Below are positions 1-57,784 of a stretch of DNA of 57,784 bases, piece after piece. The stretch comes from Corallococcus praedator (GTDB lineage: Bacteria; Myxococcota; Myxococcia; Myxococcales; Myxococcaceae), in the NCBI RefSeq assembly GCF_003612125.1, contig NZ_RAWI01000012.1, forward strand, positions 1 through 57,784. Reading direction: 5' to 3'. The position numbers and the translations under genes were made by a program. The notes beneath the pieces are model-generated. The model was not told the origin of the DNA. It did not search any database and was given only the letters and a program-made list of their open reading frames with translations. Position 1 is the stretch's first letter. Each line of letters begins with the position of its first letter.

Positions 1-43
1 AGAGTCGGCGGCGTCGTCCGCCCCCCGGAGGAGCAAGCCCCCC

Positions 44-1066
44 ATGGACACCGTGCCCGTCATCGACGTCCGAGCCCTCGTCGACGCCACGTCGAGCCTC
101 GCGGCCCGCCGCGAAGTCGCCGCGAGGATGGGCGTCGCGTGTCGGCACAACGGGTTCTTCTACGTCACCGGGCACGGCGTGGACGTGGGGCTCCAGGCGC
201 GGCTGGAGTCCCTGGCGCGGGAGTTCTTCGCGCGGTCGGAGGCGGAGAAACAGTCCGTGCGCATGGCCTTGGGAGGCCGGGCGTGGCGGGGCTTCTTCCC
301 GGTGGGCGGCGAGCTCACGTCGGGCCGTCCCGACCGCAAGGAGGGCTTGTACTTCGGCACGGAGCTGTCGCCGGAGGATCCGCGAGTCCTCGCCGGCACG
401 CCGCTGCACGGCCCGAACCTGTTCCCCCGGGAGCCGGCGGGCCTGGGCGGCGCGGTGCTTGAGTACATGGAGGCGCTGACGTCGCTGGGGCACGCGCTGA
501 TGTCTGGCATCGCGCTCAGCCTGGAGCTGGAGGAGGACTTCTTCGCCGCGCGTTACATGAAGGACCCCACGGTGCTGTTCCGCATCTTCAACTACCCGCC
601 GGGCCCGGAGGTGGACGGGGAGGGGCTGCCGGTGTGGGGCGTGGGCGAACACACCGATTACGGCGTGCTCACCATCCTGAAGCAGGACGACGCGGGCGGG
701 CTCCAGGTGAAGTCGCGCAAGGACGGGCAGGTGCGGTGGATGGACGCGCCGCCGGTGGAGGGCACGTTCGTTTGCAACATCGGGGACATGCTCGACCGGA
801 TGACCCGGGGCGTGTATCGCTCCACGCCGCACCGGGTGCTCAACCGCGCGGGCCGCGACCGTCTGTCATTGCCATTCTTCTTCGACCCCGGCTGGACGGC
901 GGAGATCCACGCCATCGACTCACCGGTGCTGCGCGACGGCGGCGCGGATGACCACGCGGAGCGGTGGGACCGCCAGAGTGTGCATGCGTTCCGGGGCACG
1001 TATGGGGACTACCTGCTCGGAAAGGTGGGCAAGGTGTTCCCGGACCTGCGCGCGGAGGTGTTGTAG
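44..1066 (+). CDS. Isopenicillin-N-synthase-like 2-oxoglutarate/Fe(II) dioxygenase
   Basis: This 340-residue protein has the two-domain layout of the isopenicillin N synthase/2OG-Fe(II) oxygenase superfamily: an N-terminal helical domain beginning PVIDVRALV and a C-terminal jelly-roll core. The metal ligands are visible as HTD in GEHTDYG (H203, D205) and a distal His in STPHRV (about H263). The RxS pair that binds 2-oxoglutarate is RLSLPFFF. A GGAGGAG stretch lies upstream of the ATG. It stands alone and converges on the SET-methyltransferase gene. Homologues oxidise small organic substrates, but the substrate cannot be read from the sequence. Related proteins are sometimes annotated as flavonol synthase-like or as ethylene-forming-enzyme-like. 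Fold and cofactor use are secure; the specific reaction is not. Confidence 0.85.
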   Translation: MDTVPVIDVRALVDATSSLAARREVAARMGVACRHNGFFYVTGHGVDVGLQARLESLAREFFARSEAEKQSVRMALGGRAWRGFFPVGGELTSGRPDRKEGLYFGTELSPEDPRVLAGTPLHGPNLFPREPAGLGGAVLEYMEALTSLGHALMSGIALSLELEEDFFAARYMKDPTVLFRIFNYPPGPEVDGEGLPVWGVGEHTDYGVLTILKQDDAGGLQVKSRKDGQVRWMDAPPVEGTFVCNIGDMLDRMTRGVYRSTPHRVLNRAGRDRLSLPFFFDPGWTAEIHAIDSPVLRDGGADDHAERWDRQSVHAFRGTYGDYLLGKVGKVFPDLRAEVL

Positions 1067-1083
1067 TCCCGTGCCTTCCCGGC

Positions 1084-2316
1084 TCACTCGCGTCGCCGCG
1101 CCCGGATGACCAGTGACGGGCTGTCCAGCGAGAAGGGGTGGCCCTCCAGGTCTCCCCAGAGGCCGTCCTCCCGCAGGCCCGCCTGTTCGAGCAGGCCGAG
1201 CAGCTCATGCGCGGAGAACAGGCGGTAGTGGATGCGCTGCTCGTAGGCCTTGCCCGTCCGTGGGTCCCGTCCCTTGTAGTGGCGGTGGTTGCGGCTGGTG
1301 CGCGGCTCGAAGCGGTTCTCCTCCCACCAGAGCAGGGTTTCGGACTCTCCCCACTGGCGCGGAGGCTGGCGGAGGGCGTGGTCGCGGTTGTCGACCTCGA
1401 TGAGGAGCTGGCCGCCGGGGACCAGCGTCTCCCGGATGGAGCGCAGCGCCTCCAACTGGGCCGCGTCGTTCTCCAGGAAGCTGAAGGACGTGTAGAGCAG
1501 GATGGCGGCGTCCTGGCCCCGGCTGGGGATGGTCCGCATGTCCGCCTGCACCCAGGTGATGTCCACGCCGGCCCGCTGGGCGCGCTCGCGGGCCATGCCC
1601 AGACGTTCGGAGGACAGGTCCAGGCCGGTGACGCTCAGGCCACGCCGGGCCAGCTCAATCGCATGGCGTCCGTGTCCACAGCACACGTCGAGGATGTTCG
1701 CGCCGGGCTTCAACTCCAGCAGGCGCAAGGCCTGCTCCACCTCCGTGGCCGCGGTGGCGTCGAGCGGCAGATACCAGACGTCATCGGTGATGGAGAAGGC
1801 GTCGTGGTACCAGGGTGGAGCGTCGGGACGCGGCTGGAGTTGCTGCCGGATGTGGGGCAGCAGTGCCGGGCCCAATGCGTCGCGCTGGCCCGCGGTGAGG
1901 TAGCGGGCGCCGCGCACCCATCCGACGCAGGTGGCCGCGCCGCATCCGCAGGGGAAGGGTGCCGCCAGGTTCCACTCGGAGGTCAGGTAGTTGAAGGTGA
2001 CTTCCTGCCCGGCCGCCAACGCCGTGCGCGCCGTGAACCGGGGCGACTCCGTGTCCGAGCCGGGGTGGAACAGGGCCGTCGGTTCGCACGCGTGGTTGAT
2101 GAAGCGCCAGGGGGCATCCGGCGTCGCCAGGTGCTGGTCCACGCCCACCTGGAGCGTGTCCCGGCCGGGAGCGCGGACCCGGCTGCCTTCGATGACGAGC
2201 AGCACCTCGCCCGCCGCCACCGCCCGCGTCGTCACCATGCAGGTGCCGAAGGGGCCGGACGAACGGGCGAGCAGCGCAGGCGTGGGGGAGTTCGAGGAGG
2301 CAGGGGGCGTGGACAT
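1084..2316 (-). CDS. SET domain-class I SAM methyltransferase fusion protein
   Basis: This 410-residue protein appears to combine two methyltransferase folds. Residues about 20-130 look like a SET domain: a glycine-led start (FGTCMVTTRAV), the NHxCxP-like INHACEP, the FNY motif (VTFNYL) and a post-SET cysteine cluster (CGCGAATC). Residues about 190-410 form a Rossmann methyltransferase with motif I ILDVCCGHGRHA, an acidic GLDLS loop and QADMR. The ATG at 2316 was chosen because the SET homology starts shortly after it; an upstream extension of the frame has no family similarity. SET proteins methylate lysines, and the second domain would act on a small molecule or another protein. The substrates are unknown. 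The gene is monocistronic and transcribed toward the oxygenase gene. Confidence 0.8.
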   Translation of the reverse strand: MSTPPASSNSPTPALLARSSGPFGTCMVTTRAVAAGEVLLVIEGSRVRAPGRDTLQVGVDQHLATPDAPWRFINHACEPTALFHPGSDTESPRFTARTALAAGQEVTFNYLTSEWNLAAPFPCGCGAATCVGWVRGARYLTAGQRDALGPALLPHIRQQLQPRPDAPPWYHDAFSITDDVWYLPLDATAATEVEQALRLLELKPGANILDVCCGHGRHAIELARRGLSVTGLDLSSERLGMARERAQRAGVDITWVQADMRTIPSRGQDAAILLYTSFSFLENDAAQLEALRSIRETLVPGGQLLIEVDNRDHALRQPPRQWGESETLLWWEENRFEPRTSRNHRHYKGRDPRTGKAYEQRIHYRLFSAHELLGLLEQAGLREDGLWGDLEGHPFSLDSPSLVIRARRRE

Positions 2317-2528
2317 GGATGGACGTACCTGGCGGCTTCTTCCCACTATTCCAGGATGGATTCTCCATGCAAAATGAAGGTTGCCCGCACCTGGAAACTC
2401 AGGCCCGGAGTTCCTGTTCGAGTGTAGCGAGCAGGGCCCGGGCGGAGGATGCCGTCGGGCTCTGGGATGGACTGAACGGGAGGTGAGCACCGTCTTCGTC
2501 CGGGTTCAAGCCGCGGGGAATGCAAGAT

Positions 2529-2559
2529 GGGCGATGCACGCTCTCCGCGCGCATCGCCC
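2529..2559 (-). terminator. Hairpin after mvaS, probable terminator of the aib operon
   Basis: Two 13-nt arms, pairing with one mismatch around a 5-nt loop (outer arms GGGCGATGC and GCATCGCCC), lie about 30 nt downstream of the mvaS stop codon. There is no clean U-tract on the minus strand, so termination may need Rho or the stem alone. The position between two same-strand genes fits an operon end. Confidence 0.5.
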
Positions 2560-2586
2560 GTCAAAGACAATCCAATCTGTCGCGAA

Positions 2587-3840
2587 CTACGCGCCCGCGT
2601 ACTTGCGGCGGTGCTCGACAATCTCCGCCAGCCGGAACGTGCCCGGCTCCGGCGCGATGGCTTCCGGCGCGTCGTACGGCAGGTTCATCAGCCGCTCGTA
2701 CTCCTCCACCGACACGCGCTCACGCTTGGCCAGCACCGTGTCCAGGTCCGCGCGCGCCATCCGCTCCGCCGCCTTCTCACCCACCACGCCGGAGTAGAAC
2801 TCCGCGCAGCAGCCGCTGCCGTAGGAGAGCAGGCCCACGCGCTGGTTCGCCAGCGCCGCGCCCTCCGCGTGCAACTGGCCCGCGAGCGCCAGGTACAGCG
2901 ACGCCGTGTAGACGTTGCCCACGCGCGCGTTCAGGCCCAGCGACTTCGCCACCTGCGCGTCGTAGCTCGCCTGCGACTTCGCGGACTCATCGCGCGCCTC
3001 GGGCGTGGCCGGGCCGGGGCCCACCGCGTCCTCCAGGTCGCACAGCCGCACCTGCGCGTGCGCCTTGCGCGCCATCTTGCAGAAGGGCACGTGGTACAGG
3101 ATGCGCGCCAGCTGCTCACTGGGCAGCTTGGAATCCCAGCGCACCAATCCCTGCTCCATCGCGCGCTGGCGCCAGCCCCGGTAGGCACCCGCCATCGCGT
3201 CCAGGTAGCAGGTGATGGAGTAGTGCCCGTCCACCAGCGCCTCCCGGCGACCCACCGGGCGCCAGAAGTCATACACGTCCGACGTGCACACGCCGTTGAG
3301 CCCCACGTCCAGCGCCAGCAGGTCCGGCGTCTCCGACACCAGCAGCGCCACCGCGCCGCCACCCTGGGTGGGCTCGCCCGCCGTCTTCAGGCCGTAGCGC
3401 GCGATGTCCGTGCACACCACCAGCGCCGTGCGTCCCGCGCCCGCGCCGGAGGCGATCCACTCCACCGCCGCCATCAGGCCCGCCGTGCCGCCGTAGCAGG
3501 CGTGCTGCGAGTCGAACGTGCGCATGGAGCGCGGCAGCTTGAGCAGGCCGTGCACGTGCGACGCGATGGGCTTCGAGTGGTCCACGCCCGTCTCGGTGCC
3601 CACCACCAGCATGCCGATCTTCGACGTGTCCACCGACTGCTGCTGGATGAGCCGAGCGGCCGCCGTGGCCGCCAGCGACACCGAGTCCTCACCCGGGTCG
3701 TTGATCGCCATCTCCTTCGCGCCCAGGCCGGCGGTGAACTTCGCGGGGTCCACGCCGCGCGCGCGCGCCAGGTCCTCGATGTCCACGTACCGCCGGGGCA
3801 CCGCCACGGCCAGCGCTTCGATTCCAACCCGCTTCATCAT
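2587..3840 (-). CDS. mvaS: Hydroxymethylglutaryl-CoA synthase
   Basis: This protein condenses acetyl-CoA with acetoacetyl-CoA to HMG-CoA. It is 417 residues long, the usual length for bacterial HMG-CoA synthases. The nucleophilic cysteine is in FDSQHACYGG (C115), and the general-base region is HVPFCKMARKAH. The start is the first of two adjacent ATGs, six nt after AGGAG. It is the last gene of aibR-aibA-aibB-aibC-mvaS, with a 40-nt gap after aibC. In M. xanthus this gene set makes isovaleryl-CoA from acetyl-CoA when leucine breakdown cannot supply it. The product therefore probably feeds iso-branched fatty acid and secondary metabolite synthesis rather than only isoprenoids. The gene order matches that pathway closely, which makes the assignment strong. 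Confidence 0.93.
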   Translation of the reverse strand: MMKRVGIEALAVAVPRRYVDIEDLARARGVDPAKFTAGLGAKEMAINDPGEDSVSLAATAAARLIQQQSVDTSKIGMLVVGTETGVDHSKPIASHVHGLLKLPRSMRTFDSQHACYGGTAGLMAAVEWIASGAGAGRTALVVCTDIARYGLKTAGEPTQGGGAVALLVSETPDLLALDVGLNGVCTSDVYDFWRPVGRREALVDGHYSITCYLDAMAGAYRGWRQRAMEQGLVRWDSKLPSEQLARILYHVPFCKMARKAHAQVRLCDLEDAVGPGPATPEARDESAKSQASYDAQVAKSLGLNARVGNVYTASLYLALAGQLHAEGAALANQRVGLLSYGSGCCAEFYSGVVGEKAAERMARADLDTVLAKRERVSVEEYERLMNLPYDAPEAIAPEPGTFRLAEIVEHRRKYAGA

Positions 3841-3880
3841 GGGGAACTCCTCAAGTCCAGTTGCTGCGAATCCGAATGAC

Positions 3881-4918
3881 TCACGCCTCGGGCGGCACCA
3901 GCACCAGCCGGCCCGCCACCTCGCGGTTCTCCAACCGGAAGTGCGCGCGTCCCGCATCCGCCAGCGCCACCTCCTCCGACACGAAGGGACGCACCTGCCC
4001 GGCCGCCGTCAGCCGCAGCGATTCGTCCAGCTCCTCGCGCGTCGTCGCGTATGCACCAAGAATCTCCAGCTCCTTCACGATGACCAGGCCCGGGTTCAGG
4101 TTCACCACCCCCGACTCCAGGTTGCCCACCACCACCACGCGGCCACCCGGCGCCATCGACTTGAGCGTCTGGTCGAAGGTCGCGCTGCCCACGATCTCCA
4201 CCGCCACGTCCACGCCGTTGCCGAACGTGCGCTTGCGCGCCTCCGAACCGAAGTCCAGCCCGCGCGAGACGATCACCTCGTCCGCGCCGGCCTCCTTCAG
4301 CGCCGCCACCTTCGCCTCGCCGGAGGTGATGGCGATGACGCGCGCCCCGTCCACCTTCGCCAGCTGCACGGCCGCGAGTCCCACGCCGCCGCTCGCGCCT
4401 GTAATCAAGACCGTCTCACCGGCCCGCACCTTGGCCCGCGTGCGCAGGGTGTGCACCGCCGTCCCCAGCGTGCAGCACACCGTCGCGGCCACCGCCCAGG
4501 GCAGGCTTGCCGGCACGCGGCCCAGGCCTCGCACGGGCGCGACCATGAACTGCGCGTAGCCGCCCTGGAGTTCCTCACCGAAGAAGCGGTTGTCCGTCTT
4601 GCACAGGCTGTTGCGGCCCGCGAGGCACAGGGCGCACTCGCCGCAGGACATGCGCTGGAGGGTGGCCGCGCGGTCGCCGACCTTCCATCCCGGCGTGTCC
4701 GGACCCACCTCCACCACCTCGCCCGCGGCCTCGTGGCCCAGGATGGCGGGGACGTGCGTGCGGGGCAGGTTGCCGCGGCGGTTGATGACGTCGTGGTAGC
4801 AGACGCCGCACGCGTGCACGCGCAGCAACACCTCGCCCTTGCCCGGCCGGGGCACCGGCACGGTCTCCAGACGCAGGTTCTCGGCATTCCCGAACTGGCG
4901 AAGAACGACAGCCTCCAT
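3881..4918 (-). CDS. aibC: Zinc-dependent MDR reductase, 3,3-dimethylacrylyl-CoA reductase AibC
   Basis: This is a medium-chain dehydrogenase/reductase of 345 residues. The catalytic zinc site is CGVCYHD plus GHEAAGE. The structural zinc lobe has four cysteines in CGECALCLAGRNSLC, and the NAD(P) fold begins VLITGASGGVGL. In the M. xanthus alternative pathway AibC reduces 3,3-dimethylacrylyl-CoA to isovaleryl-CoA. I infer the same role here from operon position rather than from motifs, which alone say only alcohol dehydrogenase-like. A TTG 27 nt upstream is in frame, but the ATG at 4918 has AGAGG at good spacing and matches the family start. It lies 42 nt after aibB and 40 nt before mvaS. Confidence 0.9.
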   Translation of the reverse strand: MEAVVLRQFGNAENLRLETVPVPRPGKGEVLLRVHACGVCYHDVINRRGNLPRTHVPAILGHEAAGEVVEVGPDTPGWKVGDRAATLQRMSCGECALCLAGRNSLCKTDNRFFGEELQGGYAQFMVAPVRGLGRVPASLPWAVAATVCCTLGTAVHTLRTRAKVRAGETVLITGASGGVGLAAVQLAKVDGARVIAITSGEAKVAALKEAGADEVIVSRGLDFGSEARKRTFGNGVDVAVEIVGSATFDQTLKSMAPGGRVVVVGNLESGVVNLNPGLVIVKELEILGAYATTREELDESLRLTAAGQVRPFVSEEVALADAGRAHFRLENREVAGRLVLVPPEA

Positions 4919-4960
4919 GCGGTGCCTCTTTCCGTGTTGCGACAAAGGGTGTGAAGGACT

Positions 4961-5707
4961 TCAGCTCCCGACGAGTGCGTCGCGGAGGTTGCGGGGATCC
5001 AACGCGCGGATGGCGCTCACCGTGCGCGCGTCGGGAAGGGAGGTGACAGGCAGGGCATCCGGCACCGCGAACTCGAAGCCGGTGCGCTCGGTGATGCCGT
5101 CCACCGACGCCCAGGGGTGACGCGACAGCAGGCGGGCGCCACGCGGACCGCCCAGCTCGAACGTCCCCAGGTCGGAGATGAGGCGCACCGGACGGCTGGG
5201 GTCTCGCGTCGTGGCCACCTGGACCTGTGGCACCAGGTTGCGGCGCGACTGACGCGGCACCAGCAGCACCGGGTTCTTCACCCACTGGCGCAGCGTGGCC
5301 GCGCCCGCGACCCCGGGGAACTTGGCGCGGGGCTTCTCCAGGCTGCCCGACGCCGTCATGTTGGTGCGGCCCGCCGGGTCCACCTCCGCCGCGCCGAAGA
5401 ACACCGTGTCCACCCGGCCGCGCCGCGCGTGGTCGAACAGGTCCGCGATGCTGACCTCCGCCGACCGACCCTCCAGGTAGCGCAAATCCTCCGACGACGG
5501 GTACAGCTCCGGCAGGTCCGGATCCAACGAGCCCACGCACGCCAGATACGTCAGCCCCGGCGCATGCGTGGCCCGGGCTACCGCGATCGCCAGGATGACC
5601 AGCGGGGACGCCACGCCGGTGGCCACCACCGCGCCGTCTTCAATCTCCCGCGCGAGCAGGGACACCACCGTCTCCGCGGGCGTCGCGTCCATCGTCGTCG
5701 CCGTCAT
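4961..5707 (-). CDS. aibB: AibB, beta subunit of 3-methylglutaconyl-CoA decarboxylase (CoA-transferase family I fold)
   Basis: This 248-residue protein resembles the B subunit of glutaconate CoA-transferases. True transferases have a catalytic glutamate in the segment that here reads YLACVGSLDP. The cysteine (C57) agrees with the known recruitment of this fold as a decarboxylase in M. xanthus AibA/AibB, where a cysteine replaces the glutamate (recalled from the literature). It would form a heteromer with AibA and decarboxylate 3-methylglutaconyl-CoA to 3,3-dimethylacrylyl-CoA. Its ATG overlaps the aibA stop as ATGA, so the subunits are probably translationally coupled. Without the operon it could be called only a CoA-transferase subunit. 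Confidence 0.9.
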   Translation of the reverse strand: MTATTMDATPAETVVSLLAREIEDGAVVATGVASPLVILAIAVARATHAPGLTYLACVGSLDPDLPELYPSSEDLRYLEGRSAEVSIADLFDHARRGRVDTVFFGAAEVDPAGRTNMTASGSLEKPRAKFPGVAGAATLRQWVKNPVLLVPRQSRRNLVPQVQVATTRDPSRPVRLISDLGTFELGGPRGARLLSRHPWASVDGITERTGFEFAVPDALPVTSLPDARTVSAIRALDPRNLRDALVGS

Positions 5708-6504
5708 GCCGCGCTCCGCGTCGCGCGCAGCGACATGAGGAAGTCCCGCGCTTGCCCTGCCTCGGCCGCGGCCAGGTAGGCGGCCAGCATCGCGTCGTCG
5801 TGCGGGTACTTGCCCAGGCAGCCCGTGGGCAGCGCGCCGCCAGGGGCGAGCACCACGCGCTCCACCTGGAAGCCGGGGATGGTGACCCGCGACAGCTTCG
5901 GCACGCGCTCCTCCACCGTGGCCACCACGCGCTTCGCCGCGTTCGCGACGAGCAGGTCCGTGGTGGGGTCCTCGATGTAGAGGTTGCCCTTGTCGTCCGC
6001 CGCCTGAGCATGGATGACCGCCACGTCCGGGTAGAACGCGGGCTCCACCGGCACGCGGCGGCCGGTGAAGGGATCCTCCACCGTGCGGGGGGCGTCCACC
6101 TCCGCCAGCTCCGACACGTCCGCGTCCGGAGCGGGGATGAACGGCAGCCCCATGCCGGCCGCGCGCAGCCGCTGCACCACGCGATAGCCGTCGTGCTCAC
6201 GCCAGGCGATGTCGCCCGCCTCGATGGCCCGCTTCAGGCAGGGCAGGGGACGCACCCGGTTCTCCAGCACCAGCGCGCCAAAGGGGAACTCCACCCGCTT
6301 GAGGCAGCCCCCCGCCACCAGGAACTCCGCCGGCAGCGGGTTGGGCAGCGAGATGAGCTGCAGGTCCCGCTTCTCCTGCGCGACCAGCTCCAGCACCAGC
6401 GCCATGGGCGCCCGGCCCAGCATGAACCCTCCGGCCGCGACCCACGCGCCATTGGGAATGGAGGCCACGGCCTCCGTCAGGGAACACCAACGGGCGCGGT
6501 TCAC
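5704..6504 (-). CDS. aibA: AibA, alpha subunit of 3-methylglutaconyl-CoA decarboxylase
   Basis: This 266-residue protein is related to CoA-transferase family I alpha subunits. Recognisable segments are the glycine-rich VAAGGFMLGRAP near the N-terminus, EHDGYRVVQRLRA, and FYPDVAVIHAQAAD. The start is a GTG preceded by GGAGGAG at five-nt spacing; this GTG overlaps the aibR stop (GTGA). The longer upstream reading frame belongs to aibR's opposite phase and has no homology. It pairs with AibB to decarboxylate 3-methylglutaconyl-CoA. Overlaps at both ends argue for one coupled transcript from the operator region before aibR. Confidence 0.9.
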   Translation of the reverse strand: MNRARWCSLTEAVASIPNGAWVAAGGFMLGRAPMALVLELVAQEKRDLQLISLPNPLPAEFLVAGGCLKRVEFPFGALVLENRVRPLPCLKRAIEAGDIAWREHDGYRVVQRLRAAGMGLPFIPAPDADVSELAEVDAPRTVEDPFTGRRVPVEPAFYPDVAVIHAQAADDKGNLYIEDPTTDLLVANAAKRVVATVEERVPKLSRVTIPGFQVERVVLAPGGALPTGCLGKYPHDDAMLAAYLAAAEAGQARDFLMSLRATRSAA

Positions 6505-7178
6505 TGGGGCTCCTCCCCGGAAGCGGCGCGCGGCACCATGCGCAGCGGCGCCGAAGCATTCGCATCCGTCGTGGACGCGGCGGGCGTGGAGAGGCCGGGG
6601 AGGATCATCGCCACCATGCCGTCGGCGATCTGTTCCTCCGTCAGGCGGCCGTCCGGCTTGAACCACTTGTAGACCCAGAGGACCATGCCCAGGAACGAGA
6701 AGGCCGCGACCGTGGGGTCCACGCCGGGCAGCAGGCCCTGGCGGCTCGCATCCGCGAACGCGTCCTCCAGGAAGCGCACGTAGCGCTTCTTGCGCCGGTC
6801 GATGAACTCTCGTGGCTCACCGGTGAGCGTGGCGTGCTCGTGGAGGATGATGATGACCTCCTTGCTGCGGCCGCTCGTCACCAGGTGGATGTTGTGGCGC
6901 ATGCACTGGCGCAGGCGCTCGACGGGGTCCACCACGTCCTGCACGGGCGCGAGGACCTGCTCCTCGAACACGTCCATGCCGTAGTTCATGATGGCGAAGA
7001 GCAGCTGCTCCTTGTTCTGGATGTGGTGGTAGAGCCCCGCCTTCGTCATGCGGCACGCGGCGGCGATCTCCTGCATCGACGTACCCTCGTAACCCCGCTC
7101 GCAGATGAGCCGGGCCGCCGTCTCCAGGATGGTCCGGTACCGCTCGCCCTCGTCCGGTTTGCGCCCCGTGGGTGTCAC
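6501..7178 (-). CDS. aibR: TetR-family regulator AibR of the isovaleryl-CoA operon
   Basis: This is a TetR-type repressor of about 225 residues. The helix-turn-helix is TSMQEIAAACRMTKAGLYHH followed by IQNKEQLL, and the C-terminal ligand domain is helical. AibR of M. xanthus binds isovaleryl-CoA and releases its operator; the same logic is likely here because the gene heads the same operon. The GTG at 7178 has AAGGAG seven nt upstream. An in-frame ATG at 7199 with GAAGG is a fair alternative. A still longer frame starts inside the operator and is unlikely. Two palindromes lie 45-87 nt upstream of the chosen start, so autoregulation is expected. Confidence 0.88.
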   Translation of the reverse strand: MTPTGRKPDEGERYRTILETAARLICERGYEGTSMQEIAAACRMTKAGLYHHIQNKEQLLFAIMNYGMDVFEEQVLAPVQDVVDPVERLRQCMRHNIHLVTSGRSKEVIIILHEHATLTGEPREFIDRRKKRYVRFLEDAFADASRQGLLPGVDPTVAAFSFLGMVLWVYKWFKPDGRLTEEQIADGMVAMILPGLSTPAASTTDANASAPLRMVPRAASGEEPQ

Positions 7179-7222
7179 GCGTGCTCTCCTTGCCGGCATC
7201 CAACGCCTTCGCCGGGCTCGAC

Positions 7223-7265
7223 GACCTACCGACCGGTAGGTCACCACTGCCTACCGACCGGTAGG
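7223..7265. promoter_or_regulatory. Tandem AibR operators
   Basis: Two copies of the palindrome CCTACCGACCGGTAGG lie at 7225-7240 and 7250-7265, 25 bp centre to centre. The first is extended to GACCTACC-GACC-GGTAGGTC. They sit between aibR and the divergent sensor-kinase gene, as expected for operators of a dimeric TetR repressor. Binding by AibR is inferred from position. Confidence 0.8.
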
Positions 7266-7378
7266 TAGCACTGGCCGACGCGCGTCGTCAACGGGCAAGT
7301 ACTGGAGGGCAGGTGGGATAAAAGGCCCTGTAAACAAGGACTTGGGACGACTTGTCAGGTTAGGTTGCGGGGCGTTCC

Positions 7379-9488
7379 ATGCGCTCCACGCTCCTGCCCA
7401 TCCTGCTGTTGTGCGCCGCGCTGGCCAGCGTGGGGGTGGGGGTCTGGACGCTGGTGAAGCGCAGCCGGACCACCCTGGTGGAGCAGTTCGCGGGGGACCG
7501 GCAGAAGCAATTGGACGAGGCCGTGGGGGGCGTCACCGACTCGCTGGAGGAGGTGGGCAAGAACCTGCGGTTCGCCGGGGAGCTGATGTCCCAGCCGGGG
7601 AGCCTCGCGGAGCACCGGCGGGAGCTGCGCGCGCTGCTGGAGGCGGTGGGCCAGTACAAGGCCATCGCGGCCTATGACGGCGACGGGGTGGAGCGGCTGC
7701 TGCTGTTGGACCGGCGCACGGACTCGAAGGTGCCGCGCGAGGGGCTGGTGCCGGAGATGGGAGAGACGGCGCGCCGCGCGCTGCTCAGGCCTCCCGGGGA
7801 CCTCACCACGTCGCCCATCCTGGACGCGGCCAACGGCGGCTGGTTGCGCATCCTCGCCACGGCGCTGCCCGCGACGGACGGCAAGCCCGAGGGCGCGGTG
7901 GCGGTGCTGGTGGACACCGAGTCCTTCTTCGCGCCGCTGCGCATCGTCACGTCGGACCTGGAGGCGCGGCTGCTGCTCGTGGGCACGCATGGGCAGCCCA
8001 CGCCCGCGAGCGACGCGGGGCTCGCGGAGTGGTTCGGCCGCGCGGCGCAGAAGGACGCGGGCGTGCCCGGGTTCGCGTTCCTCGTCTCGCGCTTGAAGGC
8101 CGGGGCCCGCGGCATGCTGCCCTTGTCCGAACAGGAGGCGGAGCGGCTGGGGCTGGGGCGCGCGGAGGTGGTGGCCGTCTACACGCCCATCCGCATGCGC
8201 GGTGGCAGCCATTGGGCGGTGGCGACGCTGGTGTCCACCGCGGCGCTGCGCTCGCATGAGCAGTCGCTGGTGGTGCGGCTGCTGGGCGCGGGCGGGCTGG
8301 TGGCGTTCTTCCTGGTGGCCTTCGCGGTGTACGTGGTGCTGGCGCGGCGGCGCGCGGTGGCGCTGCGGGAGAGCCGGCGGCACGCGGCCCAGCTCGCCGC
8401 GCTGCATGATCAGACGCGGAAGATCCTGGATCACATCCCCACGGGAGTCCTGGCGCTGACGGCGGATGGGCGGATCCGCGCCGTCAACCAGGCGCTGCGC
8501 TCGCGCGTGCCCGGCAACGTCACCGGGTCGCCGCTGGCGTCCGCGTTCCCCGGGGCTCCGGAGCCGGTGCTGGAGCGGCTCTCCGCGCTGGTGGCCTCCG
8601 CGCTCAAGGAGGACCGGCCGCTGAGCCTGCTGGGCGAACCGCTGGCGCTCTTCGGGGAGGAGGGCACGTACAACCTGCACGCGGTGCCCCTGTCGGCGGG
8701 GGATCCGGAGGAAGAGGTCCGGGCGCTGCTGGTGGTGGAGGACCTGAGCGACGTGCGCGCGCTGGAGACGAAGCTGCTGCGCGCGGAGAAGCTGGCCACG
8801 GTGGGCGTGCTCGCCGCAGGCATCGCGCATGAGATTGGCACGCCGCTGGGCGTGGTGCGTGGCCGGGCGGAGTACGTGCAGGGGAAGCTGGGCCCGTCGC
8901 ATCCGCAGGGGCCGGGCGTGGGCGTCATCATCGAGCAGATTGATCGCGTGAGCCGCACGCTGCGCCAGCTGCTGGACTTCTCGCGCCTCCAGCCCGCGAT
9001 GGTGCGGCCGGTGGCGCTGGAGCCGCTCGCGCGCAGCGTGCATGAGTTGCTGCGCGTGGAGGCGGAGCGGCGGCAGGTGTCGCTGACGCTGGATGTGCCG
9101 GAGTCGGTGCCGGCGCTCGCGGCGGACGCGGATCAGCTCCAGCAGGTGCTGCTCAACCTCACCCTCAACGCGTGCGATGCGTGCAGCGAGGGCGGCAAGG
9201 TGGAGGTGTCCGCCTCCGCGCTGGTGGGCCCGGAGGAGGGCGCCTGGGGGCTGGTGGCGCTCACCGTGCGCGATGATGGGTGCGGGATTCCGAAGGAGCG
9301 CCTGAACCAGGTGTTCGATCCGTTCTTCACGACGAAGAAGCGCGGCCAGGGCACGGGGTTGGGGTTGACGATGGTGGCCCACGTGGTGCGCAACCACGGC
9401 GGCCGGGTGGAGCTGGAGAGCACGCCGGGGCAGGGGACGCGCGTCACCGTGCTGTGGCCGGTGGCCCGTGCCGTGCCCGAGGAGCGAC

Positions 9489-9511
<23 letters not shown>
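7379..9511 (+). CDS. Membrane sensor histidine kinase (periplasmic sensor, PAS, HisKA, HATPase)
   Basis: This is a 710-residue sensor kinase. One transmembrane helix at about residues 4-24 and another at about 299-322 enclose an extracytoplasmic domain of about 270 residues with no clear family. A PAS-like segment follows (about 345-440). The HisKA box is AAGIAHEIGTPLG with phosphoacceptor H484. The ATPase domain shows the N box LTLNACDAC, DDGCGIPKE and GTGLGLTMV. The next gene starts inside its 3' end (23-nt overlap) and encodes an NtrC-type regulator, so they are an obvious pair. It is divergent from aibR, and the AibR operators lie in the shared intergenic space. Confidence 0.93.
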
Positions 9512-10874
<1,363 letters not shown>

Positions 10875-10893
10875 GGCTGAAGAGCGTGAGAAG

Positions 10894-11439
10894 GTGCTGC
10901 CACCACCGCTTCAGAAGACATCGCCCAAGACTTGGTCAAGGCATGGATGGCAAGATTTGCGCTGGGGTATGGGGCCAGGGGATGTCGCTGATGCTCTAGA
11001 GGGACGATATTCATCTTCATATGTCATGCCCCCATTGGGGAATCGCAAAGACCCGAGCCATCATGTTGTTCTTGCTGAAACAATATTTGGATTTCAGGTG
11101 AGGGCTGGTTTTTACTTTGACGGTGGTCGGCTTGATCAGCTCTCGCTTGGTCAGATTGTTGAAGGAAAAGATCCGTCAGGACTCGAAGGTGTCCTTTGGT
11201 TTGGGTCGCTCAAGCCTGCACTAGAGGCGAAGTATGGGAAGCCCTCTTGCTTGCCGACGACTGATGAGAACCCCCAGTGTGACTGGGATAGGAAAGATGG
11301 GCGGATCAGTCTCAGTGTGCGAAGTGGAAAGGGCTGGGTAACCTATTTTGCGCCGATATCTGCTGAGAAGTTAAAGCAGATGGAAATGGAACGGCAGCAG
11401 AAGAAGAGAGAGTATGTGCGTGAGATGAACAAGCTTTGA
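10894..11439 (+). pseudogene. 5'-truncated hypothetical gene in AT-richer DNA
   Basis: An open frame of about 180 codons begins right after the regulator gene and ends at 11439. It contains WGMGPGDVADAL, a start common to mature periplasmic proteins, then a compact sequence with VLAETIFGFQVRAGFYFDGG and YGKPSCLP, and a charged tail. There is no signal peptide and no convincing start; GTG 10894 and ATG 10969 have weak ribosome sites. The base composition is visibly lower in GC than its neighbours. I read it as a secreted hypothetical protein that lost its 5' end, with acquired DNA as the likely origin. Function unknown. Confidence 0.45.
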
Positions 11440-11494
11440 GGGGAAAGTGCGATGTGAAGTGCTGGTGGTTTCTGTGTGGCGTTGTGGATTCTGT

Positions 11495-11691
11495 TGTGCG
11501 CGGCCCGCGCGCGACTGCGGACGTGAGCGAAGGCGCTGCTGGAGCCGCTCATCGTCACCCATCGTGACGCTGCGCCCCTTGCCGGATGCGGCCTGGGTAC
11601 AACTGGGGCGCAGCTTGCACGGCCCGCAGGCTTCCGGGTCGAAGTGCACGACGGCGCCGGGCTCGAAGGGCTCCACCTCGCCCGCGGACAT
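11495..11691 (-). mobile_element. IS1182-type transposase fragment, copy 1
   Basis: This 197-bp segment closely matches 14214-14410 with only scattered substitutions. Read on the minus strand it encodes FEPGAVVHFDPEACGPCKLR and CTQAASGKGRSV, the cysteine-containing C-terminal part of IS1182-family transposases. It has no start and no complete end. Its right end is joined directly to the interior of a DUF3293 gene, its left end to AT-richer DNA. Confidence 0.7.
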
Positions 11692-11997
11692 CGCGAGTGG
11701 GCCTTCCTGACCGCGTGGAACCCGGGCTCACGGCCTCGCGGCAAGGAAGAGAATCAGCGGGAGCAGGAGCGGCTGACGTCCCAGCTCGTCGCGGGCGGCT
11801 GGGTGGTGGCGCCCGCCATTGGCGAGGCCGAGGACTGCAGTTGGTCCGAGCAGAGCCTCTTCATCCCGGGACTGCCCCGCGCGGAGGCGGAGCGCTTCGG
11901 TCGCGCGCACGGTCAGGTGGCCGTCCTGGTGGGTCGCACCGGAGGTCCCGCGGAGTTGCTGCTGTGTGGCAACGAAGCGCCGCCATCCGCACCATGA
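11692..11997 (+). pseudogene. DUF3293 gene, 5' end replaced by IS fragment
   Basis: About 100 codons continue from the IS fragment and match the DUF3293 family from its central signature onward: AFLTAWNPGSRPRGKEEN, then SWSEQSLFIPGLPRAEAE and a short C-terminal strand region. The family normally has about 40-60 further N-terminal residues, absent here. The reading frame stays open through the IS fragment by chance, which would give a chimeric start. No ribosome site suits it, so I call it a pseudogene. DUF3293 proteins have no assigned function. Confidence 0.6.
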
Positions 11998-12127
11998 ATA
12001 CGGGCGACAGCCGCAGACCCGTGTCGAGACGAAGTCGGGGCGCGAGCTTCACCGTGCCGCCATGAAGTCGCGCCATCGTCCACGAACCAGAGTAGGTTCC
12101 CCCTCCCTGTTCGTTGGAGTTCCGTCG

Positions 12128-14032
12128 ATGCCACAAGCCACACCGCGCTCGTCACTTCCGGGAGCGCGTCCCAGCGTCTTCCTGCTCGCCGGAGCGTTCG
12201 TCACCGGCATGTTCCTCTTCGCCCATGGCGGCTGCGGAGGTGACGAGTGCCAGGACGCCGCCGACTGCCGTGAAGACAAGGGACTGCCGGCTTCGAACAC
12301 GGAGTGGGTCTGCGAGGACAAGCGCTGTGAGCAGCATTCCGTCCAGGTGCCGCCCCCGGATTCCGGCACGGACGCGGGGACGCCCGACGCGGGGACGCCC
12401 GACTCGGGGACTCCCGACTCGGGTCCCACCACGGTGAGCGTGCAGGTGCTCGCGTTCAATGACTTCCACGGGCAGCTCGAGGAGCCCGCGGGCCAGATTC
12501 TGACGGGCGTGGCCCCCGACGGTGGACCGGTGCGGGTGAACGCGGGCGGCGTGACGTACTTCGCCCGGCACATCGCGGCCCTGCGGGCCACCAATCCGAA
12601 CACGGTGGTGGTAGCGGCGGGAGACCTCATCGGCGCCTCCCCGCTGCTGTCGGGGCTCTTCCACGACGAGCCCACCGTCGAGGCGATGAACCTGATTGGC
12701 CTGGACCTGGTCGCGGTGGGCAACCACGAGTTCGACGAGGGCAGCACGGAGCTGTTGCGCATGCAGTCGGGCGGCTGCCACCCGGTGGATGGCTGCCTGG
12801 ACGGGGATGGCTTCCCGGGCGCGAAGTTCAAGTTCCTGGCGGCCAACGTGGCCACGGGCGTGGACCGCACGCTGTTCCCCCGCTACGACGTGCGCGAGTT
12901 CGAGGGCGTGAAGGTGGCCTTCATCGGCATGACGTTGGAGAACACGCCGGAAAGCGTCATACCCACGGGCGTGGCGGGGCTCACCTTCAAGGACGAAGTG
13001 CAGACGGTGAACGCGCTGGTGCCGGAGCTGCGGCGGCAGGGCGTCGAAGCCATCATCGTGGTGGTGCACCAGGGCGGAATTCCGACCTCGGGCTCGCTGG
13101 TGAACGAATGCAAGGGCGCGGGTGCGGACGGCCTCATCTCAGGTGCCATCGTGGGCATGGCCAAGGGCCTCAACGACGCGGTGGATGTCATCGTCAGCGG
13201 CCACACGCATCAGGCCTACAACTGCGTCATCGATGGCAAGGTCGTCACGAGCGCCTCGTCGATGGGGCAGCTCGTCACGGACATCGACCTGACGTTGAGC
13301 AAGGCGACGGGCGACGTCGTGGAGGCGCGAGCGAACAACGTCATCGTCACTCGCGACGTGCAGGAGGTCGGCGCGGTGAAGGAGCTGGTGACGAAGTACC
13401 AGGAGCTCGTCACGCCGAGGGCCAACCGGGTCATCGGATGGGTGTCGCAGACGCTCAGGACACAGACGGACTCCGCGGGCCAGTCCACCCTGGGCTTCGT
13501 CATCGCGGACTCGCATCTGGAGGCGACGAAGCCCGCGAACCTGGGTGGGGCGCAGGTGGCCTTCATGAACCCGGGCGGCATGCGCGCGGGCATCGCCCAG
13601 GGCGAGGTCACCTACGGCGAGGCCTTCACCACGCAGCCGTTCGGCAACAGCCTGGTCACCCTGACGCTGACGGGCGCGCAAATCGAGCAACTGCTGGAGC
13701 GGCAGTGGCGGCCGTCGGGAGCCACCCTCATGCTGCTTCCGTCGGCGGGCTTCACCTATGCGTTCAGCGCGTCGGCGCCCATCGGAAGCCGCGTCGACCC
13801 GGCGTCCATCCGGATCAACGGCGAGCCAGTGAGCCTGACGGCGGAGTACCGCGTCACCGCGAACAACTACCTCGCGAGTGGGAGTGATGGCTTCCCGGTG
13901 TTCGCCGAGGGGACGAACCGGCTGGGTGGCGCCGTGGACAGCGACGCGCTGGAGGCATACCTGAAGGCGCACAGCAGCATGGCGAGCCCCTTGCCCGCCC
14001 CCGCGCTCAATCGCATCACCATGCTGCCCTAG
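12128..14032 (+). CDS. Secreted 5'-nucleotidase/2',3'-cyclic phosphodiesterase family lipoprotein
   Basis: This 634-residue protein has a signal sequence ending in FAHGGC, a possible lipobox, then a cysteine-bearing segment and a short repeated linker of Pro-Asp-x-Gly-Thr units (about residues 80-99). The metallophosphoesterase domain follows with LAFNDFHGQ, GDLIGASP, GNHEFDEG and SGHTHQ, the metal ligands of the family. The C-terminal substrate-specificity domain contains NPGGMRAG and ASGSDGFPVF. It would hydrolyse extracellular nucleotides for phosphate or nucleoside salvage. TTGGAG lies eight nt before the ATG. It is intact although flanked on both sides by truncated genes and copies of the same IS fragment. 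Confidence 0.92.
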   Translation: MPQATPRSSLPGARPSVFLLAGAFVTGMFLFAHGGCGGDECQDAADCREDKGLPASNTEWVCEDKRCEQHSVQVPPPDSGTDAGTPDAGTPDSGTPDSGPTTVSVQVLAFNDFHGQLEEPAGQILTGVAPDGGPVRVNAGGVTYFARHIAALRATNPNTVVVAAGDLIGASPLLSGLFHDEPTVEAMNLIGLDLVAVGNHEFDEGSTELLRMQSGGCHPVDGCLDGDGFPGAKFKFLAANVATGVDRTLFPRYDVREFEGVKVAFIGMTLENTPESVIPTGVAGLTFKDEVQTVNALVPELRRQGVEAIIVVVHQGGIPTSGSLVNECKGAGADGLISGAIVGMAKGLNDAVDVIVSGHTHQAYNCVIDGKVVTSASSMGQLVTDIDLTLSKATGDVVEARANNVIVTRDVQEVGAVKELVTKYQELVTPRANRVIGWVSQTLRTQTDSAGQSTLGFVIADSHLEATKPANLGGAQVAFMNPGGMRAGIAQGEVTYGEAFTTQPFGNSLVTLTLTGAQIEQLLERQWRPSGATLMLLPSAGFTYAFSASAPIGSRVDPASIRINGEPVSLTAEYRVTANNYLASGSDGFPVFAEGTNRLGGAVDSDALEAYLKAHSSMASPLPAPALNRITMLP

Positions 14033-14050
14033 AGCGCCGAACAGGTCAGG

Positions 14051-14456
14051 TCACGACGCGCGAAGGTAACGCGCGGCGACTTCGAGGTTTTGGACGACCG
14101 CGAGTCGCCTGATGTCAAAGAGGTTGCGGCGCGTGCCTCGGTAACGGGCCTTCGGGCCCTGGCGGTTGGCGAGATGTGCAAGGCGATGTTCGACGCCGAC
14201 ACGCTCGCGGAGTTGTGCGCGGCCCGCGCGCGACTGCAGACGTGAGCGAAGGCGCTTCTGGAGCCGCTCATCGTCACCCATCGTGACGCTGCGCCCCTTG
14301 CCAGACGCGGCCTGGGTACAACTTGAGCGCAGCTTGCACGGCCCGCAGGCTTCCGGGTCGAATTGCACGACGGCGCCGGGCTCGAAGGGCCCCACCTCGC
14401 CAGCAGGGCACGTGAGGGTGCCGTCGCGGATGTTCACTTTGAAGTCGCGCTTGCCG
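14051..14456 (-). mobile_element. IS1182-type transposase C-terminal fragment, copy 2
   Basis: The minus strand encodes about 135 residues of the C-terminal half of an IS1182-family transposase: FKVNIRDGTLTCPAGEVG, then CGPCKLRSSC, the RVGVEHRLAHL region and RRNLFDIRRLAVVQNLE to the natural stop. The N-terminal DDE half is missing. The 14214-14410 part is almost the same as copy 1. The right end joins a truncated HEAT-repeat gene. Confidence 0.75.
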
Positions 14457-14462
14457 AACAGT

Positions 14463-14978
14463 CTCGTTGGTGCAGATCCCGACGTCATCATTCAGGCGGC
14501 CAAGGCCCTCTCCTCCGACCGCTCGACCACGGCGACGCTGTTAGGACTGCTCCAGTCGGAGCGCCGTGTGGAGACGCGGCAGGGCCTGCTCTACGCGCTC
14601 TGCTGGCATGGCGATCTCGGGACGTGGGACGTCATGGTCCACATCCTCGCGGACCCGCGAGAGGCTCCCCAGGTGCGGGGGCAAGCCGCAGAGGGACTGT
14701 CCTACCTGTTCATGTCGGTGAGGACGGATTCGCCGGAGTTCGACGGGGCGGTCCATGCGCTGCGCGAGGCCCTGAACGATCCCTCGCCCGAGGTCCGCTA
14801 CTGCGCCGTCAACGCCCTGGGCTCGACAGGGCATCCGCCGCTCATCCCGGTGCTCCAGGAGATGCGCGGGGACCGGACCCCGATTCCTGGCTGGGTGGGG
14901 ACCGTGAGCGAGGAAGCCTCCAGGGCCATCGAGGCGCTCGAAGGGCTGCACCGGATGCGCCTCAAGAACGGACGTTGA
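14463..14978 (+). pseudogene. HEAT-repeat protein gene, 5' truncated by IS fragment
   Basis: About 171 codons encode helical HEAT/PBS-lyase-type repeats: LLGLLQSERRVETRQGLLYA, VRGQAAEGLSYLF, and SPEVRYCAVNALGSTG. The C-terminus looks natural. The N-terminus runs straight into transposase DNA, and no start with a ribosome site is present after the junction. Such proteins are scaffolds; no specific partner can be inferred. An expressed chimera starting inside the IS fragment cannot be excluded. Confidence 0.6.
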
Positions 14979-15017
14979 GGTCCCCGGGACGCACGGCCCT
15001 CCGTCGTCGCCGGCGCT

Positions 15018-16817
15018 TCAACCGCGCGTGAACGGCCACACGAGCGGCACCGCGAACGTGAGCAACACGAGCATCAACACCGTGAGGGGCGTTCCCACCC
15101 GGAGGAAGTCGACGAAGCGGTAGCGCCCGGGGCCGTACACGAGCGCGGCGGAGGGCTCCAGGGGCGTGAGGAACGAGCACGACGCCGCCAGACACGTCCC
15201 CAGCGCGAACGCCCGTGGGTCGAGCCCCATGTCCATCGCGGAATGGATGGCCACGGGCAGCATGACCAGCGCCGCGGCCTGATTGCTCATCGGGATGGAG
15301 AGCAGGACGGTGGCGCTCATGATCACGCAGAGCACCCCGCGCGGTCCCACGACACCCGCCAGGGGCAGCACCGCGCGCGCCATGAACTCGCCCGCGCCGC
15401 TCTTCTCCACCGCCAGCCCCAGGGCCAGCAGCGCGCCAATCATGATGATGACCCGCCAGTCCACGCGGAAGACCGTGCGTGTGTCGACGCAGCCTGTCGC
15501 CACCATGAGCAACAGCCCGGCCAGTCCCGCGATGGCGGGGGAGGTGACGCGCAGCCCCGCGACCGCGACCGTGGTCGCGAAGATGAGCACGGCGAGCAGG
15601 GCGCGCCGGTAGCGCGGTCGCTGGTAGTCCACGCCGCCGAGCACGGTCAGCTCCTCTTCCCGCGCGAGCTCTCGGACCCGCTGCTCCGGTCCGCCGACCA
15701 GCAGCAGGTCACCCACCGACAACGGGATGTTCTTCAAGGCGTCCCCACCGGCCAGGCTCCCCATCAGGTTCAGGTGCTGGTGGGAGCCCTGCAACGTGGG
15801 GTGGCGGTGGATGGCCAGCGCCACGAGCCCGTAGCGCTGCGCGAAGCGGATGTCCCCCAGGGACCTGCCCGCCAGCGCCGACGTGGGCGGCACCGACACC
15901 TCCGTGAGGGCATGCGCTTGACGGGAGTCCTCGGGAATCCGCAGGTCGGCGCTGAGCCCGATGCTGCGCAGGTCCTTCACCCGCAGGATGTCGTCCAGGC
16001 TGCCGGCGATGATGAGGTGCTCCTGGGGCTCCATCAGCTCCTGGGGGGCGGGAGGGCGCATGATCCCCTCGCGCACGACGCCCCGCACCGGGACCCCCAG
16101 CCCCTCCGTGAGCTGGCGCAGCGGCTTGCCCACGAGCCGGGAGCCGGGCGTGAGCACCGCCTCCGTCACGTATTCCCGCAGGGGCGGCGCTCCCGCGACC
16201 GGGTCGCCTTCGCGCGGGGGCAAGAGCCACCGCATGAGCAGCAGCGTCACGCTGATCCCGATGATGGCGAGCGGAAGCCCCACCGGCGTGAGCTCGGTGA
16301 AGCCAATGCGTCCCAACCCCCGCTGCTCCAGCGCCGAGCTGACGACGAGGTTGGTGGACGTGCCGAACAGGAAGATGGTTCCCCCCAACATGGAGGTGAA
16401 CGCCAGGGGCATCAGCAACCTGCGCGAGGCCACCTTCGCCTGCGCGGAGGAAGCCGTCGCGACGGGGAGGAACGCCGCCGTCACCGCCGTGTTCGAGGCG
16501 ACGGAGGAGAAGGCGCAGACGGCCGCCAGCAGCATGACGATGAAGGCCCGCGTGCTGAACCGCGCGAAGAAGAGCAGCCGCCGGCCCACGAGCTGCATCA
16601 CCCCCGTCGCGCTGAGCCCCTGGGTCAGCGCCAGGAGCGCGAAGATGAAGACGACGGTCTCGTTCGAGAACCCGGAGAGGGCCTCGCGAGGCGTCAGCAG
16701 CCCGCTCAGCACCAGCAGCACGACGATGGCGAGCGAGCTCACCTCCGTGGGAATGCGGTCGATGGAGAGCAGGACGATGGCGATCACCACCACGACCAGC
16801 GCGATTGTCACCGTCAT
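15018..16817 (-). CDS. SLC13/DASS-type anion permease with two RCK_C (TrkA-C) domains
   Basis: This 599-residue inner-membrane transporter has about five N-terminal transmembrane helices (ALVVVVIAIVLLS; VVFIFALLALTQG). Two cytoplasmic TrkA-C domains follow (about residues 190-270 and 280-375, with SRLVGKPLRQL and GRSLGDIRFAQRYG), then a second membrane block. SNQAAALVMLP near the C-terminus resembles the Asn-containing substrate motif of divalent-anion/sodium symporters. Likely substrates are sulfate, phosphate or dicarboxylates. No strong Shine-Dalgarno site precedes the ATG at 16817; it was chosen because the first membrane helix starts there. It is 19 nt after the M48 peptidase gene. Confidence 0.85.
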   Translation of the reverse strand: MTVTIALVVVVIAIVLLSIDRIPTEVSSLAIVVLLVLSGLLTPREALSGFSNETVVFIFALLALTQGLSATGVMQLVGRRLLFFARFSTRAFIVMLLAAVCAFSSVASNTAVTAAFLPVATASSAQAKVASRRLLMPLAFTSMLGGTIFLFGTSTNLVVSSALEQRGLGRIGFTELTPVGLPLAIIGISVTLLLMRWLLPPREGDPVAGAPPLREYVTEAVLTPGSRLVGKPLRQLTEGLGVPVRGVVREGIMRPPAPQELMEPQEHLIIAGSLDDILRVKDLRSIGLSADLRIPEDSRQAHALTEVSVPPTSALAGRSLGDIRFAQRYGLVALAIHRHPTLQGSHQHLNLMGSLAGGDALKNIPLSVGDLLLVGGPEQRVRELAREEELTVLGGVDYQRPRYRRALLAVLIFATTVAVAGLRVTSPAIAGLAGLLLMVATGCVDTRTVFRVDWRVIIMIGALLALGLAVEKSGAGEFMARAVLPLAGVVGPRGVLCVIMSATVLLSIPMSNQAAALVMLPVAIHSAMDMGLDPRAFALGTCLAASCSFLTPLEPSAALVYGPGRYRFVDFLRVGTPLTVLMLVLLTFAVPLVWPFTRG

Positions 16818-16836
16818 GACTGGAACGTGGGGGGAG

Positions 16837-17790
16837 TCAGGCCCGGCCGGGAGTGGCCGGAGGGCCGCCGGGCCGGGCAGGAGGGCGAGTGCCTCCGGGA
16901 CTGCTCGGAGGCAGCCGGGTCCCCGAGCGCGAGCCGCCATCCAGGCGGGTGAGCCGCTTGCCTCTCAACGGATGGACCCGCGTCCTCCTGCCGGGGGCCT
17001 CCACGCGAGGGTGGAAGCGGGAGCCGCGGCGGAGGAAGCGACGGAGGATGGGCTTCGCGCGCCGCGCGTGCTGAGCGGCCGCCACCCGCTGGAGCCGATG
17101 GATGCGCTCGTCGAGGACCCTTCCGGCGTCCTCTTCTCCGGCGGGCGCCGTGAAGGGGAGGCCCGCGTCGGTCAGCACGTCGGGCCCGCTCCATGAGGCA
17201 TGGGCCTTCAGCCGGCGCAGCAGGGCCGCGAGGTCCTGGGCTTCCGGCAGGAGCCCGGCGGCGACCCGGTCCGCGACGAAGTCCCGCGCGGGCGGCATCC
17301 CGAGCCGCCTCAGCCTCCGGGTAAGCCGGGTGAGAAGGCCCGGCGTGCCCCCACGCCACCCGGCGCGCGTCGCGCAGCGCACCGTCATCGCGACCAGCGC
17401 GGCGACGAGCGTGGCCCGGCGCGTGTGGCCCTGGGCGATGTGCGCGAGCTCGTGCGCGACCAGGGCGCACAGCTCCGCCTCATCGAGTTCGTCGAGCGCG
17501 GCGCTCGTCAGGACGAGGTGGGCGGCCCGGGGGCCCGCGCCGAGGGAGAAGGCGTTGGGCTGCTCGCGCCGCACCACGTAGAGGCGGGGAGCAGGAAGCC
17601 GCGCGGCGATGCTGAGGTGGGCCAGCAACGTGTACAGCCGGGGTGCCTCCTCGAAGTGGAGCCGGCGCGCGCCATGGCAGCGAAGCACGAAGGGGCCCAT
17701 GCGCGTGGAGAGCCAGCGGCCGAACCCGGCCAGGAGCATCCCGCACAGCAACCAGGCCGTGAATGAAGCGATGGCTGAGGAAATCCACAT
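16837..17790 (-). CDS. M48-family zinc metallopeptidase (BlaR1/HtpX-like)
   Basis: This is a 317-residue membrane-anchored peptidase. An N-terminal helix (ISSAIASFTAWLLCGMLLAG) is followed by the M48 fold. The zinc motif HELAH is in ALVAHELAHIAQGH, preceded by NAFSLGAGP, typical of HtpX/Ste24-like enzymes. The C-terminal third is Arg/Pro-rich and lacks recognisable domains. Two ATGs six nt apart are possible; the second (17790) has AAGGAG at seven-nt spacing and is preferred. Likely role is turnover of membrane proteins. It is probably cotranscribed with the downstream transporter. Confidence 0.82.
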   Translation of the reverse strand: MWISSAIASFTAWLLCGMLLAGFGRWLSTRMGPFVLRCHGARRLHFEEAPRLYTLLAHLSIAARLPAPRLYVVRREQPNAFSLGAGPRAAHLVLTSAALDELDEAELCALVAHELAHIAQGHTRRATLVAALVAMTVRCATRAGWRGGTPGLLTRLTRRLRRLGMPPARDFVADRVAAGLLPEAQDLAALLRRLKAHASWSGPDVLTDAGLPFTAPAGEEDAGRVLDERIHRLQRVAAAQHARRAKPILRRFLRRGSRFHPRVEAPGRRTRVHPLRGKRLTRLDGGSRSGTRLPPSSPGGTRPPARPGGPPATPGRA

Positions 17791-17942
17791 GGGCATGCTC
17801 CTTCCTGGCGGTGGGGACCGATGGCGACATTCCAGGGACAACACCCGTCGCGCCGCGCCTCATCCCAGCCAGGCGGGCGCAGGGCTGCTTCGGGAAGCGG
17901 AAGGCCGGATGGCTTGACGTGCGCGCCGGGCGGTCCCATCGG

Positions 17943-19370
17943 ATGAAGATGCCCTCTTCTCAGCCACGCAGGACCGACGTGTCCTGGAAGATGCTCCTCC
18001 TCGCCTTCACCGCCGTCGTGGGGAGCTTCTTCGCGACGAGCCTCGTCGTGCAGCGCTCCTCCTCCGCGGTGGGCAGGCTGTCCGAGGACATCATCTACAA
18101 CTCGGCGCCGAGCATCGAACACCTGGCGCTCGTTCGCAGGTCGGTCCTGGAGGTGGAGCTGCTGCTCGCGCGGTTCATCAATGAGCCCCAGCGTCGGACC
18201 GACTTGGGACGGGACCTGGACGAGGCCCTGTCACATGCCCGGCGGGGCCTCAGCGGGTACATGGCGCTGACGGCCTTCCCTGGGGAAAACGCGGTGCGGA
18301 TGGACATCCAGGAGTCCTGGATGCGCTTCGACAACGCCGTCACTCGCGCTCGCGCCGTCGCGGAGTCGAACCCGGACGCCGGAAGGGGACCGCTGTTCGA
18401 CCAGCAGGTGGACCCACCGGGTCAGCGCCTCCTGGAGGATGTCACCCGCGCCATCGAATACAACGCGGTCCGCGGCCGGGAGCTGGCGGAGCGCATCCGG
18501 GAGACCCGACGGCAGACCCTGGTCCTCGCGACGGGCCTCAACGCGGTCTGCGGCCTCCTGGCCGGGGTCGTGGCGTGGCTGCTCCATCGTGAGCTCCAGG
18601 CCCGGCGCGCGCTCGCGGACGCGCACACGAGGTTCCTCGAAACGCGCGCCGAGGAGCTGGAGCAGTTCGCGGGCCGCGTCGCGCACGACATCCGCAATCC
18701 GCTGTCCTCGGCCCGGCTGTCCGCCGAGCTCGCGGTGCGCAAGAGCCCGGATGAAGCGTCCCGCGCGCCCCTCCAGCGCATCATCCGGAGCCTGTCCCGC
18801 GCGGACGCCATCACGGGTGCGCTCCTCGACTTCGCGCGCTCCGGCGCGAGGCCGGACCCGGGGGCGCGGACCGAACCCAGGGCTGTCATCTCGGATCTGC
18901 TGGTCGGCTTCGAGGCGGAGGCGGAGCAGGCCGGCATCGAGCTTCATTGCGAGCCGGTTCCCCCGATCCTGGTCGCGTGCAGCACCGGCGTCTACCTGAG
19001 CCTGCTCGGCAACCTGGTCCGCAACGCCATCAAGTACATGGGCGATTCGTCCACCCGCCGCATCACCCTCCGGGTGGTGGAGGAGGGCGCCATGATTCGC
19101 ACGGACATCCACGACACGGGCCCGGGGATCGCCCCGGAGAACCTGCCCTCGCTGTTCGAACCGTACTTCCGCGCGCAAGGAGGCGTCGCCGAGGGGCTCG
19201 GGTTGGGGCTCGCGACCGTCAAGAAGCTCGCGGAAGGGCACGGGGGCCACGTCGGCGTCATGTCCGAGCGGGGGACAGGGAGCACGTTCTGGTTCGAGCT
19301 TCCGCGCGCGGGTTCGTCCTGGGACACGGCCCTGACACACCCCGCCCCAGCGTCCATTCATCGACACTAG
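17943..19370 (+). CDS. Membrane sensor histidine kinase
   Basis: This 475-residue kinase has two transmembrane helices (WKMLLLAFTAVVGSFFATSL and TLVLATGLNAVCGLLAGVVA) bounding a helical extracytoplasmic domain of about 150 residues rich in Arg and Glu, like four-helix-bundle sensors. The HisKA box is GRVAHDIRNPLSSARL. The ATPase domain shows NLVRNAIKYM, DTGPGIAPEN and GLGLGLATVKKL. There is no HAMP or PAS domain. ATG 17943 lacks a strong ribosome site; ATG 17949 is an alternative. The nearest candidate partner is the small receiver-like gene downstream, beyond a hairpin. Confidence 0.9.
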   Translation: MKMPSSQPRRTDVSWKMLLLAFTAVVGSFFATSLVVQRSSSAVGRLSEDIIYNSAPSIEHLALVRRSVLEVELLLARFINEPQRRTDLGRDLDEALSHARRGLSGYMALTAFPGENAVRMDIQESWMRFDNAVTRARAVAESNPDAGRGPLFDQQVDPPGQRLLEDVTRAIEYNAVRGRELAERIRETRRQTLVLATGLNAVCGLLAGVVAWLLHRELQARRALADAHTRFLETRAEELEQFAGRVAHDIRNPLSSARLSAELAVRKSPDEASRAPLQRIIRSLSRADAITGALLDFARSGARPDPGARTEPRAVISDLLVGFEAEAEQAGIELHCEPVPPILVACSTGVYLSLLGNLVRNAIKYMGDSSTRRITLRVVEEGAMIRTDIHDTGPGIAPENLPSLFEPYFRAQGGVAEGLGLGLATVKKLAEGHGGHVGVMSERGTGSTFWFELPRAGSSWDTALTHPAPASIHRH

Positions 19371-19405
19371 GGCGCACCCACCCACGGGGCGGTGGCAGGC
19401 CGGTC

Positions 19406-19439
19406 TGGCAATCCGCCACGCCCTGCTGGCGGATTGCCA
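19406..19439. terminator. Perfect 13-bp stem-loop after the sensor kinase gene
   Basis: TGGCAATCCGCCA and TGGCGGATTGCCA form a perfect 13-bp stem around an 8-nt loop, 36 nt after the kinase stop. There is no U-tract, so it may be a Rho-assisted terminator, an mRNA-processing structure or an operator for the next gene. Confidence 0.45.
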
Positions 19440-19512
19440 CGGTCGGGAGGTGATCACTCGTTGGCCCCCGGGGACGGTGGTCCCGGCACGGACGTTGCTG
19501 TGGTCTGGGGTC

Positions 19513-19878
19513 GTGGCGTCCCTGCGCACAACCCGGGCCTTGCTGCTCGGTGCGGATGAGTCCCTGGCATCGTTGCTGGCGGACGTGCTGGGCGACCTGG
19601 GCATCGCCCTGTTCCTCGACGCGGCGGACGCGGCGCGGCCGGACCTGGTGCTGGCGCACGTGGAGCGCGGCGAGGCCATCCTCCCGGTGCTGATGCGCGC
19701 CCGGGCCTGCGCCGCCGCCGTGCCCATCCTCGTCCTGCTGCCCTTCGCGGATGAGCGCCTGGTGTCCCGCGCCCTGTGTCAGGGGGCCCGGGCATGTTTC
19801 GCGCTGGGCCGCCCGCTCGATGAGCTGCGCGCCCTCCTGCGCACACAATTTCCCTCGTTGGAGACCACCCATGGGTGA
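19513..19878 (+). CDS. Small degenerate receiver-like protein
   Basis: This protein of about 121 residues has a receiver-like alternation of strands and helices: RALLLGADESLASLLADVLG, DLVLAHVERG, AVPILVLLP and a final helix. The usual paired acidic residues and the DLxLP phosphorylation motif are not preserved (LVLAHVE at the site), so it is probably a non-phosphorylated pseudo-receiver. The start is uncertain: GTG 19513 is closest to the fold, while GTG 19477 and GTG 19450 are in-frame alternatives. It overlaps the next gene by eight nt, suggesting coupling. It follows a sensor kinase gene and may modulate it. Confidence 0.55.
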   Translation: MASLRTTRALLLGADESLASLLADVLGDLGIALFLDAADAARPDLVLAHVERGEAILPVLMRARACAAAVPILVLLPFADERLVSRALCQGARACFALGRPLDELRALLRTQFPSLETTHG

Positions 19879-20386
19879 ACCAATGGCCGTCGTCACCGTG
19901 CTGCACCCCGTCGTCCCCGTCCGTGAACGTGAAGTCGAGCAGCGCCGGCCGGTGGCTCCTCCGGAAGCGGTGGACGCAGGAGAGCCGTCGCTCTTCCAGG
20001 CGGGGCAGGTCCGCGTCACCCGCGAGCGGCTGGTCGTGGGCGGCAGGGCCTGGGCGCTGCGCGACGTGCGGCAGGTGGACACGGTGCGACGCACGCCGAA
20101 GCTGTGGCCGTACCTGCTCGCGGTGGGACTGGGCGGGGCGGTGGGGCTGCCCCTGTTGTCCTGGCTGTCCGTCACCGTCGCGGCGATGCGGGGTGCCTAC
20201 GAGGTGGGGCTCGTCCTCACCGCGGTGGGCCTCTTCTCCTCCATCGCCGCGCTGCTGCTGGTGGAGGAGACGCACTACCTGGTGCTGGGCCTGCCGGGCG
20301 GGGCGCGGCGCGTGTTCGGCAGCCGCGACGCGCAGCTCATCGCGCGGCTTGCGGGGACGGTCCGGCAGGCGCGTTCGCACGCGTGA
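19871..20386 (+). CDS. DUF6232-like membrane protein
   Basis: This 171-residue protein has a segment that resembles DUF6232: [20 protein letters not shown], followed by two transmembrane helices ([18 protein letters not shown] and [20 protein letters not shown]) and a short cytoplasmic tail ending in an Arg-rich helix. The N-terminal 40 residues are polar and probably flexible. ATG 19871 lies inside the end of the receiver-like gene. The 3' end overlaps the convergent monooxygenase gene by about 50 nt, so antisense interference is possible. Function unknown. Confidence 0.7.
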
Positions 20387-21371
20387 GGCTGTCGCGCACC
20401 TGCGAGACAATCTCGAAGGAGCGCAGCCGCGCGGCGTGGTCGTGGATCTGCGCGGTCACCATCAGCTCGTCCGCGCCCGTCTGCGCGATGAGGTCCTGGA
20501 GGCCCTCGCGCACGCTGGCGGGGGAGCCCACCACGGTGCACGCCAGCATGTGTTCGATCTCCGCGAGCTCCATCTCGTTGAGCTGACCGTCCATGCTGTC
20601 CACCGGCGGCAGCAGCGGGCCCGGGCGGCCCCGGCGCAGGTTGATGAACGCCTGGAGCAGCGACGTGAAGAGGCGCTGGCCCTCCGCGTCCGTGTCCGCC
20701 GCGAAGACGTTGACGCCAATCATCGCGTACGGCTTCTTCAGCACGTCCGACGGGCGGAACTGGGTGCGGTACAGGTGCAGCGCGCTCATCATCTGCGCGG
20801 GCGCGAAGTGCGACGCGAACGCGAAGGGCAGGCCCATGGCGGCGGCCAGCTGCGCGCTGAAGGTGCTGGAGCCCAACAGCCACAGGGGCACATGCAGGCC
20901 CGCGCCCGGCACCGCGCGCACGGCCTGGCCCGGCGTGGGGTCCTTGAAGTAGCCCTGCAGCTCCACCACGTCCTGCGGGAAGGTGTCCGCGGAGCCCATC
21001 AGGCTGCGGCGCAGCGCGTGCGACGTGCGTTGATCCGTGCCGGGCGCGCGGCCCAGCCCCAGGTCGATGCGGCCGGGATAGAGCGTCTCCAGGGTGCCGA
21101 ACTGCTCGGCGATGACGAGCGGCGCGTGGTTGGGCAGCATGATGCCGCCCGCGCCCACACGAATCTTGGAAGTGCCTCCCGCGACGTGGCCGATGACCAC
21201 CGACGTGGCCGCGCTCGCGATGCCCGTCATGTTGTGGTGCTCCGCCAGCCAGAAGCGCTGGTAGCCCCAGTCTTCCGCGTGGCGGGCCAGGTCCAGGGTG
21301 CAGCGGAGGGCGAGTCCGGCGTCGCCCCCCGAGATGACGGGCGACAGGTCGAGTACGGAGAAGGGAATCAT
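20337..21371 (-). CDS. LLM-class flavin-dependent monooxygenase (luciferase-like)
   Basis: This is a 344-residue bacterial luciferase-like protein. The N-terminus, [12 protein letters not shown], then [37 protein letters not shown] and [11 protein letters not shown], are the signatures of the single-component LLM family of about 330-350 residues often annotated as MsnO8-type. Such enzymes use FMNH2, supplied by a separate reductase, to oxygenate small molecules. No reductase is adjacent, so the substrate is open. The ATG at 21371 begins directly with the first beta strand. It converges with the DUF6232-like gene. Confidence 0.88.
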
Positions 21372-21450
21372 CGTCGGGGTCCCGGTGGCGGAATAGAAGA
21401 CCTTCGATAGCCGGGGCCTTCGTGACTTTCACGCCATTGACGCATCCGAC

Positions 21451-21475
21451 GCCCCCCAGGCGTGCTGGCGGGGGC
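21451..21475 (-). terminator. Bulged GC-rich hairpin downstream of the 206-residue gene
   Basis: GCCCCC-CAG pairs with CTG-(GC)-GGGGGC around a 5-nt loop, 12 nt beyond the stop at 21487. It separates that gene from the monooxygenase gene on the same strand. There is no U-tract, and the match could be a GC-content accident. Confidence 0.25.
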
Positions 21476-21486
21476 TGCCCCTCCGA

Positions 21487-22107
21487 TTAGAAGAGCTTGA
21501 CGAAGATCAGCGTGGCAGAGCCCTGGGCGCTCATCAGGCCCGAGGGTGAGGCACAGCCCGCGGCCAGGTCGGCGGTGACATACGTCACCGTCCGGACCAC
21601 ATTCGCGCCGGAGAACTTCCCCGAGGAGACGAAGCCGCTGAAGGTCTGCACGGTGCGCGGCCCCTGGGCTTCGACCTTCGGCGCGCTCAGGGTCAGGGTG
21701 GAGGTCTCGTTCGGCCCCCACGTCAGCGTCGTCTGGGGAGGGGCCGGGTCCAGGGCTTGGGGACAGGCGCCACCGGAAAGGGTCGCCGTCGCGGTCAGCG
21801 TCGGGGTGCCGACCGGCCCTCCCAGCAGCAGGGTGCAGTCGAAGGTTCCGGTCGTGGAGACGGTGACGGGCCGGGGCGTGCGGGTGAGCCCCGGCGTGTA
21901 CGTCGTCTGGGTGTTGCCCCCGGTGGGAGTGCCTTCAAGGCAGACCACCACCGTGGGGCCCGGGGGCCTGGCCGCCGGCGGAGGCGCCCCGGTGCGTTCC
22001 GGGGGCTCCGCGCCCGCTTCGAGCGCGACTCCCACGACGAAGCCCGCGACCGCGCTCACCAGCAACCTCGACAGGAACGACGGACGGCGCTTCAGGCGCT
22101 TCTTCAT
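21487..22107 (-). CDS. Exported hypothetical protein
   Basis: This 206-residue protein starts with a basic region (MKKRLKRRPSFL) and a hydrophobic stretch (LLVSAVAGFVVGVALEAGA), giving a signal peptide or N-terminal anchor. A Pro/Ala-rich linker follows, then a Thr/Ser-rich beta-type domain with alternating strands and two likely disulfide pairs (CLEG, FDCTLL, GGACPQ, AGCASP). GGGAG precedes the ATG at close spacing. It is not recognised as a known family; periplasmic or cell-surface location is the only firm inference. The longer upstream frame is out-of-phase coding noise. Confidence 0.6.
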   Translation of the reverse strand: MKKRLKRRPSFLSRLLVSAVAGFVVGVALEAGAEPPERTGAPPPAARPPGPTVVVCLEGTPTGGNTQTTYTPGLTRTPRPVTVSTTGTFDCTLLLGGPVGTPTLTATATLSGGACPQALDPAPPQTTLTWGPNETSTLTLSAPKVEAQGPRTVQTFSGFVSSGKFSGANVVRTVTYVTADLAAGCASPSGLMSAQGSATLIFVKLF

Positions 22108-22271
22108 GGGCTCCCCGCTGTCGGGCTTCGTCGGAATCCTCTCCGAGGAAGCAGGGAGTGCAGGTTCGTCAGCGCGGCCCCACGGGACAAGCCGTGACGG
22201 GGGGACGACGCACTGGCGCGCGGGGAACAGACCTTCAACCGCGCACATGCGCCGCGCGGGCGCGTGAGACC

Positions 22272-24068
22272 TCAGTCGCGGCCGGGGTCCTGGGTCCGGT
22301 CCGGCTTCGCGCGGGCGAGCGCGGCGTGGGCGCGGGACAGCGTGCCGTGCGGATCCTCCTCGCCCTGCACCGTCACGGCGACGGACACGCGTCCGGGCAC
22401 GCCGGGCACGTCGTGGAACAGCTGGCGCACCGCCTCCGCGCCCACCGCGTCCGCTCCGGGCAGCGCGAGCAGGAAGGTGTCGCCGGTCCATCTCACCGCG
22501 AACCCCGGCGGAGGACACAGACCGTCCGCGCGCCGGGCCAGCTCCCTCAACGCGACATCGCCAGCGTCGAAGCCGCGCGTGCGGTTCAGCACGCCCAGCT
22601 CCACCAGGTCCACCAGCACCAGGCTGAAGGGCAGCCCTTCACGGCGGCAGCGGCCAATCTCCTTGGACAGCCGCTCCTCGCCCACGCGCCGGGTGTCCAG
22701 GCCCGTGAGCGCGTCCTGGCGCAGGAGTCCCTCGCGCTCCCCCTTCACGTCGGAGCCGACGCGCAGGTCCATCAGCGACAGCAGCTGCGCGACGCCACCG
22801 GGCACCACGAAGGGCCGGGCCACCCACCGCACCACGCGCGGCCGGGGCCGCTCCAGCGTGAGCGTCAGGTGCAGTCCCCGCGAGGCCTCCGCCGCGAGGT
22901 CCAGTTGCCGCAGCGTGCCGCCCGGATCCGCGCTCAGGTTCGCGACGTGCTGGCACAGTGAATCGAAGGACATGCCCGACAGCCGCTCCTCGGGCAGCCC
23001 CATCAGCTCCGCCAGCGCCGCGTTGGCGGCGTAGGGCTTGCGGCCCGGCGCCACCACCAGCACCGGCACGTCCAGGGCGCGCACGGCTTCGCGCACGAGG
23101 GCCAGGGCGCTCGCCTCCGTGAGCACCGGCTCCGACTGGCCCCCCGCGCGCGGCGGCGAGCGGATCCGGCTGCTGGCCTGCGTGTGCTCCAGGCTCTGCG
23201 CCACGCGGCCCGCCAGCTCGCGCAGGGCCGCGAGGTCCTCCGGGCCCAGCATCAACGGCCGCGTGTCGATGACGCACAGCGAGCCCAGCACGTCGCCGCT
23301 GGCGGTGATGAGCGGTGCGCCGGCGTAGCTGCCGACGATGCCGTCGCGCACCAGGGGGTTGTCGCGGAACACCGGGTGGCGCGTTGCGTCCGGCACCACC
23401 ATGGCCTCGCGCCCCTGCACCACGTGGTGGCAGAAGGCCCAGTCGCGCGGCGTGCCCCGGTCCCGGGCCAGCGAGCCCGTGAGGCCCACGTGGGCCTTGA
23501 ACCACTGGCGGTCGCCCAGCACCAGCGTGAGGAGCGCGACGGGCACGCCGAACGCCTGGGCCACCTCGGAGACCAGCTCCTGCAACTGCGCGTCGGGAGG
23601 GCCGGGATCCACCAGCTTCAGCTCGTCGATGCGCGCCAGGCGCTGCTTCTCCTCCTCGGCGGTGGACTCCAGCAGGCCGCCCCCCGCGAGCTGCCCGGCG
23701 AGCGCGCGTCGCACGCCATCGCGCATCGCCTCCGGGCCCGCGCGCCGGCTCAGGAGCGCGTGGATGCCCAGCGCGTCCTTGAGCTGCCACGCGCGCACGC
23801 GCAGTTCGTCGAAGGCCGTCACCACCACCACCGCCATGCCGCCCGCGTCCGAGCGTCCCCGCAGCCACGCCAGCAGCGCGAACCCGTCCACCCTGGGCAG
23901 CGCCAGATCCGTCACCAGCAGCGTCGGGGCCCCGCGCTGGCGCACCCACTCCTGGGCCTCCGCGCCGTCGCGCGCGACCACGCCCTCCAGCCCTTCCTGG
24001 GTCGCGAGCGCGAGCAGCGCCGTGGCGCGGTGGGAGTCGGGTTCAGCGATGAGTGCGTAGCGCGGCAT
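22272..24068 (-). CDS. REC-GAF-PAS-degenerate GGDEF signalling protein
   Basis: This is a 598-residue cytoplasmic protein. The receiver domain spans residues 1-125 (D54 in VTDLALPRVDG). A GAF domain (about 170-305) contains FKAHVGLTG and DWAFCHHVV, close to those of phytochrome-like light/redox sensors. A PAS domain (about 325-420) precedes a GGDEF fold (about 440-590) starting QDALTGLDTRRVGEERL. The catalytic GGDEF signature is replaced by WTGDTF, so diguanylate synthesis is unlikely; GTP binding or a regulatory role is possible. No kinase gene is adjacent on the same strand. Confidence 0.85.
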   Translation of the reverse strand: MPRYALIAEPDSHRATALLALATQEGLEGVVARDGAEAQEWVRQRGAPTLLVTDLALPRVDGFALLAWLRGRSDAGGMAVVVVTAFDELRVRAWQLKDALGIHALLSRRAGPEAMRDGVRRALAGQLAGGGLLESTAEEEKQRLARIDELKLVDPGPPDAQLQELVSEVAQAFGVPVALLTLVLGDRQWFKAHVGLTGSLARDRGTPRDWAFCHHVVQGREAMVVPDATRHPVFRDNPLVRDGIVGSYAGAPLITASGDVLGSLCVIDTRPLMLGPEDLAALRELAGRVAQSLEHTQASSRIRSPPRAGGQSEPVLTEASALALVREAVRALDVPVLVVAPGRKPYAANAALAELMGLPEERLSGMSFDSLCQHVANLSADPGGTLRQLDLAAEASRGLHLTLTLERPRPRVVRWVARPFVVPGGVAQLLSLMDLRVGSDVKGEREGLLRQDALTGLDTRRVGEERLSKEIGRCRREGLPFSLVLVDLVELGVLNRTRGFDAGDVALRELARRADGLCPPPGFAVRWTGDTFLLALPGADAVGAEAVRQLFHDVPGVPGRVSVAVTVQGEEDPHGTLSRAHAALARAKPDRTQDPGRD

Positions 24069-24200
24069 GGTTCACGGCAATGGTGCCATGCCTGCCCCCC
24101 GCGCGTATCAGGGCACCTCCGCCCGGGCAGGCCGGGCCGGGCAGCCGACAGGTGGGACGGGCACCGGGCGACGACCTGGCGGCGTCGCGGCCAGGACGCA

Positions 24201-25655
24201 CTACCTCTGCGAATCCCCCGGCGCGGAGCGCGAGGACTCGTCGCCCTCGGCGGTCTTCTGTCCACCCGGAGGCGGTACGGCGGCCTCGCTCGGGAAGCGT
24301 CCGAAGAGGCGCTTGAGCGCGCCGCGCTGCCGTTGCAGGTCCTCGGTGCGCGCCACCGCCTCCGCGAGCGTCACCAGCGCGAGCCCGACGACCCCAGGCA
24401 GCAGGGGCACCACCCAGCCGATGTCCGCCAGCAGCCAGCCCACGAAGACCGTGTGCGCGACGAGGAGCAGCGCCGCCTGCCCCACCACCGCGCCCATGGT
24501 GCGCGCGCGTCCCCGGCGCCAGAGCAGCAGCGCCAGCACCACCGCCGTCTCCACCACCCCCGTGAGCGCCGCCCGTCCCGTGGAGCGCAGCACCCGGCCG
24601 GAGCGCAGGTTGTCCATCGCGAACGCGTGGATCTCCACGCCCGGCACGGCGAGCTGGCCGGGCAGGGTGCTCTGGCCATGCAGCCCGGTGGCGGTGACGC
24701 CCACGAAGACGGCCTTGTCCCGAAGCGCCAGGTCCAACCCCACCGACGACGGCCCCGCGAGCAGCACGTCCGCAAGGCTCACGCGCGGCAACCAGTCCGG
24801 AGAGGGCAGTCGCATCAGGGGGGCCCCGTCGTCGGTGGCCGCCACGCGCAGCAGCGCTTCGGACCGCTCCGGCCACAGGCGCAGCGCGGTCGCCAGCGCG
24901 AGCGAGGGCCACGCGCGCCCGCCCACCTCCACCGCGTAGGGATAGCGCCGGATGACGCCGTCCGCGTCCACCAGCACGTTCAGCGTCCCACTGCTCCAGG
25001 CCGTCATCCTCAGCGGGGCCAGGTTCGTGGTCAGCCCCTTCGCCTTCAGTCGCAGGCCTTCGGCGGGCAGGGCCACCGGGGCCAGGGTGTCCCCCTCGCC
25101 GGGAACCGCACCGCCCTCGTCCGTCAGCGCCATGCTGCCCAGGACGACCTTGCCCAGCCCGGAGAAGGTCTCCGCGAGCCGCGCATCCCCGTCCTGCGCA
25201 TGCAGCCGCGCCTCCAACTCGGAGACCAGCTTCGAGCCCTCGGGCAGCTGCGCCAGCCCCGACGCGTGCAGGCCCTCCAGCACGTCCTCGCCCAGGTCCA
25301 GCGCGTCGCGCGACTCGGGCTGGTCGAAGAGGATGTCCACCACCACGGCGGACGGACGCTGCGCCGCCAGCGCCTGGAAGGCCCGGGCCCAGGTGGCGCG
25401 CGACAGCGGCCAGCGCTCCCCCAGCGCCGCGATCGCGCGGTCGTCCACCTCCACCAGCACCAGGTCCGCGGTGGTGGGCAGCGGGGGCAACAGGCGGCTC
25501 ACCGCGAAGTCATACAGGGTGCGCTCGCCCAGGCCCGGCGCGCCGCCCATCACCGCGGAGCCCACCGCGAGCAGCAGGCCCACGCCAGCGCCCAGCCCCC
25601 GCAGCACCGCGGGCGAGGACAGCAGGGGCAGGGGAGCGCGGTCGGGTGGGCTCAT
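24201..25655 (-). CDS. CHASE2 sensor protein lacking an output domain
   Basis: This 484-residue membrane protein begins with one transmembrane helix, then an extracytoplasmic CHASE2 domain (YDFAVSRLLPPLP, VLVEVDDRAIAALG, VVVDILFDQPES). Three closely spaced helices follow (VVETAVVLALLLW; ALLLVAHTVFVGWLL; VVPLLPGVVGLALV). CHASE2 proteins usually end in an adenylate cyclase, kinase or phosphatase domain. Here only a short coiled segment (LQRQRGALKRLFGRF), the linker that would normally precede a cyclase, and a polar tail remain. It begins one nt after the FecR gene and is the last gene of the OmpA-FecR-CHASE2 operon. Confidence 0.85.
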   Translation of the reverse strand: MSPPDRAPLPLLSSPAVLRGLGAGVGLLLAVGSAVMGGAPGLGERTLYDFAVSRLLPPLPTTADLVLVEVDDRAIAALGERWPLSRATWARAFQALAAQRPSAVVVDILFDQPESRDALDLGEDVLEGLHASGLAQLPEGSKLVSELEARLHAQDGDARLAETFSGLGKVVLGSMALTDEGGAVPGEGDTLAPVALPAEGLRLKAKGLTTNLAPLRMTAWSSGTLNVLVDADGVIRRYPYAVEVGGRAWPSLALATALRLWPERSEALLRVAATDDGAPLMRLPSPDWLPRVSLADVLLAGPSSVGLDLALRDKAVFVGVTATGLHGQSTLPGQLAVPGVEIHAFAMDNLRSGRVLRSTGRAALTGVVETAVVLALLLWRRGRARTMGAVVGQAALLLVAHTVFVGWLLADIGWVVPLLPGVVGLALVTLAEAVARTEDLQRQRGALKRLFGRFPSEAAVPPPGGQKTAEGDESSRSAPGDSQR

Positions 25656-25656
25656 C

Positions 25657-26835
25657 TCATCCAGGGATGTCGAAGCTGAAGATCTTCGAGGGGTAGCCTA
25701 CGAAGCCGTCCGCGTCCACCGCCAGCACCCGCCAGAACCATTTGCCCGGGCCCGGCGCCGCCCCCGACAGCGTCGGCGTGGCCGACTCCTGGACCTTCAC
25801 GTCGCCCGCGAAGTCCGCCGAGGACGCCACCTCCACCCGGTACACCTTCGCCCCGGGCACCGCCTTCCAGACGAGCGCGGGCACCGTCGGGTACACGCCC
25901 CCGCGAGGCTGCTCCAGTACCGGGGCCGCCAGCAGGGCCCGGGGCGCTTCCGGCGCCTGGGCCGGCTTCGCCCGCGAACCGTAGCCCGCGCCCACATCCA
26001 CCGAAGCCGCGTCCACGCCCAGGGCCACCTTGCCCTCCAGCGTCTCCACGCGGCTGGTGCCGTCCTCCTGCTGCACCACGCGGAAGCGCGTGCCCCGCAC
26101 GCCGGCCACCGCGCCGCGCGTGCGCACCTCGAAGATGGAGCCCGTGCCGCCGGGCGCCGCCTCCGTCTCCACCGTGCCGCGCACCAGGTCCAGCAGCACC
26201 TTGCGCTGGCGCTCCGCCGTCAGCTCCAGCGTGCCCAGCCGCACCGCGCTCTCCGGCGACAGGAACACGCCGCTTCCGTCCGCCAGCGACAGCTCCGCCC
26301 GGCCGTTCTTCCCCGTCGCCACCAGCTCGCCCGCGTACAGCGAATCCCCCGCGAGGCGCGAGCGCATCGCCGCCTCGCCAGAGCCCGAGGACACCGGCCC
26401 GCTGGCGGTGCGCACCCGCGCCACCGCCGGCTGGGTGGGCCGCTCCACGTACGCGAGCTGCAACTGCCCCGGCGCGTCGGGGATGCCCGGGGGCGCCACG
26501 AAGGACACCCGCGTGCGCGCAATCCCCGCCGTCACCAGCACCTCCGCGGCCGCCTTCGCCGCCGCGAGCCCCTGGCCGTCCAGCCGCTGCGCGTCCGGCA
26601 GCTTCGCGGCCACGGTGAGGCCCCGGATGGAGGGACGGGCCTTCACGGCCTCCGCCACCTCGCGCAGGCACGCCTCGGTCTGGGCGCCCCGAGGCTCCAG
26701 GAGGCGGCCCGTCATCAGCCTCCCGTTGTCGAACGTCAGTCCCCCGCAGGGGCCGTCCGCCTCCGCGGAGACTCCGACGACGGGCGACGCCAGCAGCGTC
26801 AGGGTCAGCATCAGCGACGGGGTGCTTGCCCTCAC
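25657..26835 (-). CDS. FecR-domain periplasmic protein
   Basis: This is a 392-residue exported protein. The signal peptide is LMLTLTLLASPVVGVSAEA. Residues about 30-140 form an OmpA-like peptidoglycan-binding-type fold (GLTVAAKLPDAQRLDGQGL). A FecR domain follows (about 160-290, with GKNGRAELSLADGSGVFLSP and RGAVAGVRGTRFRV). The C-terminal part (about 310-392) resembles a fibronectin/Ig-type strand module (VWKAVPGAKVYRVEV). The GTG start overlaps the OmpA stop as GTGA. FecR-CHASE2 pairs are common in proteobacteria, where the FecR protein is thought to pass an envelope signal to the membrane partner. Confidence 0.85.
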   Translation of the reverse strand: MRASTPSLMLTLTLLASPVVGVSAEADGPCGGLTFDNGRLMTGRLLEPRGAQTEACLREVAEAVKARPSIRGLTVAAKLPDAQRLDGQGLAAAKAAAEVLVTAGIARTRVSFVAPPGIPDAPGQLQLAYVERPTQPAVARVRTASGPVSSGSGEAAMRSRLAGDSLYAGELVATGKNGRAELSLADGSGVFLSPESAVRLGTLELTAERQRKVLLDLVRGTVETEAAPGGTGSIFEVRTRGAVAGVRGTRFRVVQQEDGTSRVETLEGKVALGVDAASVDVGAGYGSRAKPAQAPEAPRALLAAPVLEQPRGGVYPTVPALVWKAVPGAKVYRVEVASSADFAGDVKVQESATPTLSGAAPGPGKWFWRVLAVDADGFVGYPSKIFSFDIPG

Positions 26836-28622
26836 GGTGTCACTCCTTCCGCCGTGTCGGCGGTCTTCACGATGTTGAACTCCACGCGCCGGTTGTTCTC
26901 CCGGCCGAGCGGCGTGTCGTTGGTGTCCACCGGCTTCGACTCACCGAAGCCCACCGCCTCCAGGCGCATCCCAGAGATGCCGCCCTTCATCAGCCAGTCG
27001 CGCACGTTGTTCGCGCGCCGCTGGGACAGGTCGAGGTTCTTCGCGTCGTCGCCCTGGCTGTCGGTGTGGCCTTCCACGCGCACCCGCTCCAGCTCCGGAT
27101 GCGTCCGGAGGATGGACACCACCTGCTGCAGGAGGCCGAAGGACTTCGGCAGGATGACGTCCTTGCCGGTGGCGAAATACACCTTGTCCAGGATGACGAT
27201 GCGCGAGCCCTCCAGACGCACCTTGGACTCGCCCTTGTCCGGGCAGCCGTCGTCGTCCTTCACGCCGTTGATGACCTCCGCCTCCAGCGGGCACTGGTCC
27301 TTCGCGTCCGGGATGCCGTCGCGGTCGTTGTCCGGCTCCGGGCAGCCGTCCTCGTCCTCGAAGCCATCCACGTCCTCCGGCGCCGTCGCGCAGCGGTCCT
27401 CCGTGTCGGGGATGCCATCGCCGTCCATGTCCGCAGGAGCGGGCGGCAGGCTGAGCGCGGGCGTGGGCGCGGCGCCTTCACCCGTGGGCTTTGTCTCCAG
27501 CACCGAGTCCGGGCAGCCGTCGTCGTCGCGGTAGCCGTTCACCGTCTCCGGCTCCGTGGGGCAGATGTCGTTCACGTCGGGGATGCTGTCGTTGTCGTCG
27601 TCGGCATCCAGGCAGCCGTCGTCGTCCTGGAAGCCGTCGAAGTCCTCCGGGCCCAGCGCGCAGGTGGGCGCGGGCTTCGGGCCTCCGGGCGTGAAGGTCA
27701 GGCCCGCGAGGATGCGGAAGGCGGGCGTGCCGTAGCCGCGCGTCAGGCCGGGGCCGGCGCCCACGTGCGCGGCGAGGCCGTTGGCGAAGCGGTACTTCAC
27801 CGCGCCCAGGAGCTCCAGGGGGACCTCCTCCGTGTTGGACTCCTTCAGCCCCACCGCGCCCGCGAACGTGGCCTGGGCGGACAGCGCCTGCGTCACCGGC
27901 ACCTCCGCGCCCACGCCGAACGCGAACTCATTGCCCACGCGCAGGTTGCGCAGTTGTTCCGTCTGTCGAAGGTTGACGCCCACGTTGGCGAGCAGCCTCA
28001 GATGCGGCGTGGCCCACTCACCGGCCACGCGCGGCTGGAAGGTGGGCCCGTCCGAGCCCAGGAAGTTCGAGCCGCCCGCGGTGGGCAGCGTGAAGGGCGC
28101 CAGCACCGCGAGGTTCAGCGAGCCCCCCGACAGCAGCGCCAGCTTGGGCACCACGCGAAGGTCGCCCAGGCCCGTCTTGCCCACGCCGTTGGCGAATGAC
28201 TCCGCCACCGCGCCCGCGGGCTCCGAACCGGTGGTCGTCACCGGCAGCACCACGCCGATCTCCAACCGGTCGAAGAGGGACACCGCGCCCATCAGGTCCA
28301 GCGAGAGTTGGCGCTCCACGATGTGGTAGACGAACGCGTCCTCGCGCGGGTCGTAGAAGTTGAGCGGCTGGTGCGCGTAGTTGAGTGACGCGCCCACGTT
28401 CCACGTCCGGTGCGGCGCGACGCGGGCGCTGTTCAGCCCCAGCACGTCGTAGGCGCCCGGCCCCGGCTTGTACTGCTGCACGTCGATGGCCTGCGACACC
28501 GTGGGCTGCGCGTCCGCCCGTGACGCCGCGCCCAGCGTCAGGCCCACCGCCACCATCAGCGAAAGCCCCCGCGCCGGGAAGCGCCCCGCCCTGTGCCGGC
28601 CGGTCTTGATGGGCTGGGTCAT
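26832..28622 (-). CDS. OmpA-family protein with thrombospondin type 3 repeats
   Basis: This is a 596-residue outer-membrane protein. A signal peptide (LMVAVGLTLGAASRADA) is followed by a beta-barrel-like region of about 260 residues. A run of Asp-rich calcium-binding TSP3 repeats follows (DFDGFQDDDGCLDADDDND and similar, about residues 280-450), then a C-terminal OmpA domain with VEGHTDSQGDD and LSQRRANNVRDWL, which binds peptidoglycan. ATG 28622 was chosen because the signal peptide starts there, although the ribosome site is poor. It is the first gene of an overlapping three-gene set with FecR and CHASE2 proteins and probably anchors that system in the envelope. Confidence 0.88.
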   Translation of the reverse strand: MTQPIKTGRHRAGRFPARGLSLMVAVGLTLGAASRADAQPTVSQAIDVQQYKPGPGAYDVLGLNSARVAPHRTWNVGASLNYAHQPLNFYDPREDAFVYHIVERQLSLDLMGAVSLFDRLEIGVVLPVTTTGSEPAGAVAESFANGVGKTGLGDLRVVPKLALLSGGSLNLAVLAPFTLPTAGGSNFLGSDGPTFQPRVAGEWATPHLRLLANVGVNLRQTEQLRNLRVGNEFAFGVGAEVPVTQALSAQATFAGAVGLKESNTEEVPLELLGAVKYRFANGLAAHVGAGPGLTRGYGTPAFRILAGLTFTPGGPKPAPTCALGPEDFDGFQDDDGCLDADDDNDSIPDVNDICPTEPETVNGYRDDDGCPDSVLETKPTGEGAAPTPALSLPPAPADMDGDGIPDTEDRCATAPEDVDGFEDEDGCPEPDNDRDGIPDAKDQCPLEAEVINGVKDDDGCPDKGESKVRLEGSRIVILDKVYFATGKDVILPKSFGLLQQVVSILRTHPELERVRVEGHTDSQGDDAKNLDLSQRRANNVRDWLMKGGISGMRLEAVGFGESKPVDTNDTPLGRENNRRVEFNIVKTADTAEGVTP

Positions 28623-28632
28623 GCCGTCGTGG

Positions 28633-28764
28633 TCCACGTTCTTCCTTGTCGTCCGGGAGGTGGTCATTGTCGCTGTCGGCGTCATGCGCGTCGATGAAAC
28701 CGTCGTCGGCCGTGTCCACCCGCTCGTCCGGCAGGCCCGCTGCCGTCGGAATCCGGCCCGCGGC
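28633..28764 (-). pseudogene. TSP3-repeat-like coding remnant upstream of the OmpA gene
   Basis: Directly after the stop of the receiver gene, and in the same frame, the minus strand reads GLPDERVDTADDGFID and AHDADSDNDHLPDDKE. This is a calcium-binding TSP3-like repeat. It is out of frame with the OmpA gene that follows. It looks like the end of a lost TSP3 gene or a frameshifted former 5' part of the OmpA gene. It is too short for a functional call. Confidence 0.4.
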
Positions 28765-29151
28765 TCACTGCGGGGACAGCAACTGCGAGACGTGCTCGGC
28801 CAGGGCCGGCAGCGGCTGGGGCTTGCTGAGCACCAGATCCACCCCCAGCTCCCGGGCCCGGCGCCCCAGGTCCGGAGTGGCGAACGCCGTCAGCAGGACC
28901 ATGCGCGTGGCGGGGGAGGAGGCCCGCACCCGCTCCGCGATGACCAGCCCTTCCTCGGACAGCGTCCCACTCAGGCGCAAATCGCTGATGACCAGGTCGT
29001 AATGCCCGTGCGTCACCCGCTCCAACGCCCCGTCCAGGTCCGTGGCGGAGTCCACCGCGTACCCCGCGCTGACGAAGAAGCGGCCGAGCACCCAGCACAG
29101 CACGGCTTCGTCATCGATGATCAACAGGTTCCGGGGCACACAGGAGGGCAT
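28765..29151 (-). CDS. Stand-alone receiver-domain response regulator
   Basis: This is a 128-residue single receiver domain: acidic pair in LLIIDDEAV, phosphoacceptor D57 in LVISDLRLSG, Thr in LLTAFA and Lys in VLSKPQPLP. There is no output domain, so it should act by protein contact. ATG 29151 gives the standard receiver length but has no strong ribosome site. It is 149 nt downstream of a second small receiver on the same strand and follows the NtrC/kinase pair, suggesting a branched phosphorelay. Confidence 0.85.
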   Translation of the reverse strand: MPSCVPRNLLIIDDEAVLCWVLGRFFVSAGYAVDSATDLDGALERVTHGHYDLVISDLRLSGTLSEEGLVIAERVRASSPATRMVLLTAFATPDLGRRARELGVDLVLSKPQPLPALAEHVSQLLSPQ

Positions 29152-29300
29152 GAGCAAGGCCAGGGCCAGCTTCGGGACAGCAGGGGGACTGAGTACTTCC
29201 AGGGGCTTGCACGGCACGGCGGCGCGGGCCGGACGGCTGCGTCCAGCTTGCGGAATCCATTTTCCAGAATCCGGATTCGCTCCCCGCGCGTCGCTGCGTG

Positions 29301-29714
29301 TCACTCGCGCATGGGGATGGGGTGCAGCTCATCCTCGTTGTCCGCGTGCGGAATGAGCGCGGACAGGTGGAGGATCAGCACCGGCATCAGCTGCGGCTTG
29401 GGCAGCAGCTTGGTGATGCCGCTGGCCCACGCGAGCTGCCGCACCTCCTCCAGGGGCAGGGCCGTCATCAGCAGGATGGGGACGATGGCGTCCTGCTCCC
29501 GCAGCTCCCGCGCGAACGTCAGCCCTTCATCCATCCCGGGACGGCCGAACGGATGGTCGATGAGGACCGCGTCGAACAGGTTGGCGTCCAACTGGCTTCG
29601 CGCCTGTGCACCCGTGCGCGCCGTGAGGACGGTGAAGCCCGCGGCCGTCAGGTGACGCGCCGTCGCCCCACGAACCGGGGGCTTCGAATCGAGGAGGAGG
29701 ATTTTCCCGTGCAT
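29301..29714 (-). CDS. Divergent stand-alone receiver domain
   Basis: This is a 137-residue receiver fold with D53 in AVLIDHPFGRPG, Thr in LLMTALP and Lys in LPKPQLMP. The N-terminal acidic pocket is reduced to LLLDSKPP, with only one aspartate, so metal binding and phosphorylation may be weak. The C-terminal extension ends in acidic NEDELHP. The ATG at 29714 starts right at the first strand. An inverted-repeat region lies 102-135 nt upstream. No output domain is present. Confidence 0.78.
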   Translation of the reverse strand: MHGKILLLDSKPPVRGATARHLTAAGFTVLTARTGAQARSQLDANLFDAVLIDHPFGRPGMDEGLTFARELREQDAIVPILLMTALPLEEVRQLAWASGITKLLPKPQLMPVLILHLSALIPHADNEDELHPIPMRE

Positions 29715-29815
29715 GCCCCAGGACAGTGCAGCGGGTGTGCCATGCACAGCCAGGTGAGCCAATCCCAGTCAATGCGCGGGATTGGCGGGGAAGGGTGGGG
29801 CCGGAGCCACGGAGG

Positions 29816-29849
29816 ATTCCAGGTTCTGGAATGTCCTCCGGAATCCGGA
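29816..29849. promoter_or_regulatory. Inverted repeats upstream of the small receiver genes
   Basis: ATTCCAG-GTT-CTGGAAT (29816-29832) is a perfect 7-bp inverted repeat, followed by the direct pair TCCGGA-ATCCGGA. A related TTCCAGAATCCGGA occurs at about 29268-29281, near the second receiver gene. The sites are positioned as operators in the gap between the NtrC gene end and the receiver start. Binding protein unknown. Confidence 0.4.
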
Positions 29850-29877
29850 CTCCGTTGGGGCTCCAGGGGATGTGGCC

Positions 29878-31218
29878 TCAGGGGCCCCGGTGCTGCCAGC
29901 CCTTGAGCTTCGCGTAGAGCGAGCTGCGGGAGATGCCCAGCTTCGTCGCCGCGCGCTCCACGTGGCCGCCCTCGCGGGCCATCACCCGTTCGATGTGGCG
30001 GCGCTCCAGCTCCTCCAGTGTGAGGTCCTCGCCCAGGGGCTCCTCGTGGGGAATGGACTCGAAGCGCAGGTCGCCCCGGGACAGGCGGCTTGCGCCGGAC
30101 AGGAGCACGGCGCGCTCCAGCACGTTGCGCAGCTCGCGGATGTTGCCCGGCCAGCCGTAGGTCATCAGGGCCTTCTCCGCGTCGGGCTCCAGCTCCACCT
30201 GGCCCCGGCCGCGCGCGCCGCCCATCTCCGCGAGGAAGTGGCGGGCGAGCACCGGCACGTCCTCGGCGCGCTCGCGCAGCGCGGGCACGTGGAGGATGAG
30301 GGTGCTGATGCGGAAGTACAGGTCGCTGCGGAAGCGCTTCTCTCGCGAGGCCAGCGACAGGTCCTGGTGCGTGGCGGCCACGAGCCGCACATCCACGCGC
30401 CGGTCCTTCACGTCGCCCAGGCGGCGGAAGCGCTTCTCCTCCAGCACCTTGAGCAGCTTGGGCTGGACGGCCACGTCCATGTCGCCAATCTCATCCAGGA
30501 ACAGGGTGCCCCGGTCCGCCACCTCCAGCAGGCCCTGCTTGGCGGCCACCGCGCTGGTGAAGGCGCCCTTCTCATGGCCGAACAGCTCCGAGTCCAGCAG
30601 GTCCTTGGACAGCGCGGCGCAGTTCAGGTCCACGAAGGGCGCGTCCTTGCGCGAGCCACCCTCATGCAACCAGCGCGCGAGCACGCTTTTGCCGCTGCCC
30701 GTCTCCCCGGTGACGAGCACGGGGCTGTCGCTGTCGCGCACGCGCTCCGCCTGATCTCGCAGCGCCCGGATGGCCGCGCTGTCGCCCAGGAAGGGATCCA
30801 CCCGCGAGCGGGCCGTGCGCGAGCGGTCCGCGGCGTGGCGCTGGCGTTCGCGGCGCTGGGACACGAGCCGCTCCAGCACCACCTTGAGCACCGCCAGCTC
30901 CACCGGCTTGGTGAGGAACTGTTCGGCGCCCTCCTTCACGGCCTGGACCGCCAGCTCGATGGAGCCATGGCCGGTGAGCACCACCAGGGGCACCGCCGCG
31001 TCGATCTCCTTGAGCCGGGGCAGCAGCTCCAGCGCGGTGCCGTCCGGCAGCCGGTAGTCGATGACGGCGACGTCGGGCCGGTGCGAGCGGAAGCCCTCCT
31101 GGGCCTCGGCGACGCTGGTGGCCTCGTCCACGTCGAACCCATGCTGGGTGAGGTAGCCCTTCATGCCCAGGCGGACGCCGGGCTCGTCGTCCACGAGCAG
31201 GATGCGGGTGCGGGTCAT
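29878..31218 (-). CDS. NtrC-family response regulator with GAFTSA loop
   Basis: This is a 446-residue regulator with a receiver domain (D54 in AVIDYRLPDG, Lys in FLTKPVE), an AAA+ domain (Walker A GETGSGKS at 171-178, FLDEIGDMD) and a Fis-type helix-turn-helix (VERAATKLGISRSSLYAKL). The sigma-54 contact loop reads GAFTSA (218-223) instead of the canonical GAFTGA. The ATG overlaps the stop of the upstream kinase gene as ATGA, so the two are coupled. The C-terminal fragment of the long upstream frame is out-of-phase kinase sequence and was excluded. Confidence 0.92.
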   Translation of the reverse strand: MTRTRILLVDDEPGVRLGMKGYLTQHGFDVDEATSVAEAQEGFRSHRPDVAVIDYRLPDGTALELLPRLKEIDAAVPLVVLTGHGSIELAVQAVKEGAEQFLTKPVELAVLKVVLERLVSQRRERQRHAADRSRTARSRVDPFLGDSAAIRALRDQAERVRDSDSPVLVTGETGSGKSVLARWLHEGGSRKDAPFVDLNCAALSKDLLDSELFGHEKGAFTSAVAAKQGLLEVADRGTLFLDEIGDMDVAVQPKLLKVLEEKRFRRLGDVKDRRVDVRLVAATHQDLSLASREKRFRSDLYFRISTLILHVPALRERAEDVPVLARHFLAEMGGARGRGQVELEPDAEKALMTYGWPGNIRELRNVLERAVLLSGASRLSRGDLRFESIPHEEPLGEDLTLEELERRHIERVMAREGGHVERAATKLGISRSSLYAKLKGWQHRGP

Positions 31219-33341
31219 GAGGCTTGCGACTGCGGGGAAGGGCCGGAGTTGGCGGCCGGGGGGCTGACGGGCAGCAGGATGGTCACCTCGGCGCCTCCCG
31301 CCGGATGGTTGGACAGACGGATGCGGCCCTGGTGCTCCTCCAGGATGCGCTGGACGATGGACAATCCCAGGCCGGTGCCGCCCCGGCGCTTGCTGAAGAA
31401 GGGCTCGAAGACGTGGGGCAGGTCCTCCGCCTTGAAGCCGGGCCCGCCGTCGTGGACGGTGCAGCGCACCCAGGGGCGGCCCGCTTCCTCCACGGCCTCC
31501 ACGGCCAGGTGCACGGTGGTCCCTTGCGGCGAATGCTGCACGGCGTTCTCCACCACGTTGCGGAAGACATGGAACAGGCGGCGCGAGTCCATGCGCACCG
31601 GGGGCAGCCCTTCCGACAACTGGCGGGTGAGCTTCACCGCCGCCTTCTCCCCGGCGAGCTCGCACGAGGACAGGGCCTCCGACACCACGGACGTCACCGC
31701 GCCGTCGGTCCACTCACCCCGGGCGGGCCGGCCGTATTCGAAGAGCTCCTGGGTGAGGTGCGTGAGCCGGCGCACCTCGCCGCGCAGCACGTCCAGGTAG
31801 GGCTGAAGCTCGGGACGCGTGCCGAAGGTGGCCTCCACCGCGTCCACCACGGCGGAGATGGAGAACAGCGGGTTGCGCACCTCGTGGGCCACGCCCGCGA
31901 CGATGGCGCCCATCGCGGCCATCGTCTCGCTGCGGCGCACGTGCGCCTGAAGCTCCAGGAGCCGGGTGATTTCGGTGGCCACCAGGATGATGCGCGGGTC
32001 CTCGCTGCCGGCCTCATCCACCCACGCGGCGGCCAGCTCCCAGGTGCGGCCGGACGTGGCGTCGTGCACCTGGCGGTTCGCGGTGCCGTGCGTCTGGTGC
32101 AGCTCCTCCACCAGGGGGCCCGCGCTGGACCAGGGGGGCGCGCCCACGGTGGAGGCCAGCGGCTGGCCCGTGGGGTCGGCCTGCTGGAAGAGCGCGGCAG
32201 CGGCGCCGTTGAGGCGGTGGATGATGCCGTCGGTGCTCAGCACCAACAGGGGCGAGGACACGGCGTCGAAGGTGCGGCGCCATTCCGTGGCGGAGCGGCG
32301 GAAGCTGTCATGCAGGCGCTGACGCAAGTCATCCGCGAGCCGCCGGTCCGTGATGTCCGTGACGACGCAGCCCAGGTGCACGGCGTCCTGCGCGTCCAGG
32401 CCGGAGGCGGCGGCGCGGCTTCGCACCCAGCGCACGCGGCCGTCGGCGCAGATGATCCGGTGCTCCACCTCCGCCTCCGTGCCGGGGGACAGTCCCTCGA
32501 TGCACTCGCGGTAGCGGGCCCGGTCCTCCGGGTGGATCATCTCCGCCCACAGCGGCGCGGGCGTGCCCTCCGGCCCGGTGCTGGTGAAGGCGTTCGCGGG
32601 ATAGCCCGTGGTGCGCTCGATGACGGGCGTGCAGTAGAAGTCCCGCAGCACGCCGCCGCGCAGCTTGCCGCCCCACAGGTAGTCGGGCAGCGACCGGGTG
32701 AGCACGTCCAGGCGCCCCTCGTGTTCCTGCAGGGACTGCTCGGCGCGCAGCCGCTCGGTGACCTCCGACAGGGAGGCGATGACACCCAGCACCTCGCCAC
32801 CGGAGCCGCGCACGCGCGAGTAGCCGCCAAACCAGAAGCGCGCCTCGCCCGGGGCGGCGGGCGTCTCCACCTGGAGGCTGACGTCCTGCAGGGGCGTGTC
32901 GGTCTCCAGCGCGCGGGCGAGCCGGGGCGCCAGCACGGTGCCCAGCGCGGGCAGCACCTCCGTGACGTGGCGGCCCAGGTGCGCGCTCGCGGGCAGGCCG
33001 TTCATCGCTGCGAGCGCGGCGTTGACGTGGACGTACTTCAGGTCGCGATCGAAGAAGGCGAAGCCCACCGGCGTGATGTCCATCACCGCGTCGCGCAGGG
33101 CCCGCGCATCATCCGCCCGCTTCAGGGCCCGGGAGCATTCCTCCCGCGTCCTGGCCAGCGCGCGCAGGGCCAGGAAGGCGCCCGCGGCCGCGAGCAGTAG
33201 CGCGCCTCCCACCAGGACGGCGATGCGGGACCCGGGAGCCCAGGCTCCGGTCCCCGCGCCCAGCGCGCCCATGAGCACACCGCAGGCGAGGACGAACGAG
33301 ACGGCTCGGGGCAGGGACGGCGACGGAGGCGGAGTGGACAT
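31215..33341 (-). CDS. Membrane sensor histidine kinase with multiple PAS domains
   Basis: This is a 708-residue kinase. Two N-terminal helices (VSFVLACGVLMGALGAG and IAVLVGGALLLAAAGAFLAL) with almost no periplasmic loop imply sensing in the membrane or cytoplasm. Three PAS/PAC units follow at about residues 85-205 (GFAFFDRDLKYVHVN), 215-340 (PLWAEMIHPEDRARYREC) and 350-460. HisKA is AGVAHEVRNPLFS (H486), and the ATPase has NVVENAVQHS, HDGGPGF and GGTGLGLSIV. It is the first gene of the coupled kinase/NtrC pair and probably of the whole minus-strand signalling block. Confidence 0.93.
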   Translation of the reverse strand: MSTPPPSPSLPRAVSFVLACGVLMGALGAGTGAWAPGSRIAVLVGGALLLAAAGAFLALRALARTREECSRALKRADDARALRDAVMDITPVGFAFFDRDLKYVHVNAALAAMNGLPASAHLGRHVTEVLPALGTVLAPRLARALETDTPLQDVSLQVETPAAPGEARFWFGGYSRVRGSGGEVLGVIASLSEVTERLRAEQSLQEHEGRLDVLTRSLPDYLWGGKLRGGVLRDFYCTPVIERTTGYPANAFTSTGPEGTPAPLWAEMIHPEDRARYRECIEGLSPGTEAEVEHRIICADGRVRWVRSRAAASGLDAQDAVHLGCVVTDITDRRLADDLRQRLHDSFRRSATEWRRTFDAVSSPLLVLSTDGIIHRLNGAAAALFQQADPTGQPLASTVGAPPWSSAGPLVEELHQTHGTANRQVHDATSGRTWELAAAWVDEAGSEDPRIILVATEITRLLELQAHVRRSETMAAMGAIVAGVAHEVRNPLFSISAVVDAVEATFGTRPELQPYLDVLRGEVRRLTHLTQELFEYGRPARGEWTDGAVTSVVSEALSSCELAGEKAAVKLTRQLSEGLPPVRMDSRRLFHVFRNVVENAVQHSPQGTTVHLAVEAVEEAGRPWVRCTVHDGGPGFKAEDLPHVFEPFFSKRRGGTGLGLSIVQRILEEHQGRIRLSNHPAGGAEVTILLPVSPPAANSGPSPQSQAS

Positions 33342-33424
33342 GACGCGCGGGGAGCGCGCTGGACTCTACGATCCCTCGCATCCACTTGCATCGCCGCCCG
33401 GGACCTCCTCCCGGGCGCTCCTGC

Positions 33425-33673
33425 TCAGACCGCCGGACCCGCGATGATGTCGGGCGGTCCGGGGCGGTTCGGATCATGGGCCGGCGGCTCCTGGATGCCC
33501 GGTTGGATTTCAGGATCCTGCTGGGGCGGCGGAGGCTCCCGGCGCTGGGGCTCCCGCTGCGGCGGATCCTTCTCCGGCACCTGGGGCCGGGGCGGCTCGA
33601 TTTCAGGCGTGGGCTTCGGGTCCGGCTCCTTCACGGGCTTCGTCGGCGGATTCGTCTGTGGATTCGTCGGCAT
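33425..33673 (-). CDS. Small proline-rich protein
   Basis: This 82-residue protein is almost entirely Pro, Glu, Gln, Lys and Asp, for example PTKPVKEPDPKPTPEIEPP, with no signal peptide or hydrophobic segment. GGAG lies four nt before the ATG at 33673, which supports real translation. Such composition suggests an extended, disordered spacer or binding protein. No family is recognised. Confidence 0.55.
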   Translation of the reverse strand: MPTNPQTNPPTKPVKEPDPKPTPEIEPPRPQVPEKDPPQREPQRREPPPPQQDPEIQPGIQEPPAHDPNRPGPPDIIAGPAV

Positions 33674-33760
33674 GTGCTCCCACACTGTGCATGCCCTGCC
33701 TGCGGGACACCGGGCTGCGTCACCCGGTGTCCGCCGGTGACCGCTTTTCAACGGCCCGGG

Positions 33761-34300
33761 TCATCCGCCCGGGGCGGGCGCGAAGCCATCCGCGTCCGGG
33801 GATACGCTGGCGGTGCGAAGTGCTCCACCCCCGTTTGAAGGCCGCGTCACGGCCCACACCTCCACCACCGCTTCGATGCGCGGGGTGAGCTGGAGCATGG
33901 AGCTGGGAAAGCAGCGCGTGGGCAGGGCCGCGAAGAGCTGCCGTGCCAGCTCGGCCTCCGTCGTGCTGCCCACGGCGACGTGGGGGCGCACGATGAGGTC
34001 GGTGAAGCAGGCGACCTGCTCCCGTCCGCCGCTCACCAGCCGGGCCATCGCGGTGCTCTGGTAGAAGAGCACGCGCACGCCTGCCTCCCTGGCGTCATCC
34101 AGGAAGGCCTGCAGGGTCCGGCCCTCCACCGCGCCCACCAGCAGGGCCTCCGGGGCCCATCTCCCATCGGAGCACTCCTCCGCCGCGTTCAGGGGCAGGC
34201 CAATCGGGACAGGGGGCGCCTGGTCGCTTGTCAGCACCGCCCCTCTCTCTCCCTGCCAATACAGGCGAGTTTCGTACTCGGTGATGGAAACGGAAGTCAT
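33761..34300 (-). CDS. OsmC-family protein
   Basis: This 179-residue protein has the OsmC/Ohr-like signature: an N-terminal beta hairpin (YETRLYWQGERG), then GRWAPEALLVGAVEGRTLQAFL, and the cysteine strand ACFTDLIVRPHVAV. OsmC proteins reduce organic hydroperoxides with two cysteines. The positions of both catalytic cysteines are not convincing here, so it may be a non-peroxidase member. GAGGAG is seven nt upstream of the ATG. It is monocistronic. Confidence 0.75.
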   Translation of the reverse strand: MTSVSITEYETRLYWQGERGAVLTSDQAPPVPIGLPLNAAEECSDGRWAPEALLVGAVEGRTLQAFLDDAREAGVRVLFYQSTAMARLVSGGREQVACFTDLIVRPHVAVGSTTEAELARQLFAALPTRCFPSSMLQLTPRIEAVVEVWAVTRPSNGGGALRTASVSPDADGFAPAPGG

Positions 34301-34540
34301 CGGGCGTCTCCTCGGCAAGGACAGTCGCGGTGCGCTTTCAACACGCATGCCACGACAATGCTTCGCAGACCGCGAGGCATTGCCCTGGAGTACGAGTCCT
34401 CTCAGGTAGGCCACTGATCGCGGGGCCACACGCGCCCTGGCCCGCGATGCGGACGGCCACGAACGGCCCTTCCGGACAGTATCGCGCCCGCGAGCTTTGC
34501 CTCACATCCAGCGCCACTTTGAGCTGACACGAGGAGCTGC

Positions 34541-34666
34541 ATGCGCATGGATCGATGGGGCGGGGTGGGCGGACTGTTGGCGGTATGGCTTTGCGCGGGA
34601 GGTGCGACCGCCCGCGGTCCTGCCCGGGGTGGAGCCTGTGGTGCCTCGGACATGTCAGCCGTCTGA
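34541..34666 (+). CDS. Possible 41-residue exported peptide
   Basis: This short frame has a good ribosome site (GAGGAG four nt before the ATG). It encodes MRMDRWGGVGGLLAVWLCAG, which looks like a signal peptide, ending in a Gly/Ala-rich tail with one further cysteine. It lies in a 495-nt gap (34301-34795) where nothing else is evident. It could be a genuine small secreted peptide or the decayed 5' end of a lipoprotein gene. Confidence 0.35.
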   Translation: MRMDRWGGVGGLLAVWLCAGGATARGPARGGACGASDMSAV

Positions 34667-34795
34667 GCGTCCGCGCACGAGTGACGTCCCGTGCGTCTGG
34701 ACGGCTGCCCGCCGGAGGGTGGGCACCCCAAGGCCGCATGGTCACCGTCACCGCGCGTCCCCTTCTTGTGATTCATGAACGACGAGAGGCACCCC

Positions 34796-35281
34796 ATGTT
34801 CGAGGCCTACGCGAGTCAACTGATCCAGGCACCCGTGGATGTCGTTTGGGACCGGGTGGGAGGCTTTGACAGCCTTCCTCGCTGGCATCCGGGCATCCTC
34901 TCCAGCGAACGGGTGGCCCACCCCGGGCCGGGGGCGGGGCCGTTGCGCCGGCTCACCACGCGGGATGGCGCGGTGTTCCTGGAAGCGAGGCTGGAGCACG
35001 ACGCGCACGCGCGCAGCTATGTGTACACGATGCTGGAGGGGCCGCTGCCGGTGCGCGACTACCAGGCGAAGCTGCGGGTGACGCCGGTGACGGCGACCGG
35101 GCAGACCTTCGTGGAGTGGTCCGCGAAATTCACCCCGAAGCCCGGACACGCGGACGAGGCGGAGGCGCTGGCCCGGAGGATCCGCGACGAGCTCCTCGCA
35201 CCGGGACTCACGGGCCTTGCCCACACCTTCCTTCCGCCCTCCGCGAAGGCCCCCGCGCCGGACCGGCCGTGGCGGCGCTGA
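34796..35281 (+). CDS. SRPBCC-family (START/Bet v1-like) protein
   Basis: This 161-residue protein is a hydrophobic-ligand cradle fold: IQAPVDVVWDRVGGFDSLPRW at the N-terminus with the usual Trp/His pair, central antiparallel strands (YVYTMLEGPLPV, TFVEWSAKFTPK) and a long C-terminal helix. It resembles the MxaD/polyketide-cyclase-like subgroup. The ATG at 34796 has GAGAGG six nt upstream and is preferred to the ATG at 34775. The ligand or reaction is unknown. It converges closely on the cytochrome gene (4-nt gap). Confidence 0.78.
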   Translation: MFEAYASQLIQAPVDVVWDRVGGFDSLPRWHPGILSSERVAHPGPGAGPLRRLTTRDGAVFLEARLEHDAHARSYVYTMLEGPLPVRDYQAKLRVTPVTATGQTFVEWSAKFTPKPGHADEAEALARRIRDELLAPGLTGLAHTFLPPSAKAPAPDRPWRR

Positions 35282-35285
35282 AGGC

Positions 35286-36719
35286 TCACAGCCGCTGGAG
35301 GAAGCGCACCAGGTCCTGCTTCTGCGTGGGGGTGAGCGTTTCCGGAGGTCCGCCCGGGAACTCGGGCGGGTGCACCGGCAGCACGAGCCCGGTGAAGCCG
35401 GTGCCGGGCAGGATGAAGCGGCTGTAGGTGTCCACCGCGTCCGCGAGCGTGGCGTGGCTGTTGTCGTGGAAGTACGGCGCGGACCGGCCGATGCCGCGCA
35501 GGGAAGGCACGTCGAAGGCCTCGAACTCCGCAGGGTCACCGCTGATCAACGCGCGGCCGGGGTCCGTCGAATACCACTGGGCCGCGAGCGCCGGGCCGGT
35601 GATGGGCGCGCCGTGTTCATCCAGCGCGGGGACGATGTCGTTCGGGTCTCCGCTCGCGGTGACGGGGATGGGCGGCAGGTCGGTGACGGGATGCTGCCGG
35701 GTGGCGTCCGTGTAGAAGCGGAAGCGGTACTGGGGGAAGGGCACGGAGTCGTTGAAGAGAGGAACGACGCCGCGCTGCCCCAGGTACGTCATGTACGCGA
35801 AGCCGATGTTGAGGAACTCGCTGTGCGGGTGGGGCACGCTGGCGGGTTTCGGTGGCTGTCCGGGCGTGACGTTGAATTGGATGTTGCCATTGGGTTTGAA
35901 GGAATAGAAGAGCGCGTCGTGGACGTCGCGCCGCACGATGCGGTTCTTGGTGCGGTCTCCGTGACACGCCTCGCAGGCCAGCGCGTAGACGTCCCGGCCG
36001 CGGCGTTCGCCCGCATCGAGCACGAGGAGCGCGTCGGGATCCGGGATGTCGCTCAAGGGTAAGCCCAACTGGAGCAGGTCCGACACGAAGCGGGCGCGGG
36101 GGGAGCTGAACACGCTGCGCTCGAACGCGGCGATGCGCTGGCGCACCGGGCCGGGCACCGTGCCGCCTTCGCTGTGGTTCGTGACGGCGCTCTGCACCTG
36201 GTCGGTGAGGCTCGTTTCGCGGCCATCGAACTGGAAGGGGCCGGGGAAGCCGGTGTCGGCGATGCTGGGCACACCGCGCCAGACGGAGATCCTCCGGTCC
36301 GGTGACGTGATGACGTTCCCCTGCACGTCGATGACATCCATGTTCGGGGGAAGGGGGAGCACCACGCGCACCAGGCCCTTCTTGAGGTGCGCATAGGTCG
36401 GCACGGGGGCGGTGGGGTCATCCGCGTCGATGCGATTGAACAGCGGGTCCCCGGGGTTCTTCGCCCAGACGGCCTCCACGTGCGCGGGCATGAGGGCGGT
36501 GTCGTCGGAGAGGACGTGGCACGTCGCGCAGGAGCGGCCATTGGTGCCGGGCAGCGCCTCCTGGAAGTGCTGCTTCCCGGCGAGCGCCAGGGCCGGAGAC
36601 ACCAGCTCCGCCTGGGACGTCACGGGTTCGGGACTGGCTTCGACGAAGGCTCCTGTCTCGGTACAGCCCGCGAGCACGAAGACACCCACCGTGCACGCGA
36701 TGAATCGACGTCCTGCCAT
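35286..36719 (-). CDS. Di-haem cytochrome c peroxidase/MauG-family lipoprotein
   Basis: This is a 477-residue exported protein with lipobox VLAGC and two c-type haem motifs, CATCH (about residue 60) and CEACH (about 250). Between them lie PSIADTGFPGPFQFDGRETSL and RIAAFERSVFSS, typical of the cytochrome c peroxidase/MauG superfamily. A later segment (FDVPSLRGIGRSAPYFHD) carries the family FHDG-like strand. Such proteins reduce peroxide or oxidise protein side chains in the periplasm. The length exceeds classical CcpA (about 330 residues), so a specialised oxidase is possible. GGGAGG precedes the ATG at seven nt. Confidence 0.85.
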   Translation of the reverse strand: MAGRRFIACTVGVFVLAGCTETGAFVEASPEPVTSQAELVSPALALAGKQHFQEALPGTNGRSCATCHVLSDDTALMPAHVEAVWAKNPGDPLFNRIDADDPTAPVPTYAHLKKGLVRVVLPLPPNMDVIDVQGNVITSPDRRISVWRGVPSIADTGFPGPFQFDGRETSLTDQVQSAVTNHSEGGTVPGPVRQRIAAFERSVFSSPRARFVSDLLQLGLPLSDIPDPDALLVLDAGERRGRDVYALACEACHGDRTKNRIVRRDVHDALFYSFKPNGNIQFNVTPGQPPKPASVPHPHSEFLNIGFAYMTYLGQRGVVPLFNDSVPFPQYRFRFYTDATRQHPVTDLPPIPVTASGDPNDIVPALDEHGAPITGPALAAQWYSTDPGRALISGDPAEFEAFDVPSLRGIGRSAPYFHDNSHATLADAVDTYSRFILPGTGFTGLVLPVHPPEFPGGPPETLTPTQKQDLVRFLQRL

Positions 36720-36857
36720 GTGCTTCCCTCCCGGATGATGCGGCGGAGGAGGGAACACCGGAGGGCTCCGGAACTGTCACCCGCGCCTGGGACACGAGGC
36801 GCAGAACCCCTTTCAGTGCGCATTTGAAGAGAACACGAGACGCCTGGCGCGGTGGCG

Positions 36858-38201
36858 TCATGGGACGTACCGCTCGGCGGTGTTGAGCACCACGCCGCCG
36901 TCAGAGCCTCCAATCATGAGCACACTCCCCGATTCCAGCCACGTCGCGGTGTGCGAGACGCGCGCCGATGCCATGGGGGCGATAAGCTCCCAGCCGCCAT
37001 CTCGCCGGAATATCTCCGCGGAGGCACGCGGCTTCGCGTAGGGGCTGGAATACCCGCCGGCAATCAGCACCTCGCCCGAGGGTAGAGCGGTCGCCGTGTG
37101 CAGGAAGCGGGCTTCCCTCATGTCTGCCTGGGGCGTCCAGGAATCGCTGCTCGGGTCGAAGAGCTCCACCGTCTTGAGGACCGTTCCAGGTGAGCCTTCG
37201 AGGGAGCCGGTCACCAGGATTCCTCCCAGGGGCAGCAGCGTCGAGGCGTGCCCGTTGCGTCCATCCTCCATCCGCTCCCCAAGGAGTCGCCAGCCTGCAT
37301 CTGGCTGCTTCGCGTCGTAGACCTCGGCGGTCGTCTCCGCTCCATAGCGATTGAAGCCTCCGATGGCCAACACCACCCCCCCGTCCAGCAGGGTGAGTGT
37401 CAGCACATTGCGTTCAACTTTCATGTTCCCAGCATTCGTCCAGGAGTCGTCGTTCGGGTCATAGATCGCGGCGGTGTCCAGCCCATCGAGCTCCGAGTTC
37501 CCGCCACCCGCCACCAGCACCTTCCGTGAGGGCAGCAAGATGGCGGCATGGTTGGCGCGTGCTCCAAGTGGGATGGGACTGGCAGGAGTCCATTGATTCG
37601 CATCCACGTTGTAGATTTCAGCACTGCTCAGCGCTTCGCCTGCGGGACCCCGCCCCCCGACCACCAATACGTTGCCATTCTCCAACAGGGTGGCGGTGTG
37701 GGCCACGCGAGCCGTCCCGAGGTTCGGCCCGGGACGCCAACTGTTGGCTGAGGCGGTGTAGAGCTCCGTGGTGTTCGTCGGGCTGTCCCCTGGGTTGTTA
37801 CCCGTGCTGCTTCCGCCAACGACGAGCACCCGGCCGTCTTGCAGCTCCGTGGCCGTATGACCTGTGCGCCGTGTCTGCATCGATGTCACGGATTTCCACC
37901 CCGGCGGTTCGCGCCCGCCATCCGGAAGCCCTGCGTCCGCGCCGCCGTCCCGGCCGCTCTCACCGTCCAGTCCACCGTCCCCGCCATCCAGTCCACCATC
38001 CTCGCCGCCCGGCACACCTCCAGCGTCACCTCCATCCAGGATGCCATTGCCGTCAGGGCCCCCATCCGGCGCCTCAACCGGGCAGGCGCCAGGTCTACCG
38101 CGACAGAATCGGTCCACCGCGTCGTCGACGTCGAGGCACGCAGCGACATGGACGCCGAGCACCAGCACTCCAAGGCTTGTCAAACGAAGCAGGGCCTTCA
38201 T
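36858..38201 (-). CDS. Seven-repeat Kelch lipoprotein
   Basis: This is a 447-residue exported protein. A signal peptide ends HVAAC, a likely lipobox. A low-complexity Asp/Gly linker (about residues 45-100) leads to seven Kelch repeats, recognisable by HTAT-x-L...VLVVGG, for example HTATLLENGNVLVVGG and HTATALPSGEVLIAGG. They should form a complete seven-bladed propeller facing the periplasm or the outside. GGGAGG is upstream of the ATG. The ATG overlaps the stop of the TPR-like gene as ATGA, so it is the last cistron of the kinase-sigma gene set. The propeller probably binds a ligand or partner protein. Confidence 0.85.
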   Translation of the reverse strand: MKALLRLTSLGVLVLGVHVAACLDVDDAVDRFCRGRPGACPVEAPDGGPDGNGILDGGDAGGVPGGEDGGLDGGDGGLDGESGRDGGADAGLPDGGREPPGWKSVTSMQTRRTGHTATELQDGRVLVVGGSSTGNNPGDSPTNTTELYTASANSWRPGPNLGTARVAHTATLLENGNVLVVGGRGPAGEALSSAEIYNVDANQWTPASPIPLGARANHAAILLPSRKVLVAGGGNSELDGLDTAAIYDPNDDSWTNAGNMKVERNVLTLTLLDGGVVLAIGGFNRYGAETTAEVYDAKQPDAGWRLLGERMEDGRNGHASTLLPLGGILVTGSLEGSPGTVLKTVELFDPSSDSWTPQADMREARFLHTATALPSGEVLIAGGYSSPYAKPRASAEIFRRDGGWELIAPMASARVSHTATWLESGSVLMIGGSDGGVVLNTAERYVP

Positions 38202-39085
38202 GGCCACCTCCCAGACACGAACACGGACGTCCCATCCAGCCCGAATCGCAGGGGCGCCGGCTCCTTCGGCTCTCCCCCCAGCAGGTACATTCCCGTGGCG
38301 GTGCCCAGCCCCACCAGGCCTCCCACCAGCATCCCCACGGAGACTGTCTGCATCCGGCGCACGCTGTTGGCCACGTTCCTGGCATCGGCCCCCGAGGGGA
38401 TGTCCGACGCCATGTCAGCCAGCCTCGACTTCTTCCCCTCCGCCAATCCCCAGACGACGCCCGCCGCGGCGACGAGGGCCCCGCCCGTCACGGCGGGGAT
38501 GATTGCTCGGTCTCGCAATGATGCGTGCGAGCCGGACACCTCCGACACCGGAGAGGATGAAGACTCCGGGGTTCCCGGGACCACCGCGAGGAGCGGCTGA
38601 GCCGGCGGTGTCCCTGAGGGGAGCTCCAGCCTCAGGGGCTCACGGTCTCCTCGCGCGGCCAGCTCGCTCAGGACCCCCTGGCGCACCGCTTCGAAGTGCT
38701 GCTTCACCTTGGGTGAGACAGTCATCGGCAACTTCGCGTCGGGATTCAAGAAGAGGGCGTCCTTGAAGGCGACTTCGGCGCCGCTCAACCTTCCGCTCAA
38801 CTCCGCCAGGATGACGCCCTCATAGAGCGACAGCACCACCTGATCCTCGGGCCCCTTCGACAGACTCCTTCCGTGGACGACCTGCTCGAGTGCACGCTCG
38901 TACTCGAGGTCTTCGAACAACTGGTGGACGAACACCACGCAGCGGTGCACATCGGGGGAGACGTCGCCTCGGGCTCCCAGGGGGAGGAGGGTGAGCCCGA
39001 GGACCAGGACCCAGACACAGGTGTCATGTCGCGACAGGACGCTCGACAAAACCGCTCTTGCATTGCCGTAGATAGAAGGAGTCAT
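38198..39085 (-). CDS. TPR-like membrane protein in the kinase-sigma cluster
   Basis: This 295-residue protein starts with a signal-like hydrophobic segment (VWVLVLGLTLLPLGARG). A helical TPR-like region follows (FEDLEYERALEQVVHG; LYEGVILAELSGRLSGAEVAF; DALFLNPDAKLPMTVSPKV), then a polar linker and two C-terminal membrane helices (IIPAVTGGALVAAAGVVWGL; VSVGMLVGGLVGLGTATGMYL). GAGAGG lies five nt before ATG 39085. It is 31 nt after the coiled-coil gene and overlaps the Kelch gene. No family name is secure; it may be an envelope scaffold for the Kelch lipoprotein. Confidence 0.7.
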   Translation of the reverse strand: MTPSIYGNARAVLSSVLSRHDTCVWVLVLGLTLLPLGARGDVSPDVHRCVVFVHQLFEDLEYERALEQVVHGRSLSKGPEDQVVLSLYEGVILAELSGRLSGAEVAFKDALFLNPDAKLPMTVSPKVKQHFEAVRQGVLSELAARGDREPLRLELPSGTPPAQPLLAVVPGTPESSSSPVSEVSGSHASLRDRAIIPAVTGGALVAAAGVVWGLAEGKKSRLADMASDIPSGADARNVANSVRRMQTVSVGMLVGGLVGLGTATGMYLLGGEPKEPAPLRFGLDGTSVFVSGRWP

Positions 39086-39116
39086 CACGCCCTCTCGCGC
39101 ATGCGCCTGACTGTGT

Positions 39117-39935
39117 CTACGGCTCCGACGTCACCGGCGATGGGGAGCTGCCATCCAGCATGGGCGGGACGGGGTTGCCGCGGGCGACGTCGGGAGGCAC
39201 CACCCCTGTGTTGGTTCCCTGCTGCTGGTGGATCCAGGTGTCGGCGGACGGGTCCGTGGACGTCTGCCCGAAGGGTCCAGGGGAGAGGTCCTTCGTGTAC
39301 TTCGCGTCGACGGGAATCCCAGGCGCTTCGCCCGTCCCGGCCGTCTGGATGACTTCCTGCGGCGGCGGGGGCGTCAAGCCCAGCAGCTTCTCCAGCTTTG
39401 CCTTTCGACTCGTGCCCTCGAAGGCCGAGTCGAGCTCGTTCTTCGTCGGCTTCACCTTGTCGATGTCCTTCTGGCTGTAGGGCGGCGTCTTGCTTTCCGC
39501 GACGGCCGCCGCGTTCGCCTTGAGCATGGCCTCCTCGGCGCCCTTCGCGGCCAGGGCGGCCTTCTCCTCCGCGTTCTGGAGTTTTTGCGCCGCGGCCCGG
39601 GACGCATCGGTGGCTTCCTTGAGTTTCTTCTCCGCGTCGGCGAGGGCTTCCTTCGACTTCTTCGCCTCCGCGGGTGTCTGACCCGGCCGCTCCGCGGCCT
39701 TGCGTGCGTCGGTGACGGCCTTCTCCGCCGAGGACTTCTGCCGGCGCGCGCCATCCGCGTCGCGCTTGGCCTGCGTCAGGTTGTCGCGGGCCTCGGTCGC
39801 CGCCTTGCGCCGGGCCTCGGCGGCGAGCCGCGCCGCCTCCGCCTTCTGCCGGGCCGCCTCCGCGCGGCGCTGTGCCTCGGCGGGATCGACTTTCGGAGCA
39901 CCACCAGAACCACCGACCGCATTCACTGAGCCCAT
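39117..39935 (-). CDS. Ala-rich coiled-coil protein with conserved N-terminal module
   Basis: This 272-residue protein has no signal peptide. Residues 1-60 (MGSVNAVGGSGGAPKVDP, then EAQRRAEAARQKAEAARL) closely match the start of the protein encoded at 49477. Residues about 20-160 are Ala/Lys/Glu-rich heptads predicted to form a long coiled coil. The rest is Pro/Thr-rich with TPPPPQEVIQTAG and no known domain. AGAGGAGAGG precedes the ATG, and the leader contains a perfect 19-bp hairpin. It follows the sigma-like gene and is probably part of the same transcript or of its regulon. The shared module may be a localisation or secretion tag; that is inference. Confidence 0.72.
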   Translation of the reverse strand: MGSVNAVGGSGGAPKVDPAEAQRRAEAARQKAEAARLAAEARRKAATEARDNLTQAKRDADGARRQKSSAEKAVTDARKAAERPGQTPAEAKKSKEALADAEKKLKEATDASRAAAQKLQNAEEKAALAAKGAEEAMLKANAAAVAESKTPPYSQKDIDKVKPTKNELDSAFEGTSRKAKLEKLLGLTPPPPQEVIQTAGTGEAPGIPVDAKYTKDLSPGPFGQTSTDPSADTWIHQQQGTNTGVVPPDVARGNPVPPMLDGSSPSPVTSEP

Positions 39936-39964
39936 GGGACCTCTCCTCTTGATGGGAGTTTTGT

Positions 39965-40005
39965 GATTGGAGGGTCGGGCCTGAAGCAGGCCCGACCCTC
40001 CAATC
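39965..40005 (-). promoter_or_regulatory. Perfect 19-bp hairpin in the leader of the coiled-coil gene
   Basis: Arms GATTGGAGGGTCGGGCCTG and CAGGCCCGACCCTCCAATC pair without mismatch around a 3-nt loop. On the minus strand the hairpin ends 29 nt before the start codon, upstream of the ribosome site. There is no U-tract. It could terminate or attenuate read-through from the sigma gene, or stabilise the mRNA. Confidence 0.7.
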
Positions 40006-40060
40006 GAGGAGAAAGAGGGCGTGGGCCCACCGGCGTCCCAAAAAATCTCGGGAGGCATGC
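40006..40060 (-). repeat. Repeated upstream module, copy 1
   Basis: On the minus strand this reads TCCCGAGATTTTTTGGGACG followed by CCTCTTTCTCCTCGATTG. The same two blocks occur before the gene at 49477 (49287-49340). Related sequence precedes both kinase genes in the opposite sense. On the plus strand it ends in a vestigial CGGGAGGC-ATG resembling the kinase gene starts. Confidence 0.65.
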
Positions 40061-40110
40061 CCGCACGGGCGGCTCGACCGCTCACGGATGGAAGACGGGT
40101 GCGAGGGGCT

Positions 40111-41004
40111 TCAGCCCAGCAATCCAATGAGACTGATATCCAGTCGGCTGTTGACCAGTCCCAGGAGGCTCTCCAGTGTGAGCTGGTCCTGCTTCAGCCG
40201 GGGCGTGAGCTCCATGCGAACGCGCTCGAGCAGTTGCTCGCGGGCATCGGCGAGCCTGCGAGCGACGCCGGAGCGTGAGCCTCCATACATGAGCGTCAGC
40301 CGGTCCATAGTGAACCCATGGAAATGGTGCAAGCGCAGCAGGGTTCGTTCCTGCTCGGAGATCATCGCCACTGCTTTTCGGAGCGACTCGACGAGGAGCT
40401 GGCGCGCGTCTTCGCGCAGCAGCGCGTACTCGGGGTCGCTCGGGGCCAGCAGCCGCGCGAGTTCCTCGGGAGGCTCCGCGACGAGCTGATGGCGCTCGTC
40501 CCGGCCCACCAGTTCCCCGGCGATGCGCGCGGCGATGATGCCCACCCACGTGAGGAGGGGCCCTCGGCCTCCATAGGTCGCAATCCTCGGTGGCGCGCTG
40601 GCGCTGCCCACCAGCAGCCGCTCGCGCAGCACCTGCAGCACTTCGTCCACCATGCTGGGTGACACCCTCCCGAGCCGGGAGGGGATGTGCCGGAGGATGT
40701 CCTGCTCGAAGGCGCGGAGGGCCGCGGGCGCTCCGGTGGCGCAGGCGCACGCGAGGTACAGGTCGGCACCGTTGAGGATGCGAAGCGCCTCCGAGACCTT
40801 GCCCGCGGGCAGGTGCCGGGCCAGGTGTCGCACGAAGGTCTCTGCCGGGAGTTGCAACGTAGGCCACCCGGTCCGGGCCGCCTCGACGTGCTCGTGCAGC
40901 AGCACCTCCAGTCGCTCCACGGCCTCCAGCTCCGCGCGCTGCTCCCGTGGCAGGTGCTCCCGCAGCAGCGCCGCCAGTGCGTCTGTCTTCCGTTCCTCGC
41001 TCAT
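40111..41004 (-). CDS. Sigma-70-family (ECF-like) regulator coupled to a Ser/Thr kinase
   Basis: This 297-residue protein has about 75 N-terminal residues of unknown fold, then sigma-like segments: DLYLACACATG, DEVLQVLRERLLV and RIATYGGRGPLLTWVGIIAARIA (regions 2.1-2.4), and EQERTLLRLHHFHGFTMDRL with GGSRSGVARRLADAREQL (region 4). A short tail ends SRLDISLIGLLG. The ATG overlaps the kinase stop as ATGA, so the two are translated together. The kinase has a zinc anti-sigma-like N-terminal motif, which makes a kinase-controlled sigma factor the natural reading. Its C-terminal tail reappears as a remnant at 49013-49112. Confidence 0.75.
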   Translation of the reverse strand: MSEERKTDALAALLREHLPREQRAELEAVERLEVLLHEHVEAARTGWPTLQLPAETFVRHLARHLPAGKVSEALRILNGADLYLACACATGAPAALRAFEQDILRHIPSRLGRVSPSMVDEVLQVLRERLLVGSASAPPRIATYGGRGPLLTWVGIIAARIAGELVGRDERHQLVAEPPEELARLLAPSDPEYALLREDARQLLVESLRKAVAMISEQERTLLRLHHFHGFTMDRLTLMYGGSRSGVARRLADAREQLLERVRMELTPRLKQDQLTLESLLGLVNSRLDISLIGLLG

Positions 41005-44000
41005 TGCTTCCCCTCGCTCCGCTGCCAGGCCAGCACCGTCTGGAGCTCCTGTCGGCCTCGGACTCCCACGGGCTCCAGCCGCTTCCGGGCCTCCTCGGCC
41101 ATCGCGAGCGCCCGCGCCCGGTCCTGGGCGGCGCGCGTTTCCAGGAGCGCCCGGGCCAACAGGAAGGCGGTCTTGCCGGCGACCTTCGGGTCCTTGGCCT
41201 CGCCCCAACGGGTCTGGATGCGCCGGGCGCGCTCGAGCAGGGGGACGGCTTCCGCCACCGCGCCCAGCGCCAGATGTGCCTCCCCAGCACAGGCCAGGGC
41301 GCTGGCACCGTCCTCGGACTCCTCGCCATCGGCCGTCTCCGCGACCTTCCGCGCACGCTCGCAGTACGCGAGCGCCTCCTTCGGGGTGTGGGTCGCCAGG
41401 GCCAGCTCGGCCAGGGGCAGCAGCACGGGCACCGTCTTTCCTCCCTCCGGGCCATCGTCCTTCTCCAGCCGCGTCAGCGCGTCCATCAGGTCGCGCCGTG
41501 CCTCGGGGTAGCGGCCCGCCTTCAGGTGCACCTGGCCTCGGACGGTCAGCGGTAGGGCGGCGCGCGGCGTGTCCGGGCCCAGTGAGCGCTGGACGCGCTC
41601 CAGGGCCTCGGTGGCGAAGGCCAGCGCCTCGGCCCCCTGGCCCGCTTCGCGGGCGAGGACCGCCTGCTCCGAGAGCGCGAAGATGACGGTGATGTGGTCG
41701 GGGCCCCGGGCCCGCTCGAAGATGGCGCGTGCCCGCTCGACCTGGGACCGCGCCTCCTCCAGCCGGCCGTCGACGCGCGAGACCCCGGCCAGGTTCAGCA
41801 GCACCCTCCCCAGAGGGGTGGTCTCCGGGCTGGAGGACGCCTCCTGGAGGGCCAGGGCCCTGCGCCAGGCGCTGAGGGCCTCGGCGTGCCGTCCCATCTT
41901 CAGCGACGCAGTGGCGACCCGGTTGTAGGACGTCACGAGGGCCGGGTTGTCGGGGCCCAGCAGGCGCTCATGCAGTTCCAGGGCCTGGCGATGGAGCTTC
42001 AGCGAATCCTCATAGCGGCCCTGGCCGTAGCGGATGCGTCCCAACTGGTGGAGGAAGTTGGGCATGCGGAGGCTGTCCGGGCCATTCCTCCTGCGCGAGA
42101 ACTCCAGACCCTGGAGCGCCTCCTGCTCGGCCTCGGCGAGCTGGCCGTGCGACTCTCGCAGTGAAGACAGCCGCATGTGGAGGTCCGTCGTAATGTCCGG
42201 GAAGCGCTCCCGCCCCAGCCGCTCGATGGCGGCCCGGGCGTGCCGGATGAGCTTCTCCGCTTCGTCGGGGCGGGACTGCTCTTCGCCCACCGCCCGGATG
42301 AGCTCCAGCCAGGCCCGTGCCACCGTCTCGTCGTCACGCGCGGCCTCGCCCGCCCACAGGGCCTGGTAGAGGAACGCCTCCGCTTCCTTCGGTTTGTTGA
42401 GGCCCCCGAGGAACACGCCGTGGGCCAGGAACACCTCCGCCTCCAGCGGCTTGTAGTCGAGCCCCTTCAGCTCCTCGATGAGGGCTGACGTCACCGCGAG
42501 GCCGTCGGTGAACCGGTGCGACAGGCGGTGGGCGCGGGCCTGCGCCAGCTTGTGCCGTGCCGCATCCACCTGGGCGCGGAGGCTTTCGGGCGGCTGCGGT
42601 CGGGCGGAGAGGCCGGGCGCGTCCCGGCAGCTGGCGAGCCCTTCGAGAGAGGTGGTCAGCGGGTGCGCGTTCTGCACCGTCTGCACATCCGCTTTTTCCA
42701 GCACCTCGGTCACGGCGGCGAGCTGCCAGAGCCGCGCGTCGAGGCACGCGGCCGTCTGCCAGGCGCCGTCCGCGGTGTCACTGCCCGCGGCCATGCAGGC
42801 CTCGGTGCGAAGCGTCCGCCACTGGGCGGCGTAGGCGTCCAGCACCGACGCGAGCTGCTCCCAGGCCTGGGAGGCGTAGGGCGCGCCCGTGGAGAGGAAG
42901 GCCGTGCGGATCCGCTCGCGTCGCGCGGGGCTCCAGGCCGCCGCGAGTTTCTCCACTTCCTGCTCGCAGTGACTGCCCTCCCGATTCGCCGCTCCGTAGG
43001 CCACCAGGGTGCCCAGGATTCCGGCCACGGCGGCGGTGGCCATCATCCGCGCAAGCCACCGGATGGGCCGAGGGGTGAGCTCCGCCAGGAGGGACTCCAT
43101 GGAGGGAAAGCGCTCCTCGGGGCTGGAACTGAGTCCCCGGAGGAGCGCGCGCCGGACGCGGGCTGGAAGCTTCACCTCGTACTTCGGGGGGCTGATGCTG
43201 CCTTGCCGCGCGGCCTGGGCCAGTTGCTTCAGCGTCTCGCCCTGGAAGGGGCGCACGCCGAAGAGGGCCTCGTGGAGCGCGACGCAGAAGCTGAACGCGT
43301 CGGAGCGAGCGTCCGCGTGCTGGCCGCGCATGAGCTCCGGGGCCATGTAGGCGGGCGTGCCCAGAAGCTGGCCCGTCCGGGTGAGGTGTCTCACGGAGGC
43401 GACGGGGGCCGTGTCGTGCTCTTGGAGGGGAGCGCCCTCGTTCGGGTGGAGGGGCCCAGCGATGCCGAAGTCCGTCACGAAGACGCGGCCGTGCTTGCCC
43501 AGGAGGGTGTTGGCGGGCTTGAAGTCGCGGTGCACGAGGCCTTCGGCGTGAGCGGCGGCGAGGCCCTTGCCGGCTTCGAGGAAGACGCGGAGCACCTCCT
43601 TCCAGGAACGAGGCTGCTTCATCCACTCCGCCAGGGTGGTGCCCTCCACCAGCTCCATGGCGAGGAAGACCCCGTCTCCATGGGTGCCCACGTCGTAGAG
43701 GGTGACGACATTGGGGTGGGAGAGTCGGGCCAGCGCCTGTGCCTCGCGCAGCAGCCGCTGCTGCAGCTCTTCGCGTTGGCGTCCCTCGGGGCGAAGCATC
43801 TTGAGGGCCACCCGGCGTCCCAACTCTGGGTCATCCGCCGCGAAGACGACGCCCATCGCACCGGAGCCGAGGGGTTCTCGCACCACGTAGCGGGAGACCC
43901 GGGTGCCAGGCCGCAGTGGCTGGGAAGGCGCCGGCACGAGGACCGTTGGAGCGTCGGGCAGGACCTGAGCGCCATCCCCCGCCGCCAGGACCCGCCGACA

Positions 44001-44171
44001 GTCCGCACAGCTCTCCACATGTGCGAGGACGGAGCCCCGGTCCGTTTCGGAGAGCAGCCCGGCAAGAAAGTCAGTCAGCGTCACTTCCTGGGGGCAGGTC
44101 CGCGGGCGTAAGGACTCCGTGACGCGTTCCGGTTCGCCAGACATGGCCGATGTGGGTGCTCCGTCGCCCAT
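41001..44171 (-). CDS. Membrane Ser/Thr protein kinase with zinc-finger N-terminus and TPR C-terminus (kinase 1)
   Basis: This is a 1056-residue protein. Residues 26-58 carry C26 and H51-x3-C55-x2-C58, the pattern of zinc anti-sigma (zf-HC2) domains. The PknB-type kinase domain (about 94-365) is complete: LGSGAMGVV, K124 in VALKML, HRDFKPAN with D216, DFG with D234, and APE. One transmembrane helix follows at about 373-394. The remaining 660 residues are helical TPR/tetratricopeptide-like repeats (LHRQALELHERLLGPDNPAL). GAGG lies a few nt before the ATG. It is the first gene of kinase-sigma-coiled-coil-TPR-Kelch. The kinase is expected to be active, with the zinc motif holding or recruiting the sigma-like partner. 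Confidence 0.92.
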   Translation of the reverse strand: MGDGAPTSAMSGEPERVTESLRPRTCPQEVTLTDFLAGLLSETDRGSVLAHVESCADCRRVLAAGDGAQVLPDAPTVLVPAPSQPLRPGTRVSRYVVREPLGSGAMGVVFAADDPELGRRVALKMLRPEGRQREELQQRLLREAQALARLSHPNVVTLYDVGTHGDGVFLAMELVEGTTLAEWMKQPRSWKEVLRVFLEAGKGLAAAHAEGLVHRDFKPANTLLGKHGRVFVTDFGIAGPLHPNEGAPLQEHDTAPVASVRHLTRTGQLLGTPAYMAPELMRGQHADARSDAFSFCVALHEALFGVRPFQGETLKQLAQAARQGSISPPKYEVKLPARVRRALLRGLSSSPEERFPSMESLLAELTPRPIRWLARMMATAAVAGILGTLVAYGAANREGSHCEQEVEKLAAAWSPARRERIRTAFLSTGAPYASQAWEQLASVLDAYAAQWRTLRTEACMAAGSDTADGAWQTAACLDARLWQLAAVTEVLEKADVQTVQNAHPLTTSLEGLASCRDAPGLSARPQPPESLRAQVDAARHKLAQARAHRLSHRFTDGLAVTSALIEELKGLDYKPLEAEVFLAHGVFLGGLNKPKEAEAFLYQALWAGEAARDDETVARAWLELIRAVGEEQSRPDEAEKLIRHARAAIERLGRERFPDITTDLHMRLSSLRESHGQLAEAEQEALQGLEFSRRRNGPDSLRMPNFLHQLGRIRYGQGRYEDSLKLHRQALELHERLLGPDNPALVTSYNRVATASLKMGRHAEALSAWRRALALQEASSSPETTPLGRVLLNLAGVSRVDGRLEEARSQVERARAIFERARGPDHITVIFALSEQAVLAREAGQGAEALAFATEALERVQRSLGPDTPRAALPLTVRGQVHLKAGRYPEARRDLMDALTRLEKDDGPEGGKTVPVLLPLAELALATHTPKEALAYCERARKVAETADGEESEDGASALACAGEAHLALGAVAEAVPLLERARRIQTRWGEAKDPKVAGKTAFLLARALLETRAAQDRARALAMAEEARKRLEPVGVRGRQELQTVLAWQRSEGKQ

Positions 44172-44290
44172 GATGCCCCCTCTGGAAAAACTTGGGATGC
44201 AGGTTAGACCGTTTCCGCCTTCTCCACGAGTGCATGGGCAGTCAGGCGTTGACTCGCATACGAAGCGGAGGTGCACCCTATTCAATTCCT
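44172..44290 (-). repeat. Repeated upstream module before kinase 1
   Basis: This region aligns with the 120 nt before kinase 2 (48029-48150): shared CTTGGGATGCAGGTTAG, GTGCATGGGCAGTCA and GCGTTGACTCGCAT blocks in the same order and spacing. It probably holds the promoter and leader of the kinase genes. Confidence 0.65.
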
Positions 44291-44410
44291 GATTTCCAAG
44301 AGAGGTGCGCGACGTTCCGAGAGGCCTGTGTGTCGGTATCTTCCACCCACTCGGGTGGTGCTTGTCCATCCAGGAATGCCATCGGTGATTTCAGGGCTGG
44401 GGGAAGTGTG

Positions 44411-44664
44411 GTCCAAGCTCTTGAGGCCGCGCTCGACAAGCGACTCCGAGACGAGCGCGGAGTGAAGCCGATTGCCCCGCGCCGCCGAGGCCGCAAGCGC
44501 AAGGCCCGCAGGAAGGGCACGAGTTGCGGCGCCACAAGCGGCGCTGGAAGGTGGAACGCTTCTTCGCCTGGCTCCACTTCCTCCGCCGTGTTGCCCGCTA
44601 CGCGGTGAAAGCCGAGAACTTCCTTGGGATTCTCCACCTTCATTGATTTGCATACATGTCAATG
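44411..44664 (+). mobile_element. IS5-family transposase C-terminal remnant
   Basis: The plus strand encodes LDKRLRDERGVKPIAPRRRG and, after a frameshift near 44520, ELRRHKRRWKVERFFAWLHF with AENFLGILHL. This is the RWKVER-FAWL signature at the end of IS5-type transposases. There is no N-terminal part and no intact ends. It lies between the 3' end of kinase 2 and the leader of kinase 1, where a sigma partner for kinase 2 would be expected. Confidence 0.7.
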
Positions 44665-44851
44665 AAAGGGATGGCTGTTGTCCGGCGCAGCCCGGAACGC
44701 GCCGTAGGTCGTCTCCACCTGGCTGATGGCTGCATTCCGTTTCTTTTTGGTCGGAGTGGGCTTTCCCGCCACTGTCTCAATCCCAGCGTGTTGGTCGAGT
44801 GGCGCCCACTCCCACCGCAGCGCAGCGGCGTGCTTGTCGTTGGTACTTCCC

Positions 44852-47800
44852 TCATCGTTGCCCCATGCGTCGCTGCCAGGCCAGTATCTTCTGAAGTTCA
44901 GGCTTACCGCGGGCTCCCGCTGACTCCATTCCCGCTCGCGCTTCTTCGGCCAGCGTGAGCGCGCGCGCCCGGTCAGGGGAGGTGTGTGTGTCAACAAGCG
45001 CTCGGGCCAGCAAAAATGAGGTCTTCGCGGCTTTCTCGGGGAACATGGCGTCAGGTTGCTGGCGCTGGAGGTTCCGGGCGCGCTCAAGCATCGGCACCGC
45101 TTTGCTGGCTCCACCCAGGGCGAGGTGGGCTTCTCCGGCGCAGGCCAAGGCGCTTGCGACGTCCACGGATTGCGAGGCCTGCACCTCACCGAGGAGATTG
45201 CGCGCACGCTCGCAATACGCAAGAGCCTCTTTGGGAGCTTGGGTGACCAGGGCCAGCTCCGCCAGGGGAATGAGTATCGCTGCGGTGCCGCCGTTTTTGG
45301 GGCCCAACTCTCTCTCCAGCCGACTCAAGGCCTCCTGCAGGTCGCGTCGAGCCGCGACATGTCGGCCCGCGCGCAGGTGTACCCGGGCGCGGACCTTCAG
45401 CGGCCACGCGGCATAACTGGTGGCGGGACCGAATGCCCGCTGGGCATGCTCCACGGCCTGTGTGGAAAGACGGAGTGCCTCGTCGTTCCGGCCGGCCTCC
45501 AGGGAAATGGCTGCTTGCTCTCGAAGTACCATGACGATGTTGAGGTTGTCGGGCCCCAGAGCACTCTCGAAGATCACGCGCGACCGCTCGAGCATGGACA
45601 ACGCTTCCTCCCACTGGTCGTCGAAACGGAGCGGGATGGCGAGGTGCTGGAGCATGCGTGCGAGCTCAGGGGTCTCCGGGGTGTCCGCCGCATCGATGAT
45701 GGCTAGGGCCCGATGCCAAGCGTCGATGGCATCGGCCCTCCGCCCCAGGCTCATGTATGTCGAGGCGAGGCTGTCGTAGGAACGAACGAGGAGGGGGTGG
45801 TCGGAGCCCAGCAGACGCTTGCGCTGCTCGAGGGCCTGGCGATGGAGCTCCATCGCCTCCGCGAGACGCCCCTGATTTAATCGAATCCATCCGAGTCGAT
45901 GGAGGAGGGTGGCGATGCGCAGGCCTTCCGGCCCCTGATTCTTGCGCACGAAATTCAAGCCTTGAATGATGTCAGCCTCCGCCTGGGCATCCTTCAGCTG
46001 AATCATCCGCGCCGACCCCACGCGGAGGTACAGGTCCGCCGTGATGTCCGGGAAGCGCCCTCGCCCCAGTCGCTCCACGGCTGCTTGGGCGTGGCGGATA
46101 AGCTTCTCCACTTCCTCGTTACGGCGCGGATGGGCATCGGCCACCTCTGAGACGAGGAGAAGCAATGCACGAGCCGCCGACTCGTCGTCACGTCCGGCCT
46201 CGGCGGCCCAGAGTGCCTGGTAGAGGAATGTCTCTGCTTCCTTCCCTCTTTCGAGCAGTTGGTGGAGCTCGCCATGAACCACGAGCACCTCTGCCTCCAG
46301 TGGCCGGTAATCAAGGCCTCGGAGTTCCTGAATGAGGGCTTCTGTCACGCCAAGCCCCTGGTGCAACCGGCGCGCGGCGAGGTCTGCTTGGGCCTGGGCC
46401 AACTTGCGCCGGACTTCGTCCACGCGGGGGCGGAGGATTTCCGGTGGCTGCGGACGGCTCGAGAGCCCGGGCGTGTCCCGGCAGCCGGTGAGCCCTTCAA
46501 GGGAGGCCGTCAATTGGTGCGCGTTCTTGACTGTCTCCGCATCTGCCTTTTCCAGCACCTCGGTGACGGCAGCGAGTTGCCAGAGCCGCGCGTCGAGGCA
46601 CGCGGCCGTCTGCCAGGCTTTATCTCCGGTGTCACTGCCCGCGGCCAAGCAGGCCTCGGTGCGAAGCGTCCGCCACTGAGTCGCATGGGTGTCCAGCACC
46701 GACGCGAGCTGCTCCCAGGCGGGCGCGGCGTAGGACGCGCCCGTGGACAGGAAGGCCGCGCGGATCCGTTCGCGTCGCGCGGGGCTCCAGGCCGCCGCGA
46801 GTTTCTCCACTTCCTGCTCGCAGTGGCTCCCCTCCTGGTGCGTCGCTCCGTAGGCCGCGAGGGTGCCCAGGACTCCAGCCACGGTTGCGGTGGCCATCAT
46901 CCGCGCAAGCCACCGGATGGGCCGGGGGGTTAGCGCTGCCAGGAGGGATTCCATGGAGGGGAAGCGCTCCTCGGGGCTGGAGCGGAGCCCCCGGAGGAGC
47001 GCGCGCTGGACATGGGCTGGAATCTTCACCTCGTACTTCGGGGGGCTGATGCTGCCTTGCCGCGCGGCCTGAGCCAGGTCCTTCAGCGTCTCGCCCTGGA
47101 AGGGGCGCGCGCCAAAGAGGGCCTCGTGGAGTGCCACACAGAAGCTGAACGCGTCGGAGCGGGCATCCGCGCGCTGGCCCCGAATGAGCTCCGGAGCCAT
47201 GTAGGCGGGCGTGCCCAGAAGCTGGCCCGTCCGGGTGAGGTGTCTCATGGAGGCGACCGGGGCCTTGTCGTGCTCCTGGAGCGGAGCGCCCTCCTCCTGG
47301 TGGAGCGGCCCGGCGATGCCGAAGTCCGTCACGAAGACGCGGCCGTGCTTGCCCAGGAGGGTGTTGGCGGGCTTGAAGTCGCGGTGCACCAGCCCCGCGG
47401 CGTGCGCGGCGGCCAGGCCCTTGCCGGCTTCGAGGAAGACGCGGAGCACGTCCTTCCAGGGGCGCGGCTGCTTCATCCACTCCGCCAGGGTGGTGCCCTC
47501 CACCAGCTCCATGGCGAGGAAGACACCATCTCCGTGGGTGCCCACGTCGTAGAGGGTGACGACATTGGGGTGGGAGAGTCGGGCGAGCGCCTGTGCCTCG
47601 CGCAGCAGTCGCTGCCGCAGCTCCTCGCGTTGGCGTCCCTCGGGACGCAGCATCTTGAGGGCCACCCGGCGGCCGAGCTCCAGGTCATCCGCCGCGTAGA
47701 CGACGCCCATGGCTCCGGAGCCAAGGCGCTCTCGCACCACATAGCGGGAGACCCTGGCGCCAGGCACTAGCAGCAGGGGCAAAGGCTCCTTCGCAACGAC

Positions 47801-48028
47801 CTCCGAAGCACTGGACAGGGCCTCGGCGCCCGCTCCCGCCACCAGGACCCACCGACAGTCCGCACAGCTTTCCAGGTGTGCCAGGACGGAGCCCCGAGTC
47901 TCTTCGGAGAGCAGCCCGGCAAGAAAATCCGTCAGCGTCGCTTCCTGGGGACATGACGGCATGCGTGAGGACTCTGCGCCGCGTTCCGGTTCGCCGGACA
48001 TGGCGGATGCGGGTATTCGTTCGCTCAT
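44852..48028 (-). CDS. Membrane Ser/Thr protein kinase paralogue (kinase 2)
   Basis: This 1058-residue protein is collinear with kinase 1. It has the zinc motif at identical positions (C26, H51, C55, C58), a complete kinase domain (LGSGAMGVVYAADD, VALKML, HRDFKPAN, DFG, APE), a single membrane helix and a TPR-rich C-terminal part. Identity is very high through the kinase and membrane segments, even at the DNA level, and falls in the repeat region, suggesting different ligands or partners. No sigma gene follows; only an IS5 remnant does. The upstream DNA is a copy of the module before kinase 1. It arose by tandem duplication. Confidence 0.92.
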   Translation of the reverse strand: MSERIPASAMSGEPERGAESSRMPSCPQEATLTDFLAGLLSEETRGSVLAHLESCADCRWVLVAGAGAEALSSASEVVAKEPLPLLLVPGARVSRYVVRERLGSGAMGVVYAADDLELGRRVALKMLRPEGRQREELRQRLLREAQALARLSHPNVVTLYDVGTHGDGVFLAMELVEGTTLAEWMKQPRPWKDVLRVFLEAGKGLAAAHAAGLVHRDFKPANTLLGKHGRVFVTDFGIAGPLHQEEGAPLQEHDKAPVASMRHLTRTGQLLGTPAYMAPELIRGQRADARSDAFSFCVALHEALFGARPFQGETLKDLAQAARQGSISPPKYEVKIPAHVQRALLRGLRSSPEERFPSMESLLAALTPRPIRWLARMMATATVAGVLGTLAAYGATHQEGSHCEQEVEKLAAAWSPARRERIRAAFLSTGASYAAPAWEQLASVLDTHATQWRTLRTEACLAAGSDTGDKAWQTAACLDARLWQLAAVTEVLEKADAETVKNAHQLTASLEGLTGCRDTPGLSSRPQPPEILRPRVDEVRRKLAQAQADLAARRLHQGLGVTEALIQELRGLDYRPLEAEVLVVHGELHQLLERGKEAETFLYQALWAAEAGRDDESAARALLLLVSEVADAHPRRNEEVEKLIRHAQAAVERLGRGRFPDITADLYLRVGSARMIQLKDAQAEADIIQGLNFVRKNQGPEGLRIATLLHRLGWIRLNQGRLAEAMELHRQALEQRKRLLGSDHPLLVRSYDSLASTYMSLGRRADAIDAWHRALAIIDAADTPETPELARMLQHLAIPLRFDDQWEEALSMLERSRVIFESALGPDNLNIVMVLREQAAISLEAGRNDEALRLSTQAVEHAQRAFGPATSYAAWPLKVRARVHLRAGRHVAARRDLQEALSRLERELGPKNGGTAAILIPLAELALVTQAPKEALAYCERARNLLGEVQASQSVDVASALACAGEAHLALGGASKAVPMLERARNLQRQQPDAMFPEKAAKTSFLLARALVDTHTSPDRARALTLAEEARAGMESAGARGKPELQKILAWQRRMGQR

Positions 48029-48150
48029 GAGGCCCCCTCAGGAAAATCTTGGGATGCAGGTTAGGCTACTCCCTCTTTCATCACGGGTGCATGGGCAGTC
48101 ATGCGTTGACTCGCATTCGGAGCGGAGGTGTACCCCACTGCTTTCTTGAC
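48029..48150 (-). repeat. Repeated upstream module before kinase 2
   Basis: This is the second copy of the kinase leader module. It contains ATGCG-TTGACT-CGCAT, a 5-bp inverted repeat, and CTCCCTCTTTC, also present at 49317-49330. Copy order and spacing match the kinase 1 leader. Confidence 0.65.
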
Positions 48151-48275
48151 TCCCAAGATTCGCACTCGATGTTCCGTGAGTCCTGGGTGGGCGAATTCCT
48201 GCCTTGTTGCCGCACGGTTCACCGTGTCCTGCGAAAGACAATCAAAACCGTGGCCCGGGCCTCCCCCTCGTCGGG

Positions 48276-48431
48276 GTGGCGCCTCGAACCATTCAACGCT
48301 GGAGGAAGCCAGCCACCGCGCAGGACGGGCGGTGCGGTCCACGCACTCGACCCGCCAACCGCCTGTCCGAGGTGGAGAAGCGCGTAACCGTCCGGCCAAC
48401 GACGTGCTGCGGGCGGTTGCCGACGCAGTGA
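48276..48431 (+). mobile_element. IS3-family transposase remnant, N-terminal part
   Basis: The plus strand encodes VAPRTIQRWRKPATAQDGR and CGPRTRPANRLSEVEK, the helix-turn-helix-linked start of IS3-type OrfB proteins. The frame ends at 48431. It probably belongs to the same dead element as 48700-48983. Confidence 0.6.
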
Positions 48432-48452
48432 GGGCGGCGGACGCTAGCGAGC

Positions 48453-48697
48453 ATGTCGAAGCAGGTGGAGAAGCCGGATTGGGTGCGGGTCGCGGATGAG
48501 TTCGAGGCCAGCGGCCAGACGCAGCAGGAGTTCGCGCTTCAGCGAGGCGTGAGACTGAGCACGTTGCAGTCGTGGGTGTACCGGAGTCGGCGGGCCAAGG
48601 CGGCGCGAGGTAAGCCCGTGCGCCTGTTGGCAGTGCAAGTTGCGAGGGCGCCCGCCGCGGAGGAGCCGGTGTTGGAGGTGGTGAGCGCAAGCGGAGC
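48453..48697 (+). mobile_element. IS66-type TnpA remnant
   Basis: This starts with an ATG and encodes MSKQVEKPDWVRVADEFEAS then GQTQQEFALQRGVRLSTLQS and VYRSRRAKAARGKP, typical of the small TnpA protein of IS66 elements. It is cut near codon 82, and the frame runs directly into IS3 sequence, giving a chimeric 176-codon frame. TnpB and TnpC are absent. Confidence 0.65.
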
Positions 48698-48699
48698 GG

Positions 48700-48983
48700 G
48701 TGCGCTTCGCGGTAGAGTGGCTGTCCGACAACGGCCCCGTCTACACCGCCAGGGACACCCGCGACTTCGGTCTCAGCCTCGGCCTGCGAGTGTGCACCAC
48801 GCCCTCCTACTCGCCCCAGCGCAATGGCATGGCCGAGTCCTTTACCTCAACGAACTGCCCTCGGCCGCTCACGTCCTCGCCCAGTTGCCCTCCTGGTTCG
48901 GCGACTACAACCGCTGCCACCCGCATCGCGGGCTGAAGATGAAGTCACCCCGCGAGTTCCGTACTGCTAACTCTCAACCCTGA
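48700..48983 (+). mobile_element. IS3-family transposase remnant, C-terminal part
   Basis: One frame gives VEWLSDNGPVYTARDTRDF, TTPSYSPQRNGMAESF; after an indel another frame gives LNELPSAAHVLAQLPSWF and NRCHPHRGLKMKSPREF. Together they are the integrase core end of an IS3-type OrfB. It is inactive because of the frameshift and missing parts. Confidence 0.72.
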
Positions 48984-49012
48984 GCTGTCCGATTTGACGG
49001 GGGCAGCTCCAG

Positions 49013-49112
49013 AGCTCGCACCCTGCTGAAGCAGGACCCGCTCGTACTGGAGGGCCTCATGGGACTGGTCAGCAGCCGACTGGACATCAGCCTCCTGGGA
49101 TTGCTGGACTGA
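49013..49112 (+). pseudogene. Remnant of a second sigma-like gene (C-terminal tail)
   Basis: The plus strand reads LLKQDPLVLEGLMGLVSSRL then DISLLGLLD and a stop. This matches the last 27 residues of the sigma-like protein at 40111-41004. Everything upstream is replaced by IS DNA. It has the same orientation relative to the gene at 49477 as the intact sigma gene has to the coiled-coil gene. Confidence 0.7.
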
Positions 49113-49164
49113 AGTCCTTGACGCCCAGCGTCCATCGGGTGCCCGCCAGTCGGCATTCCTGACG

Positions 49165-49285
49165 TGCCGACTTCCTGCCTCCATTCCAGGGCGACGACGT
49201 CGCCATCGGTGCCTACGTCGTAGAGCATGACGGTCTTGGGGTAAGAGCGCTGAGCCAGCGTCTCCACTGGATCAGCCAGCGTCGT
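49165..49285 (-). pseudogene. Remnant of a third Ser/Thr kinase gene
   Basis: The minus strand reads ETLAQRSYPKTVMLYDVGTD then GDVVALEW, matching ALARLSHPNVVTLYDVGTHG of the two intact kinases. The sequence is interrupted on both sides. It is preceded on the minus strand by a copy of the kinase leader module (49286-49412). Confidence 0.65.
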
Positions 49286-49412
49286 CTCCCGAGATTTTTT
49301 GGGACGTCGGTTGGACTCCTCCCTCTTTCTCCTCGATTGCAGGGGCAGACACGCATCGACTCGCGCAGGACGTACCCCACCTCGGGCCTGTCTTATGCCC
49401 GCCCCCTCAATC
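49286..49412 (+). repeat. Repeated upstream module, copy before the 49477 gene
   Basis: This contains TCCCGAGATTTTTTGGGACG (49287-49306) and CCTCTTTCTCCTCGATTG as in copy 1. Read on the minus strand it aligns with the kinase leaders (GCGAGTC, CTGCCC, GAAAGAGGGAG, AACC, TCCCAA in order). GATTG-AGGGG (49335-49345) and CCCCCT-CAATC (49402-49412) can pair, with CGGGC/GCCCG inside, giving a longer hairpin than copy 1. Confidence 0.6.
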
Positions 49413-49476
49413 ACATGCATGGCGTCTGTTTCAATGCTGACAAGGGGCTCCCCCCCACGTCAAGAGGAGATATCCC

Positions 49477-51063
49477 ATGGGTGCAGTGAAGGCGGTTGGA
49501 AGCTCCGGAGCGGCAAAAGTAGACCCTACCGAAGCAAAGCGCCGCGCAGAGGCGGCCCAGCAGGAGGCAGCGCGGCTCGCGGCCGAGGCCAAGCGCAAGG
49601 CGGCGGCTCGGGACAACATGCCGCAGACCAAGCGCGCCGCGGAGGCCCGGGACGCCTACGCGGACGCACCGAAGAAGTCGCCGGTCGAGCTCAACCCGGG
49701 CGCCAGGAACACCGTCACGGCCCGCGGCGCCGTGCAGGGCAGCGGAGCCCCGTCCTCGCTCGGTGGCGCCCAGGCGAAGCAGAAGCAGACCCAGGACCTG
49801 GCGAAGCAGGGCCGGCTCGGCGAGGCCCTGGACGTGGCCCTCAACTCCGAGGGCGACAGCGTGAAGCTCAAGCTGAGCGCCAACGGCAAGGTCAAGGCGG
49901 GCCCCGTGAAGGTCGGTGGCGAGCTTGGCAGTGAGGTCGAGGTGAAGCGGGGGCCCAACGGTACCTACGAAGTCACCGCTCTCGACGAGGGGAAGCTCAC
50001 CGCCGCGCCGAGCACGAAGGTCCCCATCGTGGATGGCTCCGCGGAACTCGGGGCCGGCGTCTCGCCGAAGTACGAGTTCAAGTCCAAGGAGGACGCCCTG
50101 CGCGGACTGGGCATCATCGCGACCGCCAGCAACGAGCCCGCGCTGCGCGCCAAGGTCGGCGACAAGGTCTCCGGCTTCCTGGCGGGCGCCGCCAAGGCGG
50201 TGGGCGCTGACGGCCTCGGCAAGTTCTTCGACAAGGCGGGTGACGCCAACCGGAAGCTGGACTCGTACGTCACGGACGAGCAGAAGTTCCTCGGCGACCA
50301 CCTGAAGGGCTTCTCGGTGAAGGGCACCCTGGCCGGGAAGCTCGCGGGGGAACTGCCGCTGCCCAACGTCCCGCTCGAGCTCGAGTTGAAGGGACAGCTC
50401 GAGGCGAAGGTCGACATCGTGTTCGGCAAGAACGGCCAGAAGCCCACCATCACCGTGGAGCAGTCCGGGCAGTTCGAGGAGAAGGGCCTCGTCGGCAGCG
50501 GCACCGTCTTCACGAAGGAAGGCGAGGGCAAGGGCTCCATCAAGCTCGCCCTGCAGAGCAAGTTCGAGGTCGAAGGGAAGCTGGACCTGGAGGCGGCGCT
50601 GCAGGGCCGCCCCTCCAAGTTCAAGGGCACCCTCGTGGACTCCACGCTCTCCGCCGAGGTGGGCGTCTCCAGCAAGAGCCGCGTGGGCCTGGCCACGCCG
50701 GGAGGCACGCAGACGGAGGCCAGCCTCAAGGGCGACACCGGCCTGGCCGGCAAGCTGAAGCTCACGGCGAAGACGGCGGACGTCACCGCCGCGCTGGGGG
50801 AGGACCACAAGGCGTTCGAGGCCCTGGCCAAGGGTGACTTCGGGTCGCTGGCGAAGAACCTGGTGGCGAAGGTGCCCGTCACCGTGGAGGGCGAGCTCGC
50901 GGCGACGGCCGGCTTCACCGGGGAGCTGTCGCTGGACGCGGGGCTCGCCAGCGGCGGTGTCTCCATTGAGGGCTCCCTGAGCGACGTGTTCCTCAAGGAG
51001 AAGCAGGACCTGAAGCGGGGCGGCGAGCTCCCCGCCTGGCTCCAGAAGCAGCTCCACGCCTGA
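49477..51063 (+). CDS. Beta-rich protein of unknown function with the shared N-terminal module
   Basis: This is a 528-residue protein without a signal peptide. Residues 1-60 (MGAVKAVGSSGAAKVDP, then EAKRRAEAAQQEAARLAAEA) match the start of the coiled-coil protein at 39117. Residues about 115-520 alternate short Lys/Gly-rich strands (KVGGELGSEVEVKRG, GTLAGKLAGELPLPN, VTVEGELAATAGFTGELS), suggesting an elongated beta structure. Cysteine appears to be absent. AGAGGAGA precedes the ATG, like its relative. No known family was recognised. Location next to degraded kinase and sigma copies suggests it was once part of a second kinase-sigma locus. It may be an exported structural or effector protein. 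Confidence 0.7.
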   Translation: MGAVKAVGSSGAAKVDPTEAKRRAEAAQQEAARLAAEAKRKAAARDNMPQTKRAAEARDAYADAPKKSPVELNPGARNTVTARGAVQGSGAPSSLGGAQAKQKQTQDLAKQGRLGEALDVALNSEGDSVKLKLSANGKVKAGPVKVGGELGSEVEVKRGPNGTYEVTALDEGKLTAAPSTKVPIVDGSAELGAGVSPKYEFKSKEDALRGLGIIATASNEPALRAKVGDKVSGFLAGAAKAVGADGLGKFFDKAGDANRKLDSYVTDEQKFLGDHLKGFSVKGTLAGKLAGELPLPNVPLELELKGQLEAKVDIVFGKNGQKPTITVEQSGQFEEKGLVGSGTVFTKEGEGKGSIKLALQSKFEVEGKLDLEAALQGRPSKFKGTLVDSTLSAEVGVSSKSRVGLATPGGTQTEASLKGDTGLAGKLKLTAKTADVTAALGEDHKAFEALAKGDFGSLAKNLVAKVPVTVEGELAATAGFTGELSLDAGLASGGVSIEGSLSDVFLKEKQDLKRGGELPAWLQKQLHA

Positions 51064-51360
51064 GCATCCGTCCCCGCAACGTCAACCCCTTGTGCCTGCC
51101 CAAAATTCGCTCGCTGCGTCATGAGCGCGTTGAGGTGAGCAAGCGAGGCGCGCGTGGGCCGGCGAGTTCCTGTAACAGTGAAAGTGGGGTCGGAATCATC
51201 GTGACACCACATGTCGACTCTCCGGTAACTCATCCGCGCGCGCCCCTCCGCCGCACACCGCCCCGAAGAAGAAGCAACCCATGCACTGCAGGAAGACATG
51301 GCCCACCAGGACCTCTATCCTGTACCGCACCGGATTGATGAGACACCAGGTTGGTCGTAA

Positions 51361-52590
51361 TCAGGCCGCGTGCTTGTGCATCAGTTCCCGCCGGGCCTGA
51401 CTCGGCGAAAGGAAATGGTGACGCTCCAGCAACCAGTGCTCGTTGTACCGGTGAGCCCACTCCAGCAGGGCCAGCCGGAACTCCTCCACGGTTGCGAAGG
51501 TGCGCACCCAGAGCAGCTGCTCCTTGAGGGTGCGGATGAAGCGCTCGGCACAGCCATTGCCCTCGGGACTGCGGACGAAGGACGGGCTGGACTCGGCGCC
51601 CAGGAAGCTCAGCTCGTTCTGGAAGGCATCGGAGGTGTACTGGCTGCCGTTGTCATTGCGGATGGACAGCCCCGCCGCCACGCCTCGGCCGTACGCACCG
51701 AAGCGGGCTTTGACGCCCTGGCGAATGGGCTCGAGGGCCTCGAAGCGGGCGCCCGCGTCCTGGCGGCCTTCCACAGCCCGTTCGACTTTCCTCACCTCGC
51801 GCACCCGCTTCTTCAATTCCTTCTTCGCATGCCGGTCGACCTCGTACAGGGGACGGGCCGCCTCACGCAGGTAGTGGAAGTGGCACAGTTGGTGGGGCAC
51901 CTGGGGCAGTGCGTGGGCCAGGGCGTTGCGGATGCTCCGCTGCCCATCGGACACCACGCCGACAATGGGCACCCGCCCCAGCGCGCGCCGCACCTCCTCC
52001 AGAAGCGGTACCAGGTTCTGCTCGCTCCCGGACAGCAGCGGACGGGCCAGCAGCACCTGGCCCGAGAGGCATTCGCGCACCACCCAAAGCACCTCGTGCC
52101 CTACGTCCGGGGCAAGCCCATCAATGGCAAGCACGGCCCGCCCTTGCTGTTTGAGCGCCGCCTGCAGCCGCCCGGAGTCGAGCAGCTGGAGGCTGACGAA
52201 CTCGTCGTAACGGTCGAGCAGGTTGGTGCAGGTGCGCTCGGAAATGGCGACGCCCCTGGCACGCAACAGGGCGTGGATTTCCGGCACGCTGCGGTGCTCC
52301 TGGTAGCGCTGCGCACCGATGAAGGCCAGCACGTCCAGGCCGAACTCGTGCTCGGGCAGCGCCCAGCGGCCCTCCTCCTCGGCCCTCAGCGGCACGCCCT
52401 TGAGCAGGCATCCCTCCTGGTGGCACACCCGGACTTGCACTGACAATCCGACGCACCCCGTGAGCGTTGTCACGCACCGCCGCGAGCGCCAGTCCGCCCG
52501 CGTCCTCGTGCCGCACGCCTCGCAGCCCCTGCGCTCGCTGTCGAGCCTCACCTCACGGGTGGCTACAGGGCGAGCCGTCGTCCGAGCCAT
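51361..52590 (-). mobile_element. Chimeric transposase: MULE/ISL3-like N-terminal part fused to IS3 OrfB C-terminal part
   Basis: This is a 409-codon frame. Residues about 1-270 are a DDE transposase with a cysteine start (RGCEACGTRT), LAIDGLAPDVGHEVLW, GVVSDGQRSIRNAL and HQLCHFHYLREA, resembling MULE/ISL3-type enzymes; the exact IS family is uncertain. From about residue 275 it becomes an IS3 OrfB tail: FEALEPIRQGVKARFG, RNDNGSQYTSDAFQNEL, SPEGNGCAERFIRTLKEQL. One element evidently inserted into the other, and deletion joined them in frame. AGGAGG lies nine nt before the ATG, so a fusion protein might be made, but neither catalytic core is complete. Confidence 0.75.
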
Positions 52591-53123
52591 GGTGTTGTGC
52601 CTCCTCTCAGAGGGACAACACCGGCGGGCACAGGCCATATTTGCTGGCGTAGTATTTTTTCGAGCACCAGCAGCGCCGCCGTCTCCGCCAGCGCCCCCTC
52701 CTTGCGGTGCAACTCCCGCTCCAGCTCCTTCACTCGCTTCTCGGCCGCCGCCAGCCGCCTGCGCTCCTTGGCCGGCAGGGCTTCCGTGGCTGCACCCGCG
52801 AGGGCCTGCTGCCACTCCTTCAGCTTCTCCTCGTGCAGCCCCTCACGGCGCAGCAGCGCCCCCAACTCCCCACCTGCGAGGCCCTGGGCCGCCACCAGTA
52901 CGCGCAGCTTCTCCTCGGGCGTCCACTTCTTCGATCCAGACGGCGCAGCGGGTTTCTCCTCGGGCGGGGGCGTCATCGCCGCCAACTTATTCGCCTCCTG
53001 CAACCACTGCGACAACGTCGGCTGCGACACGCCCACCTGGCGGGCCAACGCGGCGGCACTCACCGCGCCCGGGCCCACCATCCGCTTCACCATCTCTGAC
53101 TTGAATCCGTCCGTGTACGGCAC
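52563..53123 (-). mobile_element. IS3-family OrfA, 3' end interrupted
   Basis: The GTG start at 53123 gives MPYTDGFKSEMVKRMVG, a helix-turn-helix (AAALARQVGVSQPTLSQWL) and the leucine-zipper-like end (LERELHRKEGALAETAALLV) of an IS3 OrfA. The normal frame stops matching at about 52660, where the inner transposon begins. The last 30 codons are foreign. Its OrfB tail is found at 51361-51770, so the host element spans about 51.36-53.18 kb. Confidence 0.78.
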
Positions 53124-53203
53124 TGCATCCTGCCTGCTCTCGCCCCCAGGGCGTGGTCATCCCGGCTGTTCAGCCGAGGCGACAACTTCCCTGACACAGG
53201 GGG

Positions 53204-53434
53204 CGGCTGGCCCTGGGGCTTCGGGCCATTGCCGAGAGCAGCCGCCTCCAGCCCGAGCGCGAGGAGGTGGAGGTGCTGTTCGACAGCCTCGCGGAGCGTA
53301 TGGGGATGGGCCGTGCGGCGCTGGGACGCCTGCTCCAATCCGACAAGACCCTGGGCCGGAAGTTCGACACCCTGGCGATGCACATGGCGGTCGTCAGCCA
53401 TGTCCTGTCGGAGGCCACCGTCGCGCAGGAGTGA
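53204..53434 (+). pseudogene. 3' remnant of a host gene cut by the IS3 insertion
   Basis: An open frame without a usable start, beginning just outside the IS3 end, encodes LGLRAIAESSRLQPEREEVE then LAERMGMGRAALGRLLQSDK and a natural-looking end. The codon pattern is that of a resident gene. It is probably the C-terminus of a helical regulatory protein. No family was recognised. Confidence 0.4.
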
Positions 53435-53628
53435 CGGTGGCGTCCGCGGTGCGCGTCCCGTGTATCGGGCGCTCGGAGTCGCGGCGTGCCCCCGCCCGCT
53501 ACCGCCAAGCTCGGGCAGATGCCCTGAAAGGTCCAGATCCGGTGAATCGACCCGGGTCCCCTTGCTCGGGGGTGTGAATCCCCCGGACTCCCGGGCAGCA
53601 TCCCTCCACACCGGGAGGGCAGGGGACC

Positions 53629-54456
53629 ATGAACACCATCAGCAATGACAAGCAGGCGGTGAAGGTGAAGCTGGATCGCATCTCCGCGGCTCCGCCGAAG
53701 AAGGCGGACCGGGACGAGGCGAAGACGGAGTTCGACGCGCTGGGCGAGGAGCTGTTCGACCTCCAGGACCTGCTGTGGGGCGCGAAGATGAACTCCGTGC
53801 TCATCGTCCTGCAGGGGCGGGACACCGCCGGCAAGGACGGCACCATCAAGCACGTGGTGGGCAGCCTCAACCCGCGCGGCGTGAGCGTCACCTCCTTCGG
53901 CGTGCCCAGCACCGAGGAGCGCGAGCACGACTTCCTCTGGCGTGTCCACCGCGAGGCCCCGCGCAAGGGCGAGTTCTCCATCTTCAACCGCTCCCACTAC
54001 GAGGACGTGCTCGTGGCGCGGGTGAACTCGCTGGTGCCCAAGGCGCTGTGGAAGCTGCGCTACCAGCACATCCGCGACTTCGAATCCCTGCTCAACGAGC
54101 ACGGCACCATCATCCTCAAGTTCTTCCTCCACATCAGCCAGGAGGAACAGGAGCAGCGCCTGCTCGCGCGCGAAGCCGAGCCGCGCAAGGCGTGGAAGAT
54201 CAGCGCCGGGGACTGGGAGGACCGCAAGCACTGGGGCGACTACACGCGCGCGTATGAGGAGGTCTTCGCCCGGACGTCCACCGAGCAGGCGCCGTGGCAC
54301 CTGGTCCCCTCGGACGCCAAGTGGTACCGCAACCTCGTGGTGGCCCGCACGGTGGCGGAAGCCCTGCGTCCCTACCGCAAGCGCTGGCAGGAGCGCCTGG
54401 ACGAGGTCGGCGTGGAGAAGAAGGGCGAGCTCAAGGCGTGGCGCAAGAAGCGCTGA
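53629..54456 (+). CDS. Polyphosphate kinase 2 (PPK2) family protein
   Basis: This 275-residue enzyme has the PPK2 signatures: Walker A LQGRDTAGKDGT followed by NPRGVSVTSFGVPS, the Walker B/base region FNRSHYEDVLVARV, and the lid residues in REAEPRKAWKIS. PPK2 enzymes phosphorylate nucleoside mono- or diphosphates with polyphosphate. The length, with a single domain of about 270 residues, is that of one-domain PPK2 proteins; class and nucleotide preference cannot be fixed by eye. GGGAGG is upstream of the ATG. It is free-standing after the IS region. Confidence 0.93.
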   Translation: MNTISNDKQAVKVKLDRISAAPPKKADRDEAKTEFDALGEELFDLQDLLWGAKMNSVLIVLQGRDTAGKDGTIKHVVGSLNPRGVSVTSFGVPSTEEREHDFLWRVHREAPRKGEFSIFNRSHYEDVLVARVNSLVPKALWKLRYQHIRDFESLLNEHGTIILKFFLHISQEEQEQRLLAREAEPRKAWKISAGDWEDRKHWGDYTRAYEEVFARTSTEQAPWHLVPSDAKWYRNLVVARTVAEALRPYRKRWQERLDEVGVEKKGELKAWRKKR

Positions 54457-54505
54457 AGCACGAGCCCTTCACCGGCACCGGACACCGGCCCGGCGCGTCG
54501 GCCCT

Positions 54506-54525
54506 CCGCGTCATCGATGACGCGG
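54506..54525. promoter_or_regulatory. Perfect 20-bp palindrome between PPK2 and desaturase genes
   Basis: CCGCGTCATCGATGACGCGG is completely self-complementary. It lies 50 nt after the PPK2 stop and 118 nt before the desaturase start. As DNA it is a strong candidate operator for a dimeric regulator. As RNA it could not form a tight loop, so a terminator role is less likely. Confidence 0.45.
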
Positions 54526-54642
54526 GGACACGCCCTTGCGTCGTGCGGACCGCTGACCCGGCCATGACATGGCGATGCGACAACGATGGCCGTCATCCGC
54601 CCCGGTGTCTCGCCGGGCGGTCACCGTCGGAGTCTCCTCGCC

Positions 54643-55644
54643 ATGGAACGAACCGCGTCGCATTCGAGCAAGGACCTCATTGCCCGCACGCGTGCCTTCG
54701 CCACGCAGGACGCCGCGCGCTCGGGTTGGGCCCTGGGGTCCACCTATGCCGCGCTGGTGGGCGCGGTGGTGCTGGCGGTGGCCGCGCCCTGGTGGCCCCT
54801 GCGCATCGTGGGAGGTCTCATCGAAGCGCTGGTCCTCATCCGCGCGTTCATCCTCTTCCACGACGCGATGCACGGGGCGCTGCTGCCGAAGTCGAAGTGG
54901 GCCAAGGCGCTCTTCCAGGTGCAGGGCGTCCTCACGCTCACGCCCGCGCGCATCTGGAATGACACGCACAACCACCACCACGCGAACACGGCGCGCATCG
55001 CGGCGGACTCCGCCGGCACCTTCGTCACCTGGACCACGGAGCAGTGGCGCAAGGCCACGGGCTGGAAGCGGCTGGGCTACATGGTGGAGCGCCACCCGGT
55101 GACGCTGCTGTTCGGCTACGTCACCGCGTTCCTCATCAGCCTGTGCCTGGTGCCGTTCGTGAAGAACCCGAAGCGCTACTGGACGTCCGGGCTCGCGTTC
55201 GGTTTGCACGTGGCGCTGTCGGTGGCCGTCTGGCATTTCTTCGGCCTCGCGGTGTACCTGTGCGCCTTCGTGGGGCCGCTGTTCGTCGCGTACGCGCTGG
55301 GCACGTACCTGTTCTATGCGCAGCACAACTTCGACGACGTGGCCATCCTGCCGGACGCGGACTGGACGCACGCGGACGCGGCGCTGGAGGCCAGCAGCTA
55401 CCTGCGCTGCGGGCCGGTGATGGCGTGGTTCACGGGCAACATCGGCTACCACCACGTGCACCACCTCAACCCGCGCATCCCGTTCTACCGGCTGCCGGAG
55501 GCGATGGCCGCCCTGCCGGAATTGCAGGGGCCCCACGTCACCGCGCTGACGCTGAAGGACATCGTCGGTTGTCTGCGATTGAACCTGTGGGATCCGGCGC
55601 AGGGGCGGATGGTGCGCTACCGCGACGCGGTCGCCAGCTACTGA
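54643..55644 (+). CDS. Membrane fatty acid desaturase
   Basis: This 333-residue membrane protein contains the three histidine boxes of acyl-lipid/acyl-CoA desaturases: HDAMH (about residue 80), HNHHH (about 110) and HHVHH (about 270). Hydrophobic segments lie between them (ALVGAVVLAVAAPWW; LLFGYVTAFLISLCLVPF; VALSVAVWHFFGLAVYLCAF). It introduces a double bond using a di-iron centre and an external electron donor; regiospecificity is unknown. The ATG at 54643 was chosen because the upstream 19 codons are unlike the family. The 20-bp palindrome upstream could control it, for instance in response to temperature or lipid state. Confidence 0.9.
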   Translation: MERTASHSSKDLIARTRAFATQDAARSGWALGSTYAALVGAVVLAVAAPWWPLRIVGGLIEALVLIRAFILFHDAMHGALLPKSKWAKALFQVQGVLTLTPARIWNDTHNHHHANTARIAADSAGTFVTWTTEQWRKATGWKRLGYMVERHPVTLLFGYVTAFLISLCLVPFVKNPKRYWTSGLAFGLHVALSVAVWHFFGLAVYLCAFVGPLFVAYALGTYLFYAQHNFDDVAILPDADWTHADAALEASSYLRCGPVMAWFTGNIGYHHVHHLNPRIPFYRLPEAMAALPELQGPHVTALTLKDIVGCLRLNLWDPAQGRMVRYRDAVASY

Positions 55645-55648
55645 CGCG

Positions 55649-56458
55649 TCACTTGAAACGGCTTTCGAGCCAGTGGACGGCGAAGGCCACCATGGGCCGG
55701 GCTTCGACCAGCACGGCCGGCGCATCGCCAATCACGCCCCGCCGTCCCTGGCCGGTGGAGAGAAAGGCTTCGACGACTTCCGCGAAGAAGTCGTCCGCGA
55801 GCCCCTCCACCACCGGGTCGCTGGTGTCGAACTCCTCGAACTCGCGCCACACCGTCCGGCCATCGACGAGGAGCGGCGCCTCGTAGCGGAGGACGCGCTT
55901 GTGGGGGATGTCGGCCAGGTGCTCCGCATGGTGGAGGAGCGTCATGGTGTCGAGCGGTGCGCCGAGCATCAGCGTCTTGCCGCCCGAGGCCACCAGCTTG
56001 CCGAAGGGGGACTGGGGTCCATAGCCGTAGTCGAGCGCATGGTCCGCGGTGAACCATTCGGCGCGGCCTCCCAAGGCGGCACAGGAGGCGCCAGGATTCC
56101 CGCTGCGCCTGGCACCGGGCGTGGTGCGAAGCAGCTCCGGGAAGGCGCCATTGTCGCGGGTCGAGCGGGAGCGGAGCGGATCAAACGGGGGAATCTGGTC
56201 GCGCAGCTCGGGGGCGTCGCGGACCTCGTCCGGGAGCTGCCAGTCGCAATAGCCCAGCAGGGTGCCCTGGGGTCCCAGCACATCGCCGAGCGCGGCGATC
56301 AGCGCGTCGGGGCCACCCAAGATCGGGCCGACCGAGCGCAGGGCGGCATGCGCCAGCACCGCGTCACCGGGTTCAAGCCCCAGCATCCTGAGGTGTCCAG
56401 CCAGCGCCGCCCGGGTCCACGGAGAGGGCGGATGGGTCGTGTCGTTTCGGGATGACAT
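55649..56458 (-). CDS. Aminoglycoside N(3)-acetyltransferase family protein
   Basis: This 269-residue protein has the antibiotic N-acetyltransferase (AAC(3)) fold: VLAHAALRSVGPILGGPDAL near the N-terminus, the GTLLGYCDW strand, the NPGASCAALG motif, and HALDYGYGPQSPFGKL with the catalytic region. It would transfer an acetyl group from acetyl-CoA to the 3-amino group of aminoglycosides. Chromosomal members in soil bacteria may have other natural substrates. GGAG precedes the ATG at about five nt. It converges on the desaturase gene with a 4-nt gap and lies 19 nt downstream of the gene ending at 56478. Confidence 0.88.
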   Translation of the reverse strand: MSSRNDTTHPPSPWTRAALAGHLRMLGLEPGDAVLAHAALRSVGPILGGPDALIAALGDVLGPQGTLLGYCDWQLPDEVRDAPELRDQIPPFDPLRSRSTRDNGAFPELLRTTPGARRSGNPGASCAALGGRAEWFTADHALDYGYGPQSPFGKLVASGGKTLMLGAPLDTMTLLHHAEHLADIPHKRVLRYEAPLLVDGRTVWREFEEFDTSDPVVEGLADDFFAEVVEAFLSTGQGRRGVIGDAPAVLVEARPMVAFAVHWLESRFK

Positions 56459-56477
56459 GGGGGCTCCGAGGCGTGAC

Positions 56478-57443
56478 TCAATCCTCCTTCCACCACTTTC
56501 CCCACGTGGTGCTGTAGTTCCACCCGAAGGCGCCACCCAGGGCCCACATCAGGCCCAGGTAGTTGGTGGTCACCCCCGTCGCGGTCTTCCGGGCAGGGAG
56601 CAACTGGACCAGCTCCGGCAGCTCGTTGCCCTTGCGCAAGTACTCTTCCAGGTCCTCCCGTCTGGCGTTGTAGACATCCGCGATCGCCGCCGGGCCCACG
56701 CCCAGGCCACTCCACTCGGGCGCCATTCCCTTGCCTCGCTTGTCGCCGGTCGCCAGGATGGACGCGACGTCCATGAGATAGCAGTCGAACAGGTTGGTGA
56801 TCTCCGCCTTCCGGTCGGCGAATTTCGTCTGGCTCAAGGTGTAGGCGATGCTCACGACGAGGTTTTGATAGAAGTGATAGCGCTCCCGTCCGGGCGTGGC
56901 CGCATAGGCATGGTCTCGCTGGGGGGCGGCGGAGGGGCGGATCTGCACGTTCCTGCCGGGTCCGAGTTCCGGCTCCGGAATCAACTGGTTCTCGGACGTC
57001 TCCTCCGACACCATGGCCGGGCTCTTGGTCCGCACCCCGGTGTGCTTCTGGGTCATGCTCAAGGTGGCCAGGGCATGGACCCCCAGCTCATGGCAGAGCA
57101 TTCCCAGACAGAAGCCCAGGGAGTAGTTCTCGAAATACCAACTGCACAGCATGATTTCGAGCTTGTCGATGGTCAGCGCCGGGGAGAGGACGTTCTTGAT
57201 GGAGGAGAGCATCAAGATCTGGCTCTGCTTCTTCAACTGCATCATGGTCTTCAGGCCGACCGTGACCGTCTGGATTTGATCCTGATCGCACCAGAACTGG
57301 AATTCCTCGCTGGCGTTCATCACCTGGGCGATACGTTTCGCCTTCGCCTCATAGGTCTCTGAACCCGCATAGAGGTACCGGCGCGGATCGAATGACCAGT
57401 ACTGGTGCCAGGTGCTGACGTTCTCGATCTTCAGTGCCACCAT
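56478..57443 (-). CDS. Unknown protein with a HELGVH motif
   Basis: This 321-residue protein has no signal peptide. The central part carries LCHELGVHALATL (H118, E119, H123), which resembles a zinc-metallopeptidase-like motif with one extra residue compared with HExxH. A second conserved-looking segment is RERYHFYQNLVVSIAYTL. The C-terminus is aromatic-rich (WNYSTTWGKWW). GC content is lower than its neighbours. AGGA lies about eight nt before the ATG. It may be a toxin-like or phage-derived enzyme, but no family could be named. Confidence 0.6.
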   Translation of the reverse strand: MVALKIENVSTWHQYWSFDPRRYLYAGSETYEAKAKRIAQVMNASEEFQFWCDQDQIQTVTVGLKTMMQLKKQSQILMLSSIKNVLSPALTIDKLEIMLCSWYFENYSLGFCLGMLCHELGVHALATLSMTQKHTGVRTKSPAMVSEETSENQLIPEPELGPGRNVQIRPSAAPQRDHAYAATPGRERYHFYQNLVVSIAYTLSQTKFADRKAEITNLFDCYLMDVASILATGDKRGKGMAPEWSGLGVGPAAIADVYNARREDLEEYLRKGNELPELVQLLPARKTATGVTTNYLGLMWALGGAFGWNYSTTWGKWWKED

Positions 57444-57607
57444 GTTCGGATCCTCATGCAGGTGTCTGGCCGACGAGCACCGCCGGCCGCCGGGCGTGTG
57501 TCCACGCTAGGCGGGGCGGATGACACGGGCAATCCTGCGCGGGCCGCGCCCGGAGCCGGGTCCTTTCCACCTCTACGCGTTGAGGTGGTTGGGACGGCTC
57601 CGTCGCG

Positions 57608-57644
57608 GCGGGGGCGACGCTGACGTCGAAGCGAACGCCCCCGC
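57608..57644 (-). terminator. 9-bp GC stem after the partial gene
   Basis: GCGGGGGCG and CGCCCCCGC form a perfect 9-bp stem with a 19-nt loop, 20 nt after the stop of the partial minus-strand gene. No U-tract follows. Position suggests a terminator; GC content lowers confidence. Confidence 0.35.
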
Positions 57645-57663
57645 CCGTGAGGGTGTGATCCGG

Positions 57664-57784
57664 CTACAGGACGCAGGCGCCGTCGTAGCGCAGGATGACG
57701 AGGCCGGCGTTGCCACCCCTGGCGTTGCTCGCGCCTGCTGCCGCCGGGAGGGTCGTGGCCCCCGCCCAGGTGTTGGCTCCCAGC
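57664..57784 (-). CDS. C-terminal end of a glycine-rich surface-type protein (partial)
   Basis: Forty codons enter from the right edge and end in a TAG. They encode GANTWAGATTLPAAAGASNA then RGGNAGLVILRYDGACVL. The closing GLVILRY motif is common at the end of glycine-rich domains of secreted or phage-tail-like proteins. The start is outside the window. Confidence 0.6.
   Translation of the reverse strand, partial: LGANTWAGATTLPAAAGASNARGGNAGLVILRYDGACVL

Follow-up and report, generated by a model that had tools for sequence, protein, structure and literature searches.

Sigma factors of the gmx1 subfamily in myxobacteria are usually encoded beside a Ser/Thr kinase whose N-terminus resembles the zinc fold of sigma inhibitors. 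Known controls on bacterial sigma factors include sequestration by anti-sigma proteins and switching by kinases. A zinc anti-sigma-like N-terminus on a sigma-linked kinase may combine sigma holding and phosphorylation in one receptor, and a protein with both modules, conserved together with its sigma factor throughout a phylum, would bring these two kinds of control together. The pair studied here lies in a window of 57,784 nucleotides from Corallococcus praedator (contig NZ_RAWI01000012.1), by which we mean the whole stretch of DNA analysed (Table 1).

Table 1 Features of the gmx1 sigma locus; positions are those of the window
Feature	Positions	Strand	Description or basis
Kinase 1 (P0001, 1056 aa)	41001..44171	-	zf-HC2 domain, Hanks Ser/Thr kinase domain, hydrophobic helix, TPR tail
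Kinase 1, zinc motif C26 to C58 (C-x24-H-x3-C-x2-C)	43998..44096	-	Motif and Pfam match
Kinase 1, kinase domain, about residues 93-366	43074..43895	-	HRD, DFG and Lys present
Kinase 1, probable single membrane helix, about residues 371-393	42993..43061	-	Hydropathy; AF2 helix 370-412, low confidence
Kinase 1, TPR superhelix, about residues 530-1056	41004..42584	-	Probably extracytoplasmic (side presumed)
ATGA, kinase stop TGA overlapping sigma start ATG	41001..41004	-	Sequence
Sigma factor (P0002, 297 aa), Sig-70_gmx1 (TIGR03001)	40111..41004	-	Regions 2 and 4, N- and C-terminal extensions
Kinase 2 (P0003, 1058 aa)	44852..48028	-	Tandem paralogue of kinase 1; zinc motif 47855-47953
272-aa coiled-coil-rich protein	39117..39935	-	Candidate co-regulated gene; after the sigma gene in some close relatives; no Pfam match
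296-aa protein	38198..39088	-	Syntenic downstream gene, no function assigned
Kelch-repeat protein	36858..38207	-	Syntenic downstream gene

Pairing of gmx1 sigma factors with zinc-motif kinases

A kinase is encoded within 3 kb of the sigma gene for 162 of the 180 distinct gmx1 sigmas sampled from Myxococcota, and all but six of these kinases (156 of 162) have the zinc spacing [C/H]-x24-H-x3-C-x2-C. The HRD/HGD and DFG/DLG motifs are kept in every one of the 156, so that an intact zinc site and kinase motifs do occur together in one protein, as the first-pass annotation of this DNA had proposed. The first ligand is Cys in 155 of the 156; it is replaced by His in two partner kinases (L040 and L330), and another partner (L229) has Tyr in place of the first Cys of CxxC. 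As a control, 40 other kinases were hand-picked from the Pkinase matches of the C. praedator genome, a sample outside which P0003 and a kinase on contig C881 lie, and the motif was present in none of them. All five gmx1 sigmas of this genome are paired with a zinc kinase. Its 27 zf-HC2 and 110 Pkinase matches include seven zf-HC2 matches just before a kinase, five of which belong to gmx1 partners, and two of its kinases, P0003 and the one on contig C881, have the zinc motif without a gmx1 sigma of their own. Four complete genomes yielded 26 gmx1 sigmas and 28 zinc kinases; 24 of each are paired, which leaves four zinc kinases without an adjoining sigma. The zinc motif in gmx1-linked kinases thus exceeds chance, and the pairing is near-exclusive and old, with zinc and catalytic sites jointly conserved. 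Conservation of the pair across myxobacteria had been set beforehand as a test of the first-pass proposal, and the pair proved to be conserved through the phylum.

No kinase was found within 3 kb of the remaining 18 sigmas, nine of which lie within 2.6 kb of a sequence end. A motif search within five called genes of the sigma at the kinase-less loci found no ordinary zinc anti-sigma gene directly adjacent to the sigma gene; at one of them (L049) a zinc-motif frame lies two called genes away, and L114 fell outside this search, the sigma itself being missing from its called genes. At eight kinase-less loci the next called gene resembles, on a reading of its sequence only, a type III secretion/flagellar export gate. 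Only one frame among the loci examined (L087) contains both kinase and sigma domains. It comprises a piece of a kinase and sigma region 4, lacks the zinc domain, and was rejected as a natural fusion and read as a deletion remnant.

The pair is kept across three main gene orders, and the order has changed repeatedly on the sigma tree, where a minimum of 22 changes is required to explain the arrangement labels. The ATGA overlap of kinase 1 and the sigma gene noted in the first-pass annotation is real, and it recurs in 55 of 70 junctions where a kinase gene is followed by the sigma gene on the same strand, with a 4-base GTGA overlap in three more. Co-inheritance of neighbours that do not regulate each other would accommodate the few sigmas and kinases that occur singly, but it is hard to reconcile with a pair that outlasts so many rearrangements, with this translational coupling and with zinc and catalytic residues that stay intact together, and we consider it very improbable.

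Domain architecture of the kinases

The residues C26, H51, C55 and C58 precede the kinase domain in P0001 and equally in P0003, which share 70% identity, as had been pointed out for both kinases at first pass. Both proteins match Pfam zf-HC2 (PF13490) above the gathering score of 22.2 bits (25.3 bits for P0001 and 28.4 bits for P0003), and both also match Pkinase and TPR domains. No variation occurs at the four zinc ligands among 39 aligned partner kinases or 41 aligned zinc domains, alignments whose members were chosen for having the motif; zf-HC2 matches 38 of the 39 kinases at E ≤ 0.01. K124, H214, D216 and D234-F235-G236 are likewise invariant in the 39 kinases, in keeping with Hanks Ser/Thr kinases. 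A second in-frame ATG is located upstream of P0001 at 44369; the length of 1056 aa is counted from the downstream ATG (44171). The membrane helix claimed earlier for kinase 1 is probable: its hydropathy is above the threshold in many relatives, although it is below it in P0001 itself.

In a search of the PDB with a profile of the zinc domain (A5), the six best of nine rows were anti-sigma chains: RslA (E-value 2.6e-7), DdvA (7.1e-6), a CHAT protein with the same stretch (1.9e-4), ChrR (1.5e-3 and 1.7e-3) and RsiW (0.018). The earlier view of the motif as a zinc anti-sigma pattern is therefore upheld by a sequence profile and not by spacing alone. Three features expected of a class-I anti-sigma factor (ASDI) are present, namely Hx3Cx2C across helices 2 and 3, a sequence match to known ASDIs and a gene adjoining that of its own sigma. 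An AF2 model of the P0001 zinc domain consists of three helices (29-36, 42-54 and 56-66), followed by a short disordered linker to the kinase (pLDDT < 50). In class-I anti-sigma factors a fourth helix binds sigma region 2. No such helix was found in the P0001 model, and the linker could fold on binding. The N-terminus of P0001 is most likely a minimal class-I zinc anti-sigma domain comprising helices 1-3, which would bind the sigma.

Alternatively, the zinc domain could sense redox state or metal, or serve as a dimer contact, and so regulate the kinase without touching the sigma, on which the kinase would act through other surfaces. The near-invariant first Cys permits a thiol switch and the short disordered linker joins the domain to the kinase, both consistent with such a role; however, the domain is missing from every one of the 40 kinases of the hand-picked control, which have no gmx1 sigma, its solved relatives bind sigmas, and His as the first ligand in L040 and L330 means that a thiol switch through this residue is not obligatory. 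We judge this improbable.

Coevolution between kinase and sigma was assessed by MI and Gaussian-DCA on 156 pairs, with an effective number of 76. Zinc-domain columns accounted for 1 of the top 20 in both methods (3.0 expected), for 15 and 20 of the top 100 (14.9 expected), and for 33 and 38 of the top 200, a slight excess over the 29.8 expected. Neither the top 20 nor the top 50 was enriched in zinc-domain relative to kinase columns, and the outcome at this effective number is uninformative rather than negative.

The sigma factor and its region 2.2

P0002, described at first pass as sigma-70-like, affiliates with the curated sigma-70 subfamily TIGR03001 (Sig-70_gmx1) with 312 bits against a cut-off of 154.6, and TIGR03001 also matches all 45 aligned relatives at E ≤ 1e-10. 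The modelled region 4 of P0002 aligns best to region 4 of sigma-L in its complex with RslA (3hug; Z 9.4, rmsd 2.4, 77/77), where VIA-align rows with Z < 8 were disregarded and the top rows, 3hug included, are tied within 1. Foldseek E-values for the whole sigma are weak, the best being 8.4e-3.

The kinase-linked gmx1 sigmas resemble ECF43 in that a Hanks kinase is encoded alongside, but they lack the ECF43 signature of an uncharged region 2.2 with a conserved Thr: position 121, the last DAED residue, is acidic in all 77 counted and position 120 in 68. Their membership in ECF43 was ruled out on this ground, activating phosphorylation staying a rival in functional terms. The likeness to EcfP/PknT drawn in the first-pass annotation accordingly extends to the sigma gene adjoining a kinase gene and stops short of the usual ECF43 phospho-switch. 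Since the last DAED position is always acidic, a gmx1 sigma may bind RNA polymerase unaided and may need restraint.

The absent signature also weighs against the idea that the zinc domain only docks the sigma, which phosphorylation would then activate as in ECF43, the domain being no inhibitor. The idea draws on the catalytic motifs kept in all zinc-motif partners, on a model with three of the four anti-sigma helices and, in the PknS paper (PMC13147305), on published ECF43 pairs that operate by activating phosphorylation and on PknS itself, which like the gmx1 kinases has an N-terminal segment (83 residues, predicted helical) and a TPR part, periplasmic in PknS. According to the same source, 15.8% of ECF43 sigmas retain one negative charge in the motif, so that acidic residues in region 2.2 are not sufficient to rule out activating phosphorylation. 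A comparison of 77 linked with 13 unlinked sigmas, however, revealed no convincing phospho-acceptor Ser/Thr conserved among, and restricted to, the kinase-linked sigmas beyond the usual region 4 positions. S279, S286 and S291 are conserved in gmx1 sigmas whether or not a kinase is linked. Positions 232 and 245, mostly Ser/Thr in linked and mostly Asn/Val in unlinked sigmas, were considered as acceptors and are read instead as the usual region 4 helix caps. On balance we find docking without inhibition rather unlikely.

Proposed mechanism

The explanation that we favour, with modest confidence, is a switch within one receptor, in which the zinc domain holds the gmx1 sigma and signal-driven kinase activity alters the hold. 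Translational coupling would have the holder made first and the sigma thereafter. The zinc domain would bind its own gmx1 sigma, most likely via sigma region 4, and keep it held at the membrane; the C-terminal TPR part would sense a signal across the membrane, upon which the kinase would be activated and would phosphorylate either the sigma or a part of itself (zinc domain or linker), thereby changing the hold; the released sigma would then direct transcription of target genes. Contact, inhibition, phosphorylation and its target, membrane topology and the direction of control are all elements that we infer. More tentatively, such pairs may constitute a phylum-wide, multi-copy receptor family that unites membrane sensor, anti-sigma factor and kinase in one chain, with a zinc domain that sequesters the sigma, a kinase that controls its release, and several paralogous pairs per genome differing in their sensor parts.

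A typical Myxococcaceae genome encodes roughly 100 Ser/Thr kinases (PMC7694542), and our reading offers a hypothesis for several of them. A close relative of the pair is present in Myxococcus xanthus strain AM003 (L058), a tractable species, so that the mechanism is directly testable.

Comparison with known systems

In the ECF43/Hanks pairs EcfP/PknT of Vibrio parahaemolyticus and EcfK/PknS of Xanthomonas citri, the sigma gene adjoins that of a membrane Hanks kinase, as in the gmx1 pairs. In most ECF43 sigmas the acidic motif of region 2.2 has been lost and phosphorylation takes place at this site, whereas gmx1 sigmas keep acidic residues and, unlike ECF43, belong to TIGR03001, being extended at both the N- and the C-terminus. 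Neither 'zinc' nor 'zf-HC2' appears in the main text of the PknS paper (PMC13147305). Among the titles and abstract openings listed in searches of an open-access library, none described gmx1 sigmas or a fusion of zinc anti-sigma domain and kinase; the published ECF classification may already list this context.

The class-I factors RslA, ChrR and RsiW share with the gmx1 kinases the zinc motif, helices 1-3 and a gene beside the sigma gene. The gmx1 kinases, by contrast, join this domain to a kinase whose motifs are intact and to a long TPR region, and the P0001 model shows no helix 4. DdvA, which we take to be a Myxococcus xanthus protein, carries a CHAT domain where the gmx1 partners carry a kinase. 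It is the second-best profile match (PDB 8rlz, 8rot and 8rw5), and its zinc anti-sigma domain is likewise borne on a larger protein. Lastly, the Ser/Thr kinase PknB phosphorylates anti-sigma factors and so releases the ECF sigmas that they hold, as summarized in a review (PMC8999054). In that system the kinase and the anti-sigma factor are two proteins, whereas in the gmx1 partners the kinase and the anti-sigma-like domain are parts of one chain.

Kinase and sigma factor genes of the window

The two kinases of the window share 70% identity, and each matches zf-HC2 above the Pfam gathering score of 22.2 bits (25.3 and 28.4 bits), which bears out the zinc anti-sigma motif that the first-pass annotation had placed ahead of both kinase domains. 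The ATGA overlap it had described was confirmed at 41001-41004, where the end of kinase 1 coincides with the start of the sigma factor P0002. The latter matches the Pfam models for sigma region 4 and ECF sigma factors below threshold only; it is a clear member of TIGR03001 ('RNA polymerase sigma-70 factor, Myxococcales family 1'; 312 bits, NCBIfam cut-off 154.6), hereafter gmx1. The sigma fragment and the 528-aa ORF upstream of the kinases (see table) may be what is left of an inverted copy of the module that was lost in part.

Kinase and sigma factor genes and neighbouring matches in the window
Feature	Position	Strand	Description
Sigma factor P0002	40111-41004	minus	TIGR03001 match
Kinase 1 (P0001)	41001-44171	minus	Pfam zf-HC2, Pkinase and many TPR matches
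Kinase 2 (P0003)	44852-48028	minus	Pfam zf-HC2, Pkinase and many TPR matches
Probable transposase remnant	48453-48983	plus	rve_3 integrase core match (27.8 bits, cut-off 26.5), between kinase 2 and sigma fragment
Sigma fragment	49023-49112	plus	75% identity to sigma residues 269-296; strand opposite to P0002
Kinase-domain-like short stretch	49199-49260	minus	adjoins sigma fragment; judged by eye
528-aa ORF	49477-51063	plus	follows sigma fragment; first ~110 residues similar to the gene that comes after the sigma factor

Pairing of zinc-motif kinases with gmx1 sigma factors

TIGR03001 was matched over cut-off in 74 of 146 sampled Myxococcota genomes, vs 0 of 14 control genomes. Surroundings were read in 20 regions from the same genome (four) and genus (16), in named genomes at the best 80 of 132 loci obtained by sequence search, and in 100 regions hand-picked from the TIGR03001 matches in the sampled genomes; kinases and sigma factors were recognised by profiles built from the loci of this analysis. 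With the window included, the total was 201 sigma records above 200 bits, or 180 after removal of 21 with identical cores, a set sampled by similarity to P0002 or by high family score and not a random draw of gmx1 sigma factors. Conservation of the pair across myxobacteria, on which the first-pass reading had been staked, held in this set: a kinase domain lies within 3 kb of 162 of the 180 sigma factors, and 156 of these 162 kinases carry [C/H]-x24-H-x3-C-x2-C ahead of it, with Cys as the first ligand in 155 and His in one. At spacing 24 Cys occurs in 155/162 kinases, vs at most seven at any other spacing tried (10-39). All 156 retain the HRD (or HGD) and DFG (or DLG) motifs. Of the six kinases without the motif, two run into a contig end (L045, L083), L131 has a spacing of 23, L229 has Tyr in place of the first Cys of CxxC, and in two loci the nearest kinase may not be the partner (L102, L129). 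No kinase was found within 3 kb of the remaining 18 sigma factors, nine of which lie within 2.6 kb of the stretch end, so that absence is unsure there.

In the own genome, which encodes five gmx1 sigma factors and one short fragment, all five have a zinc-motif kinase beside them. Pkinase was matched 110 times (109 over cut-off, some proteins counted twice) and zf-HC2 at least 27 times (21 over cut-off), a list that may be incomplete, with 150 of 257 candidates scored. Among the matches listed, zf-HC2 stands just ahead of a kinase in at least seven cases: the five sigma partners (that on contig C748 below cut-off), kinase 2, and a kinase near the end of contig C881, for which no sigma factor lay within the stretch read. 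As a control, 40 other kinases of this genome were hand-picked from the Pkinase list, mostly from its upper part and mostly off the gmx1 contigs, leaving out the C881 kinase and kinase 2 as known carriers; no H-x3-C-x2-C occurred within 200 residues N-terminal to any of their kinase domains, with a contig end truncating the upstream side of five of the 40 stretches. For 156/162 vs 0/40, Fisher's exact p is ~3e-36, the rows being related sequences and the control not a random draw. Chance as the source of the motif in partner kinases is excluded, and the test says no more than that.

The pairing was also counted from both sides in four single-contig genomes. G118, G085, G124 and G109 hold 3, 5, 7 and 11 gmx1 sigma factors above 200 bits, respectively (26 in all, one broken copy of G118 being left out), and matching by coordinates placed a zinc-motif kinase within ~4 kb of 24; the two unpaired are in G085 at 9081545 (L210) and in G118 at 250776 (L342). 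A zinc profile, built from 41 partner-kinase zinc domains chosen for the motif and invariant in C, H, C and C, gave 130 matches in these genomes; surroundings were read for 60, the other 70 being weaker. Twenty-eight of the 60 are kinases, and 24 of these adjoin a gmx1 sigma factor. The four lone kinases are L287, L319, L326 and L335, in the last of which ~200 additional residues separate the motif from the kinase domain.

Gene order around the 180 sigma factors varies: the kinase is upstream on the same strand in 72, upstream and divergent in 50, downstream on the same strand in 39, downstream on the opposite strand in one and absent in 18. On the sigma tree, calculated by a quick method and with many joins unsure, these five labels require at least 22 changes, vs a shuffled mean of 89.7; the three main arrangements take 7, 12 and 9 changes, and the minimum imposed by well-supported branches alone is 4, 6 and 4, respectively. 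The pair was thus retained across repeated rearrangement. Same-strand kinase-to-sigma junctions are ATGA overlaps in 55 and GTGA overlaps in three of 70.

Several loci deserve separate mention. His replaces Cys as the first zinc ligand in the partner kinases of L040 (own genome) and L330 (G109), as in ChrR. A single reading frame in Myxococcus eversor (L087:7320-8324) joins part of a kinase to sigma region 4 and is likely what a deletion left of a kinase-sigma pair. One clade of gmx1-like sigma factors (L101, L108, L109, L115, L121, L122, L126 and L128) has no zinc kinase beside it and differs in region 2.2; by eye, the gene after each of these sigma factors resembles an export gate of the type III or flagellar kind. 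Pairs of gmx1 sigma factor and zinc kinase also occur in a record titled 'Comamonas sp. KCTC 72670' (L086, L133); the tree places them among Myxococcaceae, and the name is probably a mislabelling.

The zinc domain and the remainder of the kinase

Against all PDB sequences the zinc profile returned nine rows at E ≤10, the best six of which are anti-sigma chains. The top row is RslA of 3hug (2.6e-7, so named in the entry title), and further rows are DdvA (7.1e-6), a CHAT protein through the same stretch as DdvA (1.9e-4), ChrR twice (1.5e-3 and 1.7e-3) and RsiW (0.018). The AF2 model of kinase 1, from an alignment of 39 sequences, predicts zinc-domain helices with middling confidence (29-36, 42-54 and 56-66) and, after a disordered linker (66-83), a kinase fold with PknB and PknA as best Foldseek rows. 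A long helix (370-412) covers a hydrophobic stretch at low confidence, and the TPR superhelix is predicted with confidence. Just past the hydrophobic helix, Cys 402, 459, 476 and 515 are invariant in the partner-kinase alignment and would fit disulfides outside the cytoplasm. Measured from the zinc motif, partner kinases range from ~350 residues (some cut by stretch ends) to more than 1300, and 30 long, divergently placed kinases have no hydrophobic peak at the usual place of the helix. The sensor part hence varies, while the zinc and kinase domains are retained.

The sigma factor

A sigma profile matched ECF and FliA-type sigma factors in the PDB (best 7.8e-11). In the model of P0002, structural alignment places sigma region 2 at residues ~79-176 and region 4 at ~193-282, and helical extensions lie at the N- and C-terminus. 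Its best VIA-align row is region 4 of sigma-L from the RslA complex 3hug (Z 9.4, 77/77 residues, 2.4 Å), tied with rows whose Z lies within 1 of it; that 3hug also heads the zinc-profile matches is suggestive only.

Proposed mechanism and comparison with known systems

In the genomes examined, zinc domain and kinase motifs are kept together almost only beside gmx1 sigma factors. Most simply read, the zinc domain would bind the sigma factor and the kinase would change the outcome. We favour an arrangement in which the zinc domain would inhibit the sigma factor by an anti-sigma hold and the kinase would control its release, because the sigma factor looks competent for RNA polymerase, the zinc domain has anti-sigma factors as its solved relatives, and translation of an ATGA-overlapping pair starts with the gene of the holder. 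The absence of helix 4 from the model and a coevolution test that was silent speak against it; a zinc domain that only docks the sigma factor, without inhibiting it, is the less favoured alternative. As to what the sigma factor might control, close relatives carry a 296-aa gene and a Kelch-repeat gene after it, ordered as in the window (a genome with duplicate records is counted more than once), preceded in L041, L060 and L063, again as in the window, by a 272-aa coiled-coil-rich gene. All three are candidate operon or regulon members.

Both zinc anti-sigma factors and sigma groups linked to kinases have been described before. For a zinc anti-sigma domain inside a kinase, paired about one-to-one with a sigma family across a phylum, no description was found among the titles and abstract openings of the open-access papers listed, a scope that leaves the main classification paper outside. 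In ECF43 sigma factors, the group paired with Hanks kinases, the DAED position of region 2.2 is usually uncharged and carries a phosphorylated Thr (PMC8999054, PMC8103513, PMC13147305), 15.8% of members keeping one negative charge there (PMC13147305). In contrast, the kinase-linked gmx1 sigma factors mostly read x-V-D-E at this position, in the register of the sigma profile alignment to PDB sigma factors, with an acidic residue at 121 in 77/77 and at 120 in 68/77. Given this acidic region 2.2, the published ECF43 switch is not directly transferable to gmx1.
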